64,000 bases of DNA, taken from positions 186,001 to 250,000 of the forward strand of contig NZ_LMAU01000002.1 in assembly GCF_001441535.1 (NCBI RefSeq), in the 5' to 3' direction. Both the position numbers and the translations under genes were made by a program. Shown one piece after another: positions 1 to 64,000 of this stretch (positions are counted from its first letter, which is position 1; each line of letters begins with the position of its first letter). Below the pieces are notes generated by a model. The model searched no databases. It saw only the letters and a program-made list of their open reading frames with translations, and was not told the origin of the DNA. Source of the stretch: Tsuneonella troitsensis. Lineage in GTDB: Bacteria > Pseudomonadota > Alphaproteobacteria > Sphingomonadales > Sphingomonadaceae.

Positions 1-243
1 GCTTCAGATACGGGCCGGGTATCGGTCGATTGGAAGGTCGAAAATGTCGAGGACCACCGCACTTTGACACTCGATTGGCGCGAGAGCGGCGGTCCGCCGG
101 TCGTTTCGCCCGAGCGGCTGGGCTTCGGCTCTAGGCTGATCCAACGCGGCCTTTCCGCGGACGGTGGGGGTCACGTGGACATGATATTCGACCCGCGAGG
201 ATTGCATTGCCGCGTCGTGGCGCGCCTTGGAGCAACCGCGTGA
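1..243 (+). CDS. HWE-type sensor histidine kinase, C-terminal fragment
   Basis: The frame is open from the first base to a TGA at 241-243, so only the last 80 residues are present and the start lies upstream of the window. The segment reads through W.ESGGPPV and then LGFGSRLI, which is the distal ATP-binding part of HWE/HisKA_2 kinases. These autophosphorylate on histidine and signal to a receiver protein. The next gene is a single-domain receiver whose GTG start overlaps this stop codon (GTGA), so the two are probably a translationally coupled kinase-receiver pair. The sensor domain is not visible, so the stimulus cannot be inferred. Confidence 0.8.
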   Translation, partial: ASDTGRVSVDWKVENVEDHRTLTLDWRESGGPPVVSPERLGFGSRLIQRGLSADGGGHVDMIFDPRGLHCRVVARLGATA

Positions 244-590
244 CCGGCCTTGATGGACTGTCCATTCTGGTGGTCGAGGATGAAGTGATCATCGCCATGG
301 CACTGGAAGACGGCCTGATAGCCGCTGGAGCCGATCCGGTCAGCGCCAGCACGATCGAGCAGGCGAACGAAATCATCCATTCCGGGCGACGGATCGACGC
401 CGCGATCCTCGACGTCAACGTGCACGGACGCAACAGCTACGAAATCGCTAGCCTGCTGGAAGAGCGCGGCATCCGGTTCGTTTTCGCCTCGGGGTATGGG
501 AATACTGCAGCGCCGCCCGAACTGGCGCATGTCAGGGTCTTCACGAAGCCCTACGACGTCAACGCGATCGGCGCGGCGCTCCTGGCCTGA
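240..590 (+). CDS. Single-domain response regulator (CheY-like receiver)
   Basis: This 116-residue protein is one receiver domain with no output domain. The acidic pocket is visible in LVVEDE near residues 10-15, the phosphoacceptor is the Asp of AAILDVN near residue 58, the Ser/Thr position is in FVFASGYG, and the conserved Lys is in VFTKPYD near residue 103. I chose the GTG at 240 because it overlaps the kinase stop. An in-frame ATG at 207 would add 11 residues inside the kinase gene. Receivers paired with HWE kinases usually act in phosphorelays or light/stress signalling. The downstream partner is unknown. Confidence 0.85.
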   Translation: MTGLDGLSILVVEDEVIIAMALEDGLIAAGADPVSASTIEQANEIIHSGRRIDAAILDVNVHGRNSYEIASLLEERGIRFVFASGYGNTAAPPELAHVRVFTKPYDVNAIGAALLA

Positions 591-608
591 CCGGCGTGTC
601 CGCGCGCG

Positions 609-1913
609 TCAGGCCCGCAGGCGTACTTCGGGTTCGCTGCCGTTCGGCACTGGATCTGCAACCTCCTCGGTCGTTCCGGCGACACCCATCAGATGGTGAG
701 CAGCCGCCACCACGGGCATGGGCCGCGCAAAGTAATATCCCTGCCCATAGCTGACACCCAGATCGCGAAGCACGGAGGCTTCCTCCGCGCACTCGACACC
801 CTCTGCGATCAGCTTCGCTCCGATCGACTTCGCGAAGCTCACCATCGCCGAAGCCAGTGCCCGGCGAGCGACATCGCGATGAATATCGCGCGTCAGGCTC
901 ATGTCCAGCTTGAGCAGATCGGGCGCCAGATCGACCAGCTGCCGCATTCCGGCATAGCCGGCGCCCACGTCATCGATCGCGATCCGTGCGTGGCGTCGCA
1001 GCTCGGCCAACGCAGCCTGCATGCGCGAAAAGTCGGCGACTTCCTGGTGCTCGGTCAGTTCGATCACCAGATTGCGTCCGCTATGGGATTCGAGAGCTTC
1101 CAGCACCTGGCCGGAAAGCACCGCCTCGGGCGAAGCGTTGATGGACAGATAGCAGGTGCTTGGAACGTGGGCAGCGGTGGCAAGCGCGTTGCGGAAGGCG
1201 AGCATCTCGAGTTCGATACCGAGGCCGACCTGAGCCGCTTCATTGAACCACTGGTCCGGTCCGCGCACGCTCGAATCTGCGAAACGCGCAAGGCATTCGG
1301 CTCCGACCGGCAGGCTTGTTTCGAGTGCATGAATCGGCTGATGCAGGATCGTCAGCCCATTGGCCGTGATTACGCCTTGAATCGCGCCACGCAGCGCTTC
1401 GTCCTTCGTATCGCGTTCCAGGGTGCGCTCGATCTGCTCCACCGCAAGAGCGGCGAACGCACGCAACACGCCTACGTCCCTCTCGGTCATGGTGCGATCG
1501 GGCGTGGGGCTCAGGCAGCAAAAGCTGCCGTAAACGGTACCATCGGACAGCCTGAGCGGTGTGTTGAGGTGGCACCCCACTGGCAGAAATTCCGTTATGG
1601 GCATCGCCATGGCGAACGGATGATCGGCCGGGTCCTGGATCAGTTCGGGCAGGCGACCTTCGGCGATATGCCAGCAATAGCTGTTCTCGCGCGGATCGAC
1701 GAAGCCGGGTCCCATCGGCAGGTCGAGATCGGAGTTGACGTGGGTAAGCTGCTTCATGCCGCCGTCGAGATAGCGGGATACGAAGGCAATCTCGGTTCCG
1801 AGATGGTCGCGCACCGCGCTCAGGATACGATCGATCGAATCGTTCTGGACCGGTGCCTGGGACAAATTCGGCGCGATGAGAGGCTCGAAGGCCTGCTGGG
1901 CAAGTGCGATCAT
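609..1913 (-). CDS. GAF-EAL protein, predicted cyclic-di-GMP phosphodiesterase
   Basis: The protein has 434 residues with an N-terminal GAF domain (about 20-165) and a C-terminal EAL domain (about 175-415). The EAL domain looks catalytically complete: ECLAR in the ExLxR position, the metal-binding Asn in LSINASP, LVIELTEH, the DDxGxG motif as DDVGAG, LLKLDMSL, LIAEGVE and the glutamine in GQGYYFARP. It therefore probably hydrolyses c-di-GMP to pGpG in the cytoplasm, gated by whatever the GAF domain binds. No GGDEF domain or membrane segment is seen. It is convergent with the response regulator and divergent from rpiB. A PilZ-domain c-di-GMP receptor lies about 52 kb away. Confidence 0.88.
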   Translation of the reverse strand: MIALAQQAFEPLIAPNLSQAPVQNDSIDRILSAVRDHLGTEIAFVSRYLDGGMKQLTHVNSDLDLPMGPGFVDPRENSYCWHIAEGRLPELIQDPADHPFAMAMPITEFLPVGCHLNTPLRLSDGTVYGSFCCLSPTPDRTMTERDVGVLRAFAALAVEQIERTLERDTKDEALRGAIQGVITANGLTILHQPIHALETSLPVGAECLARFADSSVRGPDQWFNEAAQVGLGIELEMLAFRNALATAAHVPSTCYLSINASPEAVLSGQVLEALESHSGRNLVIELTEHQEVADFSRMQAALAELRRHARIAIDDVGAGYAGMRQLVDLAPDLLKLDMSLTRDIHRDVARRALASAMVSFAKSIGAKLIAEGVECAEEASVLRDLGVSYGQGYYFARPMPVVAAAHHLMGVAGTTEEVADPVPNGSEPEVRLRA

Positions 1914-2028
1914 GCAGGTGTCGTAGCCCGCAGTTCTTAAGCGACTGGAAAAACCTTCAGAAAATAGAGCGCTTGAACCTGCGCGATGCGGGCTGGAGAG
2001 AATCGTCGGTAGCGCCTATGGGCCTGCC

Positions 2029-2478
2029 ATGCGCATCGCCATCGCCAGTGACCACGCCGCGATCGACCTTAAGTCGAGGCTTCGCGAGTGGCTGATCGAC
2101 GAAGGACACGAGGTCGCGGACCTCGGTCCGGATAGCCACGACAGCGTGGACTATCCCGACTTCGGCTATCGGCTTTCCGAAGTGGTAGCAGAAGGCACCG
2201 CCGAGCGCGGCATCGCGCTGTGCGGCTCGGGAATCGGTATATCGATCTCGGTCAACCGCAATCCCGCCGTTCGCTGCGCGCTCGTATCCGAGCCGCTGAG
2301 CGCCGCCCTCGCCCGCGAGCATAACGACGCCAACGTGATCGCCATGGGCGCGCGGCTGACGGGCATAGACATGGCCAAGGCGTGCGTGACGGCGTTCCTC
2401 GCCACCGATTTCGCCGGCGGGCGCCACCAGCGCCGCGTCGACAAGCTGTCCAACCCGCCATTCACGGAGCCGGCATGA
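2029..2478 (+). CDS. rpiB: Ribose-5-phosphate isomerase B
   Basis: RpiB interconverts ribose 5-phosphate and ribulose 5-phosphate in the pentose phosphate pathway. The 149-residue length is typical of the RpiB/LacA family. The N-terminus [11 protein letters not shown] carries the conserved Asp-His, and the catalytic cysteine lies in [11 protein letters not shown] near residue 66. VRCALVSE and [13 protein letters not shown] are family hallmarks. The stop overlaps the start of glyA by four bases (ATGA), so the two are translationally coupled. The rpiB-glyA-nrdR order is common in alphaproteobacteria. Confidence 0.95.
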
Positions 2479-3803
2479 CCACCGCAGCCGCAACCATCGA
2501 CCGCCAGTCCTCGGCCACCCCGCTTGAGCGGTTCTGGGGCGATGATCTCGCCTCAGCCGATCCGGCAATCGCGGAGGCGATCCGCCACGAGCTGGACCGT
2601 CAGCGCAATCGCATCGAGCTCATCGCCAGCGAGAACATCACCTCGCGCGCGGTGCTGGAAGCGACCGGCAGCGTATTCACCAACAAGTACGCCGAAGGTT
2701 ATCCGGGCAAGCGCTATTACGGCGGCTGCGAGTACGCCGACGTCGTCGAAAACCTGGCGATCGATCGGGCGAAGCAGCTGTTCGGCTGCCAGTTCGCCAA
2801 CGTGCAGCCCAACAGCGGCAGCCAGATGAACCAGGCCGTGTTCCTTGCCCTGCTGCAGCCGGGCGACACCTTCATGGGCCTCGATCTCAATTCGGGCGGG
2901 CACCTGACGCATGGGTCGCCGGTCAACATGAGTGGCAAGTGGTTCAATCCGGTCAGCTACGGCGTTCGCCGGGACGACGAGCGGATCGACATGGACGCGG
3001 TCGGCGCGACCGCGCGCGAGCACAAGCCCAAGTTGATCATCGCGGGCGGAACCGCCTATTCGCGCGTGTGGGACTGGGAAGCGTTCCGCAGGATCGCCGA
3101 CGAGGTCGGTGCGTATCTGATGGTCGACATGAGCCACATCGCGGGTCTTGTTGCCGGCGGTGCCCACCCTTCCCCCATTCCGCACGCGCACGTGGTCACG
3201 ACCACTACGCACAAGTCGCTGCGCGGTCCGCGTTCGGGCGTGATCCTGTGGAACGACGAGGCGCTATCGAAGCCGCTCAACATGGCGGTCTTCCCGGGCA
3301 TGCAGGGCGGCCCGCTGATGCACGTCGTTGCTGCCAAGGCAGTCGCGTTCGGCGAGGCTCTGCGGCCCGATTTCGCCGATTATGCCCGCCGGATCGTCGA
3401 GAACGCCCGCGCGCTGGCTGACGGAGTCGAAGCCGGCGGCCTGCGGGTCGTTTCGGGCGGAACCGACAACCACTCGATGCTGGTCGACCTCACTCCTAAG
3501 GACGTGACCGGCAAGGCGGCGGAACATGGCCTCGACCGAGCCTACCTCACCTGCAACAAGAACGGCATTCCCTACGACACGCGCAGCCCGTTCGTAACCA
3601 GCGGCATCCGCTTGGGCACACCCGCCGGCACGACGCGCGGTTTCGGACCGGACGAGTTCCGGGCAATCGGCGGCCTGATCGCCGAAGTGGTGGACGGCCT
3701 CAGCCGCAATGGAGCCGAAGGCGATGCGCAGGTGGAACAGAGCGTGCGCCGACGCGTAAGCGAACTGTGCGACGCTTTTCCCGTATATCCCGGAAGGAAC
3801 TGA
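2475..3803 (+). CDS. glyA: Serine hydroxymethyltransferase
   Basis: GlyA converts serine and tetrahydrofolate to glycine and 5,10-methylene-THF using PLP. The 442-residue length fits bacterial SHMT. Visible hallmarks are [14 protein letters not shown], the glycine-rich segment [13 protein letters not shown], and the PLP lysine in [12 protein letters not shown] at residue 247. I chose the ATG at 2475, which overlaps the rpiB stop. Starting further upstream would add 31 arginine- and proline-rich residues read out of frame through rpiB. No glycine riboswitch was seen upstream, which is expected if the gene is expressed from the rpiB promoter. Confidence 0.97.
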
Positions 3804-3805
3804 AA

Positions 3806-4042
3806 ATGGTGGACCCGAACAACAGCGGCAACAACGGTGGCAACGGCAACGATTGGGTCGAGGACGTGAAGTCCGAGGTGAGTGGCATGGCCAAGGAAGG
3901 GATGCACCACCCTTCTACCAAACCAGTGCTGACCGGCGCAGCCGTCGGCGCGGTGGCCGGTGCTCTATTGCCGGTCGTGAGCTGGCCGATCGGTCTGATC
4001 GCGGGCGCCGGCTACATGCTCTACACCCGCATCAAGAAGTAA
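3806..4042 (+). CDS. Small glycine-rich single-span membrane protein
   Basis: This 78-residue protein has a hydrophilic Asn/Gly-rich N-terminus, an acidic middle stretch and a hydrophobic segment from about residue 40 to 72 (VLTGAAVGAVAGALLPVVSW followed by PIGLIAGAGYMLYTR). It ends in a basic tail, so it is probably inserted in the inner membrane with one span or a hairpin. The ATG at 3806 is preceded by a good Shine-Dalgarno (GGAAGGA) just before the glyA stop. It lies two bases after glyA and 14 bases before nrdR, in the same operon. I do not recognise a named family and propose no function. Confidence 0.7.
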   Translation: MVDPNNSGNNGGNGNDWVEDVKSEVSGMAKEGMHHPSTKPVLTGAAVGAVAGALLPVVSWPIGLIAGAGYMLYTRIKK

Positions 4043-4056
4043 GGTCGTAGCCGGGG

Positions 4057-4521
4057 ATGCGCTGTCCGTTCTGCGCTCACGAGGATTCGCAGGTCAAGGA
4101 CAGTCGCCCCGCGGAGGATGGCTCGGCCATTCGCCGTCGTCGCCAGTGCGACGGTTGCGGCGCCCGCTTCACGACCTTCGAGCGCGTCCAATTGCGTGAA
4201 GTGACCGTCATCAAGTCGGACGGCAAGGGGCAGTCGTTCAACCGGTCGAAACTGGAGCAGTCGATCACCCTCGCCTGCCGCAAACGCGGGATCGAGCAGG
4301 AACGCATCGACCAGCTGGTCAGCGGCATCCAGCGCCAGCTCGAAACGTCGGGCGACAGCGAAGTGCCGGCAGCCCGCATCGGCGCGCTGGTGATGGAAGG
4401 TCTCCAGAGGCTCGACAGCGTCGCCTACATTCGCTTCGCCAGCGTCTATCGCGATTTCGGCGATCCCAAGGACTTCGAGGAGTTCGCCGGATCGGTGCGC
4501 GATGCGGCGCAGCCGGACTAA
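4057..4521 (+). CDS. nrdR: Transcriptional repressor NrdR
   Basis: NrdR is a zinc-ribbon/ATP-cone repressor of ribonucleotide reductase genes that senses dATP/ATP. The 154-residue length is standard. The N-terminal ribbon has Cys3 and Cys6 (MRCPFC) and Cys31 and Cys34 (CDGC), followed by [10 protein letters not shown]. The ATP-cone begins near residue 48 with VTVIKSDG and includes [10 protein letters not shown] and [13 protein letters not shown]. The repressor acts on NrdR boxes. None was searched for here because no nrd gene lies in the window. Confidence 0.96.
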
Positions 4522-4604
4522 GGGCTGAAGTGATGGACGGAAAAAACTTTTCTTTCTCGATACATACCTGCAAAGTCCGAGCCAGATCTTACGGAGTTTC
4601 ATCG

Positions 4605-4883
4605 ATGATGCCTTTCTTTCGTGCAGCCCCCTTTGCAATTGCGCTTCTTGCGGTCCCGGCACTCGCGGCCAATCCGGCCACGTCGGACAATGCAGGCCAG
4701 TCGTCGCAAACTGCCCAGCCTGCTCCCAAGAAGGCGAAGGAAAAGAAGGTCTGTGTGAGCGAAACGAGCATGGGCAGCCGATTCGCGACCAAGATTTGCC
4801 GTACGCAGAGCGAATGGGACCAGATTCGCGCGCAGGATCGCGAAGGCATTGAAGACAGCCGTGGCGAGGGCCGCGATCGCTGA
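4605..4883 (+). CDS. Small secreted hypothetical protein
   Basis: The predicted protein has 92 residues. Residues 1-21 form a typical signal peptide ending in ALA (PFAIALLAVPALA), so the mature protein is probably periplasmic. The mature part begins with a Ser/Gln/Ala/Pro-rich linker and a lysine-rich patch (APKKAKEKK). A short segment with two cysteines follows (VCVSETSMGSRFATKICRT), and the C-terminus is charged. Two adjacent ATGs at 4605 and 4608 follow a GGAG motif. Upstream in-frame ATGs at 4530 and 4533 would spoil the signal peptide. Similar short secreted proteins are common in sphingomonads; the function is unknown. Confidence 0.7.
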   Translation: MMPFFRAAPFAIALLAVPALAANPATSDNAGQSSQTAQPAPKKAKEKKVCVSETSMGSRFATKICRTQSEWDQIRAQDREGIEDSRGEGRDR

Positions 4884-4945
4884 TTGTGCGCGACTGAACG
4901 GCTGTTTCTACTGCTGATGATCTGCATTGCCGCTAAGGCGTGCTG

Positions 4946-5665
4946 ATGTCCGATCAAAAGCCCCTCATCGTCCTCGTTCGCCCGCAGCTAGGCGAGAATA
5001 TCGGCAAGGCCGCGCGGGCGATGCTCAATTTCGGTCTGGCTGAATTGCGGCTTGTCGCTCCGCGCGATGGATGGCCGAACCCGGCGGCGGGACCGGCAGC
5101 CGCGGGTGCGGACGTGGTGCTCGAAAAGGCCCAGGTCTTCGCCACCACGGCCGAGGCGGTGGCCGATTGCGCCCACGTCTATGCAACCACGGTGCGCAAG
5201 CGGGGCGTAAGCAAGCCGGTGGTGACCCCCGAGCAGGCCGCGCGGGAAATCCATTCGCAGCACGGTCGCAGCGCGATCCTTTTTGGACCCGAGCGTTCTG
5301 GCTTGGAGACCGACGACGTCGCCCTGGCGCGCACGATCCTGACGGTGCCGATCAATCCCGAATTCGGTTCGCTCAACCTGGCCCAGGCGGTAATACTCGT
5401 GGCCTATGAATGGGCGAAGGGCGAAGCGCTAGTCAGCCCGACCGTGGAGGAGATACTTCCCCCTGCCCCGCAGGATGAGCTGGACGGCATGATCGCCCAG
5501 CTCGAAGCCATGCTGGAGCCCAAGGGTTTCTTCCGTCCGGCCATCCGCGAGTCGACGACCCGGCGGAACCTTCGCAGCCTGCTGACAAAGCCGGGCTGGA
5601 ATCACCTGGAGGTGCGCACCCTGCGCGGCGTGCTCAGTCACCTCGGCAAGCGGGACCGCGACTGA
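4946..5665 (+). CDS. trmJ: RNA methyltransferase of the TrmJ (SPOUT) family
   Basis: TrmJ 2'-O-methylates tRNA at position 32 using S-adenosylmethionine. The 239-residue protein has the SPOUT signatures: VRPQLGENIGKAARAMLNFG at the N-terminus, VYATTVRKRG, the knot-forming SAM site ILFGPERSGLETDD, and VPINPEFGSLNLAQAV. The C-terminal helical extension is also typical. I chose the ATG at 4946, which follows an AAGG motif; a GTG at 4940 is an alternative. The gene ends base-to-base against the convergent chorismate mutase. The exact tRNA target is inferred from the family. Confidence 0.9.
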   Translation: MSDQKPLIVLVRPQLGENIGKAARAMLNFGLAELRLVAPRDGWPNPAAGPAAAGADVVLEKAQVFATTAEAVADCAHVYATTVRKRGVSKPVVTPEQAAREIHSQHGRSAILFGPERSGLETDDVALARTILTVPINPEFGSLNLAQAVILVAYEWAKGEALVSPTVEEILPPAPQDELDGMIAQLEAMLEPKGFFRPAIRESTTRRNLRSLLTKPGWNHLEVRTLRGVLSHLGKRDRD

Positions 5666-5977
5666 TCAGCGGCGAAGCGTGTCCCATTGTTCGAATTCAT
5701 AGGCGATCGACGCCTCGACCAGCCGCTCCCAGATGTCCTCGACCGCCGGCGCAGGCAAGCCGCGCGCCTCGGCATCGGCCCGGGCGGCGGCGATCACCGC
5801 AGCCTTGCGATTCTCGTCGCGCACGGCCGCGCGATCCTGTTTGATACGGGCCGCGGCGCGCATGTAGCCGAAGCGCCGATCGAGCAGTTCCATGATTTCC
5901 CGGTCGGTGCGGTCGACACCGGCGCGCACGTCGATCATGGTCGTGCAGTCTTCAGGGGATTTGATCGTATCGGTCAT
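5666..5977 (-). CDS. Chorismate mutase (AroQ type)
   Basis: This 103-residue all-helical protein matches the AroQ fold. The N-terminal helix carries the conserved arginine and aspartate region (VDRTDREIMELLDRRFGYM), then the active-site lysine in ARIKQDRA, and a C-terminal helix ending EFEQWDTLRR. It would convert chorismate to prephenate for phenylalanine and tyrosine synthesis. The short form resembles the PchB-like subgroup, so isochorismate-pyruvate lyase side activity is possible. The start at 5977 gives MTDTIKSPEDC. A longer frame would add 34 low-complexity residues. Confidence 0.85.
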   Translation of the reverse strand: MTDTIKSPEDCTTMIDVRAGVDRTDREIMELLDRRFGYMRAAARIKQDRAAVRDENRKAAVIAAARADAEARGLPAPAVEDIWERLVEASIAYEFEQWDTLRR

Positions 5978-6027
5978 GCCCGGCGCGGTGGCGATTGGCG
6001 CCGCGTTTGTCGAGAGGGGCGCAAGGG

Positions 6028-6055
6028 TTGACCCCCGCCCGGTTCCTGCTATGCG
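6028..6055 (+). promoter_or_regulatory. Predicted sigma-70 promoter of rpsD
   Basis: A TTGACC box at 6028-6033 and TATGCG at 6050-6055 are separated by 16 bases, the form typical of alphaproteobacterial housekeeping promoters. They lie about 125 bases upstream of the rpsD ATG in the only sizeable intergenic space here. Confidence 0.5.
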
Positions 6056-6180
6056 CGCGCCTCGCATTTGATCCCGCATCCCGGTGAAGCGGCGATCGCG
6101 ACTGGCAGTTCGGCCAGTCGGGCGAAGCCGGGTTGAAGCGCGGCCAGTGGGGTCGCGACAGCAAATCGAAGGAACGACTC

Positions 6181-6795
6181 ATGTCGAAGCGCAAGAGCGC
6201 CAAGCACAAACTCGACCGCCGGATGGGCGAGAACATCTGGGGTCGCCCCAGCTCTCCCGTCAACCGCCGCTCGTACGGCCCCGGCCAGCACGGTCAGCGC
6301 CGCAAGGGCAAGACCAGCGACTTCGGTCTTCAGCTCCGCGCGAAGCAGAAGCTCAAGGGCTACTACGGCGACGTGACCGAGAAGCAGTTCAAGGCGACCT
6401 ACGCCGAAGCCGCCCGGATGAAGGGCGACACCGGCCAGAACCTGATCGGCCTGCTCGAGCGCCGTCTCGACATGATCGTCTACCGCGCCAAGTTCGCACC
6501 GACGATCTTCGCCGCCCGCCAGATCGTTTCGCACGGCCACATCCGCGTCAACGGCGTGAAGTGCAACATCGCCAGCCGCCGCGTTGCCGCGGGCGACGTG
6601 ATCAGCCTGGGTGACAAGGCCAAGGAAATGGCCCTGATCATCGAGGCGCAGAGCCTGCCCGAGCGCGACATTCCCGACTACGTTTCTCCGGACGGCACCG
6701 ACAAGGTGACCTTCAGCCGCGTTCCGAAGCTCGACGAGGTGCCCTACCCCGTCACGATGGAACCGAACCTGGTCGTCGAGTTCTACTCGCGCTGA
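6181..6795 (+). CDS. rpsD: 30S ribosomal protein S4
   Basis: S4 is a primary 16S rRNA-binding protein of the small subunit and nucleates its assembly. The 204-residue length is typical. The N-terminus [20 protein letters not shown] and [13 protein letters not shown] are alphaproteobacterial S4 features. The S4 RNA-binding domain spans about 95-160 ([18 protein letters not shown]). The ATG at 6181 follows an AAGGA Shine-Dalgarno. The N-terminal Cys-rich zinc motif is absent, as in most proteobacteria. It is monocistronic, with its own promoter and a strong terminator. Confidence 0.98.
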
Positions 6796-6819
6796 TCGGT
6801 TCGATCATCGAAACAAAGA

Positions 6820-6846
6820 GGGCGGCCCGCAACGGCCGCCCTTTTT
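6820..6846 (+). terminator. Rho-independent terminator of rpsD
   Basis: An 8-bp perfect GC stem (GGGCGGCC / GGCCGCCC) with a 6-base loop is followed by five T residues, 24 bases after the rpsD stop. Confidence 0.92.
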
Positions 6847-6922
6847 CGTTTCGGCGCACGTTTCGTCGCTAACATTCAGCAACTTAGGAACGTCCGCAAC
6901 CGGGCCGCATTTCCTTATCATC

Positions 6923-7093
6923 ATGACCAAGTTTCGTTTCGTGACGCCCTCGCGCGCCGGCAAGTGGTACACCGATCTGCGCCAGGCGCAGCGTTTCGCT
7001 AGCCGCATCGGCGCCGGCTTTCTCGACCGGATCACGGGCAAGTTTGTCGCCTATCCAGGCACCGAGTTGGAGCAGCGCGATTTCGCCAGCTAG
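6923..7093 (+). CDS. Small conserved-looking hypothetical protein (56 aa)
   Basis: An ATG at 6923 opens a 56-residue frame that starts MTKFRFVTPSRAGKWY and continues with aromatic and basic residues (RFASRIGAGFLDRITGKFVA). The composition is that of a folded basic protein rather than an antisense shadow. I believe similar short proteins occur in sphingomonads, but I cannot verify this here. No good Shine-Dalgarno is visible, and the stop overlaps the 3' end of the convergent SDR gene by four bases. No function can be assigned. Confidence 0.58.
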   Translation: MTKFRFVTPSRAGKWYTDLRQAQRFASRIGAGFLDRITGKFVAYPGTELEQRDFAS

Positions 7094-7770
7094 GGCGCGA
7101 TACGCTCGCCCTTCCAGTCGAAATGTCCGCCGGCATCGTCCGGCCCCAGCCCATCGAGAACGGCAAGCAGATGTCGGGCTGAGACGTCCGGTCCCGTTGC
7201 GTCACGCGCAAACCGCTCGCTGAGGCGAGTGGCGACAGTACCCGGATGAAGCGCGACACAGGTGGCGAGCGGATGGGTTCGCGCCAGTTCGATCGACAGC
7301 GTCCGGACGATCTGGGCCAGCGCCGCTTTCGAGGCACGGTAGGAATACCACCCCCCCAGCCGATTGTCCCCGATACTGCCGACCCGCGCCCCCAGGAACG
7401 CGAAGGCACTGCGCCGATCCTTCGGCAAGAGAGGCACGAAGTGCTTGGCGACCAGGGCCGGTCCGATCGCGTTGACAGCGAATACCCGCGCCATCGCCGC
7501 CGGATCGATACCGCGCCACGATTTCTCCGGTCCGATTTCGTCCGGTGCGAGAATTCCCGACGCGACCAGGACCAGATCGACATCCCCGCCGTCGCTAACG
7601 CTATCGGCGGCCTGGGCGATGCTCGCTTCGTTTTCCAGGTCGATCCGACCTGAGCCCTCGGCGCTGCGTGACAGGCGTACCACCTCGGTGCCGTTCTTCT
7701 CCAGCGCTTCCGAAAGTGCCCGACCGATCCCTCCGGACGCGCCTACGACGACCGCGCGCCGCCAGGTCAT
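7090..7770 (-). CDS. Short-chain dehydrogenase/reductase
   Basis: The 226-residue SDR has the Rossmann motif [13 protein letters not shown] at residues 7-19, LVASGIL in the NNAG position, the catalytic YSYRASKAA (YxxxK), and [13 protein letters not shown] afterwards. It is most like the C-factor/CsgA-type SDR subgroup. The substrate is unknown. Its ATG overlaps the tgt stop (ATGA), so it is translationally coupled to tgt at the end of a minus-strand gene run. Confidence 0.87.
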
Positions 7771-8894
7771 TCGCCGGCGCGGTATTGAGACAGGAATCCG
7801 GCCGCGAACCGGTCCATCGTTCCCGAAGCGATGCTCGATCGCATCCCGGCCATCAGCGCCTGGTAGAACGACAGGTTATGTTCGGTCAGCAACATGGCGC
7901 CCAGCATCTCGCCCGACTTGATCAGGTGATGAAGATAGGCGCGGCTGTACGACTTACAGACCGGGCAGAAGCAATCGGGATGAAGGGGGCCGGTATCTTC
8001 GGCGTGGCGCGCGTTGCGCAGGTTGAGCGGGCCATTCCAGGTGAAAGCCTGTCCGTTGCGCCCCGAACGCGTGGGCAGGACGCAGTCGAACATATCGACC
8101 CCGCGCAGCACCGCGCCGACGAGATCGTCGGGTTTGCCCACACCCATCAGATAGCGGGGGCGATCGTGCGGCAACTGTCCCGGCGCGAAGTCGAGCGTGG
8201 CGAACATTGCCTCCTGCCCCTCTCCCACCGCAAGCCCGCCGATCGCATAGCCATCGAAGCCGATGTCCTGCAGCGCGGCCGCCGATCGGGCACGCAGCCT
8301 TTCATCGAGCGCGCCCTGTTGGATTCCGAACAGCGCGGAACCGGCAGCGTGTTCACCGCCTGCATCGAAAGCGTCGCGGCTTCGCTTCGCCCAGCGCATC
8401 GACAGCTCCATGCTGGCCTCGATCTCGGCGATGGGGCGATCCGCGCGCGGGCACTCGTCGAACGCCATCACGATGTCGCTGCCCAGCAGGCGCTGGATTT
8501 CCATCGAGCGTTCAGGTGTGAGCATGTGCTTCGACCCGTCGATGTGGCTGCTGAACGAGACGCCTTCCTCCGTCAGCTTGCGGAGCGCCGCCAGGCTCAT
8601 GACCTGGTAGCCGCCGCTATCGGTCAGGATCGGGCGGTCCCAGTTCATGAACCGGTGCAACCCGCCCAACCTTGCCACCCGCTCGGCTCCGGGGCGCAGC
8701 ATGAGGTGGTAGGTGTTGCCGAGGATAATGTCGGCGCCCGTGTTGCGGACCGTTTCGGGCTTCATCGCCTTGACGGTTGCAGCGGTGCCAACGGGCATGA
8801 ACGCCGGCGTCTGGATTTCGCCGCGACGCATCCGGATGGTGCCGGTGCGCGCCTTGCCGTCGGTGGCGTGGATTTCGAACGAAAAGCGGGTCAT
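7767..8894 (-). CDS. tgt: Queuine tRNA-ribosyltransferase
   Basis: Tgt exchanges guanine-34 for preQ1 in GUN-anticodon tRNAs, the committing step of queuosine modification. The 375-residue length is standard. The general-base aspartate is in [12 protein letters not shown] near residue 91. The catalytic nucleophile aspartate is in [12 protein letters not shown] near 265. The zinc site is CFCPVC with the following histidines near 305-325. queA, the next dedicated enzyme of the pathway, lies about 5 kb upstream on the same strand. Confidence 0.97.
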
Positions 8895-8900
8895 CGAGGG

Positions 8901-9842
8901 TCAGAAACCGTAGACGAGACTGAAGCGCGAAATCGTGTCGGTCGTCCTCTTCCCGGCCGGAGGGTTGCTGGCATAATCGACCGCGTAGGAAAACCGGGTG
9001 CTGAGCCGATCGCTGACCTTGGCTTCCAGCCCCGTAAGAAGGTTCAACGTCGTGCTGCGCGAATCGATCAGTATGAGGGCCGCTCCGCCGGTTTCGGTCA
9101 CCGCGTTGGTCGCCTGGGTCAGTTTGAGACGTTCTGTAATGCGCCAATCGAAATCGAGCCCGACGAGTCCGGCAAGTCGCGTATCCTCCAGGCCATCGGT
9201 CGTTCGGGTGATCCGCAACGTCGGTCCGGCCTTCACCGACAGGTCGACGCTGTCGGTGTCGAGCACCGTCGCGCCAAGGCCGCCGGATACGGCATAGCGC
9301 GCCGAGTATCCCTGGAACCGATCGCTGTCGAACTGCGCCAGGCCGAATACGAACAGATCCTCGTTCAGATCGACGCGCGGCTCGTAGGCGGCGAAGTACT
9401 TCTCGCGCGAGATCTTTCCCCCGCTGCGCTGGTAGTCGGCTCGTGCGGTCACCTTATGCTGCCACGCGATGCCCTTGCGATCGAGCGATACCGCGCCCGT
9501 CAGGCCAAGCGTGTCGGTGTTTCCGGTTGATCGCAGTCCGCCGATCTCGGCCCGCCCTTTCCACAAATCGAGCAGGCCGGCTGATCTAACGGCCTCGACC
9601 TCCTGTTCCTTCTCCTTCGCGGCGCGCGCGGTCAGCGTGTCGCGGAACGACGCGTGGAGGGTTTCGATTTCTTCGGCGTCGGCGGGATTGGTCGTCTTGG
9701 CGACCTCCACGACGGCGGCGACCTTGGCCGCATCGCCGGTGGCGATTGCCGCGTCGATCATCGCGCGCACGGGATCGGGGATCGCGGCTTGGACCGGCGC
9801 GGAGGCGATCAGGAGCGGGACAAGCAGCACAACACGACGCAT
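8901..9842 (-). CDS. DUF481 outer-membrane beta-barrel protein
   Basis: The 313-residue protein has a signal peptide (MRRVVLLVPLLIASAPVQA), a helical, charged N-terminal region to about residue 85, and then a DUF481 beta-barrel. It starts KGRAEIGGLRSTGNTDTLG, shows alternating strand patterns, and ends in the outer-membrane signature SLVYGF with a terminal phenylalanine. DUF481 includes the YdiY salt-induced outer-membrane protein; the role is unknown. The gene sits 6 bases upstream of tgt and 19 bases downstream of the ABC permease gene. Confidence 0.85.
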   Translation of the reverse strand: MRRVVLLVPLLIASAPVQAAIPDPVRAMIDAAIATGDAAKVAAVVEVAKTTNPADAEEIETLHASFRDTLTARAAKEKEQEVEAVRSAGLLDLWKGRAEIGGLRSTGNTDTLGLTGAVSLDRKGIAWQHKVTARADYQRSGGKISREKYFAAYEPRVDLNEDLFVFGLAQFDSDRFQGYSARYAVSGGLGATVLDTDSVDLSVKAGPTLRITRTTDGLEDTRLAGLVGLDFDWRITERLKLTQATNAVTETGGAALILIDSRSTTLNLLTGLEAKVSDRLSTRFSYAVDYASNPPAGKRTTDTISRFSLVYGF

Positions 9843-9861
9843 CGCGGCCGTGCCTAGCGCG

Positions 9862-10626
9862 TCAACTCCGCAGCCGCCACCCCGAGCGGAAAATCCACGC
9901 GATGATCGCGATGCACGTCGCGAGGAACGCCAGCGTCAGGCCGAGCGAGACCCCGATGCTCACGTCGGCCTGGCCATAGAACGTCCAGCGAAGGCCGTTC
10001 ACCAGATAGACGATCGGATTGAACAGCGCGATCGTGCGCCACGGTTCTGACAGCATGTCGATCGAGTAGAACGTACCGCCCAGGAAGGTGAGCGGGGTCA
10101 GGATCAGCATCGGCACCATCTGCAGCTTCTCGAACCCTTCGGCCCAGATGCCGAGGATGAAGCCGAGTAGCGAGAAGCTGGCGGATACGAGGACGATGAA
10201 AACGAGCGCGTAGAACGGGTGCGCGATCGAGTAGTCGACGAACAGCGTCGCCGTCAGCAGAATCACGCTGGCGAGGATCAGGCTCTTGGTCGCCGCCGCG
10301 CCGACAAAGCCGAGCAGCGTCTCGCCCACGCCGACAGGCGCGGACAGCAGCTCGTAGATCGCCCCAGTGAACCGCGGCATGTAGATCCCGAAGCTGGCGT
10401 TGCTGGTGCTCTCCGAAAGCAGGGTCAGCATCAGCAGGCCGGGCACGATGAAAGCGCCGTAGTCGACCCCGCCGACATCGCTCATGCGCCCGCCGATCGC
10501 GGCGCCGAAAACGATGAAATAGAGGCTCGTCGTGAGGACCGGCGACACCAGCGAGCCGAACACCGTCCGCATGAAGCGCGACAGCTCGTTGCGATAGATC
10601 GCGTACGTGGAACGCCACCCGATCAT
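9862..10626 (-). CDS. ABC-2 type transporter permease
   Basis: The 254-residue integral membrane protein has about six hydrophobic segments. The ABC-2 signature is SLVSPVLTTSLYFIVFGAAI near the start, with LTPLTFLGGTFYSIDML in the C-terminal third. It starts ATG-overlapping (ATGA) with the upstream ATPase gene, giving a two-component exporter like the YadH/YadG and DrrAB-type systems. The exported substrate is not evident, although the adjacent DUF481 protein and carotenoid oxygenase suggest an envelope or lipid-related role. Confidence 0.9.
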   Translation of the reverse strand: MIGWRSTYAIYRNELSRFMRTVFGSLVSPVLTTSLYFIVFGAAIGGRMSDVGGVDYGAFIVPGLLMLTLLSESTSNASFGIYMPRFTGAIYELLSAPVGVGETLLGFVGAAATKSLILASVILLTATLFVDYSIAHPFYALVFIVLVSASFSLLGFILGIWAEGFEKLQMVPMLILTPLTFLGGTFYSIDMLSEPWRTIALFNPIVYLVNGLRWTFYGQADVSIGVSLGLTLAFLATCIAIIAWIFRSGWRLRS

Positions 10627-11561
10627 GCGGCGGCTCCTTCTTCCACGAGACCGACGAAGATGTCCTCGAGCGAGCTCTCCTTCTGATCGAGCGCCACATA
10701 GGCGACGTCGGCCTTGGCGAGTGCCTGGGCGATAGCCGCGATCTCCGCCTTGCCCTTCCCCGCCCCGTCGCCGCCGCGATAGGCGAGCGTCATGCCGTCA
10801 TCTTCGAGATGCAGCGGATAGGCGCACAGGCTGTCGGGCACGTCGGCAAGCGGGACCGCCAGGCGAAACCGAGCTTCGGTACGGCCAAGGCGCGCCATGA
10901 TTGCGTCCTTGTCGTCCACCAGCAACAGGCGGCCCTTGTCGATGACGCCGACCCGGTCGGCCATTTCCTGCGCTTCCTCGATGTAATGGGTGGTCAGGAT
11001 TACGGTTACGCCCTGGTCGCGCAGCCGGTCGATCTGGCGCCACATGTCGCGGCGCAGTTCTACATCGACCCCAGCGGTCGGTTCGTCGAGGAACAGCAGT
11101 TCCGGATCGTGGCTCAAGGCTTTGGCGATCAGCACGCGGCGCTTCATGCCGCCCGAGAGCGCGCGGATCTGCTCCTTGCGCTTGTCCCACAGGCTCAGCG
11201 AGCGGAGGACTTCCTCGATCCGGGCCGGGTCCGGCGCGCAGCCGAACAGGCCGCGCGAATAGGCCACCTGCCGTTCGACCGTGTCGAACATGTCGAAGCC
11301 CAGCTCCTGCGGGACGAGGCCGATCCGTCGCCGCGCATCGCGCCAGTGGTGCGACAGGTCGTGTCCGAACGCGTGGATCGAGCCGCCGGTCACCCGCACG
11401 ATACCGCAGACCGCGCCGATCAGCGTCGTCTTGCCTGCTCCGTTCGGTCCCAATAGCGCGAAGATTTCGCCGCGCCGGATCTGCAAATCCACCCCGTCGA
11501 GCGCCTTCAATCCGCCGGGATAGACCTTGGTCAGACCGGCGATGTCGAGAATCGTTTCCAT
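10623..11561 (-). CDS. ABC transporter ATP-binding protein
   Basis: The 312-residue nucleotide-binding subunit has Walker A GPNGAGKT at residues 38-45, signature LSGGMKRR, Walker B LLFLDEPTAGVD and the switch histidine in LTTHYIEEA. The C-terminal extension of about 80 residues is typical of ABC-2 exporter ATPases. I took the ATG at 11561 (METILD). A further in-frame ATG at 11585 is possible. Anything longer runs antisense into the carotenoid oxygenase gene. It is coupled to the permease by a 4-base overlap. Confidence 0.92.
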   Translation of the reverse strand: METILDIAGLTKVYPGGLKALDGVDLQIRRGEIFALLGPNGAGKTTLIGAVCGIVRVTGGSIHAFGHDLSHHWRDARRRIGLVPQELGFDMFDTVERQVAYSRGLFGCAPDPARIEEVLRSLSLWDKRKEQIRALSGGMKRRVLIAKALSHDPELLFLDEPTAGVDVELRRDMWRQIDRLRDQGVTVILTTHYIEEAQEMADRVGVIDKGRLLLVDDKDAIMARLGRTEARFRLAVPLADVPDSLCAYPLHLEDDGMTLAYRGGDGAGKGKAEIAAIAQALAKADVAYVALDQKESSLEDIFVGLVEEGAAA

Positions 11562-11602
11562 TCGCCACCGAACTTGGGTCGGCATGGGGCGAACGGCAAG
11601 GC

Positions 11603-13027
11603 CTAAAGCGCGGCGATCCAGTTCCCGTGAAAGCCCGGAGGCACGATGTGCGGTATGTGGACCCGCGCGACGTCCTCGAGCGTGGCCGCATCGAGGATCG
11701 CGAGATCGGTCGTTTCGCTTGCCCGGTCGATCACGTAGCCCATCAGCCACCCGTCGCCTTCGGGCGCGTCCGCGGATCGCGGCACGAATACGAACTCGCC
11801 CGGGACGGCATCGGGGCCGAAGCTGCGCGTCGTCCGAGTGCCTGCGGCAAGATCGTGGCGGATGAGCGGAGCGGCGGCAAAGAATTCGGCGCTGGTCGCG
11901 TCCGGCAGACCGGTCGACCATGCGAACCGGTATGGCTGACCGAAGAAGCGTTCGTCGGGCCGGGGAAATTCCTGCGGTGCGTTGTCTAGGGTCGTGCGCA
12001 CAACGCGGTCGCCCGCGGGGTCGATGGTCCACCGCTCCAGGCCAAGGGGCTTGCCGAACGGCCCATCCATGTCGCCGTCGAACATCGTTTCATAGGCGCA
12101 GAAATCGACGATCACCCTGCCGTCTTTATCCTCGAAGCTGTTGGCGATGTGAAAGACATAGGCCGGATCGACGGCGTGCCAGGTCACGTCGGTGGCATCG
12201 CCGTCGCGGCGGAGCAGCCCCACCCGTGCGGTGTGCTCGCGGTTCCAGCGGTAGGGGAACTTGTACCCCGCGATCAGCGCCTTCATCGAGAATGTGACCG
12301 GCAGGTCGAGGATGATGACGAAATTGCGGGTGATCGAGCAATCGTGGATCGACGGCCCATGCTCGACCGCGATCGGCAATTCGCGCAGGACCTTGCCGTT
12401 GCGGTCCAGGGCAACGTGCGCGATCCGGTGCGGCTTCTGAGCGTCGTAGCAGATTGCGTGGAATTCGCCGGTCAGCGGATCTTCGTGGGGGTGCGCGGTG
12501 AAGGACCCGGCCAGACCGCCGCCGAAATCGCTGTAGGCAACGGTTTCGAGCTCGTCGGACAGGATGGCGGGATAGGATCCCGCCTCGACCATCGCCAGGG
12601 TCTTGCCCGCCATTCCGACCACGTTCGTGTTGACCGTGTCGCTCACCCCGCGCCGCGGACCGGGCGCGGCTTTCAGACCGGTCTCAGCCGCGAGTGCGTT
12701 CGAGCGGATGTAGCGGTTCCGATACCATTCCGCCTTGCCGCCCTTCAGCTTTACGCCGTGGACCATCCCGTCGCCGACGAACCAGTGGTGCCCCTTCGCG
12801 TCGCCGTGGCGCGGGTTCGGTCCGATGCGGACGTAGCGTCCGTCGAGCTCCGGCGGGATCGTGCCGGTCACCGAAAGGTCGTGGAGCGTGAGTTCTTCGG
12901 CCATGGGCGTGTGGATGCCGCGCATGAACGCGGTATCGCCGGGCAGGCGCTTTCGGCTGAGTTCGGAAATCTTGCCGACACTGGCGGTGACGGCACCGCG
13001 GATGGTCTTTTCCAGTACGCTTGCCAT
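11603..13027 (-). CDS. Carotenoid oxygenase family protein (lignostilbene/carotenoid cleavage dioxygenase)
   Basis: The 474-residue protein belongs to the retinal-pigment-epithelium/carotenoid cleavage oxygenase family of non-haem iron enzymes. The four iron-binding histidines can be placed in [27 protein letters not shown] and the C-terminal GFHGNWI. The [15 protein letters not shown] and FVGDGMVHG blocks are also family hallmarks. The substrate could be a carotenoid, an apocarotenal or a stilbene; the sequence alone does not decide. A divergent TetR gene shares its 5' region, and two direct repeats cover the predicted promoter, suggesting inducible expression. Confidence 0.9.
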
Positions 13028-13057
13028 GGTCGAATCCTGCCGCTAGTTGCTAAGTGA

Positions 13058-13096
13058 ACAGCGTCAACATAGCGAACAAGTATACAGTGTCAACAT
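13058..13096. promoter_or_regulatory. Candidate operator: two 13-bp direct repeats over the carotenoid-oxygenase promoter
   Basis: ACAGCGTCAACAT at 13058-13070 and ACAGTGTCAACAT at 13084-13096 differ at one base and start 26 bp apart. On the minus strand, TTGACA (13093-13088) and TATGTT (13071-13066), with a 16-base spacer, form a good promoter for the oxygenase, so the repeats cover its -35 and -10. The divergent TetR-family protein is the obvious candidate ligand, but this is inference. Confidence 0.5.
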
Positions 13097-13677
13097 CGGA
13101 AACCGCGTACCATCATGGGTCACTTCGAACCGCCTTGGTCGAGGCGGGGATGCGCGCGCTGGAGGGCAGCGAAGGGGTCGACGTCTCCCTTCGAGAACTG
13201 GCGCGGATGGTGGGCGTATCGCCAGCGGCGGTCTATCGACACTTTCCGAACAAGGACGCCCTGCTCGCCGAACTCGCGAACGAGGGCTTGCGAATCCTCG
13301 GCACGACCCAGCGTGCAGCGTACGACGCCGCCGGCGGCGGCTCTTCGGGATTCGCGGAGACGGGGCGGGCCTACGTGCGGTTCGCCCTTGCCCACCCTGC
13401 CCTTTTCCGGCTGATCTTCGCGCATGGCCAACCGGGGCACTGGATAGAGCGCGAGGTCGACCCGGCGCGCGCCATTCTGGAGGAAGCGACCAGCTCCCTG
13501 GCTGGATCGGGCCCTGCCGCCGACCGGCTCGCGACCCAGGCCTGGGCGATCGCGCATGGCGTAGCGATGCTGATGCTCGACAATCGCCTGCCCGCCGACG
13601 ACGCCCTGATCGAGCGCCTGATCGACACGCGTTCGCTGTTCCCGCCTCAGGGCAGAAGCAGCGACGAATCCCCGTAG
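13087..13677 (+). CDS. TetR/AcrR family transcriptional regulator
   Basis: The protein has a TetR N-terminal helix-turn-helix: [19 protein letters not shown], then [20 protein letters not shown] and FPNKDALL. The ligand-binding C-terminal region resembles the TetR_C WHG-type subgroup ([16 protein letters not shown]). I prefer the GTG at 13087, which gives 196 residues and a family-like N-terminus. A GTG at 13054 would add 11 residues that only read through the operator repeats. It is divergent from the carotenoid oxygenase, which it probably represses together with itself. Its 3' end overlaps queA by 31 bp on opposite strands. Confidence 0.88.
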
Positions 13678-14675
13678 CTGTAGAACCGGTATCGTTCGCG
13701 AATCGCGTGGGCATAAGCGGCCTGCATTCGCTCCGTTCCCATCAGCGCGCTGACCAGCATGAACAGCGTCGATTTCGGCAGGTGAAAATTGGTCATCAGG
13801 CCGTCGATCGCCCGGAACCGATATCCCGGGGTGATGAAGATCGCGGTATCGCCTTCGAACGGGTCGATCATGCCCATTTCGTCCGCCGCGCTTTCGAGCA
13901 GGCGAAGCGACGTTGTGCCGACCGCGATCACCCGACGACCTGCGGCCCGCGCGGCGTTCAACCGGTCTGCGGTTTGCGAATCGATCCGGCCCCATTCGGC
14001 GTGCATCGCATGGTCGGCCGTGTCGTCCACCTTGACCGGCAGGAACGTCCCCGCCCCGACGTGGAGCGTCAGCGTTTCGGTCGCGACACCGCGAGCCTTC
14101 AGGGCTTCGAGTAGCCCGGGGGTAAAGTGCAAGGCGGCGGTGGGCGCCGCCACCGCTCCGTCTTCGCGCGCGAACAAGGTCTGATAGTCGGATCGATCCT
14201 GCTCGTCGGTCGGACGGCGCTGCGCGATATAGGGCGGAAGCGGCATCCGCCCGGATCGTTCCAGCAGAACTTCGACCGGTTCGTCTCCCGCGAAGGCGAG
14301 CGTCCACGATCCATCTGGAAAGCGCGCCTCGGCGGTCGCGGTCACGTCGAGTCCGAAGTCGATCGTATCGCCCTCTCGCAGTCGTTTGCCGTTGCGTACG
14401 AAAGCCTGCCACCGACGCAGATCGATCCGCTTGTGCAGCGTCGCGCCGATGCGGGCTTCGCCTCGTGTGCCTTCCAACTGGGCCGGAATCACGCGCGTGT
14501 CGTTGAACACCAGCACGTCGCCGGCATCGAGAATACTTGGCAAGTCCGCGACCTGCCGATCGGTCGAATGGTCCGGGCCCTTCAGGACTAGCATCCGCGC
14601 CGAGTCGCGCGGGCTCACCGGCCGCAGGGCGATCAGGTCGCCAGGAAGTTCGAAATCGAATAGATCCACCCGCAT
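13647..14675 (-). CDS. queA: S-adenosylmethionine:tRNA ribosyltransferase-isomerase
   Basis: QueA transfers and isomerises the ribose of SAM onto preQ1-modified tRNA to give epoxyqueuosine. The 342-residue length and the blocks [59 protein letters not shown] and [12 protein letters not shown] are diagnostic. It heads toward tgt on the same strand but is separated from it by the TetR gene and the carotenoid oxygenase. It follows the cyclophilin gene by 39 bases. Confidence 0.97.
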
Positions 14676-14714
14676 GGCGTGCCCGCTAGCAGAGGAATCC
14701 CGCGGGCGGGAGGG

Positions 14715-15440
14715 TCAGCTTCCGATCGGTGCGCTCAGCATGTCCGCCGTGATCTGAGTCGTCGGCGCGGCGGGAGGCGGAGCGAACTTCTGCGGCTTGC
14801 CGTCCGCGGCGATCGACGCCTGCACGACCACGGTCGGGTCTACCGGCGGTTCGCCGCGGTTGATCGCATCGACCGCGTCCATCCCGGCTATGACCCGCCC
14901 GAAGTTGGTGTATTTCCGGTCGAGGCTGAAGCGCGGATAGAACGTGATGAAGAACTGGCTGTTGGCCGAATCCTCGGCCTCCGCACGGGCCATCGACACC
15001 GTGCCGCGCAGGTGCGGCATCGGGTTGAATTCGGCCGCAACGTCGGGCAGCTCCGATCCGCCACGCCCCGTGCCGGTCGGATCGCCCGTCTGGGCCATGA
15101 ATCCCTCGATCACCCGGTGAAATTTCACTCCGTCGTAGAAGCCGGCGCGGGTCAGCGTCTTCACGCGTTCGATATGGTTGGGCGCCCAATCGGGCATCAG
15201 CCGGATGGCCACCCGCTTGCCGTTCGACAGATCGAGCAACAGGATGTTCTCTGGATCGTTGGCGATGTTGTAATCGATGGGGGCATAGACGCGCGGCGCC
15301 TGAGCGACGGGTGCAGCCTCTTCTGCCGGGGCGGCCTCCGTTGCCGGGGCCTCCTGTACATCGTTACTGTCCTGCGCGAATGCGGCAGGCGCAAAGGTAA
15401 GGGCGGCAAGCGCTCCAGCGGCAATCAGTCGGTTGAGCAT
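14715..15440 (-). CDS. Secreted cyclophilin-type peptidyl-prolyl isomerase
   Basis: The 241-residue protein begins with a signal peptide ending APAAFA, followed by an Ala/Glu/Pro-rich linker to about residue 55. The cyclophilin domain then shows VKFHRVIEGFMAQTGDPTG, GTVSMARAEAEDSANSQFFI and YTNFGRVIAGMDAVD. It should catalyse proline isomerisation during folding of periplasmic or outer-membrane proteins. An upstream in-frame ATG at 15470 would lengthen the signal peptide to 32 residues; I prefer 15440. The fold is certain, and the specific client is unknown. Confidence 0.92.
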   Translation of the reverse strand: MLNRLIAAGALAALTFAPAAFAQDSNDVQEAPATEAAPAEEAAPVAQAPRVYAPIDYNIANDPENILLLDLSNGKRVAIRLMPDWAPNHIERVKTLTRAGFYDGVKFHRVIEGFMAQTGDPTGTGRGGSELPDVAAEFNPMPHLRGTVSMARAEAEDSANSQFFITFYPRFSLDRKYTNFGRVIAGMDAVDAINRGEPPVDPTVVVQASIAADGKPQKFAPPPAAPTTQITADMLSAPIGS

Positions 15441-15516
15441 AGCGATCGGCGTCCCGGAAATCCTGGTCATTCAGAGCGCGCCTCTAGCGGCGCGGGTCTG
15501 TCGATACAATGAATGG

Positions 15517-16014
15517 TTAGCGCCCGCTTGTACCGACGCGACCGAGAACGTCGTCGCGCACCGCGGGAGTGACGAACTTGGAGATGTTGCCGCCGTAAAT
15601 CGCGATTTCCTTCACCAGGCGGCTCGCGATCGGCTGCAGGCTGACGTCGGCCATCAGGAAGATCGTTTCGATCGTGTCGTTGAGCTGGCGGTTCATCCCG
15701 GTGAGCTGATATTCGTATTCGAAGTCGGTCACGCCGCGAATGCCGCGAATGATGGTCGATGCGCCCTGCGCCTCGGCAAAGTCCATCAGCAGCGAATTGA
15801 AGCCGACGACGCGGATATCGCCCCCGATGGTGGCCACCTCGCGCTCGACCATCGCGATCCGCTCTTCGTCCGCGAACATCGGCGACTTGGCGATATTCGT
15901 CGTCACGCCGACGATCAGCCGGTCGACCAGCTTGGCGCCCCGCTCGATGATATCCATGTGGCCCAGCGTGATCGGATCGAAGGTGCCGGGATAGATCCCT
16001 ATGCGGGTGGCCAT
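15517..16014 (-). CDS. coaD: Phosphopantetheine adenylyltransferase
   Basis: CoaD makes dephospho-CoA from 4'-phosphopantetheine and ATP. The 165-residue protein has the nucleotidyltransferase motif GTFDPITLGH at residues 10-19 with the following HxGH-type histidine, STIIRGIRGVTDFEYEYQL, and the C-terminal ISKFVTPAV in place of ISSTxVR. The ATG at 16014 shares its A with the ispA stop (TGATG), so coaD is coupled to ispA. Confidence 0.96.
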   Translation of the reverse strand: MATRIGIYPGTFDPITLGHMDIIERGAKLVDRLIVGVTTNIAKSPMFADEERIAMVEREVATIGGDIRVVGFNSLLMDFAEAQGASTIIRGIRGVTDFEYEYQLTGMNRQLNDTIETIFLMADVSLQPIASRLVKEIAIYGGNISKFVTPAVRDDVLGRVGTSGR

Positions 16015-16928
16015 CAGCGATCCCTTTCCACGATGAACCGCGCCAAGTCGCGTAGCAGGTCGGCTTCCCCGCCGTGGCTCGACAGGTGGCCGACTGCCTG
16101 GTCGACGAGTGCGCGCGCCTGCATACGCGCGGCATCGATGCCCATCAGGCTGACGAACGTGGCCTTGCCTGCCGCGTCGTCCTTGCGGAGCGCCTTGCCG
16201 GCCAGCTTCTCGTCGCCTTCGGCATCGAGCAGGTCGTCGGCGATCTGGAACGCCAGTCCGATGTCGCGGGCATAGGCGCGCAAGTGAGCCCGCCCATCGT
16301 CGGGCACCCTGCCCAGGATCGCTCCCATCTCCACCGCCGCACCGAGCAGGGCGCCGGTCTTGAGCTGTTGCAGGCGGGTAATGGTGTGCAGGTCGTGTGC
16401 GGCACCGCTTTCCGCGGCGATATCCATCATCTGGCCGCCGGCCATGCCGCCCCACCCGCTCGCCCCGGCCAGTGCCGCAACGAGCTCTGCGCGCACGAAC
16501 GGGTCGCCGCTGGTTTCCGGCATCGACAGGATTTCGAACGCGAGCGCGTGAAGCGAATCGCCCGCCAGTACCGCAGTGGCCTCGTCGAAGGCCCGGTGCA
16601 GCGTCGGCTTGCCATGGCGAAGGTCGTCGTCGTCCATGCAGGGGAGGTCGTCGTGGACCAGCGAATAGACGTGGATCGCCTCGACCGCACAGCCTGTGCG
16701 GACCGCCGCATCGCGCGCCACGCCGTAGAGCTCGGCGGTGGCGACGGTCAGCAACGGACGAACGCGCTTGCCGCCGCCGATGGCGGCATAACGCATCGCC
16801 TCTATCAGCGGCGCGCGGGTGTCGTCCGGCACGGGCAGGAACTGGTCGAATGCGGCATCGACCTCGCGCTGGATGCGCGCGAGGGCATCGCCGAGCAGCG
16901 TGCCGCTCGCCACTGCTGCGTCAGCCAT
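16014..16928 (-). CDS. ispA: Polyprenyl synthetase (farnesyl/geranylgeranyl diphosphate synthase)
   Basis: This 304-residue trans-prenyltransferase condenses isopentenyl diphosphate with allylic diphosphates. The first aspartate-rich motif is DDLPCMDDDDLRHGKPT near residues 90-105 and the second is FQIADDLLDAEGD near 230. GGKRVRPLL is the conserved N-terminal block. The amino acids before the first motif fit a farnesyl-type IspA, but chain length is not certain. It overlaps xseB by eight bases, the usual xseB-ispA pairing. Its products feed the quinone and carotenoid pathways represented elsewhere in the window. Confidence 0.92.
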   Translation of the reverse strand: MADAAVASGTLLGDALARIQREVDAAFDQFLPVPDDTRAPLIEAMRYAAIGGGKRVRPLLTVATAELYGVARDAAVRTGCAVEAIHVYSLVHDDLPCMDDDDLRHGKPTLHRAFDEATAVLAGDSLHALAFEILSMPETSGDPFVRAELVAALAGASGWGGMAGGQMMDIAAESGAAHDLHTITRLQQLKTGALLGAAVEMGAILGRVPDDGRAHLRAYARDIGLAFQIADDLLDAEGDEKLAGKALRKDDAAGKATFVSLMGIDAARMQARALVDQAVGHLSSHGGEADLLRDLARFIVERDR

Positions 16929-17172
16929 CGGCGTCGAAGGGGACGGAGTGGGTCGGCTTGCCGTCGGGACCGGCGACGATTTTCTCGATCCGCGCCTGCG
17001 CGGCGTCGAGCCGGGCCTGGCAATGGCGCCGCAGCGCCTCGCCCCGCTCGTACAGCTCGATCGACTGATCGAGCGGAACCTCGCCGCTTTCGAGGCGGCG
17101 GACGACGTCTTCGAGCGCGCGCAATGCGTCCTCGAAACTCATCGATGCGATCTGCGGGGAACCCTCTTCCAT
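16921..17172 (-). CDS. xseB: Exodeoxyribonuclease VII small subunit
   Basis: The 83-residue protein has the XseB helical hairpin: SFEDALRALEDVVRRLESGE, PLDQSIELYERGEALRRHC and ARLDAAQARIEKIV. It forms the small subunit of the ExoVII single-strand nuclease. I chose the ATG at 17172 (MEEGSPQIA). A longer frame would add 23 atypical residues. The large subunit XseA is not in the window. Confidence 0.93.
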   Translation of the reverse strand: MEEGSPQIASMSFEDALRALEDVVRRLESGEVPLDQSIELYERGEALRRHCQARLDAAQARIEKIVAGPDGKPTHSVPFDADG

Positions 17173-17266
17173 TGCCCCTGCATTGACCGCGCAGGCGCGC
17201 ACGGTCAAGTTGCCTGCTGAAGCGGGGACCACAGCTTTCACATAGCGCTTCGGTGGGGGGACTGGG

Positions 17267-17665
17267 ATGAAGTGGATTATCGCCTACGTCGCGGCAGGCC
17301 TGAGTTTCGGCGCGCTCGACGCCCTCTGGCTGCGCTGGGCCGGGCCGAACTTCTATCGTCCCGCGATCGGAGAATTGCTGGCGGATAACTTCCGACTCGC
17401 GCCCGCGATCGTGTTCTACCTCCTCTACATCGCGGCGATCGTCTGGTTCGCGGTGCGGACGGGCCACGCGCATGGCGGGATCGGCGTGGCGGTGCTCAAT
17501 GGAGCGCTGCTCGGGGCGATTTGCTATGCCACCTACGATCTGACCAACCAGGCCACCATGAAAGTCTGGCCGATCCATGTGACTTTGATCGACATCGCAT
17601 GGGGCGCGTTCGCCACCGCCGTAGCTGCCGCGGTCGGTTGCTGGGCAGCGGTCAAGTTCGCCTAG
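17267..17665 (+). CDS. DUF2177 family integral membrane protein
   Basis: The 132-residue protein has four hydrophobic segments. DUF2177 features include GALDALWLRW near residue 15, LLADNFRLAPAIVFYLLYI and CYATYDLTNQATMKVWP. The function is unknown. It is the first gene of a plus-strand run and ends immediately before the GTG of the next membrane protein, with no spacer, suggesting coupled translation. Confidence 0.86.
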   Translation: MKWIIAYVAAGLSFGALDALWLRWAGPNFYRPAIGELLADNFRLAPAIVFYLLYIAAIVWFAVRTGHAHGGIGVAVLNGALLGAICYATYDLTNQATMKVWPIHVTLIDIAWGAFATAVAAAVGCWAAVKFA

Positions 17666-18322
17666 GTGTTCATCGGACACTGGGCCCCGGCCCTCGCAGC
17701 CGCCGTCGTCACGCGTCGCCAGCCGCGCCTCGGATTGCTGTTCATCGCTGCCCAGTTCGTCGACTGGATTTTCTTCGCGCTGCTGCTGTTCGGGGTCGAA
17801 CGGATGCGCGTGGTGCCCGGGATCACGGCGATGAACCCGATGGACCTCTACGACATGCCCTACACCCACAGCCTGCTCGGAACCGCGATTCTCGCGACCG
17901 GACTGGCGATCGCGGTTTGGGTCTGGCGGCGCGATTTCGGTTACGCCCTGCTCGCCGGCGGTGTGGTGCTAAGCCACTGGCTGCTCGACCTCCTAGTCCA
18001 TCGGCCCGACTTGACCATCGCGGGATCGCCGCCCAAGCTTGGCCTCGGCTTGTGGGACGTTCCGGCTATCGCGATTCCGCTGGAATTGGGGCTGACCGCT
18101 GGCACGTTGGCGTTTTACCTCTCACGGACCCGGGGGCCGATGGCACCGCCGATCCTCCTGGCGGCGATTCTCCTCGGCCTGCAGGCGATCAACTGGTTCG
18201 GTCCGCCGCCGACCGAGGTGAATGCCGGGACCAGCTTGCTCGCCTTCTTCGCCTACGCGCTGGCGACCGCCGCAGCGTGGTGGCTGGGGATGACGCGCAC
18301 GCGCAAGTTCAGGCGGGGCTAG
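17666..18322 (+). CDS. Integral membrane protein with a YdjM-like HW..D..H pattern
   Basis: The 218-residue protein has about six membrane spans. Polar residues that could bind a metal are MPYTHSLLGT near residue 72 and LSHWLLDLLVHRPDL near 108. These resemble the membrane-bound metal-dependent hydrolase group represented by YdjM, but I cannot confirm membership. The GTG start at 17666 directly follows the previous stop. It lies 33 bases upstream of purL, with no recognised link to purine synthesis. Confidence 0.72.
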   Translation: MFIGHWAPALAAAVVTRRQPRLGLLFIAAQFVDWIFFALLLFGVERMRVVPGITAMNPMDLYDMPYTHSLLGTAILATGLAIAVWVWRRDFGYALLAGGVVLSHWLLDLLVHRPDLTIAGSPPKLGLGLWDVPAIAIPLELGLTAGTLAFYLSRTRGPMAPPILLAAILLGLQAINWFGPPPTEVNAGTSLLAFFAYALATAAAWWLGMTRTRKFRRG

Positions 18323-18355
18323 CCCGTTCGGCCCCCCGGCGCTAAGGGCGCGGCG

Positions 18356-20542
18356 ATGGCCGATATCACACCCGAGATCGTCGAGGCCCACGGCCTCAGC
18401 CCCGAGGAATACGAGCGCGTGCTCCACGCGATGGGGCGCGAGCCCAACCTCGTCGAGCTCGGAATATTCTCGGTCATGTGGTCCGAGCACTGCAGCTACA
18501 AGTCGAGCCGGCTCCACCTGAAGAAGCTGCCGACCGAGGCGCCGTGGGTCATCTGCGGCCCTGGCGAGAACGCGGGCGTGATCGACATCGGGGACGGCCC
18601 CAATGGGACTAAGCTGGCGGCGATCTTCAAGATGGAGAGCCACAACCACCCCAGCTACATCGAACCCTACCAGGGTGCGGCGACCGGGGTGGGCGGCATC
18701 CTGCGCGATGTGTTCACGATGGGCGCGCGGCCGGTCGCCAACATGAACGCGCTGCGGTTCGGGCGGCCCGATCACCCCAAGATGAAGCACCTCGTCAAGG
18801 GCGTGGTCGCGGGGATCGGCGGCTACGGCAACTGCGTGGGTGTGCCGACGGTCGGCGGCGAAACGAACTTCCATCCGGCGTACGACGGTAACATCCTGGT
18901 CAACGCGATGACCGTGGGCGTCGCCGATGCCGACAAGATCTTCTATTCGGCGGCGACCGGCCTCGGCAATCCGATCGTCTACGTCGGCTCCAAGACCGGA
19001 CGCGACGGAATCCATGGCGCGACGATGGCCAGTGCCGACTTCGGCGACGATGCCGATGCCAAGCGCCCGACCGTGCAGGTCGGCGACCCGTTCACCGAAA
19101 AGCTGCTGATCGAGGCCTGCCTCGAACTGATGGCGACCGATGCGATCGTCGCGATCCAGGACATGGGCGCGGCGGGGCTGACATCGTCGAGCGTCGAGAT
19201 GGCGACCAACGGCAAGGCGGGCATCCGCCTGGTGATGGACAACGTCCCTTGCCGCGAAGAGGGGATGACCCCCTACGAGATGATGCTTTCCGAGAGCCAG
19301 GAGCGGATGCTCATGGTGCTGAAGCCCGGCAAGGAAGCCATGGCCGAGGCGATCTTCCACAAGTGGGAGCTCGACTTCGCGGTGATCGGCGAAGTCACCG
19401 ACACCGGGCACATGGTGCTCGAATGGCAGGGCGAAGTCGTGTGCGACATTCCGCTCGGCCCGCTCGCCGCCGACGCGCCGCTCTACGACCGCCCGGCGAT
19501 GAGCCGCGAGGAATACAAGGCCTGGGCCAAGGTCGAGCCGCTGGGCGAGGTACCGGTGAGCACCGACATCGGCGCGGACCTGCTTAAGCTGATGGCCAGC
19601 CCCGACCTCGCCAGCAGGCGGTGGATCTGGGAGCAATACGATTCGCAGGTCGGCGCCGACACGCTCCAGTTATCGGGCGGCGACGCGGCGGTCGTACGCG
19701 TCCACGGCACCCGCAAGGCGCTGGCGATGACCACCGACTGCACACCGCGCTATTGCTACGCCGACCCCTACGAAGGCGGCAAGCAGGCGATCGCCGAGGC
19801 GTATCGCAATCTCTGCGCGGTCGGCGCGCGTCCGCTGGCAGTGACCAACTGCCTCAACTTCGCCAACCCCCAGCGGCCCGAGATCATGGCGCAGCTCGTG
19901 GGCTGCCTCGAAGGCATGGGCGACGCCTGCCGCTCATTGGACTTTCCGATCGTGAGCGGCAACGTGAGCCTCTATAACGAGAGCAAGGCGACGGGCGGTG
20001 GCAGCGCGATCCTGCCTACCCCGGCGATCGGCGGCGTGGGCATCATCGACGATTACGCGAAGATGGCGACCATCGGGTTCAAGGCCGAGGGCGATGCCCT
20101 GTTCGTGATCGGCGACAACAACGGTCACCTGGGCCAGTCGCTATGGCTGCGCGAACTGCACGGTCTGGAAAACGGCGATGCGCCTTCCGTGGATCTCTCG
20201 CGCGAGCGTCAACGGGGCGAGTTCGTCCGGCAATTGATCGAGCAAGGGCTGGTGAACGCGGTTCACGACGTATCCGATGGCGGTCTGCTCGTGGCGATCG
20301 CGGAAATGGCGCTCAAGGGCGGTCTGGGCGTCGAGCTGGAACAGATCGGTGATCATTTTACCGCGTTCGGCGAGGACCAGGGGCGCTATCTCGTCACTTC
20401 GTCCGCGGCAGAGCGCATCCAGGCGGCCGGCATTCCGATGCATCGGATCGGCACCGTCGGCGGCGATACGGTCGCGGGTATCTCCCTCGCCGCCTTGCGC
20501 GAAGGCAGCGACAGCTTCTTCCGCGACTGGATGGAGGACTGA
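18356..20542 (+). CDS. purL: Phosphoribosylformylglycinamidine synthase subunit PurL
   Basis: PurL is the ATP-dependent synthetase subunit of the PurLQS complex, which converts FGAR to FGAM in purine synthesis. The 728-residue length fits the short bacterial form that needs PurQ and PurS. Hallmarks are [64 protein letters not shown] and [20 protein letters not shown]. The stop overlaps the next start (TGATG). purQ and purS are not in the window. Confidence 0.97.
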
Positions 20543-20949
20543 TGACGTCCGGCTATTCCGGCACGCCGCTCGCGAAGAAGCTGTCGCTGCGCGATGGGCA
20601 GCGGGTCTGGTTCAGCGGGATGCCGGAACACGTCCGTGACGAGATCGACGAGTATGCGCTGGAACTGACATTCGTCGCGGACCCCGCGGAAGGGATCGAT
20701 GCCGCGCACGTGTTCGTGACGCGCAGCGCGGAACTCGAAGCCCTGCTTCCCACGCTCCGCAATCAGGTCGCGAGCGACGGTCAGGTCTGGGTGAGCTGGC
20801 CGAAACAGGCTGCGAAGGTCGAAACCGACGTAACGGAGGACACGATCCGGGAGATCGCCCTGCCCCTCGGCTTCGTCGACACCAAGGTCTGCGCGATCGA
20901 CGAGATCTGGTCGGCCCTCAAGCTGGTGATCCGCAAGGAACTGCGTTGA
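20542..20949 (+). CDS. DUF3052 family protein
   Basis: The 135-residue soluble protein begins GYSGTPLAKKLSLRDGQRVW, the DUF3052 signature, and contains HVFVTRSAELEALLPTLR and VWVSWPKQAAKVETDVTEDT. The family has no established biochemical function. It is coupled to purL by a one-base overlap and to the nitroreductase by a TTGA overlap. Confidence 0.87.
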   Translation: MTSGYSGTPLAKKLSLRDGQRVWFSGMPEHVRDEIDEYALELTFVADPAEGIDAAHVFVTRSAELEALLPTLRNQVASDGQVWVSWPKQAAKVETDVTEDTIREIALPLGFVDTKVCAIDEIWSALKLVIRKELR

Positions 20950-21611
20950 GCGAAGCGGCCTTTCCGGCGCTGCCCGCTCTTTCGGACGAGGAGCGGATCG
21001 CGCGCGCCCGCGCTGCCTACGAACACCTCGCCACGCGCAAGACGTGCCGCGCCTTCGCCGACACGCCCGTTCCGCGCGAGGTGATCGAATCCGCCATCCG
21101 GGCCGCGGGCACGGCACCCTCGGGCGCCAACCACCAGCCGTGGCATTTCACCGCGATCGCCTCGCCCGAGATCAAGCGAGCGATCCGCGAGGCGGCAGAG
21201 GCCGAGGAACGCGAGTTCTACGCCGGTCGTGCGAGCGACGAATGGCTCGATGCCCTCGCGCCGCTCGGCACCGATGCCGATAAGCCGTTCCTCGAAATCG
21301 CGCCCTGGCTGATCGTGTGCTTCGCCCAGCGAAAAGGCGGCCTCGACGAAGATGGCGAAACGAACAATTACTACGTCACCGAAAGCGTCGGCATTGCCTG
21401 CGGGATGCTGCTGGCGACGCTTCACGATGCGGGTCTTGCGACGTTGACGCACACGCCCAGCCCAATGGGCTTCCTGCGCGAGATTTGCCGGCGCCCAGCT
21501 CTCGAAAAGCCGCTGATGATCGTGGTCGTCGGGCACCCCGCCGCTGATGCGACGGTGACCGATCACGCCCTGCGCAAGAAGCCGATCGAACAGATCGCCA
21601 GCTGGCTTTAG
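20946..21611 (+). CDS. Nitroreductase family protein
   Basis: The 221-residue flavoprotein has the FMN-binding N-terminal block TRKTCRAFADTPVPREVIES (RxxRxF-like), then AAGTAPSGANHQPWHF, and the C-terminal FMN contact region EKPLMIVVVGHPA. It is expected to use NAD(P)H to reduce nitro compounds, quinones or similar substrates. The TTG start at 20946 overlaps the previous stop codon, and no downstream ATG keeps the full domain. Its 3' end overlaps the convergent coq4 gene by four bases. Confidence 0.9.
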   Translation: MSEAAFPALPALSDEERIARARAAYEHLATRKTCRAFADTPVPREVIESAIRAAGTAPSGANHQPWHFTAIASPEIKRAIREAAEAEEREFYAGRASDEWLDALAPLGTDADKPFLEIAPWLIVCFAQRKGGLDEDGETNNYYVTESVGIACGMLLATLHDAGLATLTHTPSPMGFLREICRRPALEKPLMIVVVGHPAADATVTDHALRKKPIEQIASWL

Positions 21612-22450
21612 GCCGCCAGCATTTTCTCCGGGATCGCTTTGCCGAGCAGGTCGTAGGGGTCGATCCCTTCGCTCCGCCACACGTCGTGGCACGCCTTGTA
21701 CCAGACAGCGGGTGTGATCCCGAGCCTGGCACGCGCGTCGGCCAGATCGAGCGCGAGCAGTTCGCGGATCGACATGGCGATGAGCGGAGGACAGGTCTTG
21801 CCCAGGCGATGCGCCTCGCGCACCGCGCGCCAGATCGGTGCCTTGCTCTTGACCTGCTTGGTGATGTTGAATGCGCCGGCATAGCCCAGCAGCAGATGGC
21901 CGGGCGCAGGGCTCTGCCCGTGCGTGAACAACAGGACGCATTGCTCGCCCAACGCGTCGCGGCCGTAGCCCGTCAGCACGTGCATCAGGTCGTGCGTGTC
22001 CCGTTGCCGGAAACCGTACCACTGGATGAGGTCGTCGTATTTCGGGCGACCGGTCTTTTCCGATTCGGCGACGAGGCCCGCCGCCGACAGACCCTCGCGC
22101 TCCATGAAGTCGCAATAGGCGTGCGCCACGGTGCCCTTCGGCAGCCTGCGAAGCGCCGCGTGATCGTCGAGGATCGGCGCCAGCGCCGGTTCTTCGGCAC
22201 GCAGGCGGTCGCCCTGCTCGCTCAGCGTCAGCGCGCGGGCACGGGGCATGAAATGCTTCGAGGGCAGCGATTCGTAGATCTCGAACACCAGTGCGGTGTT
22301 TTCCTTGTCCTTGATCAACGCGTTGAACTTGCGCAGCGCGCGGCGCACGTCGCGCTTGGGCTGCGGGCGGGCGGGATCGCGGAAAACGGTGCCGTCCGCC
22401 GCGCAGGCAAGGTTGGGATCGGAGACGGGCATAGGCGTGAGATCGGTCAT
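21608..22450 (-). CDS. Coq4 family ubiquinone biosynthesis protein
   Basis: The 280-residue protein carries the Coq4 metal motif HDxxHx11E in RDTHDLMHVLTGYGRDALGE near residues 148-165. LVFEIYESLPSKHFMPRA and GHLLLGYAGAFN are also seen. Eukaryotic Coq4 acts in ubiquinone assembly, and the bacterial members are assumed to do the same. The start region has two palindromes and a plausible promoter. It is convergent with the nitroreductase and tandem to serB. Confidence 0.85.
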   Translation of the reverse strand: MTDLTPMPVSDPNLACAADGTVFRDPARPQPKRDVRRALRKFNALIKDKENTALVFEIYESLPSKHFMPRARALTLSEQGDRLRAEEPALAPILDDHAALRRLPKGTVAHAYCDFMEREGLSAAGLVAESEKTGRPKYDDLIQWYGFRQRDTHDLMHVLTGYGRDALGEQCVLLFTHGQSPAPGHLLLGYAGAFNITKQVKSKAPIWRAVREAHRLGKTCPPLIAMSIRELLALDLADARARLGITPAVWYKACHDVWRSEGIDPYDLLGKAIPEKMLAA

Positions 22451-22466
22451 GGCTGGGCGTCTCTAC

Positions 22467-22508
22467 TGACAGAAATGTCAATATAGCGTTGCGATCCGCA
22501 ACTGGAAA
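22467..22508 (-). promoter_or_regulatory. Predicted coq4 promoter with two palindromes
   Basis: On the minus strand, TTTCCA (22508-22503) and TATATT (22485-22480), spaced 17 bases, make a credible promoter. A perfect inverted repeat GTTGCG-ATC-CGCAAC (22488-22502) fills the spacer. A second perfect one, TGACA-GAAA-TGTCA (22467-22480), abuts the -10. Their placement suits repressor binding, although the first could also be a short serB terminator stem. Confidence 0.45.
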
Positions 22509-22513
22509 GAGGC

Positions 22514-23398
22514 TTAGCCCGCGACCCACTCGTCGCGCGGGATGCCGAGCAGCGAAAGGATCGCGGTCAGGTCTCCGCGGTCGATCCATCCGTCCGCCGC
22601 GGACCGCGCCTTGGGTTTCGCGCGAAAGGCGATACCCCAGGTCGCCGCCTCGATCATCGGAATGTCGTTCGCCCCGTCGCCGGTCGCCAGAGTGGGGACG
22701 TTTTCGCCGAGCCGCAGGGCCTCTTCGACCAGCACCCGGCGCTTCACCGCGCTGTCGACGATCCCGCCGACAAGGCCACCGGTCAACTTGCCGTCGACCA
22801 CGGTGAGACGGTTGCCGACTACGTGCTCGAAGCCGAGGTCTTCGGCCACGGGATCGGCGAAATGGTGGAAGCCGCCGGTGACCAGGACCGTGCGGCACCC
22901 CTTCGACTTCAGCGTGGCGACGAGCGTGCGGGCGCCCTCCATCGGGCGGATGCGGTCGGCGAGGCAGGTGGCGATCGTGTCTTCGGGCAGACCGGCCAGG
23001 AGCCCCACCCGCTCGGTCAGCGCGCTGACAAAGTCGAGTTCGCCCTGCATCGCGCGCTCGGTGATCGCGGCAACCCGGTCCTTCAGGCCCGCGAAGTCGG
23101 CCAGTTCGTCGATGCATTCCTGCCCGATCATAGTCGAATCCATGTCCGACACGAACAGGCGGGGTACGGCGATTTCCTGCGCCGACACCAGCAGATCCGA
23201 CGGCGCGAAGTGGGTATCCAGCACGCGCCGGAGCGTTGCCGGATCGCCGTTGGGCAGCATGATCTGCAGCACGTCGCCGCAGAAATCGAGCATCACGGCG
23301 GCGGCGATGCGCATCCCCTCGCCCTCAAGCGCGGCGGTTGCAGCATCGAGCCGTGTTTCCAGGTCCTGCGGGTCTGCTATCAGCCGCGCGATGAGCAC
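22514..23398 (-). CDS. serB: Phosphoserine phosphatase
   Basis: SerB performs the last step of serine synthesis. The 294-residue protein has an ACT-like N-terminal part and a HAD phosphatase domain: motif [17 protein letters not shown] near residue 85, motif II LVTGGF, the conserved Lys in SAVKRRVL, and motif [16 protein letters not shown] chose the GTG at 23398 because a GGAGA motif lies 8 bases upstream. An ATG at 23458 would extend it by 20 residues. The start region overlaps the divergent miaA start by eight bases. Confidence 0.95.
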
Positions 23399-24362
23399 TG
23401 CGAAATCTCCGGAATTCGAGGGCGAAAAGCCCCCCGTAAAGCCACCGCTGGCGCTCATCGCAGGGCCGACCGCGAGCGGCAAGAGCGATCTGGCCGTCCG
23501 GCTTGCGCTGGCGCACGGGAACGCGGTGGTGATCAACGCCGACAGCGCGCAGGTCTATGCCGACCTGCGCGTTCTCAGCGCCCGGCCGACCGATCAGGAA
23601 ATGCGCGGGGTGCCTCACCGGCTGTTCGGCGAGTGGGACGGCGCGGTCGCCTGCTCCGCGGCAGACTGGGCAGCGGCGGCACGGGCACAGGTAAGCGCGG
23701 CTCATTCCGCGGGAAAGTTGCCGATCCTCGTCGGCGGCACCGGCCTTTACATTCGCACCTTGATCGACGGGATCGCGCCGGTCCCGGCGATCGACCCCGG
23801 CATTCGCGCCGAGGTCCGCGCGCTGCCGGTGGCCGAAGCCCACGCCGCGCTGGCGCGCGAAGACCCGCCGCGGGCGGCCGCCCTCGCCCCCGCCGACACG
23901 ACGCGCGTGGCCCGCGCGCTCGAGGTCGTGCGATCGACCGGCAAGCCGTTGTCCTTCTGGCAGTCGCAACGCGAGGGCGGGATCGGCGGCCATGTCGATT
24001 TGGTGCCGCTGGTGTTGGAAGCGGATCGGGAGTGGCTGGGCGATCGCTGCGACCGGCGGTTCGAGGTGATGCTGGATGCCGGCGCGGCGGACGAGGTGGC
24101 CGCATTGATGGCGCGCGACCTCGATCCCGCGCTTCCGGTCATGCGCGCCATCGGCGTGCGCGAGATCGCGCGGTGGCTGGAGGGCGAGATTGGCAAGGAC
24201 GATGCCGTGCGGGCCGGTCAGCTATCCACGCGGCAGTACGCGAAACGACAGACCACCTGGTTTCGCCACCAGCTCCCGTCCAATTGGCCTCGCATGGACG
24301 CTAAAAATATCATTCATGAGGACAAGATTGAAACTTTATATGCCAAATTGCTATTGACATGA
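23391..24362 (+). CDS. miaA: tRNA dimethylallyltransferase
   Basis: MiaA transfers dimethylallyl from DMAPP to A37 of tRNAs reading UNN codons. The 323-residue protein has the P-loop GPTASGKS near residues 26-33, [27 protein letters not shown] and the C-terminal [15 protein letters not shown]. The ATG at 23391 has no clear Shine-Dalgarno and overlaps the divergent serB start. The last 20 or so codons are AT-rich compared with the rest and probably contain promoter elements for ilvB. Confidence 0.95.
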
Positions 24363-24402
24363 CATATACTGTCTCATAGTGCCGGAGACCTCGAGAGAGA
24401 GA

Positions 24403-24438
24403 CGACCCGGCGCGCAGTCCCCGCGCCGGGTCGCTTTT
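24403..24438 (+). terminator. Rho-independent hairpin between miaA and ilvB (terminator or attenuator)
   Basis: A 12-bp perfect stem (left arm 24403-24414, right arm 24422-24433) with a 7-base loop is followed by CTTTTAT. It is 40 bases after miaA and 70 bases before ilvB, so it either ends miaA transcripts or attenuates ilvB. Two further perfect hairpins follow at 24443-24462 (7-bp stem) and 24471-24485 (6-bp stem). I found no leader peptide rich in branched-chain codons. Confidence 0.75.
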
Positions 24439-24507
24439 ATCTGGGGCCGGTCGAACGGCCCCTGGGTCGAGCCGGTCCGACCGGCGGGGACGAAAGGACG
24501 AAGACAA

Positions 24508-26253
24508 GTGGCCGAGCATAGCGGCGCAAAAATCCTGATCGAATGCTTGGTGCGACAGGGGGTCGAATTCGTGTTCGGCTACCCCGGCGGCGCGGTCCTG
24601 CCGATTTATGACGAACTGTTCGCCGACAATCGCATCCGCCACATCCTCGTCCGCCACGAAGCGGGCGCAGCCCACGCGGCCGAAGGTTACGCCCGCTCCA
24701 CCGGCAAGCCGGGCGTGGTGCTCGTGACGAGCGGTCCCGGCGCGACCAACGCGGTGACCGGGATCGCGGACGCGTTCATGGATTCGATCCCGCTGGTGAT
24801 CCTCACCGGCCAGGTCGCGACCCCGCTGATCGGCACCGACGCGTTCCAGGAAGCCGACACGATCGGCATTACCCGCCACTGCACCAAGCACAACTACCTC
24901 GTGAAGGACCCCGCGAAGCTGCAGGCGACCATCGACGAGGCATTCCGCATCGCCACTTCGGGACGTCCCGGACCCGTGCTGATCGACATTCCCAAGGACG
25001 TGCAGGTCGCGCAGGCGACTCTCGACACGGCGGAACCGGCACAGGTCGCGTCTTCGCGCTACAATCCGCCCTCGACCGCACCGCTCGACGACGTGCTCGA
25101 CGCGATCGACATGCTTGCCGCCGCCGAGCGACCGGTGTTCTACACCGGCGGCGGCGTGATCAACTCCGGCCCGCGGGCGACCCAGCTCCTGCGCGAACTG
25201 CAGGACCTGACCGGCGCTCCGGTCACGAGCACGCTCATGGGCCTCGGCGCCTTCCCGGCCGACCATCCCGACTGGCTCGGGATGCTGGGCATGCACGGCA
25301 CCTACGAAGCCAACATGGCGATGAACAAGTGCGACCTGATGGTGTGCATCGGCGCGCGGTTCGACGACCGGGTGACCGGCCGCCTCGACGCCTTCAGCCC
25401 GGAATCGAAGAAGATCCACATCGATATCGACCGTGCGAGCATCAACAAGGTGGTCCGGGTGGACCTGGCGCTGCTGAGCGATTGCGCCGCCGTGCTGGAA
25501 CAGCTCGTCGCGGCCTGGGGCACGCGCAAGGCCGTGAACCTGGGCGAATGGAAGGCGCGCATCGCCGGTTGGCGCGCACGCGAAAGCCTCGCCTATCCGC
25601 CCAGCCGCAGCGAGATCATGCCCCAGCTCGCGGTCGAGCGCCTGTTCGCCCTCACGCGCGATCGCGACCCGATCATCACCACCGAGGTCGGCCAGCACCA
25701 GATGTGGGCGGCGCAGTATTTCGGGTTCTTCGGCCCGAACAAGTGGCTGACCAGCGGCGGCCTCGGCACGATGGGCTATGGCCTGCCCGCCGCGATCGGC
25801 GCGCAGCTCGGCAATCCGGACGCCCTCGTCATCGACATCGCGGGCGAAGCCTCGATCCAGATGAATATCCAGGAACTCGGCACCGCGAGCCAGTACCGCC
25901 TGCCGGTCAAGATCTTCATCCTCAACAACGAATACATGGGGATGGTCCGCCAATGGCAGGAACTGACCTATGAAAGCCGTTACTCGAACTCCTATTCGGA
26001 CAGCCTGCCCGATTTCGTGAAGCTCGCCGAAGCCTATGGCTGGAAGGGCATCCGAATTTCGGACGAAGCCGGTCTCGACGCAGGCATTCAAGCGATGCTC
26101 GATCATGACGGCCCGGTGATCGTGGATTGCCAGGTATCGAAGGAAGCCAATTGCTTCCCGATGATCCCCAGCGGGGCTGCCCATACCGATATGCTGCTTT
26201 ATGGCGACCGCGTCGAAGGCACGCTCGACGACGAAGCCAAGGCACTGGTGTAG
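24508..26253 (+). CDS. ilvB: Acetolactate synthase large (catalytic) subunit
   Basis: IlvB uses thiamine diphosphate to make acetolactate or acetohydroxybutyrate, the first common step to valine, isoleucine and leucine. The 581-residue length is typical. The N-terminal [15 protein letters not shown] and [18 protein letters not shown] (with the catalytic Glu), the FAD region and C-terminal [15 protein letters not shown] are clear. The TPP/Mg motif reads GEAS rather than the common GDAS. I chose the GTG at 24508, which has AAGGA 8 bases upstream; a longer frame runs through the leader hairpins. ilvN follows after 13 bases. Confidence 0.96.
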
Positions 26254-26266
26254 GGGCGCGAACACA

Positions 26267-26782
26267 ATGCACATCAAGGAAGCGCAAGCCGAGCGTCACG
26301 TGCTCGCCATCACCGTCGACAACGAGGCGGGGATCCTCGCCAAGATCGCGGGCCTGTTCACCGCGCGCGGCTACAACATCGACAGCCTGACCGTGGCGGA
26401 CATCAGTACCCGGCACGATGTCAGCCGGATCACCATCGTCACCAACGGACCCCAGGCGGTGATCGACCAGATCCACGCCCAGCTCGAACGGCTGGTGCCG
26501 GTCCACAAGGTCGTCGACCTGACCGAGGCCGGCCCGCACGTCGAGCGCGAGCTGGCGCTGGTGAAGGTCTCGGGCAGCGGCGAGAAGCGGGTCGAGGCGC
26601 TGCGTCTCGCCGACATCTTCCGCGCCAAGCCGGTCGACACCACCACCACCAGCTTCATCTTCGAAATTACCGGGACTCCGGACAAGATCGACAGCTTCGT
26701 CGGCCTGATGCGCGAGCTTGGGTTGGTCGAGGTCGGCCGGACGGGGATCGTCGGGATGATGCGCGGGGCGGAAGAGGCCTAA
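26267..26782 (+). CDS. ilvN: Acetolactate synthase small (regulatory) subunit
   Basis: The 171-residue protein has the N-terminal ACT domain of IlvN/IlvH (HVLAITVDNEAGILAKIAGL, then FTARGYNIDSLTVA) and a C-terminal ACT-like domain (ALVKVSGSGEKRVEALRLAD). It binds valine, activates IlvB and makes it feedback-sensitive. The ATG at 26267 was chosen over a longer frame overlapping ilvB. ilvC follows after a 134-bp gap that holds a palindromic repeat. Confidence 0.96.
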   Translation: MHIKEAQAERHVLAITVDNEAGILAKIAGLFTARGYNIDSLTVADISTRHDVSRITIVTNGPQAVIDQIHAQLERLVPVHKVVDLTEAGPHVERELALVKVSGSGEKRVEALRLADIFRAKPVDTTTTSFIFEITGTPDKIDSFVGLMRELGLVEVGRTGIVGMMRGAEEA

Positions 26783-26803
26783 AGCCGGACCAAGTTTTTC
26801 CTT

Positions 26804-26889
26804 GTCACCCTGAACTTGTTTCAGGGTCCATCACTCCGCATAGCTCAGCGCGCGCGGAGGAATGGATGCTGAAACGAGTTCAGCATGAC
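26804..26889. repeat. REP-like palindromic repeat between ilvN and ilvC
   Basis: Two short perfect hairpins, CCCTGAA-CTTGT-TTCAGGG (26808-26826) and ATGCTGAA-ACGAG-TTCAGCAT (26866-26886), are embedded in a larger imperfect inverted repeat. TCCATCACTCCGC pairs with GCGGAGGAATGGA with two mismatches, and the outer GTCA..CTGAAC arms also match. The sequence resembles dispersed intergenic palindromes seen in sphingomonad genomes, but I cannot check copies outside the window. It is seen once here. Confidence 0.7.
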
Positions 26890-26904
26890 GAATTCTGCGA
26901 CTGA

Positions 26905-27936
<1,032 letters not shown>

Positions 27937-27958
27937 GGCCGGTCGAACCGGTCCATCG

Positions 27959-27986
27959 GGCCGGCGGGATATCGATCCTGCCGGCC
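27959..27986 (+). terminator. GC-rich hairpin after ilvC (possible terminator without a T-run)
   Basis: An 11-bp stem with one G-T pair and a 6-base loop lies 22 bases after the ilvC stop. No T tract follows, so it may stabilise the 3' end or support Rho-dependent termination. Confidence 0.4.
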
Positions 27987-28021
27987 GCGTTGTCTCCGTA
28001 TCGATTTGGACGGAGGTCACG

Positions 28022-28447
28022 ATGCGCATATATCTGACGATACTGGCCGGTGCGGCCGCTTTGGCCCTGGCCGCCTGCGGCGATGCGGGGGCGCCCGAAA
28101 GCATGGGCGAGGACGGAGCGGCTGCCGCGCCGAGCGATGCGGCCACATCGGCGGCTCCAGATACTCCGGTCAGCAACTCGCCCTATCCCGGTGCCTCCGC
28201 GCCACCTGAACCCATGCCCGCCCCCGATAGCACCTCTGCCGACGACGAATGCGGGGCCGCGAAGGTCTCTGCCTATGTCGCGCAGGAAGCCACTCCTGCA
28301 GTCCGGGCACGGCTTGCCGCCGACGTCGGCCACGACCGGATCCGCTGGGTCGGCCCGGATACCGTCGTAACGATGGATTTTCGCCCCGACCGGCTTAATG
28401 TGGAGCTCGATTCTGCAGGTGTCATAACCGGAGGCAAGTGCTCGTGA
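28022..28447 (+). CDS. Lipoprotein with I78-type peptidase-inhibitor domain
   Basis: The 141-residue protein has a lipoprotein signal peptide with lipobox LAAC near residue 19, then a 50-residue Ala/Pro/Ser-rich linker. The C-terminal domain from about 75 reads ECGAAKVSAYVAQEA.. RIRWVGPDTVVTMDFRPDRL NVELD and ends ITGGKCS. This is the I78 (elastase-inhibitor) pattern with its two cysteines and the T.D.RPDRLN core. It is probably membrane-anchored in the periplasm, perhaps limiting serine proteases. The next gene, coupled by TGATG, carries a second I78-like domain. Confidence 0.82.
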   Translation: MRIYLTILAGAAALALAACGDAGAPESMGEDGAAAAPSDAATSAAPDTPVSNSPYPGASAPPEPMPAPDSTSADDECGAAKVSAYVAQEATPAVRARLAADVGHDRIRWVGPDTVVTMDFRPDRLNVELDSAGVITGGKCS

Positions 28448-29313
28448 TGCGTAAAACAGCTCTCGGCGTAGGCGTTGCCGCGCTCGTTTCCGCCGCGGCA
28501 ATCGCCCAAATGCCGGCCATGCCCGGCGTTGCCGATCCGGCACGCGTCACCGCCGGAACCTACCGCGCGGATGCCGGGCATACGCTGGTGAGCTGGACGG
28601 TCGATCACTTCGGCTTCAGCGACTATTTCGGGCTGTTCGGCGATGTGAGCGGCACGCTGACGATCGACCCGGCGAACCCCTCCGCCGCCAAGGTCGACGT
28701 CACCATCCCGATCAACCCGACTGTCGCCAGCAAGGGCTTGCGCGATCACCTGCTGCGGCCGGGCAAGGACGGCAAGGCGCCCGACTTCTTCGGGCCGGAG
28801 CCCTCGCCTGCACGCTTCGTGTCGCGCACCGTCACCGTGGGCAGCAGCGGCACGACCGCCTACATCCTCGGCGATCTCACCCTCAACGGCGTGACGCGGC
28901 CCGTCGCGATCCAGGCCGAATTCACCGGTGCTGGCGCAAATCCGATGAACAAGGCCGAGACCGTCGGCTTTTCGGGCAAGTCGATGATCAAGCGGTCGGA
29001 CTTCGGCATCAATTACGGGATACCGATGGTGAGCGACGAGGTCGAACTGACGATTGCGGCGGCGTTCGAGAAGGCTGCGCCGACCGAGCAACCATCGGAG
29101 GGTGCGGCCGCCTGCAACGCTGATAAGATCGCGCCGTGGGTCGGTAAGGCCGCTACCGAAGCCGTTCGCGCGGACATCCTCAAGGCGACGGGTGCCCGCA
29201 CGGCCCGCTGGCTCTATCCGAACAGCCCCGTCACGATGGACTATCGCCCGGATCGACTGAACGTGACGATGGACACCGGAACCGATGTGATCCGCTCCGC
29301 CCGCTGCGGCTGA
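28447..29313 (+). CDS. YceI-family protein fused to a C-terminal I78-like inhibitor domain
   Basis: The 288-residue secreted protein has a signal peptide (AALVSAAAIA). A YceI lipocalin-like domain follows from about 35 to 205, with YRADAGHTLVSWTVDHFGFS, FGDVSGTLTIDPANPSAAKV and GDLTLNGVTRPVAIQAEFTG. After a short Glu/Pro linker, a second domain reads ACNADKIAPWVGKA.. VTMDYRPDRLNVTMD and ends SARCG, matching the I78 domain of the preceding lipoprotein. YceI proteins bind isoprenoid-like lipids. The start at 28447 shares a base with the previous stop; GTGs at 28438 and 28444 are alternatives. The fusion is unusual. Confidence 0.85.
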   Translation: MRKTALGVGVAALVSAAAIAQMPAMPGVADPARVTAGTYRADAGHTLVSWTVDHFGFSDYFGLFGDVSGTLTIDPANPSAAKVDVTIPINPTVASKGLRDHLLRPGKDGKAPDFFGPEPSPARFVSRTVTVGSSGTTAYILGDLTLNGVTRPVAIQAEFTGAGANPMNKAETVGFSGKSMIKRSDFGINYGIPMVSDEVELTIAAAFEKAAPTEQPSEGAAACNADKIAPWVGKAATEAVRADILKATGARTARWLYPNSPVTMDYRPDRLNVTMDTGTDVIRSARCG

Positions 29314-29369
29314 GCCGGTTGCAATTGTAACATTTGATTGCCGCGCACATTTCGCGCATTGCGCCCGGC

Positions 29370-29420
29370 ATGAGCCGCAACGCACTATCGCTGCTTCGAC
29401 TTATCCGCCCTTGGGCGTGA
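29370..29420 (+). CDS. Leucine-rich leader peptide of leuA
   Basis: A 16-codon frame, MSRNALSLLRLIRPWA, contains four leucines and one isoleucine in seven consecutive codons, just upstream of leuA. It is followed by mutually exclusive base-pairing segments. This is the form of a transcription- or translation-attenuation leader sensing leucyl-tRNA. No strong Shine-Dalgarno is visible. Confidence 0.7.
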   Translation: MSRNALSLLRLIRPWA

Positions 29421-29461
29421 CCTGACGCGTGTCCCCGACGGGCGCGCCGGGCGCCCAAGGG
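29408..29461 (+). promoter_or_regulatory. leuA attenuator with alternative hairpins
   Basis: CCCTTGGGCG at 29408-29417, inside the leader peptide's last codons, can pair perfectly over 10 bp with CGCCCAAGGG at 29452-29461. The latter arm also contributes to a competing 6-bp hairpin, GGGCGC-GCCGG-GCGCCC (29440-29456). Ribosome stalling on the leucine codons would change which forms. No T tract follows the inner hairpin, so control may act by Rho or translation. Confidence 0.6.
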
Positions 29462-29519
29462 ATCGAACGGCCGCACCGGCCACCCGATAGACAGCCCCTC
29501 GCGTTTCGGAAGTCCACTC

Positions 29520-31211
29520 ATGCCCATGCTCAGCAATCCCGGCGTCAAGTACAGCGCCTTTCCGCAAGTGCCCCTGCCCGATCGCCAGTGGCCTAGCCGC
29601 GTCATCACCGCCCCGCCGCGATGGCTCTCGACCGACCTGCGCGATGGCAACCAGGCGATCGTCGATCCGATGGACGCGGTGAAGAAGAACCGGTTCTTCG
29701 ACCTCCTGGTCGAAATCGGGGTGAAGGAGATCGAGGTCGGCTTCCCCAGCGCGGGCGCGACCGAGTTCGATTTCATCCGGGGTCTCGTGGCGTCGGGACG
29801 CATCCCCGATGACGTCACGGTGCAGGTCCTGACGCAGAGCCGCGAAGACCTGATCCGCACGTCATTCGCCAGCCTCGAGGGAGCCAAGGCGGCGATCGTG
29901 CATCTCTACAATGCCGTCAGTCCGGCGTGGCGCGACATCGTCTTCCGCATGAGCCGGGACGAGGTAAAGGCCATCGCGGTCGCGGGCGCGAAGGTCATGC
30001 GCGACGAGGCCTCGAAGCGTCCGGGCACCGACTGGCATTTCCAGTACAGCCCCGAAACGTTCTCCACCGCCGAACTCGATTTCAGCATCGAGGTTTGCGA
30101 GGCGGTGATGGAAGTGCTGACTCCGACGCCCGAAAGGCCGCTGATTTTCAACCTTCCGGCCACGGTCGAGGCGGCAACGCCCAATGTCTACGCCGACCAG
30201 ATCGAATACTTTTGCCGCAACCTGCCGAACCGCGACAGCGCCGTAATCTCGCTTCATACCCACAACGACCGCGGCACCGGCGTCGCCGCGGCGGAACTGG
30301 GTCTGATGGCGGGAGCCGACCGTGTCGAAGGCTGCTTGTTCGGGAACGGAGAGCGCACGGGCAACTGCTGCCTGGTGACAGTCGCTCTCAATATGTACAC
30401 GCAAGGGATTGATCCAGAACTGGATTTTTCGAACATCGATCGGATTATCGAGACCGTCGAATACTGCAATCAGATACCCGTCCACCAGCGCCATCCATAC
30501 GGCGGCGAACTGGTCTTCACCGCGTTCTCGGGCAGCCACCAGGACGCGATCAAGAAGGGGTTCGAGGCGCACACTAGGCAGAACGACGAGCACTGGCGTG
30601 TGCCCTACTTGCCGATCGATCCGGCGGACCTGGGTCGCAGCTACGAAGCAGTAATTCGCGTTAATTCTCAGAGCGGTAAAGGCGGTTTTGCCTGGGTTCT
30701 CGAACAGGACCAGGGCCTCAAGCTGCCCAAGGCGATGCAGGCCGATTTTTCCAAGGCGGTGCAGCGGATGGCTGACGAACTGGGGCGCGAACTCAATGCG
30801 GCGGACATCTGGCAGGCGTTCCGCGAAACCTATCACGTCCAGACCCCCGGGAAGCATTTCCAGCTCGTCGACTACGAGGAAAACCGCGCCGCCGATGGCA
30901 CCCGCGTATTCGCCGGCACGATCGAGGTCGCGGGCACGGCGCAGTCCGTTAGCGGCCGCGGCAACGGCCTGATCTCGTCGGTCGTCTCGACACTCGAAGA
31001 CGCTTTCGGCGTGAAGATGGAAGTGTGCGACTACTCGGAACACGCGCTGTCGACCGGCGCCGACGCCCGCGCCGCAGCATACGTCCAGTGCGCCTTGCCC
31101 GATGGACGCCTCATCTGGGGCTGCGGCATCGACGAGGACATCGCCACCGCGAGCGTAAGAGCGGTGGTCAGCGCCGCGAACTCGGCCGTGAGGGACATTC
31201 CGCCCGCATAG
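29520..31211 (+). CDS. leuA: 2-isopropylmalate synthase
   Basis: LeuA condenses 2-oxoisovalerate with acetyl-CoA, the first leucine-specific step. The 563-residue length and the start (YSAFPQVPLPDRQWPSRVI) mark the longer LeuA type 2 form. The catalytic barrel shows LSTDLRDGNQAIVDPMD, VISLHTHNDRGTGVAAAELG and EGCLFGNGERTGN. The C-terminal regulatory domain (about 430-560) should give leucine feedback inhibition. The ATG at 29520 follows a GGAAG motif. The leader peptide 100 bases upstream suggests attenuation by leucine. Confidence 0.97.
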   Translation: MPMLSNPGVKYSAFPQVPLPDRQWPSRVITAPPRWLSTDLRDGNQAIVDPMDAVKKNRFFDLLVEIGVKEIEVGFPSAGATEFDFIRGLVASGRIPDDVTVQVLTQSREDLIRTSFASLEGAKAAIVHLYNAVSPAWRDIVFRMSRDEVKAIAVAGAKVMRDEASKRPGTDWHFQYSPETFSTAELDFSIEVCEAVMEVLTPTPERPLIFNLPATVEAATPNVYADQIEYFCRNLPNRDSAVISLHTHNDRGTGVAAAELGLMAGADRVEGCLFGNGERTGNCCLVTVALNMYTQGIDPELDFSNIDRIIETVEYCNQIPVHQRHPYGGELVFTAFSGSHQDAIKKGFEAHTRQNDEHWRVPYLPIDPADLGRSYEAVIRVNSQSGKGGFAWVLEQDQGLKLPKAMQADFSKAVQRMADELGRELNAADIWQAFRETYHVQTPGKHFQLVDYEENRAADGTRVFAGTIEVAGTAQSVSGRGNGLISSVVSTLEDAFGVKMEVCDYSEHALSTGADARAAAYVQCALPDGRLIWGCGIDEDIATASVRAVVSAANSAVRDIPPA

Positions 31212-31247
31212 TGGTACGCGATGCGATCAACTACGGGGGGATGTAGG

Positions 31248-32060
31248 ATGAATGCGAACAAGGCGCTGTGGGAAAAGGGCGATTTCACGAGAATCGCCGC
31301 AGCAATGCGCGAAAGCGGCGACGAACTGGTCGAGAGCCTCGGCATCGGACCTGGCATGGATGTCCTCGACCTCGGGTGCGGTGACGGGACGACCGCGCTA
31401 CCGGCAGCGCAGCGCGGAGCCCGTGTGCTCGGCGTGGATATCGCCGCCAATCTCGTCGCCGCCGGTAATGCCCGCGCAAGTGCGGCAGGTCTCCAGAACC
31501 TGCGCTTTCAGGAAGGCGATGCATCGGATCTAGCCGACCTGGGCGACGAGAACTTCGACCTCGTGGTCAGCATCTTCGGGGCGATGTTTGCCCCGCGCCC
31601 GTTCGATGTGGCGAATGAGATGGTGCGGGTAACGCGGAAGGGCGGGCGCATCGTCATGGGCAACTGGATTCCCGGCGATCCCACCCTGATCGCCCTTGTT
31701 CTCAAGACCAGCGCGGCCTACACTCCGCCACCGCCGGAAGGGTTCGTCAGCCCGGTCACCTGGGGCGTCGAAGCAAACGTCCGCGAACGGTTCGGTGCGG
31801 CCGGCATCCCGGAATACGGTATCGTATGCTCGCGCGAAACCTACGTTTTTCGCCATTCAGGTCCCCCGTCGGAATTGCTGCAGACCTTCAAGCAGTTCTA
31901 CGGTCCGACAATGAACGCATTTGAAGCGGCTTCGAACGATGGCCGGGCCCAGGATCTGGAGGCCGAGTTGAACGAGCTTTTCGAAAGCCACAACCGCGCC
32001 GGTCCGAAAGCGACGGATATTCCGGCTACTTATCTCAAGGTAGTCGTTTCCAAGCCCTAG
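31248..32060 (+). CDS. Class I SAM-dependent methyltransferase
   Basis: The 270-residue protein has a Rossmann methyltransferase core: MDVLDLGCGDGTTALPAAQR near residues 45-65, the acidic end of strand 2 in VLGVDIAANLV, FQEGDASDLA and RVTRKGGRIVMGNWIP. The C-terminal part (SELLQTFKQFYGPTMNAFEA) resembles UbiE-like small-molecule methyltransferases. The substrate is unknown. The ATG at 31248 follows a GGGGG stretch; an upstream ATG at 31221 is less likely. Confidence 0.85.
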   Translation: MNANKALWEKGDFTRIAAAMRESGDELVESLGIGPGMDVLDLGCGDGTTALPAAQRGARVLGVDIAANLVAAGNARASAAGLQNLRFQEGDASDLADLGDENFDLVVSIFGAMFAPRPFDVANEMVRVTRKGGRIVMGNWIPGDPTLIALVLKTSAAYTPPPPEGFVSPVTWGVEANVRERFGAAGIPEYGIVCSRETYVFRHSGPPSELLQTFKQFYGPTMNAFEAASNDGRAQDLEAELNELFESHNRAGPKATDIPATYLKVVVSKP

Positions 32061-32265
32061 GCTCCATCTTCGCGGGAGCGTCAGGTGCGTGCCGATGCCG
32101 TGGCCGCTTTCCTAAACAAGCGTGTCGACGCGACGTTTGGCTCGTGACTGGCAACGCGCATCCCTCCAACTCCGGAAACCCGGTTCGACGCGCCCCGCTT
32201 CCATCGCCCCGGACACTGTGACACCGTGACATGACTGTGAATCTATCTGCTTGGGAGAGCGTGCC

Positions 32266-33309
32266 ATGACCGAATCGATCCTCGACCCCGAGCTGCCGAT
32301 CATCGATCCGCATCACCACTTGTGGGACCTGCGACCGTTGCTCGGGATGTTTCCCGAGCCCCGCCACGATTTTCTCGAGACGCTGGTCGGCGCGCCCTAC
32401 TACACGTTCGACGAATTGCAGGCCGACACGCAGTCCGGCCACAATGTCGTCGGCACGGTGTTCATGGAATGCGGCGCGTTCTACGATGCCGCGCGCGGGG
32501 ATGAACTGAAGGTCGTCGGCGAGGTCGAATACGTCAACGGCGTAGCGGCGCAGGGGGCGAGCGGGCTCTATGGCGCCTACCGCCCATGTGCGGCGATCGT
32601 CGGGCATGCCGACCTCACGCTCGGAAGCGGTGCCGGCATGGTCCTCGACGCGCTGATCTCCGCCTCGCCGCGTTTCGTCGGGATCCGTCACGCCGCCGCG
32701 TGGGACGCCGACCCCGAGGTCCTCGGTCCGCCCTTTCACGCTCCGCGCGGACTTTATCGCGATGCGACATTCCGCGAGGGATTTGCCGAGCTGGGCAAAC
32801 GCGATCTGACATTCGATGCGTGGCTGCTCGAGCCGCAGCTTGGCGACGTGCTCGACCTGGCGCGCGCGTTTCCCGATCAGCCCATCGTGCTCGATCACTG
32901 CGGCACCCCGCTCGGCATCGCGAGCTATCGCGGAAAGATGCACGAGAATTTCGACCGCTGGCGCGCGAGCATCAAGGCGATTGCGGAGTGCCAGAACGTC
33001 ACCGTCAAGCTTGGCGGTCTCGCGATGGCGTTCTGCCAATTGCCCGACCGCGGCCCGGCAGCGGGCCTCGGCTCCGAAGACCTCGCCGCGATCTGGCGCC
33101 CCTACATCGAAACCTGCATCGAGGCGTTTGGGGCCGAACGCGCGATGTTCGAAAGCAACTATCCCGTCGACCGCTGGGGTGCGAGCTATCCGGTGCTGTG
33201 GAATGCATTCAAACGACTGACGCTGCGCGCTTCGGCCAACGAAAAGCGGGCGTTGTTCGCCGGGACCGCCGCGCGAGTGTACGGGCTGGAGCATCTCCTG
33301 CCCGCGTGA
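32266..33309 (+). CDS. Amidohydrolase (COG3618, TIM-barrel metal-dependent hydrolase)
   Basis: The 347-residue protein shows the HxH metal motif in IIDPHHHLWDL at residues 14-24, FVGIRHAAAWD, the histidine in VLDHCGTPLG and FESNYPVDRWG in place of the distal aspartate loop. COG3618 proteins hydrolyse lactones and 2-pyrones such as L-fuconolactone or PDC; the actual substrate is unknown. The ATG at 32266 has GGGAGAG 7 bases upstream. About 205 bp without recognised genes or clear signals precede it. Confidence 0.85.
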   Translation: MTESILDPELPIIDPHHHLWDLRPLLGMFPEPRHDFLETLVGAPYYTFDELQADTQSGHNVVGTVFMECGAFYDAARGDELKVVGEVEYVNGVAAQGASGLYGAYRPCAAIVGHADLTLGSGAGMVLDALISASPRFVGIRHAAAWDADPEVLGPPFHAPRGLYRDATFREGFAELGKRDLTFDAWLLEPQLGDVLDLARAFPDQPIVLDHCGTPLGIASYRGKMHENFDRWRASIKAIAECQNVTVKLGGLAMAFCQLPDRGPAAGLGSEDLAAIWRPYIETCIEAFGAERAMFESNYPVDRWGASYPVLWNAFKRLTLRASANEKRALFAGTAARVYGLEHLLPA

Positions 33310-33373
33310 CGCTCGACAGGCGCGGCGCGAACCGTTAGCCCCGTTTCGATTCGCAACCGGAGTATTCCCGAGC

Positions 33374-34348
33374 ATGCCGACCACCCTGCCCGCCCCGTTC
33401 GATCGCTTGCGCCTTCCCGTCATCGGATCGCCGCTGTTCATCATATCGGGGCCGGAACTGGTCATCGCGCAATGCAAGGCCGGGATTGTCGGCGCATTCC
33501 CGGCGCTCAACGCGCGTCCTTCGGGCAAGCTGGACGAGTGGCTGCACCAGATCACCGAGGAACTGGCCGCGCACAATCGCGACAATCCCGATCGCCCGGC
33601 GGCGCCCTATGCCGTCAACCAGATCGTCCACAAGTCGAACAGTCGGCTCGAGGAAGACATGGCCGTTTGCGCCAAGTGGGCCGTGCCGCTGGTCATCACC
33701 TCGCTCGGCGCTCGCGAAGACGTGTTCGCCGCCGTCACCGGATGGGGCGGCATCTCGCTGCATGACGTGATCAACGATCGCTTCGCGCGAAAGGCGATCG
33801 AGAAAGGCGCCACCGGCCTCATCCCCGTGGCAGCGGGCGCCGGCGGCCATGCCGGAACGCTTTCGCCGTTCGCGATGATGCAGGAAATCCGCACCTGGTT
33901 CGATGGACCGGTCGCCTTGTCGGGTGCGATCGCACACGGCCGGTCGGTCCTAGCGGCGCAGGCGATGGGGGCGGACTTCGCCTATATCGGGTCGCCGTGG
34001 ATCGCGACCAAGGAAGCCAACGCCGACCAGCGGTACAAGGATGCGATCGTCGAAGCGAAGGCCGACGGGATCGTCTATTCCAACCTCTTTACCGGGGTCC
34101 ACGGCAACTATCTTCGCTCCTCCATCGAGGCGGCCGGAATGGACCCGGATAACCTGCCGGTCAGCGATCCGAGCGCGATGAACTTCGGTTCGGGCGGCAA
34201 CACCGAAGCAAAGGCGTGGAAGGACATATGGGGCTCCGGTCAGGGCGTCGGGATGGTCGAAGCTGTCGAGAGCGTCGCCGACCGCGTCGATGCGCTCTAT
34301 GCGCAGTATCAGGCGGCAAAAGAGGAACTCGCCGCCAAGGCGCTATGA
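33374..34348 (+). CDS. Nitronate monooxygenase
   Basis: This FMN-dependent TIM-barrel enzyme of 324 residues oxidises alkyl nitronates. Its markers are LPVIGSPLFIISGPELVIAQ, the glycine motif LIPVAAGAGGHAGTLSP, ALSGAIAHGRSVLAAQAMGA and DFAYIGSPWIATKEA. It probably detoxifies nitronates, though some members have other oxidase roles. Its last 40 bases overlap the antisense AHH-type pseudogene. Confidence 0.9.
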   Translation: MPTTLPAPFDRLRLPVIGSPLFIISGPELVIAQCKAGIVGAFPALNARPSGKLDEWLHQITEELAAHNRDNPDRPAAPYAVNQIVHKSNSRLEEDMAVCAKWAVPLVITSLGAREDVFAAVTGWGGISLHDVINDRFARKAIEKGATGLIPVAAGAGGHAGTLSPFAMMQEIRTWFDGPVALSGAIAHGRSVLAAQAMGADFAYIGSPWIATKEANADQRYKDAIVEAKADGIVYSNLFTGVHGNYLRSSIEAAGMDPDNLPVSDPSAMNFGSGGNTEAKAWKDIWGSGQGVGMVEAVESVADRVDALYAQYQAAKEELAAKAL

Positions 34349-34861
34349 GTTCCGCCCCACAGCTCCTCGACCATGGCGTCTAGCTCGGTAAAGTCGAAGC
34401 CGGTGCCGACCGGGTCTTTGTGGTTGAGCCGTAGCTGTTCGCGCGGCGGGTCGATAAGGCGCCGACGCAAGGCCCCTTGAAGCAGGGTAAGCCGGAAAAG
34501 CGCCTCCTCACCCGCGCTGTCCGGCCCGCGAGGAAGTTCGGTCGCCCATCGCGCCTCGATTTGGCCGACGCGCTCCATGACCATCTGGTTGTAAGCCCGG
34601 TGCGGCGGGCCGCGATGGAGCGGCAGGCCTAGGCGCCGTGCAGCGGGCGGGAAGCAGGATACCATTGCGCCTGAAATCGTCGAAGCCGAGGCGTCGCGGA
34701 TCGATGGCCGCGAACAGACGAGAGAACGCGCCCTTTCCGCGCGCCTGACGAGGCAGCAGGTGGTGGCGCTGAAGCCCCGGATCGTGCGACGGACTTCCTG
34801 CCCTGTTGACGGCGCGAAAAGGGAGCCAGGTTCTGGGAGCGCTTCGCGGCGGTTCCTTCAC
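34309..34861 (-). pseudogene. AHH/HNH-like nuclease-type gene broken by a frameshift
   Basis: Two overlapping minus-strand frames together make one protein. The first (GTG at 34861) reads PFRAVNRAGSPSHDPGLQRH, HLLPRQ.. and RRLGFDDFRRNGILLP. The second continues ARRLGLPLHRGPPHRAYNQM, VMERVGQIEARW and LRRRLIDPPREQLRLNHKDP. The HHLLPRQ and LPLHRGPxHRxYN blocks are typical of AHH (HNH-superfamily) proteins. The reading frame changes near 34650-34665, close to a CCCGCCCGC stretch, so this is either a real frameshift mutation, a programmed shift or a sequence error. The start overlaps the stop of the next upstream gene (GTGA). Confidence 0.62.
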
Positions 34862-35784
34862 GCGCGTCGCACTCGCACCACCTTGCCGTCCTTTGTGGGT
34901 TCAAGCGCCAGACGGCCTCCGTCGGGCCCGACGACGAACTCGTTTTCGACAAGCTTTCCCTGCGAGACCAGGTGATTGACCAGCCTCACTCCCAACTTGG
35001 CGGCGCCGGCCCGGTCGATGGCGATATTGTTGGCGAGGCGGATTTCCTGGCCCGTGAACCACGAGAGCCCGACGCTGACGATGCCGCCCTCCAGGTCGTC
35101 CTCGAACGCCGCGAAACCGAGCGAGGGAAAAGCTCCGCCCGCGAGCCAGGCCGACACGCTGGAGCGGAAGAATTCGACCCCTACGATCGAGCGCGCAGGC
35201 GGCCACGCGACAGCGATCAGCCCGGGCAACAACTCGGCGAGGGTGACGGCGACGCTCGCCAGCGTCCGGACCACGGCAACGGAATGCATTCCGGCCGAAA
35301 GATGCGGGCCCGGCTGTAACGACATACATTCGAGCGAGGAGGAATCGATCTCTCCACGAAATCCAAACCGGTGCCGCGTTATGAACGGGTTCACTTGTTC
35401 GGGATGCGATTGGCCCGGCGCGAGTCCGAGTAGATCGTACGTCAATCCGTCGCGCAGCAATTCAAATCCTGCCGCAGGTTGGCCTTGCTCGCCGGGTATC
35501 TGATGAGTGACTGTCAGACGCTCGGCGGCTTCGACCAGCGACGTCAGACGCTCGCCATCGGGCCGTTCCCCTGCTCGGAACAGCAGAAGCAACGCGCCAG
35601 CTTTCGCCGGACCGCCTGATGGATCGCTCGACGCGATGAAACGGACCCTTCCGTGTAATATGCCCCACGTGATTCGTGCCGTAAAACAGTCGCTTCGTCG
35701 AGTCCTCGATGCGGCGATGCAACCGGATCGGAGCCAATCGTCAGAAGATACCCGACGCCAGTCCCTCGGCCAAAGCTGCGCCAA
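34858..35784 (-). CDS. Hypothetical protein
   Basis: The open frame is 308 codons. The part from about residue 57 onward has protein-like composition (AGALLLLFRAGERPDGERLT, LPGLIAVAWPPARSIVGVEF, GGIVSVGLSWFTGQEIRLAN). There is a possible distant similarity to DUF4261, but I am not sure. The first 45-50 codons look non-coding and overlap the flavodoxin gene by 44 bases, so the true start may be the TTG at 35592, or an upstream frameshift may exist. It stops four bases into the AHH-type gene. Confidence 0.6.
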   Translation of the reverse strand: MAQLWPRDWRRVSSDDWLRSGCIAASRTRRSDCFTARITWGILHGRVRFIASSDPSGGPAKAGALLLLFRAGERPDGERLTSLVEAAERLTVTHQIPGEQGQPAAGFELLRDGLTYDLLGLAPGQSHPEQVNPFITRHRFGFRGEIDSSSLECMSLQPGPHLSAGMHSVAVVRTLASVAVTLAELLPGLIAVAWPPARSIVGVEFFRSSVSAWLAGGAFPSLGFAAFEDDLEGGIVSVGLSWFTGQEIRLANNIAIDRAGAAKLGVRLVNHLVSQGKLVENEFVVGPDGGRLALEPTKDGKVVRVRRA

Positions 35785-36223
35785 GGAGTCGACACGTTTC
35801 GAGGTCTGCTGCCGGCACGTCTTTCGGCGCTAGGATCACTTCGGGCGTTTGCGCCGCGAGATTGACGATGACCGGCTCCGCGACGCGGCGAAGGCGCCAG
35901 CCGGTCGCTATGCGGTCGATCTGGCGCAGCGCCCCTTCCCCATCGGACCCCGCGGCAATCAGCGTCGCGTAGGCACGCCCCTCGATCTTGCCGAGGACGG
36001 GGTAGTAGCAACGGTCGAACATCTCCTTCATCAGACCGCTCATCGTCGCGAGATTTTCCGGGCAGGCGAAAATGTATCCGCGCGCATCGATGATGTCTGA
36101 CGGTTCGACCGACTCGGCAGGAAGCAGGCGCGCATTGTCCCCCGCTCCGTCGAACGCAGCCCGACCCATCGCTTCCGATGCTCCGGTGCGGCTGTGCCAG
36201 ATTATCAGCAGCGGTCTATCCAT
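35741..36223 (-). CDS. Flavodoxin-like NAD(P)H-dependent oxidoreductase
   Basis: The 160-residue protein begins LLIIWHSRTGASEAMGRAAF, the FMN phosphate-binding loop of flavodoxin folds. IFACPENLATMSGLMKEMFD, in the PxYxGxxxGxxKxFxD-like region, and YATLIAAGSDGEGALRQIDR follow. It probably binds FMN and works in electron transfer or quinone reduction. I chose the ATG at 36223 (MDRPLLI). It is the first gene of a minus-strand run with the hypothetical protein and the AHH-type gene. Confidence 0.82.
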   Translation of the reverse strand: MDRPLLIIWHSRTGASEAMGRAAFDGAGDNARLLPAESVEPSDIIDARGYIFACPENLATMSGLMKEMFDRCYYPVLGKIEGRAYATLIAAGSDGEGALRQIDRIATGWRLRRVAEPVIVNLAAQTPEVILAPKDVPAADLETCRLLGAALAEGLASGIF

Positions 36224-36296
36224 CGCCCGCGAGCATCGCCCCGCGCTGTCGATTGTCAATCGCGCCCGGGTATCCGCAGCCCATCCCCTCGGCTAG

Positions 36297-38087
36297 ATGC
36301 ACCGGATGGCATCCCGTTCGCTCAGTTCCGTATTCGGCGTTGACCGCTCGCTGTCCGGCAAGTCCTGGAAATGGCGCGGCGGAAACATGGATCTGGGCGA
36401 GGCCACGGGCGCGCTCGACGACGTGGTCACGCAGCTTTTGCTTTCGCGTGGAGTATTGCGCGACGACCTCGAACGTCACCGGACGCCCACGCTGCGGGCT
36501 TTCTTGCCCGATCCCTCGCATTTCCGCGACATGGATGTGGCCGCGGAACGGATCGCCCAGGCGGTCATGACCGGCGAGACGGTGACGATCTACGGCGATT
36601 ACGACGTGGACGGCGCAACAAGCGCGGCACTGCTGATCCGGCTTCTGCGCGATCTCGGGCACCAAGCTCGCTACTACATTCCCGATCGCCTGCTGGAGGG
36701 ATACGGACCGAGCGGCGCGGCGCTCGTGAAACTGGGAGAGGAAGGGTCCAGCCTCGTCGTCACGGTCGATTGCGGCGCGATGGCGCACGAAGCACTGGCT
36801 CAGGCGCATGCCGCGGGGATCGATGTCGTCGTAGTCGATCATCACAAGTGCGCCGCCGAGAACCCGATCGCGGCCGCCCTGGTGAACCCCAACCGGCTCG
36901 ACGAGAGCGCCGAAGCGGCCGAGCACGGCCACCTCGCCGCCGTGGGCGTCGCCTTCCTGCTTGCTGTCGCTGTCGTCCGCACGCTGCGAGCGCGCGATTT
37001 CTTCGTGGGTGGGCAAGCGGAGCCCGACCTGATGGCCCTGCTCGATCTCGTCGCGCTGGGGACGGTCGCCGATGTCGCGCAAATCCGCGGGCTCAACCGT
37101 GCCTTCGTCGCGCAGGGTCTGAAAGTCATGTCGCGGCGTGCCAACGTCGGCATGGCGGCCCTGATCGATGCGAGTCGATTGAAACGCGCGCCGATCTGCA
37201 GCGATCTGGGGTTTGCCTTGGGTCCGCGCATCAACGCCGGCGGCCGGGTCGGCGAATCGACGCTGGGCGTCCGCCTTCTGACCACGGAAGATCCACACGA
37301 GGCAGCCGACATTGCGGCGCAGCTGTCTGCGCTTAATGAAGAGCGACGCGCGATCGAGGCCGAGGTTCAGGCCGCGGCAGAGGCCATGCTAGACGGGCAG
37401 CACAATCGCGCGGTCCATGTTCTGGCGGGGCGCGGGTGGCACCCCGGGGTGATCGGGATCGTCGCGGGCCGCATAAAGGAGAAAACCGGCAAGCCTGCTC
37501 TGGTGATCGCCCTCGACGGCGAGATCGGGAAGGGTTCGGCGCGGTCGATCGCGGGAATCGATCTAGGCTCCGCTATCATCGCGGCGCGCGAAGAGGGTCT
37601 GCTGGTTGCGGGCGGCGGGCATGCGATGGCGGCCGGGTTGACGATCCAGGCGGACAAGATCGAGGCATTGGCCGATTGGCTCGACGCCAGGTTGGGCGCT
37701 GCGGTAGCTCGCGCGAAGGAAAGCGAATCGATGCCGCTCGACCTCGCCCTCGCCCCTGGCGGCCTGACCCCTTCACTGGTCGACGCGCTCGAAGCCGCCG
37801 GACCGTTCGGCGTCGGGTGGCCGGGTCCGCGAATCGCGGTGGGCCCCGTGCGGCTTGTGAAAGTCGACGTCGTGGGGACCGATCACGTCCGCGCCATCGC
37901 CAGCGGGATGGACGGCAAAAGCTTCAAGATGATCGCCTTCCGGGCGGCTGATACCGAAATGGGCCAGGCGCTCCTGCACGGCTCGCGCGGGCGTTCGCTG
38001 TGGCTCGCGGGGCGCGCGAAAATTGACGACTGGGGCGATCGTCCCCAGGCAGAGCTGCAACTGGAGGATGCTGCCTGGGCCGATTGA
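36297..38087 (+). CDS. recJ: Single-stranded-DNA-specific exonuclease RecJ
   Basis: RecJ degrades single-stranded DNA 5' to 3' in recombination and mismatch/base-excision repair. The 596-residue protein has DHH-family motifs: YGDYDVDGATSAALL near residue 100, VTVDCGAMAHEA, VVVVDHHKC near 180 and the DHHA1 motif region SARSIAGIDLGSAI and VAGGGHAMAAGLTI. The C-terminal OB-like domain begins near 480. ATGs at 36297 and 36306 are both possible. It is monocistronic. Confidence 0.96.
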   Translation: MHRMASRSLSSVFGVDRSLSGKSWKWRGGNMDLGEATGALDDVVTQLLLSRGVLRDDLERHRTPTLRAFLPDPSHFRDMDVAAERIAQAVMTGETVTIYGDYDVDGATSAALLIRLLRDLGHQARYYIPDRLLEGYGPSGAALVKLGEEGSSLVVTVDCGAMAHEALAQAHAAGIDVVVVDHHKCAAENPIAAALVNPNRLDESAEAAEHGHLAAVGVAFLLAVAVVRTLRARDFFVGGQAEPDLMALLDLVALGTVADVAQIRGLNRAFVAQGLKVMSRRANVGMAALIDASRLKRAPICSDLGFALGPRINAGGRVGESTLGVRLLTTEDPHEAADIAAQLSALNEERRAIEAEVQAAAEAMLDGQHNRAVHVLAGRGWHPGVIGIVAGRIKEKTGKPALVIALDGEIGKGSARSIAGIDLGSAIIAAREEGLLVAGGGHAMAAGLTIQADKIEALADWLDARLGAAVARAKESESMPLDLALAPGGLTPSLVDALEAAGPFGVGWPGPRIAVGPVRLVKVDVVGTDHVRAIASGMDGKSFKMIAFRAADTEMGQALLHGSRGRSLWLAGRAKIDDWGDRPQAELQLEDAAWAD

Positions 38088-38108
38088 CGGGATGTTCGCG
38101 CGACAGGG

Positions 38109-38137
38109 TTGACCGCTTGGCCCCTCGCCCGTAATGG
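38109..38137 (+). promoter_or_regulatory. Predicted promoter of the tRNA-Glu genes
   Basis: TTGACC (38109-38114) and TAATGG (38132-38137) are spaced 17 bases apart and lie about 20 bases before the first tRNA, a suitable position for a stable-RNA promoter. Confidence 0.5.
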
Positions 38138-38157
38138 CCCGCCACGCTTCCGGGCGT

Positions 38158-38232
38158 GGCCCCTTCGTCTAGCGGTTAGGACGCGGCCCTTTCACGGCTG
38201 AAACACGGGTTCGATTCCCGTAGGGGTCACCA
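38158..38232 (+). tRNA. tRNA-Glu (anticodon TTC)
   Basis: The 75-base gene, including an encoded CCA, folds with acceptor stem GGCCCCT/AGGGGTC and anticodon arm CGGCC-CTTTCAC-GGCTG, whose loop gives anticodon TTC. The T-arm is CGGG-TTCGATT-CCCG. The second copy 26 bases downstream differs only at the wobble base. Confidence 0.97.
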
Positions 38233-38258
38233 TCGGAACGCCTGCCATTTTTAGGGAT

Positions 38259-38333
38259 GGCCCCTTCGTCTAGCGGTTAGGACGCGGCCCTCTCACGGCT
38301 GAAACACGGGTTCGATTCCCGTAGGGGTCACCA
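38259..38333 (+). tRNA. tRNA-Glu (anticodon CTC)
   Basis: This gene is identical to the preceding tRNA over all 75 bases except the first anticodon base. The loop reads CTCTCAC, giving anticodon CTC and reading GAG. The CCA end is encoded. It ends 17 bases before the first possible phoR start. Confidence 0.97.
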
Positions 38334-38406
38334 ATCCTCCATCGAAATTGTGACGGAGCGCGTGCGGGCTGGCGCTTGCGCGGCTGTGCGGCTAGTGCCG
38401 CGCTCG

Positions 38407-39603
38407 ATGGAGCACCGTCGCCCCCTGCCCTGGCCTGGCCTCGCGCTGGCGGTAGTCGGATCGCTTGGCCTTCTGATTCTCGGTCAGCAACCTTGGCTCG
38501 CCCTCACCGTTCTCCTTCTCTGGGGTTGTTCGCTGTGGCTGGCCATAGCCGAGCCGCCACCGGTATCGACCACACGGACCAACGGCGCGTTCAATCGCGA
38601 CACGATGAGCGAACTCATCGAACATTCGGGCACCCCGCTCCTGCTGACGGAAAAGGGGCGAATCGCGATCGCCAATCAGGCCGCCCGCGAAGTCCTGGGC
38701 GCGCACATCGTGGGTCAGGACGTGCGGGTCGCGTTACGCCATCCCGATGCGATCACGCTGACCAACATGGACAGGGCCGATACGACTACGGTTCGCGGGC
38801 TCGTTCGGCGGCACGATATCTGGAGGCTCAGCCGGCAACCGCTCGGCGATGGAATGGCCGTGATCGAACTGATCAACCGCACCGCGGAAGCCGACATCAG
38901 CCGCTCGCACACCGACTTCGTCGCCAACGCGAGCCACGAACTGCGCACGCCGCTCGCTTCGATCATCGGTTATGCGGAAACGCTTGCGGAAGAGAATGGC
39001 GAAACCGACGTCGCCACGCGCGACCGCTTCCTGGGCACGATCCTCCGCGAATCGCGACGGCTGAAAGGTCTGGTCGACGACCTGATGTCCCTTTCGCGCA
39101 TCGAGGCGGAAAAGCACGATCAACCCTCCGATCGAATCGACATGCGTCCGGTTGTCGAGCGCGCCGCGCGCGATGCGGCGGGTCCGGAGCGGCTTTCGCG
39201 CTTGGAGCTGGACCTCGCCGACGGAATTGTCGTCCGCGGTGACCAGCAGCAACTCGAGCAGCTCGTGCGCAATCTAGTCGACAACGCCCTCAAGTACGGT
39301 GCGGAGGACGAGCCGGTACGGGTCGTGCTCGAAGAAGGACAGGCCGGCAACGCACGGCTGACCGTATCCGATCGCGGCGAAGGAATTGCACCCGAACACC
39401 TGCCCCACCTCACCCGGCGCTTTTATCGCACCGATCCCGGTCGCAGCCGCGCGTCGGGCGGAACCGGCCTTGGCCTGGCGATCGTCAAACATATCGTGGA
39501 GCGCCACCGGGGCCGCCTCGACATCGAAAGCAAAGTCGGTAGGGGCACCACGGTGGTCGTGCGTATCCCGCTTATCGATGACGGAGAGCAAGGTTTGTCA
39601 TGA
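38407..39603 (+). CDS. phoR: Phosphate-regulon sensor histidine kinase
   Basis: The 398-residue kinase has two N-terminal membrane segments (PGLALAVVGSLGLLILGQ and WLALTVLLLWGCSLWLAI), a PAS-like region (LIEHSGTPLLLTEKGRIAIA) and the HisKA box FVANASHELRTPLASIIGY with the phosphoacceptor near residue 176. The ATPase boxes are LVRNLVDNALKYG, SDRGEGIA and GGTGLGLAIV. Its place before pstCAB-phoU-phoB identifies it as PhoR. I chose the ATG at 38407, because a GTG at 38350 lies only 17 bases from the tRNA end. A candidate PHO box overlaps its stop. Confidence 0.92.
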   Translation: MEHRRPLPWPGLALAVVGSLGLLILGQQPWLALTVLLLWGCSLWLAIAEPPPVSTTRTNGAFNRDTMSELIEHSGTPLLLTEKGRIAIANQAAREVLGAHIVGQDVRVALRHPDAITLTNMDRADTTTVRGLVRRHDIWRLSRQPLGDGMAVIELINRTAEADISRSHTDFVANASHELRTPLASIIGYAETLAEENGETDVATRDRFLGTILRESRRLKGLVDDLMSLSRIEAEKHDQPSDRIDMRPVVERAARDAAGPERLSRLELDLADGIVVRGDQQQLEQLVRNLVDNALKYGAEDEPVRVVLEEGQAGNARLTVSDRGEGIAPEHLPHLTRRFYRTDPGRSRASGGTGLGLAIVKHIVERHRGRLDIESKVGRGTTVVVRIPLIDDGEQGLS

Positions 39604-39612
39604 ATAAGTCAC
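39595..39612 (+). promoter_or_regulatory. Candidate PHO box upstream of pstC
   Basis: TTGTCAT and AAGTCAC, separated by GAAT, match the 7-4-7 pattern of PhoB half-sites (consensus CTGTCAT) at 6 of 7 and 4 of 7 positions. The site overlaps the phoR stop, 65 bases before pstC. Confidence 0.5.
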
Positions 39613-39677
39613 AAAAACTCCACATCGGCTGCTAATCCCACCCATACGCCAACCATCTGGGCTCACCTTTTTCCGGC

Positions 39678-41063
39678 ATGTCATTTTCACTCCTTCTTCT
39701 CCTGACGATCGGCCTCGCGCTGGCCGGATGGCTTGCGGGCCGCGCGCGCGCGTGGAGCTTCCGCAAGACGGGCGAAGGCGTGCGGCTCGCCGCGCTACCG
39801 AATTATCATGGCTGGTACGTCGCACTGTGGATCGTGGGTCCGCTACTCGCATTCCTGGCCTTGTGGACGACGCTTGCGCCCAATCTCGTCCAGCAGTCCG
39901 TTCTGGCCGATCCGGCGGCCGCCGGACTTCCGGCGTTCGATTTCCAGCGCAACGCGATCCTCGCCCAGGCCCGCGCCGTGGCCACCGGCCTTGCGACCAC
40001 GACCACCCATCCCGACGCCGCCGCTTTGGTCGAACCATATCGCGATGCGATTTCGCGCTATCGCCTGATCGGTATTCTCGCGACGCTGGCGATTGCCATC
40101 GGTGCGGGTGCATTCGCCTTCCTGCGCCTCAAGCCGCAGTTCGCCGCGCGCACCAAGGTTGAGCGGATCGTCCTGGCGGTGCTGCTGACCGCCTCGCTCG
40201 TCGCGATCCTGACGACGCTGGGCATCCTCGTCAGTCTTGTGTTCGAGACGATCCGCTTCTTCGGCATGATATCGCCGCTCGACTTTCTGTTCGGCACGAC
40301 CTGGTCGCCAGACCCAATGACTGCGCCGACCTCGGCCGATCCGACCCGCTATGGCGCGATACCGCTGTTCTGGGGCACGATCTTCATCGGCGCGATCATC
40401 GCCATGGTGGTCGCGATTCCCCTGGGCCTGATGAGCGCGATCTACCTGACCCAGTACGCGCGCCCGTCGTGGCGCAAATGGCTCAAGCCCGCGCTCGAAA
40501 TCCTCGCCGGCGTGCCAACGGTCGTTTACGGATACTTCGCCGCGCTTACGGTCGCACCCGCGATCCGCGACGCGGCTCTGGCGATCGGCATTTCGGGGGC
40601 AAGCTCCGAGAGCGCACTAGCCGCGGGTCTGGTGATGGGCGTGATGATCATCCCGTTCGTATCGTCGATGGCCGACGATTCGATCGCTGCGGTTCCGCAG
40701 GCCATGCGCGACGGCAGCCTGGCGATGGGCGCGACCAAGTCCGAGACGATCCGCCGCGTGCTGATCCCCGCCGCGCTTCCCGGCATCGTCGCAGGCGTGA
40801 TGCTCGCGGTCAGCCGGGCGATCGGCGAGACGATGATCGTGGTGATGGCCGCATCGACCGCAGCCAACCTCAGCGCCAACCCGCTGGAATCGATGACCAC
40901 GGTCACCGTCCAGATCGTGGCGATGCTGACCGGCGAAGGCAGTTTCGATCACCCCGCGACCCTCAGCGCATTCGCGCTCGGGTTCGTATTGTTCATGGTG
41001 ACGCTCGCGCTCAACTTTATCGCCCTGCGCGTCGTCAAGCGGTTCCGCGAAGCCTATGAGTGA
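39678..41063 (+). CDS. pstC: Phosphate ABC transporter permease PstC
   Basis: The 461-residue inner-membrane protein has an N-terminal extension with two extra segments, then the MetI-like permease core: LFWGTIFIGAIIAMVVAIPL, GLMSAIYLTQYARPSWRKWL, ILAGVPTVVYGYFAALTVAP and the EAA loop with AVPQAMRDGSLAMGATKSET. It pairs with PstA to form the Pi channel. The longer form is common in alphaproteobacteria. Its stop overlaps the pstA ATG by eight bases. Confidence 0.95.
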   Translation: MSFSLLLLLTIGLALAGWLAGRARAWSFRKTGEGVRLAALPNYHGWYVALWIVGPLLAFLALWTTLAPNLVQQSVLADPAAAGLPAFDFQRNAILAQARAVATGLATTTTHPDAAALVEPYRDAISRYRLIGILATLAIAIGAGAFAFLRLKPQFAARTKVERIVLAVLLTASLVAILTTLGILVSLVFETIRFFGMISPLDFLFGTTWSPDPMTAPTSADPTRYGAIPLFWGTIFIGAIIAMVVAIPLGLMSAIYLTQYARPSWRKWLKPALEILAGVPTVVYGYFAALTVAPAIRDAALAIGISGASSESALAAGLVMGVMIIPFVSSMADDSIAAVPQAMRDGSLAMGATKSETIRRVLIPAALPGIVAGVMLAVSRAIGETMIVVMAASTAANLSANPLESMTTVTVQIVAMLTGEGSFDHPATLSAFALGFVLFMVTLALNFIALRVVKRFREAYE

Positions 41064-42306
41064 GTTTGCCGCCCCCACCCGCACGCCCGCGTTCGAGGCC
41101 CGGCTGAAGAAGCGCTACGCGTCCGAGCGGCGCTTCAAGGCGCTGGGTCTCGGAGCGATCCTCGTATCGATGTCGGTTCTCCTGTTCCTGTTGACGACGA
41201 TGTTTATCAACGGGATCGGCGGGTTCCAGCGCGCAGAAGTGCGTGTCCCGGTCGATTTCACACAGGCCGGCCTGTCACTCGACCCTTCGCTCACCGACCC
41301 GGTCGCGATCCAGCAGAACCTGCAGGGGCAGGGTCTACCCGACGTGATCCAGTTCTTCGCCGCGAAGGAATTGGGCGAGGACGCCGCCGCCGAAGTATCG
41401 GGCGATGCCTGGCGCGAGGTCGCCTCGGCCATCGCGGAGGACCCCGGCCTGTTGCGCCGCACCGAGACGTTGCAGCTTCCCGCGAGTTCCAAGCTCGCGG
41501 CGGGTCTGGCCGGCGAAGGCTCACCCGAGTTGCGCGTGATGGCCGAACGGCTCGAAGGTGAAGGCAAGCTTGCCACCCGCCTCGATCTCGGTTTCCTCGA
41601 ACGTTCGGATGCGACCGATCCGCAGGCCGTCGGCATCTGGGGCGCGCTCAAGGGCTCGATGCTGACGATGTTCGTCACGCTCCTGCTGGCGTTCCCGATC
41701 GGCGTGCTGGCCGCGCTTTACCTCGAGGAATACGCGCCCAAGAACCGCTGGACCGATCTGATCGAGGTTTCGATCAACAACCTTGCGGCGGTACCCTCGA
41801 TCATCTTCGGCCTCCTCGGCCTTGCGGTGTTCCTGTGGATTTTCCCGAACATGCGTTCGGCGCCGCTGATCGGCGGCATGACGCTGGCGCTGATGACGAT
41901 GCCGGTGATCGTCATCGCCGGTCGCAACGCGATCAAGGCGGTGCCGCCGAGCATCCGCGACGGCGCGCTGGCGATCGGCGCTTCGCCGGTCCAGGTCGTG
42001 TTCCACCACGTCCTGCCGCTGGCGCTGCCGGGCATCCTCACCGGAACGATCATCGGCATGGCGCGCGCACTCGGTGAAACGGCGCCTCTGCTGATGATCG
42101 GCATGCGGGCATTCGTCGCCACGCCGCCTTCGGGATTCACATCCCCGTCTACCGTGCTGCCGGTGCAGATTTTCCTGTGGTCGGACGAAATCGACCGCGG
42201 CTTCGTGGAACGCACCAGCGCGGCGATTATCGTGCTACTGTTGTTCCTGCTCGTGATGAACGGGCTCGCCATCTACCTGCGCAACAAATTCGAGAAGACC
42301 TGGTGA
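41056..42306 (+). CDS. pstA: Phosphate ABC transporter permease PstA
   Basis: The 416-residue permease has an extended N-terminal region with a large periplasmic loop (about 60-190) before the MetI-like core: [40 protein letters not shown] and the EAA loop [23 protein letters not shown]3333-like N-terminal extensions are usual in this group. It overlaps pstC at the start and pstB at the end (GTGA). Confidence 0.95.
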
Positions 42307-43091
42307 CCGTAGTCCATCCCAACCTCGAAGTGACCGATGCCAAGATCCGCGCGCGCGACGTGTCGGTCTTCTACGGCGCGAAGAAAGCGATCGACGCAGT
42401 GTCGATCGACATTCCTTCGAAATACGTCACCGCCTTCATCGGCCCGTCGGGCTGCGGGAAGTCGACCTTCCTGCGCGCGCTCAACCGCATGAACGACACG
42501 ATTCCATCAGCACGTGTTGAAGGAATCATCGAGCTGGACGGTGAGGATATCTACACTTCGGGCATGGACGTGGTCCAATTGCGCGCGCGGGTGGGCATGG
42601 TGTTCCAGAAGCCCAACCCCTTCCCCAAGACGATCTACGAGAACATCGCCTACGGCCCCCGCATCCATGGCCTGGCCGAAGGCAAGACAGAGCTCGACGC
42701 GATCGTCGAACGTTCGCTCAGGCGCGCGGGACTGTGGAACGAGGTCAAGGATCGCCTTACCGACAGCGGCACCGCGCTTTCCGGCGGCCAGCAGCAACGG
42801 CTGTGCATCGCCCGCGCGATCGCGGTCGACCCTGAGGTGATCCTGATGGACGAACCCTGTTCGGCGCTCGATCCCATCGCGACCGCGAAGATCGAGGAAC
42901 TGATTGACGAGCTACGGGGCAATTATGCCATCGTAATCGTCACTCACTCGATGCAACAGGCCGCGCGCGTCAGTCAGCGCACGGCGTTCTTCCACTTGGG
43001 CAACGTTGTGGAATATGGTCGGACTTCGGACATATTCACCAATCCGCTGGAAGAGCGGACCAAGGACTACATCACCGGCAGATACGGATGA
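42303..43091 (+). CDS. pstB: Phosphate ABC transporter ATP-binding protein
   Basis: The 262-residue ATPase has Walker [20 protein letters not shown], the Q-loop [20 protein letters not shown], signature [16 protein letters not shown], Walker [13 protein letters not shown] and the switch HSM in [18 protein letters not shown] and CSALDP are PstB-specific. The GTG start overlaps the pstA stop, and its stop overlaps the phoU ATG. Confidence 0.97.
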
Positions 43092-43759
43092 GCATGGAAC
43101 ACACCGTCAAGGCGTTCGACGAGGACATCACCCGGCTTCGCGGCCTGATCGCCCAGATGGGCGGCATGGCCGAGGTCGCGGTGCAGCGCGCGATGGACGC
43201 GCTGGTCAAGGGCGACGATACGCTCGCCGAGCAGGTAATCGCTGATGACAAGAAGCTCGACGCACTCGAATCCGAGGTGGACAAGCTGGCGGTGCGGATT
43301 ATCGCTTTGCGCGCGCCGATGGCCGACGACCTGCGCGAAGTGATCGCGGCGCTCAAGATTGCCGGCGTGGTTGAGCGTATCGGCGATTATTCGAAAGCCA
43401 TAGCCAAGGCCGGACGCAAGATCGAGGACCGCAAGAAGTTCGGCCCGCTGACGCTCGTTCCCGCCATGGGTGAGATCGCAGCTGAAATGGTCCACGACGC
43501 GATGACCGCCTACGCCGCGCGCGACGCGGTGCTCGCGCGCGAGGTGATCACGACCGACGAGAAGGTCGACAATTTCTACGAATCGATCTTCCGCAACCTC
43601 GTCAGCCACATGGTCGAAAATCCATCGACTATCAGTTCGGCCGCCCAGCTCCTGTTCGTTGCCCGCAACCTGGAACGCATCGGCGACCATGCGACCAACG
43701 TGGCGGAAATGGTCCATTATGCCGCAACAGGCGCCTATCCGGTGGACTCCGACTTTTGA
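43088..43759 (+). CDS. phoU: Phosphate signalling complex protein PhoU
   Basis: PhoU links PstB status to PhoR and keeps the Pho regulon silent when phosphate is plentiful. The 223-residue protein has two PhoU helical repeats: [20 protein letters not shown] with [20 protein letters not shown], and [20 protein letters not shown] with [19 protein letters not shown]. It is translationally coupled to pstB. Confidence 0.96.
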
Positions 43760-43823
43760 TCGCGATCCTTCCGACACGTTGGCGTCGTGAAGGTGTAACA
43801 TTTCTGGTGTCGGGTCATCGTGG

Positions 43824-44510
43824 ATGACAAGCGCCAAACTCCTCTTGGTCGAAGATGACCCTGCTCTCGCCGAGCTGCTCGAATATCGCTTCTCGAACGA
43901 GGGCTATTCGGTGCGCGCCACTCCCGACGGCGACGAGGCACTGCTCCTCGCCGCGGAAGATGCGCCCGATCTCATCATCCTCGACTGGATGATCGAGGGA
44001 ACGAGCGGGATCGAGGTCTGCCGCCGCCTGCGCCGCGACAAGGCGACCGCGCACGTCCCGATCATCATGCTCACCGCGCGCGAGGGCGAGGACGACAAGA
44101 TCCGCGGACTCGAAACCGGCGCCGACGATTATCTGACCAAGCCTTTCTCCCCCCGAGAGCTGCTCGCCCGCGTGGCGGCGGTTCTGCGACGCATCCGGCC
44201 GGCCCTTGCGGGCGAGAGCATCACGGTGGGCGACCTGTCGCTCGATCCGGTGGCCCACAGGGTTACGCGCCGCGGGCAGCCGCTCCACCTCGGACCGACC
44301 GAATACCGGCTGCTCAAGTTCCTGATGGAAAGTCCCGGCCGCGTGTTCAGCCGGGGACAGTTGCTGGACGGCGTCTGGGGCACCGAAAGCGAGATCGAAC
44401 TGCGTACGGTGGACGTTCACATCCGCCGCCTGCGGCAGGCGATCGCGATCGAAGGCGCGAAGGATCCGGTGCGGACCGTTCGTAGCGCCGGGTACGCCCT
44501 CGAAGGCTGA
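43824..44510 (+). CDS. phoB: Phosphate regulon response regulator PhoB
   Basis: The 228-residue OmpR-family regulator has the receiver pocket LLLVEDDPALAELL, phosphoacceptor Asp in LIILDWMIEG near residue 54, the switch Thr in IIMLTAREG and Lys in DYLTKPFSPREL. The DNA-binding winged helix (about 130-228) carries LGPTEYRLLKFLMESPGRVF, RTVDVHIRRLRQAI and VRTVRSAGYALEG. Together with PhoR it activates genes with PHO boxes. Confidence 0.96.
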   Translation: MTSAKLLLVEDDPALAELLEYRFSNEGYSVRATPDGDEALLLAAEDAPDLIILDWMIEGTSGIEVCRRLRRDKATAHVPIIMLTAREGEDDKIRGLETGADDYLTKPFSPRELLARVAAVLRRIRPALAGESITVGDLSLDPVAHRVTRRGQPLHLGPTEYRLLKFLMESPGRVFSRGQLLDGVWGTESEIELRTVDVHIRRLRQAIAIEGAKDPVRTVRSAGYALEG

Positions 44511-44562
44511 TTTCTACTCTACCGGGTTTTGACACACGGACGTCCTTCCGTCAGGTGGACCG

Positions 44563-45141
44563 GTGAAAGTCGCCCTTAAGACTCGTCCGCTGTTGTGGCT
44601 GGTGCTTGCTCTCCCCGGAGTATGGATCGCCTGGCGCTGGCTGGTCACGCCCGATCTCTACGGCTTCGGCCACGCGATCGGCGATACGGGTGACTGGGCA
44701 GCGTGGCTGCTGCTGCTCGCACTTGCAGCGACGCCGCTTCGACTCGTGTTCCGCAGGCAAGGCTGGACGACCTGGCTGCTGCGCCGCCGGCGCGACATCG
44801 GCGTGGCGAGCTTCGTCTATGCCACCGGGCACACCGCGATCTATCTATTCGACAAAGCTTCGCTCGCGACCGTTCTCGCCGAGGCTGCCGACGTCGCCAT
44901 GCTGACGGGCTGGCTGGCCCTCGCGATCTTCATCCCGCTTGCCGTGACCTCGAACGACAAGGCGGTGCGGGCGCTCAAACGAAGCTGGAAGCGCCTGCAC
45001 CGCCTGGTCTATCCGGCGGCGATCCTGACGGTCGTGCACTGGGTGCTCGCGGCATTCGATCCGACCACGGCCTATGTCTTTCTGGCCATTCTGGTCGTGC
45101 TCGAACTCGTCAGGATCGTCCTCCAGCGCGTCAGAGCGTGA
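44563..45141 (+). CDS. MsrQ-like haem-binding membrane protein (ferric-reductase-like domain)
   Basis: The 192-residue protein has about six membrane spans and the ferric-reductase-like histidines in VASFVYATGHTAIYLF, RLHRLVYPAAILTVVHWVL. Length and pattern fit MsrQ (YedZ), the haem subunit that feeds electrons to the periplasmic methionine-sulfoxide reductase MsrP. No msrP is seen next to it. The GTG start at 44563 follows an AGGTGG motif. It is convergent with the HhH lipoprotein gene (11-bp overlap). Confidence 0.83.
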   Translation: MKVALKTRPLLWLVLALPGVWIAWRWLVTPDLYGFGHAIGDTGDWAAWLLLLALAATPLRLVFRRQGWTTWLLRRRRDIGVASFVYATGHTAIYLFDKASLATVLAEAADVAMLTGWLALAIFIPLAVTSNDKAVRALKRSWKRLHRLVYPAAILTVVHWVLAAFDPTTAYVFLAILVVLELVRIVLQRVRA

Positions 45142-45646
45142 CGTAGGTCCGGAACCGCGCCACTTCGGCGGCATCCACGTACTTGCCGATCTCGCGGTCG
45201 AATTCGGCCATATTTTCGTAGGGACGATATTCGAGGAATTCGCCCACCATCTTGTCGGTCATGCCCGGGATCAGCTTGATATCGTCCTCGGTCGCCGTGT
45301 TCAGGTTCACTGGCACGAAAACTGCGGACCGCACGGTAGCAGCCTGATCCGCGGTCAGCGTTTCCAGCAGTCTGGTGTTGAACGCGCTTGCGCTTGCATA
45401 GGGACGACCGTCGACGATCGCGGTGGCGAGCTGAGGGGTCATCCCGGCAACGGCGGCGAGTTGCTCCGCAGTCGCGGAATTGGGGTCGAGAACCGTCGTG
45501 GCGGCAGCGGCGTCGGTGGCCGGGGCCGTGTCGTCGGCTGCTTCGGTCGCGCTCGTATCGGCGGTGGCTGCTTCGTCGGCGCCGCCGGAACATGCCGAAA
45601 GCGCGAGGGCGGATGTGGCGATTGCAGTGAGAAATATGGAACGCAT
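45131..45646 (-). CDS. ComEA-like helix-hairpin-helix lipoprotein
   Basis: The 171-residue protein has a lipoprotein signal with lipobox LSAC near residue 18, then an Ala/Thr/Asp-rich linker to about residue 55. Two tandem HhH-like modules follow: LDPNSATAEQLAAVAGMTPQ and VNLNTATEDDIKLIPGMTDK, the second ending FDREIGKYVDAAEVARFRTY. ComEA HhH domains bind DNA during uptake, but no competence genes are nearby, so the role is open. The ATG at 45646 has GAGGTGA just upstream. Confidence 0.82.
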   Translation of the reverse strand: MRSIFLTAIATSALALSACSGGADEAATADTSATEAADDTAPATDAAAATTVLDPNSATAEQLAAVAGMTPQLATAIVDGRPYASASAFNTRLLETLTADQAATVRSAVFVPVNLNTATEDDIKLIPGMTDKMVGEFLEYRPYENMAEFDREIGKYVDAAEVARFRTYVTL

Positions 45647-45729
45647 GGGGTCACCTCTTATTGAGAAGGTCTCGCAATAGCTGAATTCTCGAAGGCTGCC
45701 AGATATTTCTCGATGAGCTTTCACCGCGA

Positions 45730-46470
45730 TCAGCGGCAGACGCCGCCAAAGCCCCTTGCCGCCTGGTCGAGATGGAAGTGATCGCGGTGCGCGGCATTGT
45801 AATCCGGACTGAGAACGGTGCCGAAAGGTTTACACGCGCCATCGCGGATCTCTCGCAGGAAACGGGCCTCATCGCCCTCGCCATCCCAATCGCCCAGAAC
45901 CGTTACGCGCCGACCATCCTCGAGCACGAACCCCGCGATATCGATTGCATTGCCCGTGGCATGTTCGCTCCATGGCGCATCGTCGCGATCGTACATTCTT
46001 CGGCACGAGAACGCGCCGTAGTGCTCGATCCGCGCAATCGGCGACTCAAGGATGGTCTCGGCTGCGGGCTCGACCGATCGTCGCAGCCACATCTCGAATG
46101 CCGCCGCGACCGCGCAGGTCGTCGGCGGGGTTGCGGGGCTCAGCGGTAAGCCATCGACTACGGTGCGATCGGGACGCGCGCACGATCCCTCTCCGGCAGG
46201 GGATAGAGCGGCGAACTCGACGTCGCTCCGCTCAAGTACGGCTCGGCATTCGGCAACGTCATCGCGAAGGGCCGCGATCTTTCGGTCGGTTGCCCAGCCC
46301 ATCGGATCGCGCAAGTCGAGCGGCGCCCACGGATTGTGTTCGGGATGCGCATCGAGCCAGCCTTTCCCTGCGAGCACGACGGCGAAAGCAATCAGCAAGG
46401 CGAATGCAGCACGGTCGAACCGGGACAGGCGCGCGTCCCGCAGGCGCTTGAGAAATTGGGAAAACGTCAT
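45730..46470 (-). CDS. Extensin-like family protein
   Basis: The 246-residue protein has one N-terminal membrane anchor (FALLIAFAVVLAGKGWL) and a C-terminal extensin-like domain: LSPATPPTTCAVAAAFEMWL, EHYGAFSCRRMYDR, WSEHATGNAIDIAGFVLEDG and HRDHFHLDQAARGFGGVC. The SEHATGNAID and HRDHFH parts resemble the metal-binding pattern of VanY/LAS-type peptidases, so it may process peptidoglycan in the periplasm. Its ATG overlaps the stop of the LysE-type gene. Confidence 0.85.
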   Translation of the reverse strand: MTFSQFLKRLRDARLSRFDRAAFALLIAFAVVLAGKGWLDAHPEHNPWAPLDLRDPMGWATDRKIAALRDDVAECRAVLERSDVEFAALSPAGEGSCARPDRTVVDGLPLSPATPPTTCAVAAAFEMWLRRSVEPAAETILESPIARIEHYGAFSCRRMYDRDDAPWSEHATGNAIDIAGFVLEDGRRVTVLGDWDGEGDEARFLREIRDGACKPFGTVLSPDYNAAHRDHFHLDQAARGFGGVCR

Positions 46471-47090
46471 CGCATAGCCAAGTCTGTCAGTATGCCGATT
46501 GCGATGGCAATGAACAGCAGACCGATACCGATATCGAGTTTTCGGCGGGTCGCGGGGTCGCTCATCGCCGCTGAAAGTTTCCTGCCTGCGCCGATGTAGG
46601 CCGCGCCGACTGCGACGTCGATCACGAGCGATACCGCGGCCAGGAGGGTAAGTTGCGGGACGACGGGCAGCCGTGCATCCACGAAGGGCGGAAGCAGCGC
46701 GACGATGTAGATCAGCGACTTGGGATTACCGAGGGCGACGAGCACCCCATCGCGAAAGGCGTGCAGCGAGCCCTTGGCGGGAGCGTCAGCCGATGCGGTC
46801 TCGCCCGAATGGCGCATGGCCTGCGCGCCGAGCCAGGCGAGATAAAGCGCCCCTCCGATCGCCAATGCCTGGAACGCCTGCGGGAACATCTTTGCCAGCG
46901 TGCCGAGCCCGAACGCGGCGAGGAGCCACCAGCCTATGTAGCCGACCTGCATTCCCGTGAGCGCCGCATAGCCGCTCCGGCGGCCCCAACGCATCGTCTG
47001 GCTCATGACAAACAGCATCGATACGCCGGGAACCACGCTGGTCGCGGCGGTCATCAGGGCAAAGGCGGCAAGGCGTTCGGGGTCGACCAC
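46467..47090 (-). CDS. LysE/RhtB family amino-acid exporter
   Basis: The 207-residue protein has six hydrophobic segments and the LysE-family N-terminus ATSVVPGVSMLFVMSQTMRW, GRRSGYAALTGMQVGYIGW, LAWLGAQAMRH and FRDGVLVALGNPKSLIYIVA. It should export an amino acid or similar metabolite across the inner membrane. The substrate is unknown. It forms a coupled pair with the extensin-like gene. Confidence 0.9.
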   Translation of the reverse strand: MVDPERLAAFALMTAATSVVPGVSMLFVMSQTMRWGRRSGYAALTGMQVGYIGWWLLAAFGLGTLAKMFPQAFQALAIGGALYLAWLGAQAMRHSGETASADAPAKGSLHAFRDGVLVALGNPKSLIYIVALLPPFVDARLPVVPQLTLLAAVSLVIDVAVGAAYIGAGRKLSAAMSDPATRRKLDIGIGLLFIAIAIGILTDLAMR

Positions 47091-47128
47091 CGCCTCGCGC
47101 TAGGCGGCGGCGAGCGATTCGCAAACGT

Positions 47129-47545
47129 TCAGCGTGGAACGAGCGGTGCGGGTATGTCCCATCCCTTGGCCCTGCTCCATTCGAAGCTCAGCGGAACGAC
47201 GCAGGAAGCACCGGCCAAGGTCACGCGTACGATGCCCCCCTCGCCGCGGTTCGGTCTGAAGGGGATGTAGTAATCGCGCCATTCGCCGGCCTGGTCGGCG
47301 CGGACCTCCCGCTCGATGGGCCGCATCTCGCCGTTCTCGATCGTGAGAACCGCACTTTCGCTCGGCGCGAATCCCGTGGCGGACATCACATAGAAACGGC
47401 CGTTGGTGCCGACCTCACCGGTGCAGGCTTCGGATTCGAAAGCGTCCACCCTTTCCCACCCGCGCGCGAGCACGATCGGATCGTAGGCTTGAGCCGCAGT
47501 TGCAGCGAGGGCGCTCAGAATTGAAACGGCGATGATCGGACGCAT
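47129..47545 (-). CDS. Secreted hypothetical protein
   Basis: The 138-residue protein has a signal peptide (MRPIIAVSILSALAATAAQA). The mature domain contains two cysteines (ESEACTGEVGTNG and AGASCVVPLSFEW) and beta-rich segments (GRFYVMSATGFAPSESAVLT, EWRDYYIPFRPN). It is probably periplasmic. I do not recognise a family. It lies 89 bases downstream of dnaE2 on the same strand and is unlikely to belong to the SOS operon by function. Confidence 0.75.
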   Translation of the reverse strand: MRPIIAVSILSALAATAAQAYDPIVLARGWERVDAFESEACTGEVGTNGRFYVMSATGFAPSESAVLTIENGEMRPIEREVRADQAGEWRDYYIPFRPNRGEGGIVRVTLAGASCVVPLSFEWSRAKGWDIPAPLVPR

Positions 47546-47634
47546 GGTAGGCAAAGTATCGCACTCGGCCGGCTTTCGCTCGGGGGAAATCGACCCCGAT
47601 CCGGATCGGGACAAGTCGGGGGGTAAGAGCCCGT

Positions 47635-50600
47635 TCAGTGAAAGTCGCGGCTCGGTGGTAACGGCATAAGCTTGGGTACGATCCGCACGTCGCGCGGGTG
47701 GCCGCCCGTGAAACCGCATTCGCGGTTGCCCGGTCCCGGCGGCTCCCAAGGCTCGACAGGCTTGTGCGGGTTCTGTTCCCCGCTGAGCAGGTTGTCGCGC
47801 GGGTTCAGCTTGCTGGGTAGCGGATTGTTGCAGTGATCCGCCCGCGCGATTGGCGTCCTGATGAGATCGTCCGAAAGGCGGTGGAGCTCGTGCGTCGCGT
47901 CGGTCATGTGCTGTGCGATCACATGGATCACCTCGTCGTCGTATTCGACGCGGCCGCGCACCTCCATCAGCCGCGATCCCATCACAACCTTGCGCTGCTT
48001 TTCCTTGAGATCGGGCCAGACGACGAGGTTGATCACCCCCGTCTCGTCCTCCAGCGTGATGAAGCATACGCCCTTGGCGCTGCCAGGGCGCTGGCGGATC
48101 AGCACGACGCCCGCGACCTGGACCATGCTGCGGAACTTGCGCTCGCGCAGGTCGCTGGCACGCACGAAACCGCGTTCGGCCAGGGCCGGTCGTAGGAATG
48201 CCATCGGGTGCGCCTTCAGGCTGAGGCGAGTGGTCTGGTAATCGGCGACCACTTCCTCGGACAGCGGCATGCGCGGCAGCGCGGTGGGGACCGCCTCCCC
48301 TCCCTCGTCCCGCGCTTCGGCAAAGGCGAACAGAGGCAGGTCGGGCCCCGCGATCAGGCTGCGCGCATCCCATAGGGCCTGGCGCCGGGGCAGGTGCAAG
48401 GACTGGAAGGCGTCGGCGCTGGCGAGCCGCTCGATATGTGCGGGCGACAGCCCGGCCCGGTCGCGCAAAGCAGCGACGCTGTCGAACGGGCCGCGCTCGC
48501 TGCGCTCCGCAAGCAGGCGCGCGGCGACGTATTCGGGCAGCCCGTCGATTTGCCGCAGGCCGAGGCGCAGAGCGACCTGCCAATCGAGGCGGCCGCGGTC
48601 CCCTTCTGCCGGACCAGTTCCCGGTGCCATACTCTCCAGCGTGCAATCCCATTCGCTCGCGTTGACGTCGACCGGCAGTACCGTGACGCCATGCTCCACG
48701 GCGTCGCGCACGATCTGCGCCGGGGCGTAAAAGCCCATCGGCTGCGAATTGAGCAGCGCGCAGCCGAACGCGGCGGGGAAGTGGCACTTGAGCCAGCTCG
48801 ACACATAGACAAGATGCGCAAAGCTGGCCGCGTGGCTCTCGGGAAAACCGTATTCGCCGAAGCCGCGGATCTGGTTGAAACAGCGCTGGGCGAACTCGCG
48901 ATCGTACCCGCGCGCCACCATCCGCTCGACCATCATGTCCTGCAACTCGTCGACCATTCCGCGGCTCCGGAAGGTCGCCATCGCCTTCCTCAACCGGTTC
49001 GCCTCGAGCGACGAGAACTTCGCCGCGTCGAGCGCGATCTTCATCGCCTGTTCCTGGAAGATCGGCACACCCAACGTGCGCTCGAGGATGCTCGACAGTT
49101 CGTCGGGCGGGCCATGCTCCGGCGCGGGCGCAGGGATTACTACCTGCTCCGCCCCGCGGCGGCGCTTGAGGTAGGGATGCACCATATCGCCTTGGATCGG
49201 TCCCGGCCGCACGATGGCGACCTGGATCACGAGGTCGTAGAATTCGCGCGGTCGCAAGCGCGGCAGCATGTTCATCTGCGCCCGGCTCTCGACCTGGAAT
49301 ACGCCGAGCGAATCCCCCTTGCGGAGCATGGCGTAGGTTTCGGGGTCTTCGCGCGGGACGGTTGCCAGCGTCAGGCTCCGCCCGTGCGTGCTTTCGAGCA
49401 GGTCGAGGCACTTTCGGATGCAGGTGAGCATACCCAGCGCCAGCACGTCGACCTTCAGGATGCCGAGTGCTTCGATATCGTCCTTGTCCCATTCGATGAA
49501 GGTGCGATCGGGCATGGCCCCGTTACCGATCGGCACGGTCTCGGTAAGCGGCCTGTCGGTCAGGATGAAACCGCCTACGTGTTGCGACAAATGGCGCGGC
49601 ATACCAATCATTTGCTCGGTCAGTTTGAGAACGCGCCGCAAATGAGGATCGGCAATGTCGAGACCGGTCTCCTCGACATGGCGTTCGCCGATCTCTTTGC
49701 CCCATCCGCCCCAGACGGTCCGCGCGAGCGCACTGGTCACGTCCTCGGACAAGCCCATCGCCTTGCCCACCTCGCGGATGGCCATCCGCGGACGGTAATG
49801 GATCACGGTGGCGCACAGGCCAGCGCGGTGGCGGCCATAGGTTCGATAGATGTGCTGGATCACCTCCTCACGCCGCTCATGCTCGAAATCGACGTCGATA
49901 TCGGGCGGCTCCTTGCGTTCCTCCGAGATGAAGCGGTCGAACAATAGCGCGTGCTTGGCCGGATCGACCGAGGTGATGCCGAGACAATAGCAGACGGCCG
50001 AATTCGCCGCCGACCCGCGCCCCTGGCACAGGATGGGTGGCTCGACCCCTCGGGCGTAATCGACGATGTCCTTGATGGTCAGGAAATAACGCGCCAGATC
50101 GAGCTTGCCGATCAGCACCAGTTCGCGCTGGATCGTGGTGCGAACGGTATCTGGTAAACCGTTGGGATAGCGCCATTCCGCCCCCTTCCAGGTTTCGCCT
50201 TCGAGGAACGCCTGTGGCGTCATGCCGTCGGGATAAATCTCCTGCGGATACTCGTACTGCAACTCGTCGAGCGTGAACCGGCAGGCGTCTGCCACTTCGC
50301 GCGCCGCCGCGATGGCGTGAGGCCAGCGCGCGAACAACGCCGCCATCTCCGCAGGTCCCTTGAGATGACGCTCGGCATTGCCGAACAGCAGGTGACCCGC
50401 GGCATCGACCGTGGTCTTGTGCCGGATCGCCACCATCACGTCCTGCAACGGACGGCGCTCGGGCGCGTGATAGTGCACGTCGTTCGTTGCGAGCAGCGAC
50501 AGGCCATGCTCGCGCGCCAGCGCATCGAGGTGGTCGATCCGGGCAATATCCTCGCCGGTGTGGAGATAACTCGCGGCGATATGACGCAGGGTGGGAAGAC

Positions 50601-51192
50601 CGGACGTCAAATGATTGACAAGATAAGCGAAACTGCCTGTGACAAGCTCTTGCGCCTGCCCTCCGCCGAGTGCGACGACATTGCTGGCCCATGCCGGAAC
50701 GGTGAATTGCGCCGCCAGATCGTGGGGCGGCAGCAGGATCAGTTGAACCCCTTCGGCATGAGCGGCGATCATGCCCAGGTCGATGTCGCACGCCCCTTTG
50801 GCCTGCCACTCTCCGTCCAGGGTCTGCATCCGGCCCGCGCTGATGAGCCGACACAGACGGCCATAGGCTGCGCGGTCCGTAGGATAGGCGAGGAAGGCCA
50901 AGCCTTCGACCGTTTCCAGACGACACCCAATAACCGGCTGCATCTTCAGGGTTTTTGCCTCGGTGTGCACGCGCACAACGCCGGCCATCGAGTTCACGTC
51001 CGCGATGCCCATGGCGTCATAGCCGAGCGCATGGGCTGTCAATACCAGGTCGACCGCATCCGACGCGCCGCGCAGGAAGCTGAAATTGCTGACGAGACCC
51101 AGTTCGACGAACGCCGCGCGCGGGGGCGCGGTTATGCTATCGGGATCGAGTTCGATTCGCCGTCGCGGAATGAGGAGGTCGTTCTCGGGCAC
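47635..51192 (-). CDS. dnaE2: Error-prone DNA polymerase DnaE2
   Basis: The 1185-residue C-family polymerase matches DnaE2 (ImuC). The N-terminal PHP domain starts FVELGLVSNFSFLRGASDAV, the catalytic aspartates are in KEPPDIDVDFEHERREEVIQ near residue 430, and the C-terminal OB-fold (QRPGSAKGVCFITLEDETGV) is followed by the short DnaE2 tail. DnaE2 works with ImuA and ImuB in SOS-induced mutagenic translesion synthesis. Here it starts one base after the UdgX-fusion gene, in an operon headed by a radical SAM gene with an SOS box. imuA and imuB are in a separate operon 3.3 kb away. Confidence 0.95.
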   Translation of the reverse strand: MPENDLLIPRRRIELDPDSITAPPRAAFVELGLVSNFSFLRGASDAVDLVLTAHALGYDAMGIADVNSMAGVVRVHTEAKTLKMQPVIGCRLETVEGLAFLAYPTDRAAYGRLCRLISAGRMQTLDGEWQAKGACDIDLGMIAAHAEGVQLILLPPHDLAAQFTVPAWASNVVALGGGQAQELVTGSFAYLVNHLTSGLPTLRHIAASYLHTGEDIARIDHLDALAREHGLSLLATNDVHYHAPERRPLQDVMVAIRHKTTVDAAGHLLFGNAERHLKGPAEMAALFARWPHAIAAAREVADACRFTLDELQYEYPQEIYPDGMTPQAFLEGETWKGAEWRYPNGLPDTVRTTIQRELVLIGKLDLARYFLTIKDIVDYARGVEPPILCQGRGSAANSAVCYCLGITSVDPAKHALLFDRFISEERKEPPDIDVDFEHERREEVIQHIYRTYGRHRAGLCATVIHYRPRMAIREVGKAMGLSEDVTSALARTVWGGWGKEIGERHVEETGLDIADPHLRRVLKLTEQMIGMPRHLSQHVGGFILTDRPLTETVPIGNGAMPDRTFIEWDKDDIEALGILKVDVLALGMLTCIRKCLDLLESTHGRSLTLATVPREDPETYAMLRKGDSLGVFQVESRAQMNMLPRLRPREFYDLVIQVAIVRPGPIQGDMVHPYLKRRRGAEQVVIPAPAPEHGPPDELSSILERTLGVPIFQEQAMKIALDAAKFSSLEANRLRKAMATFRSRGMVDELQDMMVERMVARGYDREFAQRCFNQIRGFGEYGFPESHAASFAHLVYVSSWLKCHFPAAFGCALLNSQPMGFYAPAQIVRDAVEHGVTVLPVDVNASEWDCTLESMAPGTGPAEGDRGRLDWQVALRLGLRQIDGLPEYVAARLLAERSERGPFDSVAALRDRAGLSPAHIERLASADAFQSLHLPRRQALWDARSLIAGPDLPLFAFAEARDEGGEAVPTALPRMPLSEEVVADYQTTRLSLKAHPMAFLRPALAERGFVRASDLRERKFRSMVQVAGVVLIRQRPGSAKGVCFITLEDETGVINLVVWPDLKEKQRKVVMGSRLMEVRGRVEYDDEVIHVIAQHMTDATHELHRLSDDLIRTPIARADHCNNPLPSKLNPRDNLLSGEQNPHKPVEPWEPPGPGNRECGFTGGHPRDVRIVPKLMPLPPSRDFH

Positions 51193-51193
51193 C

Positions 51194-52648
51194 TCACGCG
51201 CTCAGTTCCGCGAGCCGTTCCTTCACCGCGGCAAGATCGGCATCGAACAGCCGGCACTGTTCCTCCTGCGCTGCGCCATCGAGCCGGAGCAGGTACGAAG
51301 GGTGCGCGGTAACCCACAGTTCGCTGCCGTCGTCGAGCGGGATAGGCGTGCCGCGCGCCTTCGATATGCTCACCGTACGGCCCAGCATCCCGCGCGCCGC
51401 GCTGGCGCCCATGGCGAGGACCAGCTTCGGCCGCACGATCGCCCGCTCGCTCTCCACCCACCAGCGGCAAGTGTCGATCTCCTTGGCGGTCGGCGATTGG
51501 TGCAGGCGCCGCTTGCCGCGCTGCACGAACTTGAAGTGTTTGACCGCGTTGGTGACATAGGCGCTGCGCCGGTCGATCCCGGCTTGCTCGAGGTGCCGGT
51601 CGAGCAGTTGTCCGGCGGGACCGACGAAAGGCCGGCCGGCAAGGTCTTCCTGGTCGCCCGGCTGCTCGCCCACGATCATGAGTCCGGAAAAACCCTGGGC
51701 GGCGTTCTGCGGTCCCTCCCCCATAACCGCGTGGTTGTCGAGCAGGCCGATGGGGCATTTGCGGCAACCGTGGATCGCCTTGTCGATCTCCGCGAACGTT
51801 TCAGGGCGCTCGTCGAATTCCAAGCTTCCGGCCGCGACCATCGCCGCCTCCCGCGATTGCGCTTCGGCGACAAGCTCGGGAATGAGCGCGGCCTCGGGCA
51901 TATTTTTCCAGTATTTGCGGGGCATTTCCTTGAGCATGGCCCCGATCTTCAAACGCGCGGGATTGAAGATCGACGCATAGTACTTGCGCCACAAATCTTC
52001 GGTCGGATCGCCCTGTGGCGCATCGCCGCGCTGCGCGGGCGGGCCTTCTTCCAGCACCGATCCGTCCCAATGGAGCGAGCCCCTGGGCGTAAGGATCGAC
52101 CATCTCATGTTGGCGAAACGCCGCACGAAGAAGCCGGCGTTGGCGCGCAGGATGTGATGCTCGGGCTCGAACCACGCGACATAGTGCTCGCCCGCCTCCT
52201 CGCCTTCGCCTTCCACGAGCCGGAAGCGGACGAACGCGCGCATCTTGTGAATGTCGCGGCGAACCGTGCGGGCCAGTTCGTCGATCTTGCGGACTTCCGG
52301 ATCGGCCCCGTCTTCCAGCAGGCGCGGTTTCGCCTGCAGCCGCCAGAGCAGGCGATAGAGCAGCGCGAACCGTTCGGGGTCCGAATGGCAGATCGCCGAC
52401 TTGGCGAGCTGCACGAAGGCCTTGCTGGCCCGCACCGGCGAAGCGTCGGTGGGCGGCACCGGTAAACGGCGGTCCCCGTGACTGAACAGGCTACCCGACC
52501 CGCCCGGCTCGACCCACGCGATCCGATCGGGCGGGACATCGCACTGAACGAGGCCGCGCGCGCGTTCGCGCCAGAAATCGAAATCGTCCGCCTCGGGCAA
52601 GGCCACGACGTAGTACGTGCCCAGCTTGACGTGTTGCAGCGCGGTCAT
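51194..52648 (-). CDS. DUF4130-UdgX fusion, uracil-DNA glycosylase/binding protein
   Basis: The 484-residue protein joins an N-terminal DUF4130 domain (about 1-250: FDFWRERARGLVQCDVPPDR, MRAFVRFRLVEGEGEE, HYVAWFEPEHHILRANAGFF) to a UdgX-type uracil-DNA glycosylase domain (about 265-484). The latter has CRKCPIG, the active-site motif GEQPGDQEDLAGRPF near 324, the R-loop KRRLHQSP near 374 whose histidine forms a covalent bond with the uracil site in characterised UdgX, and TAHPSYLLRL. The ATG overlaps the radical SAM stop, and dnaE2 follows after one base, so it is SOS-controlled with both. Confidence 0.92.
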   Translation of the reverse strand: MTALQHVKLGTYYVVALPEADDFDFWRERARGLVQCDVPPDRIAWVEPGGSGSLFSHGDRRLPVPPTDASPVRASKAFVQLAKSAICHSDPERFALLYRLLWRLQAKPRLLEDGADPEVRKIDELARTVRRDIHKMRAFVRFRLVEGEGEEAGEHYVAWFEPEHHILRANAGFFVRRFANMRWSILTPRGSLHWDGSVLEEGPPAQRGDAPQGDPTEDLWRKYYASIFNPARLKIGAMLKEMPRKYWKNMPEAALIPELVAEAQSREAAMVAAGSLEFDERPETFAEIDKAIHGCRKCPIGLLDNHAVMGEGPQNAAQGFSGLMIVGEQPGDQEDLAGRPFVGPAGQLLDRHLEQAGIDRRSAYVTNAVKHFKFVQRGKRRLHQSPTAKEIDTCRWWVESERAIVRPKLVLAMGASAARGMLGRTVSISKARGTPIPLDDGSELWVTAHPSYLLRLDGAAQEEQCRLFDADLAAVKERLAELSA

Positions 52649-53889
52649 GCGGCAAACAATTCCAGTTGCTCGGTCTTCGGCGCCAGCAAGGCGCGCAGGT
52701 CGGCGCGGTCGGTGAGGAGAACCGGGCGCCAGTCCGCCGTGATTATGAACGGACGCACCTTGGCGATCGATACGGTCAGCTTGGCAACGTCGTCGAGCCG
52801 CATCGTGCGGTGACGACGACTTGCCAGGATGCGGTTCACCGCGCGCACGCCAAGCCCCGGCACGCGCAGAAGTTGCTCCTTGCTCGCCCGGTTCACGTCG
52901 ACTGGAAACCGCTCGCGAAACTTCAGCGCCCAGGCGAGCTTGGGATCGATATCGAGCGGCAGGTTGCCGTCTGCCTCGGTCGCCTGCATCACTTCGGAGG
53001 GCTGATACCCGTAGAAGCGCATCAGCCAGTCGGACTGATAGAGACGGTGCTCGCGGATCAGCGGCGGGCGCTTGAGCGGAAGCACAGCGCTTGCATCGGG
53101 GATCGGGCTGAATGCGCTGTAATAGACACGGCGTAGGCGGAAGTTGTCGTACAGCCGGCTTGCCTTACCCACGATATCGGCATCGGTCGCCGCGTCCGCC
53201 CCCACGATCATCTGGGTGGATTGACCCGCGGGCGCAAAGCGCGGGGCGTGCTTGAAGCGCCGCTTGTTGTCCTTCGCCTCGACGATGTCGCTCTTGAGCT
53301 TGCCCATCGCCCCTTCGATCTGCCGCGCGCTCTTGTCGGGGGCGAGACGCACGAGGCCCGCATCGGTCGGCAGTTCCACGTTGATCGAGACACGGTCCGC
53401 ATAGAGGCCGGCCTGATGAACCAGTTCGGGATCGGCCTCCGGAATGGTCTTCAGGTGGATGTAGCCGCGAAAGTCGTGCTCCTCGCGCAGCATCCGCGCA
53501 ACCTCCACCAGTTGTTCCATCGTATGGTTGGACGATTTCACGATGCCCGAGGACAGGAACAGGCCTTCGATGTAATTACGGCGGTAGAAGCTGAGCGTCA
53601 GGTCGACCACTTCCTGTGGGCTGAACCGCGCACGGCGGACGTTCGAGCTCTTGCGATTGACGCAGTAATGGCAGTCGAACACGCAGTGATTGGTCAGCAG
53701 TATCTTGAGCAGCGAGATGCAGCGTCCGTCGGGTGCATAGGCATGGCAGATGCCCATCCCCTCGGTCGACCCGATGCCCTTGCCTCCACTGGAATTGCGC
53801 TTCGTGGTGCCGGAGGATGCGCACGAGGCGTCGTACTTCGCCGCGTCGGCAAGGATTTCCAGCTTCTCGATGATAGTTTGCGGACCCAT
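52645..53889 (-). CDS. Putative DNA modification/repair radical SAM protein
   Basis: The 414-residue protein has the radical SAM cysteines C-x3-C-x2-C in LTNHCVFDCHYCVNRKSS near residues 68-76, a barrel with EGLFLSSGIVKSSNHTMEQL and TQMIVGADAATDADIVGKAS, and a C-terminal helix-hairpin-helix (FPVDVNRASKEQLLRVPGLG). The HhH suggests it acts on DNA. The family (TIGR03916 as I recall) regularly accompanies UdgX and DUF4130 proteins, but its reaction is unknown. I chose the ATG at 53889; its -10 box and SOS box lie directly upstream, so the mRNA may be leaderless. Confidence 0.9.
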   Translation of the reverse strand: MGPQTIIEKLEILADAAKYDASCASSGTTKRNSSGGKGIGSTEGMGICHAYAPDGRCISLLKILLTNHCVFDCHYCVNRKSSNVRRARFSPQEVVDLTLSFYRRNYIEGLFLSSGIVKSSNHTMEQLVEVARMLREEHDFRGYIHLKTIPEADPELVHQAGLYADRVSINVELPTDAGLVRLAPDKSARQIEGAMGKLKSDIVEAKDNKRRFKHAPRFAPAGQSTQMIVGADAATDADIVGKASRLYDNFRLRRVYYSAFSPIPDASAVLPLKRPPLIREHRLYQSDWLMRFYGYQPSEVMQATEADGNLPLDIDPKLAWALKFRERFPVDVNRASKEQLLRVPGLGVRAVNRILASRRHRTMRLDDVAKLTVSIAKVRPFIITADWRPVLLTDRADLRALLAPKTEQLELFAA

Positions 53890-53891
53890 TT

Positions 53892-53923
53892 GTTCCTTAT
53901 ATGTTCCAATGACGAATTCGCAA
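53892..53923 (-). promoter_or_regulatory. SOS box and promoter of the radical SAM-udgX-dnaE2 operon
   Basis: GTTC-CTTATAT-GTTC at 53892-53906 is a perfect alphaproteobacterial LexA site (GTTC-N7-GTTC). On the minus strand TTGCGA (53923-53918) and TATAAG (53901-53896), spaced 16 bases, form a promoter whose -10 lies inside the box. The start codon is two bases past the box, so LexA binding would block initiation and the transcript would have almost no leader. Confidence 0.85.
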
Positions 53924-54010
53924 TAGACGAATGTTGCTCGGGTTGGCAAACCGGCCGTTCACCAATTTCCGACAGGCGATGTTCAGCGTTCCGGTCAACT
54001 ATGACCGGCA

Positions 54011-54517
54011 ATGGAACCCCAACCCAGCTTCGAACCGGAGACGTTGGCAGAACGCCGCGCGTCGCGCCGCGTGCGGGTAACCTGCGACGCCGCTTTGCTC
54101 ACCATGACGACGCAGACGTCCGGCAGTCTCGTGGACATTTCCGAAGCGGGTGCGCGCTTCGAAGCGGCCGACCCGCCCGGTTCGGGAGCCACCGCTTTGC
54201 TGCGCTGGAACAATCGCGAGGCCGTATGCACGATCGTCTGGTCTGAGGGAGAAGCCTGCGGGCTGTCGTTCGCCAAGCCCTTGCCTGCCGAGGTAGTGGC
54301 GGAAACGGCTGCGCTGGACCGTGTGCTGGAACTGCCGATCGCCAGCGTCGGGAATATCACCCAAGGTCGCAAGCGATCGCTCTCGTTTCTCAAGACGGCG
54401 CCGGCGGAACCTGTACTATCCGGCGATTCGGTGGAGGCACCCGCACCGGGAATCGGCGGCGCCTCGCTGGCCGAAGTACTCGCCCATTATCGGCGCACGG
54501 GATCCTGGGAGCGGTAG
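54011..54517 (+). CDS. PilZ-domain protein
   Basis: The 168-residue protein has a PilZ domain at about 15-100: ERRASRRVRVTCDAALLTMT provides the RxxxR c-di-GMP motif and SLVDISEAGARFEA the [DN]xSxxG motif. The rest is low-complexity, with no enzymatic domain. It probably binds c-di-GMP and modulates a partner. It lies between two SOS operons on the opposite strand, divergent from the radical SAM gene and convergent with imuB, and has no visible SOS role. Confidence 0.85.
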   Translation: MEPQPSFEPETLAERRASRRVRVTCDAALLTMTTQTSGSLVDISEAGARFEAADPPGSGATALLRWNNREAVCTIVWSEGEACGLSFAKPLPAEVVAETAALDRVLELPIASVGNITQGRKRSLSFLKTAPAEPVLSGDSVEAPAPGIGGASLAEVLAHYRRTGSWER

Positions 54518-54523
54518 CGGCGC

Positions 54524-56092
54524 TCAGGCACACAGGCCCTGCAGAAACCAGTCGGGCATACCGCCGCGCCCGTCCCCAATAATGCCCAGGCGGTAGATCC
54601 AGTACCGGCGACCGTCGCCATCCTCGATCCGGTAGTAATCGCGCAGCCGTGCGGTCCCCTTCTCGCGCCACCATTCGGGAGCGATCCGTTCGGGACCCTC
54701 TACACGGACGACCTCGTGCACGTTCCCGCGCCAACGGAAGCGCTGGGGATAGCCGTCGGGGGTGGCATAGAGCACCGCGATCTTCTCCGCCCGGTCGAGC
54801 AGCTTGAGCGGCCGCGCGTGAAAAGCGAGTTCTCCCTGGCTGGGCGGTTCGGGCACGAGAGGGCGCTGCCAGCGCTGGGCGCGCTCGGGGATATGGCTGG
54901 CATGAAGCACCGGCTTGCGGACGGCATCGGGTCCGAGGCGAACAGTAAGACGGTCGATGCAGGCGGCCAGAGACGTGCCGTGTTCTTCCGCTGCGGATTC
55001 GATATCGGCCTGCGCGAGGGCCAGCGGCTCGGCCCAGCTCGCCCGCAGGCGCACGCACTCGATCCCGAACCCGGCATCGATATCGTCGAGCTTGGCACCG
55101 AACAGCCGCGCGATATGGCCGGCCTCTCGTGTGGCGGCGGCAAGTTCGAGCCGTCGGATGATGACTTCGCCGTCGACGCGCCACATCCCCAGATCGAGCC
55201 GGCGAGCCCCCTGCCCCAGCCCCTCGAGTTCGCGCGCCATGTCTGCGGCAAGATCGACAAGAACCTGGTCGAGCAGATCGCGGTGGCGAATGGGCTCCAT
55301 AAGTCGCCGCTGCACCAGCGGCATTTCCTGCGGGATTACCGGCAGCAGCGGCTCGGGCACCTGCCCCAGCAACTGGTCGAGCCGGACGAGCGGATTCGCC
55401 CCGGGCGACTTGCGATTGCGGAACCGTCGATGCAGCGCATCGCGGCCCGCGCTTTCCTCGAACCGATCGGTCAGATCGCCGATCCGCTTGAGGCCGAGGC
55501 GGCGCAGGACCGAAAGGACGTCTTGGTCGAGGCGCAGGGCGGCGACCGGCAAATCCGCCAGACGCGAGGCGATATCGTCTTGCCGCCACAGGATGGCGGC
55601 GTCCGGCCCGTAATGCGCCATGGCCCAGGCTGCCCCGGCGGTAGGCGCGATAGCCATGCGCGCCGCAAGACCCCGCGCGGCGAATTTCGCCTTCGCATCG
55701 GCCAGCAGCTTTTCCTCTCCTCCGAACAGGTGGGCGACCGCGGTCACATCGACCAGCACGCCGTCGGGCGCGTCCATCGCGCTCCACGGGCCCCAGCGAA
55801 GCGCCCAGAGGGCCAGCTTCTCGAGGAAATCGTGATCGCCCGCCGGGTCGCTGGGCGAGACCTTGAGCGAAGGGCATAGCGCGCGCGCGTCGGCGAGCAT
55901 CATGCCGCTGCGCGCGCCGGCAGCGAGGCCTGCGGGGTTGGCGGCTTCGATGCGCGGCCCGTGCGCGGTCTCGATGATCAGCGCGGTCGGTTCGGCGTCG
56001 GCGCCCTCCCCCGGCGCAAGCCCGCTAGCCAGCCGCCAGCGATCGATCGCCAGCCGCGAAAGCCAGACCGAGAGGATGCGGCGATGCGCCAC
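54524..56092 (-). CDS. imuB: Mutasome Y-family polymerase-like protein ImuB
   Basis: ImuB is an inactive Y-family polymerase homologue that bridges DnaE2 to the beta clamp and ImuA. The 522-residue form starts at RRILSVWLSRLAIDRW, lacking the catalytic DMD. DGVLVDVTAVAHLFGGEEKL stands where active polymerases have SIDE. GLAARMAIAPTAGAAWAMAH and LRRLGLKRIGDL follow. I prefer the GTG at 56092; an ATG at 56143 would give 539 residues. Either start lies inside imuA, so the genes overlap by 68 or 119 bases. Confidence 0.9.
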   Translation of the reverse strand: MAHRRILSVWLSRLAIDRWRLASGLAPGEGADAEPTALIIETAHGPRIEAANPAGLAAGARSGMMLADARALCPSLKVSPSDPAGDHDFLEKLALWALRWGPWSAMDAPDGVLVDVTAVAHLFGGEEKLLADAKAKFAARGLAARMAIAPTAGAAWAMAHYGPDAAILWRQDDIASRLADLPVAALRLDQDVLSVLRRLGLKRIGDLTDRFEESAGRDALHRRFRNRKSPGANPLVRLDQLLGQVPEPLLPVIPQEMPLVQRRLMEPIRHRDLLDQVLVDLAADMARELEGLGQGARRLDLGMWRVDGEVIIRRLELAAATREAGHIARLFGAKLDDIDAGFGIECVRLRASWAEPLALAQADIESAAEEHGTSLAACIDRLTVRLGPDAVRKPVLHASHIPERAQRWQRPLVPEPPSQGELAFHARPLKLLDRAEKIAVLYATPDGYPQRFRWRGNVHEVVRVEGPERIAPEWWREKGTARLRDYYRIEDGDGRRYWIYRLGIIGDGRGGMPDWFLQGLCA

Positions 56093-56810
56093 CGGCCCAA
56101 TCGTCGTTCGAGAAGGGGGCGGCGACGAGTTCGTGCCCGTCATTGTACAAAGTCCATGTGCCGGGAGGGTGCATGCGGGAACGGAACAGGTCCGCCCTCC
56201 ATGAAGGGATGCCGGGCGCCCGGTCGTTCCAGCTGGGGTGAGGCGAAGGAGCGGAGCGCACATCCCACCGCATCCGGGCCGACGACAGGTCGTGCCGTGC
56301 ATCGAGCCGCACCAGCCAAAGCGGGACGCCATGCTTTTCGGCGGTGAGCGTCAGTCTTCGCGAGGCCGTGAAATCGAGCGCACGCGGATTGCCTGCCAGC
56401 TCCCCGATCACCGCCGCCACATCGCGGCAGCGCAATCCTTCTTCCAGCGCGAACAGCACATCCTCGCAATTGTCGCACAGCACGTGGACGATGCGGTGAC
56501 GGAATGCCTTGGGCAATCCGGGGCGATAGGGGCGGCCGCCCAGTCGCAACGCCTGCCGGTCCTGGACCCACAGCAGAGCGCGCAAGTCATCGGCCTCGAC
56601 TGAATTTTCGCGCTCCTTTCCGCTCAACGCGTCGGCGATAAGGGCTAGTGCAGCCCCCGCCCCGCTCGCCTCGCCAGAGGGCGCGAACACCTCGCTATGG
56701 TGCGCTCCTGCCAGCCCCGGCCGCCAGCGCGGTGTGTGGGTGGACAGGCAGGCAAGCCCGGAGGCCGGCAGGAACGCGTTCGGCAAGGTCATGGCAAGAG
56801 GACGACTCAT
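56025..56810 (-). CDS. imuA: Mutasome accessory protein ImuA
   Basis: ImuA is a RecA/SulA-like component of the ImuA-ImuB-DnaE2 mutasome. The 261-residue protein shows TPRWRPGLAGAHHSEVFAPS, LLWVQDRQALRLGGRPYRPG, VLCDNCEDVLFALEEGLRCR and LWLVRLDARHDLSSARMRWD. It lacks a canonical Walker A, as usual for alphaproteobacterial ImuA. The ATG at 56810 lies two bases from an SOS box. It is the first gene of the imuA-imuB operon. Confidence 0.9.
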   Translation of the reverse strand: MSRPLAMTLPNAFLPASGLACLSTHTPRWRPGLAGAHHSEVFAPSGEASGAGAALALIADALSGKERENSVEADDLRALLWVQDRQALRLGGRPYRPGLPKAFRHRIVHVLCDNCEDVLFALEEGLRCRDVAAVIGELAGNPRALDFTASRRLTLTAEKHGVPLWLVRLDARHDLSSARMRWDVRSAPSPHPSWNDRAPGIPSWRADLFRSRMHPPGTWTLYNDGHELVAAPFSNDDWAGGASPHPLGLAFAAGDRSLAAG

Positions 56811-56812
56811 TC

Positions 56813-56847
56813 GTTCTCTTTATGTTCCGTTGCTCGGCGATTCGCAA
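56813..56847 (-). promoter_or_regulatory. SOS box and promoter of imuA-imuB
   Basis: GTTC-TCTTTAT-GTTC at 56813-56827 is a perfect LexA direct repeat. TTGCGA (56847-56842) and CATAAA (56824-56819) are spaced 17 bases on the minus strand, with the -10 overlapping the box. The start codon lies two bases beyond it. The design parallels the radical SAM operon promoter. Confidence 0.85.
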
Positions 56848-56898
56848 CGCCGGAACCAAGTGCTCCCCAACTCCGTTCGAAACCCGAAGGAGATTATC

Positions 56899-57390
56899 AT
56901 GCATCACAGTAAACCCGCCGCCGATCCCGAGGCCCTGAAGAAGGACTTCTGGAAGGCCCTGGCCGACTCGCCATTCCTGTTCCTCCAACGCACCGGTGAA
57001 AGCGAAACCGCCGTTCCGATGAGCCCGCAGCTCGACAAGGACGCCAACAGCGAGATCTGGTTCTTCACTCACAAGAAGAGCGCGTTCGCCCAGCTCGGCC
57101 CCGTCACCGCGACGTTCGCGGGCAAGGGGCATGACATGTTCGCCCGGTTCAACGGCACCCTCGCCGTCGAGACCAGCCAGGAGCGCTTCGACCAGTTCTG
57201 GAATAACTTCGTCGAGGCCTGGTACGACGAAGGCAAGAACGATCCCGACCTGTTGTTCCTGCGCATGGACCTGGGAACTGCCGAAATCTGGAACGGCGAC
57301 ATCGGCCTGATCAACACCGCCAAGATGGCGCTGGGCATGTACGTCGAACCTGCCGCTGAAAAGCAGCACGTGAAGGAAACCGCGCTCTAA
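56899..57390 (+). CDS. General stress protein (PNPOx-like, FMN split barrel)
   Basis: The 163-residue protein resembles general stress protein 26 of the pyridoxamine-phosphate-oxidase fold: SPFLFLQRTGESETAVPMSP, SEIWFFTHKKSAFAQLGPVT, FNGTLAVETSQERFDQFWNN and the C-terminal LRMDLGTAEIWNGDIG. It probably binds FMN or F420-like cofactors; the reaction is unknown. The ATG at 56899 has a strong AAGGAG Shine-Dalgarno. It is divergent from imuA and ends at a bidirectional terminator. Confidence 0.87.
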   Translation: MHHSKPAADPEALKKDFWKALADSPFLFLQRTGESETAVPMSPQLDKDANSEIWFFTHKKSAFAQLGPVTATFAGKGHDMFARFNGTLAVETSQERFDQFWNNFVEAWYDEGKNDPDLLFLRMDLGTAEIWNGDIGLINTAKMALGMYVEPAAEKQHVKETAL

Positions 57391-57412
57391 CTGCCGGGCG
57401 CCCATCCAAACG

Positions 57413-57446
57413 AAAGGGCCGCCCCTCGAAAGAGGAGCGGCCCTTT
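57413..57446. terminator. Bidirectional rho-independent terminator
   Basis: AAAGGGCCGC (57413-57422) pairs perfectly with GCGGCCCTTT (57437-57446) around an inner CCTC-GAAA-GAGG hairpin. It lies between the convergent stress-protein and APC permease genes, with T runs on both strands. Confidence 0.88.
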
Positions 57447-57463
57447 TCTAATGCCGAAAGCCC

Positions 57464-59047
57464 CTAGCGGTGGCTGTCGGGCGTATCGATCGGGAAGTCG
57501 TGCTCCTGGCCGCCGATGTCGTCGACCACTTCCACGATCCCGCGACCGAGATGGCTGTTGCGCCGGCTATAGGCGAAATAGACCACCAGCCCGATCGCGG
57601 TCCAGACCGGCAGCACGAGCATCGCCGCGCTGGGCAGGTTGAGGAACAGGAACAGGCATCCCAGGATCGTGAGCGGACCGATGATGATGAGGCCCGGAAC
57701 CCGGAACGTCCGCTTGCGCGTCGGGTCGGTCCGGCGCAGCACCATGACCGCAACCGCCACCATCAGGAACGCGTAGAGCGTGCCCGCATTGGCGATATCG
57801 GCCAGCTGTCCGACCGGGAAGAAAGCCGCGGCAATCGCCACGATCACGCCGGTGATGGCGGTCACGACGTACGGCGTCCGCCACTTCGGGTGCACCTTCG
57901 AAAGCCCCTCGGGCAGCAGCCCATCGCGGCTCATAACGAAGAAGATGCGGGTCTGTGCGAACAGCAGCACCAGGATCACCGAAGGCAACGCGAGGATCGC
58001 TGCATAACCCAGCATGTTGCCGATCGCGCCGAAACCGATCTGCCGCAGCACGTGAGCCAGCGCCTCGTTGGAGCAGACCAGCGCATCGGCATAGAGCGGC
58101 AGGGCGCACTGGCGAGCGAGCTCTTCAGATCCGGCCGGGAAAGGGACGCCGTTGGGTCCCATGATCGGCTGCCCGCCGATCGTCCCGATCGCGCCGGCGG
58201 CGACGAGGATGTAGAACACGGTGCAGAACAGCAACGAACCGACCAGGCCGATCGGCACGTTGCGCTGCGGGTTCTTGGTTTCCTCGGCAGCGGTCGAGAC
58301 CGCGTCGAACCCGACGTAGGCGAAGAAGATCGTCGCAGCCGCACCGACCGCGCCGACGCCGCTACCCCAGCCGCCGAAGACGCCAGCGGGCAGGAAGGGA
58401 TTGAACTTCGCCGCATCGAACTCGGAGCTCGTGAGCGTCAGCCCGATGAACGCTGTAAGCGCAGTCACCTTGATCAACACGAGAACGGCGTTGACCTTGG
58501 CGCTTTCGCTGGTGCCGATCATCAGGAGCCAGGTCACCAGAAGCGCGATGACGAGGGCCGGCAGATTGATCAGTCCACCCGGAGCGCCGCCCAAGGCCAG
58601 CGGTCCGGCAGTCAGCCAGGCAGGTAACGATATCCCGAACGTATCGCCTAGGATCGTGCCGCTAAAATACCCCGACCAGCCGACCGACACAGCGGATGCC
58701 GCGATCGCGTATTCGAGGATGAGCGCCCAGCCGACGGTCCAGGCGAGGAATTCGCCCATCGTCGCGTAGCTGTAGGTGTAAGCCGATCCCGCGACGGGGA
58801 TCATCGAAGCGATTTCGGAATAGCACAACGCAGCCACTATGCAGACCGCGCCGGCAATGACGAATGCGAGCATTAGGCCGGGGCCGGCCTTCTGTGCGCC
58901 TGCGGCGGTCAGCACGAAAATGCCGGTGCCGATGATGCAGCCGATGCCGAACAGCATGAGCTGAAATGCACCGAGCGACCGGTGCAACGATTTCTTTTCC
59001 GCCGTCGCCAAAATGGCATCGAGCGGCTTGATACGGTCGAGAAACAT
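57464..59047 (-). CDS. APC family amino-acid permease
   Basis: The 527-residue protein has at least 12 hydrophobic segments. The N-terminus LMLFGIGCIIGTGIFVLTAA is the APC signature, followed by YSEIASMIPVAGSAYTYSYA and FFAYVGFDAVSTAAEETKNP. It is most like the cationic amino-acid transporter (CAT/YhdG) branch. The substrate is not certain. I chose the ATG at 59047 (MFLDRIKPLDAI). Confidence 0.92.
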   Translation of the reverse strand: MFLDRIKPLDAILATAEKKSLHRSLGAFQLMLFGIGCIIGTGIFVLTAAGAQKAGPGLMLAFVIAGAVCIVAALCYSEIASMIPVAGSAYTYSYATMGEFLAWTVGWALILEYAIAASAVSVGWSGYFSGTILGDTFGISLPAWLTAGPLALGGAPGGLINLPALVIALLVTWLLMIGTSESAKVNAVLVLIKVTALTAFIGLTLTSSEFDAAKFNPFLPAGVFGGWGSGVGAVGAAATIFFAYVGFDAVSTAAEETKNPQRNVPIGLVGSLLFCTVFYILVAAGAIGTIGGQPIMGPNGVPFPAGSEELARQCALPLYADALVCSNEALAHVLRQIGFGAIGNMLGYAAILALPSVILVLLFAQTRIFFVMSRDGLLPEGLSKVHPKWRTPYVVTAITGVIVAIAAAFFPVGQLADIANAGTLYAFLMVAVAVMVLRRTDPTRKRTFRVPGLIIIGPLTILGCLFLFLNLPSAAMLVLPVWTAIGLVVYFAYSRRNSHLGRGIVEVVDDIGGQEHDFPIDTPDSHR

Positions 59048-59183
59048 GGACCCGTAATCCCTCACTGGACGGCCGTTGCGGCTCGCCTCCCTCAATGGTG
59101 CGCGAAGCTAGCGCCGCGCCGCGTCATGGCAAGATGTAATGTCCGGGCTTTCCCCGCTTCCGTGGCGACGCTAGAGCGAGCCC

Positions 59184-60053
59184 ATGTCCACGACCTTCCA
59201 ACTCGACACGTCGACCAGCCGGGCCCACCCCACCCCGCAGCCGATGCGGCGACTGACGATCCCGGCGATCCGTCGCCGGAAGGTCGATGGCGTCACGCAG
59301 GAACCGATCGTGATGCTGACGGCCTATACGGCCCGGCAGGCACAGCTCCTCGACGCGCACTGCGACCTGCTGCTGGTCGGGGATTCGCTGGGTCAGGTGA
59401 TCTACGGGCTCGATTCGAGTGTGCCCGTCACCCTCGACATGATGATCGCCCATGGCGCCGCGGTCGTGCGCGGCAGCTACCATGCGGCCGTCCTGGTCGA
59501 CCTGCCTTTCGGCACCTACGAAGCTTCGCCGGAGGCCGCGTTCGCCACGGCGTCGCGCGTGCTCAAGGAAACGGGCTGCGCGGGCGTCAAGCTCGAGGGC
59601 GGCGCGGCGATGGCGGAAACCGTGGCGTTCCTGACCGCACGAGGAATCCCGGTGATGGGGCACGTCGGCCTCACACCCCAGGCGGTCAATGTGCTCGGCG
59701 GATACAACGCCCGCGGCCGCAGCGACGCCGAAGCGGACAAGATCGTAGGGGACGCACAAGCGCTCGATCAGGCGGGAGCCTTCGCGATAGTCGTCGAAGG
59801 CGTGGTCGAACCCATCGCCGTAGCGGCGACCAAGGCGGTTTCCTGCCCCACGATCGGAATCGGCGGTTCGGTCGAATGCGATGGTCAGGTACTCGTGACC
59901 GAAGACATGCTGGGCATGTTCGAGCGGGTGCCGCGCTTCGTGAAGCGCTACGAAGACCTCGCCACCACTATTTCGAAGGCCGTGGAAACCTACGCGGGCG
60001 AAGTGCGTTCGCGAACTTTCCCTACTGCCGACCAGACATACCAACCCAAATAA
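59184..60053 (+). CDS. panB: 3-methyl-2-oxobutanoate hydroxymethyltransferase
   Basis: PanB makes ketopantoate for pantothenate and CoA synthesis from the valine precursor. The 289-residue barrel shows [73 protein letters not shown] and [20 protein letters not shown]. It shares its 2-oxoisovalerate substrate with LeuA. CoaD, later in the CoA pathway, is also in the window. An upstream divergent region of about 135 bp shows no clear signal. Confidence 0.96.
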
Positions 60054-60086
60054 GCCTACCGGCACCACTCTTTCACCGGACACTCC

Positions 60087-61160
60087 ATGGACACGCTCAA
60101 GCGCTTTTACGGCTTCTCGCTGATCTTCACGCTCATCTGCCTCGGTCTGGGCGTATGGTACGGATACGAAAGCACCGGCACATTGGCCGGGACGGCTGCG
60201 ATGCTGTGGATCATCGTGGTGCTGTCGATCCTCGAGATTTCGCTCAGTTTCGACAACGCCGTAGTCAACGCCTCTGTCCTCAAGGACATGGACCGGGTGT
60301 GGCAGAAGCGCTTTCTGACGTGGGGCATCGCGTTTGCCGTGTTCGGCATGCGGATCGTGTTCCCGCTGGCCATCGTCGCAATCGCCGCCGGGATCGGTCC
60401 GATGGAGACCATCCGGCTTTCGCTCAACGATCCGCTCGAATACGAACGGCTCGTGTCGAGCGCGCACGTGGGAATTGCCGGTTTCGGCGGCGCCTTCCTC
60501 GCAATGGTCGGCCTGAAGTTCTTTTTCGACGGCGAAAAGGATGTGCACTGGATCGCGTCGGTCGAGCGCTTCCTTGGCCGCTTTGCCGCACTCCCTGCGG
60601 CCGAAATCGGTCTGTTGCTCCTGGCGATCTGGGGCATCTCGATGCTGCTTCCCGATGCCGAGGCACTGACCTTCGTCGTGTCCGGCGTCCTCGGTCTGGT
60701 CACCTTCATCGCGGTCGAGGGCGTCAGCACGATGCTGGAACTGCACGAGGAGAAGAAGCGTCTGGCCGGGGCGATGGTCCGCAGCGGCCTGGGCGGTTTC
60801 CTCTATCTCAATATCCTCGATGCCAGCTTCAGCTTCGACGGCGTGATCGGCGCGTTCGCCCTGTCGAACAACATGATCGTGATTGCGCTGGGCCTGTCGA
60901 TCGGCGCGATGTTCGTCCGTTCGATGACGATCCACCTCGTCGAGAAGGGAACGCTCGCACAGTATCGCTACCTCGAACACGGCGCTTTCTGGGCGATCAT
61001 CGTGCTCGGCGCGATCATGCTGCTGTCGGCCCGCTGGCACATTCCAGAGACGATTACGGGCCTGCTGGGTGCTGTCCTTATCGGTCTCTCGCTGTGGTGG
61101 TCGGTTCGCTACAAGCGGCGGCATCCGGAACCGGTCGAAGAGGCCGTGCGAGGCGACTAG
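60087..61160 (+). CDS. DUF475/TerC-like integral membrane protein
   Basis: The 357-residue protein has about eight membrane spans. DUF475 features are LEISLSFDNAVVNASVLKDM (an acidic-polar membrane motif shared with TerC), VGLKFFFDGEKDVHWI, NILDASFSFDGVIGAFALSN and FVRSMTIHLVEKGTL. TerC relatives are linked to manganese export or metal insertion; the role here is unknown. It is 33 bases after panB. The 3' end overlaps the convergent symporter-like gene by 83 bp. Confidence 0.88.
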   Translation: MDTLKRFYGFSLIFTLICLGLGVWYGYESTGTLAGTAAMLWIIVVLSILEISLSFDNAVVNASVLKDMDRVWQKRFLTWGIAFAVFGMRIVFPLAIVAIAAGIGPMETIRLSLNDPLEYERLVSSAHVGIAGFGGAFLAMVGLKFFFDGEKDVHWIASVERFLGRFAALPAAEIGLLLLAIWGISMLLPDAEALTFVVSGVLGLVTFIAVEGVSTMLELHEEKKRLAGAMVRSGLGGFLYLNILDASFSFDGVIGAFALSNNMIVIALGLSIGAMFVRSMTIHLVEKGTLAQYRYLEHGAFWAIIVLGAIMLLSARWHIPETITGLLGAVLIGLSLWWSVRYKRRHPEPVEEAVRGD

Positions 61161-62091
61161 CCAGCGGTGCGCTGATCACCAGCTGTAGCAAGTGGTAGAC
61201 CAGTAGCGGCAGCAGAACCATTCCCGCGACTTGCGGCGGGAAAAGGACTGCTGCCAATGGCGCACCCATCGCGACGCTCTTGTGCGCCCCGGCAAACAAG
61301 AAGGCGATCCGGTCGCCCCTGTCGAGTCTGAGTTGGCCGCCTACGGTCCACGCACCGATAAAGGCGAAGGCCAGCATCACCCACGTCGCCGCAAGCAGGA
61401 TGGCCCATTCGGATATTCCGATCATGGTCCACAACCCCTGCTCGACAGCCCCGGAAAACGCGACGTAGACCGCGATCGCGATAGAAATCCGGTCCATCCA
61501 GGCGATGAGGTCCTTTCGTTCGCGGACCCAGTGCGACAGTCGTCCCTGGAGCAGCTGTCCGATCGCAAACGGCAAAATAAGGATGGCGAAAACCTTGGTT
61601 AGTCCATCCACTCCCATCTCGACCGCGCCGCTCCCTGCCAATGCGGCGAACATCGGCGCGCAAATGAACACTCCGGCGATGTTGGTGAGCGCGGCCGCGA
61701 CGATCGAACTCGAAACCTTCCCGCCTGCGAGAGACGAGTAGGCAGTCGCCGATTGGACCGTAGAAGGCATCACACCGAGGTAAAGGAAGCCGAGGGCGAC
61801 GAGAGGTGGAAGCGATCCGACAAGGACGATCGCGAGCCCCTTCCCCGCAAAAGCCATCGCGCCGAAACACCATATCAGCACCGGGATGAGAAAGCGCCAG
61901 TGTCGCATTCCCTGCAGCACCTCGTCACGCGGCAAGCGTAAGCCATTGAGGAAGAACAGCACGAAGATCGCACCGTTGGAAATCCATTGGGCGATCTCGC
62001 GCGCGTTGCCGGCAGCGGGGAGGAAGCTCGCAAGCAGGATCGCCAGCACGAGGAGGCGTACCATCAGGTCGATCTTGGCGAACCACCGCAT
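61078..62091 (-). CDS. Bile acid:sodium symporter-like (BASS/YfeH) transporter
   Basis: The 337-residue protein has nine or ten hydrophobic segments. The pattern of the YfeH/SBF-like group is visible: NGAIFVLFFLNGLRLPRDEV, VMPSTVQSATAYSSLAGGKV, ALTNIAGVFICAPMFAAL and IAFLFAGAHKSVAMGAPLAA. The substrate is probably an organic anion or precursor metabolite. Its last 25 or so codons are antisense to the end of the DUF475 gene and may not be conserved. Confidence 0.88.
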   Translation of the reverse strand: MRWFAKIDLMVRLLVLAILLASFLPAAGNAREIAQWISNGAIFVLFFLNGLRLPRDEVLQGMRHWRFLIPVLIWCFGAMAFAGKGLAIVLVGSLPPLVALGFLYLGVMPSTVQSATAYSSLAGGKVSSSIVAAALTNIAGVFICAPMFAALAGSGAVEMGVDGLTKVFAILILPFAIGQLLQGRLSHWVRERKDLIAWMDRISIAIAVYVAFSGAVEQGLWTMIGISEWAILLAATWVMLAFAFIGAWTVGGQLRLDRGDRIAFLFAGAHKSVAMGAPLAAVLFPPQVAGMVLLPLLVYHLLQLVISAPLASRLARPLRPVPDAAACSEPTTTARDR

Positions 62092-62181
62092 CGATCGGCC
62101 CTTGGCGAGCCGGGGCCGTATTGTCGAGGCGATCCGCCGCTTTCGGCGTTTGATGCAGGCGATTCGCTAGGGCGCTGGGGC

Positions 62182-63669
62182 CTATTTCCCTGTTTTCCGC
62201 CGCGTAATCAGGACAGTAGCTGCATCGGCATTCAATGGATCGCCATCGGTGTATTCGGCGACCAGAGCGGTCGCTCGATCCGGTTGACCGGACAGATCCA
62301 GAGCGGCGGCTGTTCGCCTTACGAGCGGCCATGTCCGCCGGATGGCAGATGCTCTTTGATAATGCCTAACTGCCGTCCGATTATCGCCTGCGGCAAGAGC
62401 GGCATCGCCTGCCAAGGCAGCCGCATCGCTCGACCCGGGATTGCGGACGAGAAACTGGTCGGCCTCCGTGCGCGCCTCCAGAAAGCGCGCGTTGACGATT
62501 TGATTGCGGACTAGACTGACGGTGCCAGAGCCTCCAGTAGCCATGCCGCCTCCCTCCGCTCCTTCGGTGCCAATAGGAACCGCGCGGAAAACTGGCTCGG
62601 CCATAGCCATATCGACGAAAGAGGCAGCGCTTTGCCGGTCGCCAAGAGCCTCGTAGCCCCGCCCCACGAGCATTGCGATATAGGGCGTCGTCGCGCGACC
62701 GGAAAATCGTGCCGTGAGTTCGCGATAATTTCCGCCCAGTACAAGCGAACGGGCAAGCAGCGACTGAACCCGCGCGTTATCGGGCTGCCTCCGCGCAAGT
62801 CGGTCGAGGTTTTTCGCAGCACTCGCGTAATTGCCGGCCTCCAAATCGATCACAGACTGGAGAATGACCGCAGCAGGGACCTGTCGCTCGAATTCGCCGC
62901 TTCGCTTTAGGAGCGTGACAGCAAGGTCGGCACGACCGGCGCGGGCCGCCAGAACAGCCTGGAAGAAAAGCGATCTGGAATTGTGCGGTGCAACCGTCGC
63001 AAGCTTACGCGTGGCGCTCAGCATCTCGGTTGCACGGCCAAGATCGCCCAGCGTCGCGGCATATTCGGCCAGCAGGTCGGGATCATCCGGTGCGACCCAC
63101 AATGCCTGCTCCAGCATTTGCAATGCTGCGCGATTGCCGCGCGCTTCCCTTGTGAGCTGTGCGCGGAGCAGCAACGCCGCGGGATTAGAAGGGCCGTAAC
63201 GCATGGCGAGCTGTGAAGCTTCGATGGCCTGGGCCTGCTCGCCGCCCCGCCAGCGCAATCTACTGATGTCGACCCAAAGTTCGGGATCTTTCTCACTGAC
63301 GGCCAAGGCCCGATCGAAGGCGCGTCCTGCCTCCTGCAAGTTGCCCTGTGCCATCCGCAATCGGCCGAGCATGCGGTATCCGTGGCTCGCTGCTTCGGGC
63401 GAAAATGCATATCCGGTCAACCAGCGCTCGGCTTCGACGAGGTTCCCTTGGAGAAGTTCCGCTTCGCCCATGTACGAGGCTATCAAGCCAGCCACGCCGC
63501 CGGCCAATTCGCGGCGTAACCCGGCCTCGGCGGATTTTCCGTCGCCGGCTGCAATCGACGCCCGCCAATCGCCGTCTTCCATGCCTTCCGTCGTAGCATT
63601 CCCGCAGCCCGCCAGGGCAATCGCCAAAAGGGCAGCAATCAGGGCGTGAGACCTACGCCGTAAGGTCAT
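62182..63669 (-). CDS. prsT: TPR-repeat lipoprotein of the PEP-CTERM/PrsT type
   Basis: The 495-residue protein has a lipoprotein signal peptide with lipobox ALAGC near residue 22, followed by about ten tetratricopeptide-like repeats (for example AERWLTGYAFSPEAASHGYR, AGRAFDRALAVSEKDPELWV, ALQMLEQALWVAPDDPDLLA). It overlaps the end of the PrsR-like regulator by 17 bases, the order typical of PEP-CTERM system PrsK-PrsR-PrsT clusters. It should be membrane-anchored in the periplasm, supporting exopolysaccharide or exosortase function. Confidence 0.8.
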   Translation of the reverse strand: MTLRRRSHALIAALLAIALAGCGNATTEGMEDGDWRASIAAGDGKSAEAGLRRELAGGVAGLIASYMGEAELLQGNLVEAERWLTGYAFSPEAASHGYRMLGRLRMAQGNLQEAGRAFDRALAVSEKDPELWVDISRLRWRGGEQAQAIEASQLAMRYGPSNPAALLLRAQLTREARGNRAALQMLEQALWVAPDDPDLLAEYAATLGDLGRATEMLSATRKLATVAPHNSRSLFFQAVLAARAGRADLAVTLLKRSGEFERQVPAAVILQSVIDLEAGNYASAAKNLDRLARRQPDNARVQSLLARSLVLGGNYRELTARFSGRATTPYIAMLVGRGYEALGDRQSAASFVDMAMAEPVFRAVPIGTEGAEGGGMATGGSGTVSLVRNQIVNARFLEARTEADQFLVRNPGSSDAAALAGDAALAAGDNRTAVRHYQRASAIRRTWPLVRRTAAALDLSGQPDRATALVAEYTDGDPLNADAATVLITRRKTGK

Positions 63670-64000
63670 ATTGCTTGAGCAGGTCGTACAGCGTTGGTCG
63701 GCTGATGCCGAGTAGCTTGGCCGTGCTCGAAATGTTGCCTTCGCTGCGGGCCAGGGCATGGCGGATCACCGTCCGGTCGGCCCGCTCGCGGGCGCTTTTC
63801 AGGTTGAGCACCTCGGCACCCTCCTCCCCGTCACCCGAAAGGTCGAGATCGCCGGCGCAGACGAGCTTGCCGTCGGTCATGATGACTGCGCGCTTCACCC
63901 GGTTTTCCAGCTCGCGCACGTTGCCCGGCCACGGCCAGGCGTCGATGGCCGCCAGCGCATCCGGAGCGAACCCTTTCACCGAAGGGTTCATTTCGGAGGC
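63653..64000 (-). CDS. Sigma-54-interacting response regulator PrsR-like, C-terminal part
   Basis: Only the last 115 residues are present; the gene continues beyond the right edge. The segment contains the end of the AAA+ sigma-54 domain (PWPGNVRELENRVKRAVIM) and a Fis-type helix-turn-helix (VIRHALARSEGNISSTAKLL, then GISRPTLYDLLKQYDL). This matches PEP-CTERM-box response regulators. It should activate sigma-54 promoters of exopolysaccharide genes in response to the PrsK kinase. Confidence 0.85.
   Translation of the reverse strand, partial: ASEMNPSVKGFAPDALAAIDAWPWPGNVRELENRVKRAVIMTDGKLVCAGDLDLSGDGEEGAEVLNLKSARERADRTVIRHALARSEGNISSTAKLLGISRPTLYDLLKQYDLTA

Follow-up and report, generated by a model that had tools for sequence, protein, structure and literature searches.

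In Tsuneonella troitsensis, a radical SAM (rSAM) gene, a gene for a DUF4130-UdgX fusion (udgX) and dnaE2 are coupled in one operon behind a single LexA-type operator (Table 1; the window is the whole 64-kb stretch of DNA that was analysed). We lean towards the reading that rSAM, DUF4130 and UdgX form an SOS-induced, clamp-tethered lesion-processing module, which was inserted once into the mutasome cassette and is co-induced with the mutasome. As the sequence-only reading of this DNA had described, the three minus-strand genes overlap or abut, rSAM and udgX sharing a 4-nt ATGA and udgX and dnaE2 being 1 nt apart. The one SOS-type box it had placed ahead of them is likewise present, as a perfect GTTC-N7-GTTC 2 nt before the rSAM ATG; this box (53892-53906) lies just beyond the end coordinate of that reading (53889). 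Directly upstream are imuA and imuB (56810-54524), with a box of their own, which had been overlooked.

Table 1. Features of the operon and its upstream region, with positions in the window.
Feature	Position	Strand	Details
dnaE2, error-prone DNA polymerase III alpha	47635..51192	-	GTG start at 51192; 1185 aa; NF004225, 1378 bits (cut-off 939)
DUF4130-UdgX fusion gene	51194..52648	-	ATG at 52648; 484 aa; matches to TIGR03915 and TIGR03914
UdgX part (residues 255-475)	51224..51886	-	TIGR03914, 310.4 bits (cut-off 189.95); 6iod, E 1.3e-42
R-loop KRRLH, histidine H383	51500..51514	-	Aligns with the KRRIH histidine H109 of M. smegmatis UdgX, the cross-linking residue
DUF4130 part (residues 20-253)	51890..52591	-	TIGR03915, 221.6 bits (cut-off 112.25)
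rSAM gene	52645..53889	-	ATG at 53889, stop at 52645; 414 aa; TIGR03916 ('rSAM_link_UDG'), 581.4 bits (cut-off 343.5)
C-terminal QLELF (residues 408-412)	52654..52668	-	Beta sliding clamp-type motif; tail modelled as disordered
Helix-hairpin-helix region (residues 330-360)	52810..52902	-	Likely DNA contact; HHH_3, 25.4 bits, just under the cut-off of 27
CX3CX2C radical SAM cluster motif (C69, C73, C76)	53662..53685	-	32/32 rows
C23, C48 and C57, near-invariant extra cysteines	53719..53823	-	Candidate second Fe-S site; each in 31/32 rows
LexA-type operator GTTC-N7-GTTC	53892..53906	+	2 nt before the rSAM ATG; reads GAACATATAAGGAAC in the direction of the gene; sole such box for rSAM-udgX-dnaE2
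ImuB (Y-family-like)	54524..56332	-	Longest frame, true start probably near 56140; IMS 34.6 bits, DUF6504 28.7 bits
ImuA	56025..56810	-	NF033429, 24.6 bits (cut-off 150); order conserved
LexA-type operator at imuA	56813..56827	+	2 nt before the imuA ATG

ImuA was named from context, since its family score falls below the cut-off; the imuA-imuB order is conserved in the linked loci, by which we mean those where rSAM, udgX and dnaE2 lie together. Both genes are near dnaE2 and on the same strand, separated from it by rSAM-udgX and by a PilZ gene of opposite orientation, so that imuA-imuB-dnaE2 is not contiguous in this host and the arrangement was filed as a variant cassette. Unlinked relatives keep imuA-imuB-dnaE2 together (20/20 sampled, out of 67), which identifies rSAM-udgX as the insert. 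Linked DnaE2 sequences, 29 rows in all, form one clade (SH-aLRT 100; L067, with a stop within its DnaE2 frame, was omitted from this tree), from which we conclude that the linkage arose once and broke repeatedly; several independent origins are not favoured for the same reason. The rSAM tree, weak at 12 of its 52 inner branches and with L098, an unlinked row, placed beside the outgroup at the end of a long branch, shows seven changes of linkage label, interpreted as a single gain followed by several losses, and such frequent loss was counted against the preferred reading. The insertion between imuB and dnaE2 would have occurred in an ancestor of a sphingomonad clade to which Erythrobacter, Qipengyuania and Croceicoccus belong, placing dnaE2 behind the LexA operator of the module while imuAB kept its own.

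The linkage is found in 30 of the 97 family genomes that hold both rSAM and DnaE2, across 19 genera, which rules out a strain-specific oddity, the outcome that the sequence-only reading had named as fatal to its proposal. An rSAM match of any kind at E 0.001 was present in 106 family genomes, 101 of which were kept, namely 100 that exceed the cut-off plus the partial G116; the sole match in the other five scored about 20 bits. The distance between the rSAM and DnaE2 family matches is 1528-1803 nt in linked genomes. In all 29 linked loci that were fetched udgX lies between the two genes, with rSAM and udgX overlapping by 4 nt in 21 and with 1-15 nt separating udgX from dnaE2 in 25. Among the 80 named alphaproteobacterial loci, the best 80 of a list of at least 593, at least 12 are linked, a minimum because several (L120, L127, L137, L150) end at contig ends. 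In Henriciella (L157), a separate neighbourhood, imuA-imuB-dnaE2 stands head-to-head with rSAM-udgX over two boxes.

Radical SAM and UdgX/DUF4130 had been described as "locked" here to a mutagenic polymerase, and this part of the earlier interpretation is not supported, whereas the SOS operator, the UdgX residues and the spread of the operon speak for other parts of it. The 67 family genomes not seen as linked comprise 54 that are surely unlinked and 13 left undecided by contig ends. Outside the family, 12/13 alphaproteobacteria that hold both genes are unlinked and 0/13 are seen linked, rSAM running to the contig end in the undecided thirteenth (G192). In other classes, where 20 of 29 matches were taken, no DnaE2 match occurs within about 8 kb on each side of rSAM in 20/20 loci, L213 being a 6.9-kb contig. 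Furthermore, a DnaE2 match at E 1e-250 is lacking in 4 of the 101 rSAM-bearing family genomes, two of the four being drafts of 91-95 percent completeness. DnaE2 is present in 16/18 genomes with rSAM against 113/271 without it (p 1e-4, uncorrected for phylogeny).

The window contains two GTTC-N7-GTTC sites where 1.77 are expected, a number at chance level; their position and conservation are beyond chance, and a fortuitous box was rejected on these grounds. Both are located 2 nt before an ATG (rSAM and imuA). A box precedes rSAM in 29/29 linked relatives (reversed pattern, 1/29), with none at the start of udgX (0/29) or dnaE2 (0/29), and precedes imuA in 27/27 linked loci with an assigned imuA. 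Over four alphaproteobacterial sets (29/29, 16/17, 13/14 and 78/80, the last being the best 80 of at least 593 loci) it lies ahead of rSAM in 136/140 loci; these counts are not independent, because some species occur twice (L122 = L043, L124 = L049, L134 = L066). In other classes 16/20 loci carry a CTGT-N8-ACAG box. To judge from these sites, SOS control is a property of the rSAM-udgX pair, wherever the pair lies. The genome encodes LexA (168.3 bits) and RecA (577 bits), and the GTTC-N7-GTTC pattern also occurs before uvrA, recA, radA and an rmuC-like gene, as well as 37 nt past the end of the LexA match. The four sites at gene starts come from 20 of 88 genome sites, chosen by eye for their resemblance to the two boxes in the window; among ten downstream frames examined, UvrA, RecA and RadA are firm assignments, RmuC and others fall below cut-off, and two have no family. 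Damage is predicted to induce the operon through LexA, whose cleavage would release both transcripts together.

Co-induction might be all that joins the genes, with rSAM-UdgX and DnaE2 serving unrelated SOS functions and the operator being shared because the insertion put dnaE2 behind the module's box. The pair keeps its own SOS box wherever it is located, most genomes are unlinked, and linkage was lost repeatedly, all of which fit such regulatory convenience; the tight coupling maintained across 19 genera, the co-occurrence of rSAM with DnaE2 and the clamp as the expected common meeting point weigh against it. We regard it as quite possible, if somewhat short of an even chance, and it is compatible with a clamp tether. 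A role in anti-phage defence was discarded, PADLOC giving no match for rSAM, DUF4130-UdgX or DnaE2.

The clamp tether of the preferred reading derives from the rSAM C-terminus. A strict C-terminal QLxLF is present in 129/138 alphaproteobacterial rSAM homologues, whereas shuffled tails average 0.17, and QLSLF has been termed the full clamp-binding consensus (PMC4549789). The tail, modelled at pLDDT < 50 over residues 407-414, is therefore a predicted beta-clamp binder, and its conservation makes the sliding clamp the likely place of action of TIGR03916/DUF4130. The helix-hairpin-helix region, through which DNA may be touched, gave weak PDB profile matches to ComEA-type and RuvA helix-hairpin-helix regions. 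One locus (L068) has a shorter rSAM frame than the others. ImuB would be expected to deliver DnaE2 to the same clamp; in mycobacteria the mutasome requires the clamp motif of ImuB (PMC10421592), and a scan in which most ImuB frames were badly assigned returned one candidate, QEQLRF, in L055.

The rSAM protein matched TIGR03916, which we take to be the same family as COG4277, and no other of the 18950 NCBIfam models at E 0.001; the Pfam Radical_SAM match scored 33.4 bits, and the TIGR03915 protein with which it is paired is encoded by the next gene. No reaction for TIGR03916 appeared in the literature searched; a table in PMC9611098 includes an rSAM named "repair radical SAM protein." In the reading of PMC3765255, parts of which associate DUF4130 with SplB-like radical SAM photolyases, the protein would reverse a UV thymine lesion, with UdgX and DnaE2 as back-up. 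The single NCBIfam match, SplB models being absent at that threshold, argues against this, as do the three extra near-invariant cysteines and the best folds among the matches listed, which are of the HydE (Z 17.8, 215 residues, rmsd 2.8), lipoyl synthase (Z 17.8, 226 residues, rmsd 3.2) and biotin synthase (Z 16.8) types; the absence of SplB from the best 50 fold rows carries no weight. We consider an SplB-like activity distinctly unlikely.

Lipoyl synthase carries an N-terminal auxiliary cluster, and the three near-invariant cysteines N-terminal to CX3CX2C, together with a lipoyl synthase among the best folds listed, would suit an enzyme that acts in the same fashion on a DNA base or a UdgX-DNA adduct, by sulfur insertion or with the help of a second Fe-S cluster. 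HydE fits equally well and biotin synthase nearly so, residues 23-58 are modelled at pLDDT < 50, and the spacing of the extra cysteines presumably differs from that of lipoyl synthase, which was also counted against the idea; we find it improbable.

The motifs by which UdgX is defined (motif A, R-loop histidine and motif B; PMC10359453) are intact as GEQPG, KRRLH and HPS (HPSYLLR), and the closest solved structure to this part of the protein is UdgX. The R-loop histidine is present in 110/110 homologues having both UdgX motifs (97 by pattern, 13 by eye); L050 has HPA in place of HPS, and L063, one of the linked loci, has its UdgX part out of frame. The residues required for uracil excision and covalent capture are thus retained, in support of the covalent uracil complex proposed earlier, and the activity itself is predicted. 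UdgX is absent from 10 of 18 assigned DUF4130 proteins of other classes (in 10/20 other-class loci the DUF4130 protein is too short to include it), from 5/13 in the class survey and from 6/66 in named loci (best 80 of at least 593). Since part of the DUF4130 family lacks UdgX, the core reaction must be able to proceed without it, and this absence was, like the four genomes without a DnaE2 match, counted against the preferred reading.

The same two observations, and the separation of the pair from DnaE2 in most genomes, weigh against the ordered pathway of the sequence-only reading, in which UdgX or rSAM captures or modifies a base before DnaE2 fills in. Operon order, coupling and the intact covalent-capture residues are in keeping with that unproven sequence of events, which we judge unlikely.

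For DUF4130 the best fold matches were 8a8k (Z 8.2, rmsd 4.9, 183 aligned) and RecJ 5f56 (Z 7.7, rmsd 4.3, 185 aligned), both of which we take to be DHH-type proteins. A Foldseek search gave a best E of only 0.16, hhalign of DUF4130 against the window's RecJ alone a probability of 0.4, and the Pfam matches of 31 DUF4130 members no DHH family; the residues we take to be the DHH metal ligands are not evident among those conserved in DUF4130. A DHH phosphoesterase was accordingly set aside as a fold lead without sequence support.

Under the module reading that we prefer, UdgX would act at stalled or gapped forks, excising uracil and shielding the abasic site by a covalent hold, and the rSAM/DUF4130 core would carry out chemistry on a base, damaged or captured, ahead of DnaE2 bypass or alongside it. 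The boldest form makes of these proteins a novel radical repair machine tethered to the clamp and, in one sphingomonad clade, joined to the mutasome operon: in gapped DNA UdgX would convert uracil to a covalent adduct that is shielded, rSAM on the clamp and DUF4130 would resolve or rewrite the site, and DnaE2 would complete synthesis. As a whole this is rather unlikely. TIGR03916 with DUF4130 is a widespread SOS function, and the clamp-type motif suggests where it acts. Through the dnaE2-linked operon, culturable alphaproteobacteria provide a direct way to measure epistasis between radical repair, the covalent capture of uracil and mutagenic DNA synthesis.

That radical SAM and UdgX/DUF4130 proteins co-occur was known, as the sequence-only reading stated, and the association is in print (PMC3765255, PMC8565304). 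The literature search did not find UdgX together with radical SAM, nor a clamp-binding motif reported for radical SAM DNA repair proteins, and the main text of PMC12926913, on DnaE2 associations, contains no word beginning "radical" or "glycosylase." The relevant passages of PMC8565304 describe an SOS-regulated two-gene operon of a UDG and COG4277 in Bacteroidetes, Verrucomicrobia and Alphaproteobacteria, and propose that such UDGs counter ribonucleotide misincorporation by SOS error-prone polymerases. The two partners and the kind of LexA control are the same, whereas T. troitsensis adds a coupled dnaE2 as third gene in the imuAB region; those passages mention no clamp motif on a partner. PMC3765255 treats DUF4130 as a predicted mutagenesis-related enzyme and groups it with rSAM and UDG proteins in a network of SOS gene neighbourhoods; the network is centred on SRAP and ImuB-C, and the parts consulted hold no dnaE2 operon, history or clamp motif. 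From these passages, three points are therefore already published: that the pair is under SOS control, that DUF4130, rSAM and UDG are associated, and, as an idea, that SOS UDGs act beside error-prone polymerases. M. smegmatis UdgX, as described in parts of PMC10359453 and PMC10776899, shares GEQPG, the R-loop KRR(I/L)H and HPS, whereas that of T. troitsensis is fused behind DUF4130 and shares its operon with rSAM and DnaE2; solved UdgX-type chains have 205-229 residues. The Caulobacter-type imuA-imuB-dnaE2 cassette, from the sections of PMC1839093 and PMC10421592 that deal with it, has the same gene order and a LexA-type box before imuA; T. troitsensis differs in having rSAM-udgX and the opposite-strand PilZ gene between imuB and dnaE2, and in having dnaE2 behind a second operator. 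New relative to these systems are the rSAM-udgX operon with dnaE2 and the C-terminal beta-clamp-type motif on rSAM.

The genes for a TIGR03916 radical SAM protein (rSAM), a DUF4130-UdgX fusion (udgX) and DnaE2 form a row in which an ATGA overlap joins rSAM to udgX, and a single nucleotide separates udgX from dnaE2. The sequence-only reading had identified this three-gene row correctly, and it is conserved. Among 149 genomes drawn from the Sphingomonadaceae, 101 were counted with rSAM, 132 with DnaE2 and 97 with both; in 30 of these 97, spanning 19 genera, the two are linked, being on the same strand with 1528-1803 nt between the family matches, where random placement would produce such linkage in roughly 0.0006 per genome. 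The gap contains udgX in 29/29 linked loci examined, overlapping rSAM by 4 nt in 21/29 and lying 1-15 nt from dnaE2 in 25/29. At least 12 of the named loci (best 80 of 593) are linked, 11 of them titled Sphingomonadales or genera thereof, and one an uncultured alphaproteobacterium; examples are Qipengyuania polymorpha, Alteraurantiacibacter buctensis, Novosphingobium subterraneum and Croceicoccus sediminis. A PilZ-like gene occupies the same spot as that of the window in 4/29 linked loci.

Features of the locus, with positions in the window
Feature	Position	Strand	Remark
LexA-type operator of imuA	56813-56827		2 nt 5′ of imuA ATG
imuA	56810-56025	minus	named mainly by context; 24.6 bits, cut-off 150
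imuB	end at 54524	minus	3′ of imuA
PilZ-domain gene	54011-54517	plus	between imuB and rSAM
LexA-type operator of rSAM	53892-53906		2 nt 5′ of rSAM ATG
rSAM	53889-52645	minus	TIGR03916 family
Codons of rSAM C23, C48 and C57	53719-53823
udgX	52648-51194	minus	DUF4130-UdgX fusion
dnaE2	51192-47635	minus

The further claim, that the pair is locked to a mutagenic polymerase, does not hold. For the other 67 of the 97 family genomes, linkage is certainly absent in 54, and contig ends leave 13 undecided. A survey of 289 alphaproteobacteria found rSAM in 18, DnaE2 in 129 and both in 16; of those outside the family with both genes (n=13), 12 are unlinked and one is undecided, and DnaE2 is near rSAM in none of the 20 loci examined (of 29 matches) from other classes. 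The Caulobacter crescentus genome, too, gives matches to rSAM, DUF4130 and DnaE2. Coupling of rSAM-udgX to dnaE2 is favoured, not obligatory. Since imuA, imuB and dnaE2 are contiguous in all 20 unlinked relatives examined (of 67), 19 of which have a LexA-type box upstream of imuA, and imuA-imuB lies upstream of rSAM in 28/29 linked loci, it follows that rSAM-udgX was inserted between imuB and dnaE2; among the linked loci L063 starts at a contig end, and in L067 imuA-imuB is ~6 kb away from rSAM. A single clade with SH-aLRT 100 unites the linked DnaE2 sequences (n=29: the window plus 28 loci), and unlinked DnaE2 of the same genera fall outside it, namely those of genomes G105 (beside G019) and G131 (beside G059), the latter being sister to the clade. 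The rSAM tree requires seven switches between linked and unlinked. The history is best read as one gain followed by repeated loss, with rSAM-udgX retained each time. In Henriciella pelagia (L157:9660-12684) these genes are arranged in another, separate neighbourhood, where rSAM-udgX stands head-to-head with imuA-imuB-dnaE2 and the intergenic region between the divergent sets holds two LexA-type boxes.

The number of GTTC-N7-GTTC boxes in the window is uninformative, since two are seen versus 1.77 expected; genome-wide there are 88 versus 53 of the reversed pattern. Frames for uvrA, recA, radA and an rmuC-like protein lie just downstream of boxes among 20 hand-picked sites of the 88, and another site is found 37 nt past the end of the LexA match. 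Under one uniform rule a box precedes rSAM in 29/29 linked loci (reversed control 1), 16/17 unlinked sphingomonads (control 0), 13/14 other alphaproteobacteria of the class survey (control 0) and 78/80 named alphaproteobacteria, the best 80 of 593 (control 1). Outside the class but within the phylum, 16/20 loci have CTGT-N8-ACAG, or a single close variant of it, near the rSAM start. Because boxes precede rSAM in linked, unlinked and other-class loci, the predicted SOS control is a property of the rSAM pair, across lineages with differing LexA boxes. The box is absent from udgX starts (0/29) and dnaE2 starts (0/29) in the linked loci, which makes the rSAM box the sole near operator for all three genes; among the named loci it occurs at 1/66 udgX and 0/12 dnaE2 starts. 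In 27/27 linked loci imuA has its own box. Both window operators share the geometry GAAC-N7-GAAC-N2-ATG, and LexA would therefore be predicted to cover the ribosome-binding region; that of rSAM contains AAGGA. Elsewhere in this genome, an SOS-type box overlaps the start of a PA0069-family radical SAM gene (L228, contig C2 ~29.4 kb; 438 bits, cut-off 360), a candidate second SOS-controlled radical SAM protein. Similar boxes precede a lytic transglycosylase-like gene (L232, contig C3 ~46.8 kb) and an S24-peptidase-like regulator (L233, C3 ~83.4 kb) accompanied by a divergent 105-aa frame, both with family scores below the cut-off.

The C-terminus of rSAM carries QLELF two residues from its end, and residues 407-414 are disordered in the model. 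The strict motif Q[LM]xL[FLW] occurs within the last 12 residues of 129/138 full-length alphaproteobacterial rSAM sequences (shuffled tails: mean 0.17, maximum 1). Its Q and fourth-position L are set by the search pattern itself, while L stands at position 2 in 91 percent and F at position 5 in 92 percent; at the three preceding residues the commonest letter reaches only 36-60 percent. Among 24 sequences from other classes and phyla, 15 possess the strict and 22 the loose form, QxxL(x)[FLWI] (e.g., QASLF, QLSLGF). The Acetoanaerobium protein has QLSIF further in, and no clamp-type motif was found in that of Gemmatirosa. The strict motif is absent from the UdgX/DUF4130 tails counted (57, 66 and 21), one of which has the loose form, and from those of DnaE2 (28 and 12), ImuA (27 and 13) and ImuB (9 and 4). 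A full clamp-binding consensus reads QLSLF according to PMC4549789, and ImuB reaches the clamp through a similar motif, which is essential in mycobacteria (PMC10421592). Given the conserved rSAM tail and the like motif used by ImuB, the sliding clamp is the likely meeting point of the module and the ImuA-ImuB-DnaE2 mutasome.

We favour, as the more probable reading, a predicted clamp-tethered lesion-processing module co-induced with DnaE2. Its main rival, co-regulation and no further functional link, is a serious contender of somewhat lower probability, and is itself compatible with a clamp tether. The sequence-only reading had proposed an ordered pathway of base capture or modification followed by filling-in with DnaE2; the conserved operon with one SOS operator stands, the lock to DnaE2 does not, and such a pathway is possible, if rather unlikely.

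Within the favoured module, residues 273-461 of the fusion align with UdgX chains from M. smegmatis (6iod, E 1.3e-42), KRRLH standing opposite KRRIH, and the R-loop histidine is present in 110/110 homologues with both UdgX motifs (97 by pattern, 13 by eye). A DUF4130 protein of <340 aa, without room for UdgX, is encoded at 10/18 assigned other-class loci, 5/13 in the class survey, 6/66 named loci (from the best 80 of 593) and 0/29 linked loci, UdgX being out of frame in L063. Since UdgX is missing from part of the DUF4130 proteins, the core is rSAM plus DUF4130. The DUF4130 model (pLDDT 88.0) has best fold matches of Z ≤8.2, to what we take to be DHH/DHHA1 proteins; the best Foldseek hit has E 0.16, and sequence comparison with DHH/DHHA1 found no support, so that this likeness is a lead and not an assignment. 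In rSAM, C23, C48 and C57, N-terminal to the radical SAM motif CX3CX2C, are found in 31/32 diverse sequences, which suggests a second Fe-S site. The rSAM model (pLDDT 82.7) resembles HydE and lipoyl synthase (Z 17.8) and biotin synthase (16.8).

The literature searched contained no paper noting a clamp-type motif for the rSAM family. An rSAM bearing this name was upregulated on drying in Acinetobacter (PMC13130816). SOS control of a UDG-COG4277 operon has been predicted in Bacteroidetes in PMC8565304, which cites earlier reports in Verrucomicrobia and Alphaproteobacteria and suggests a role for UDGs in countering ribonucleotides misincorporated by the error-prone polymerases of the SOS response. 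DUF4130 has likewise been tied to SplB-like radical SAM and UDG proteins in an SOS network (PMC3765255). The rSAM-UDG pair and its SOS control are already known; what is new is the joining of the pair to dnaE2 in a coupled operon, the single origin of that operon as best read, and the clamp-type motif on rSAM.
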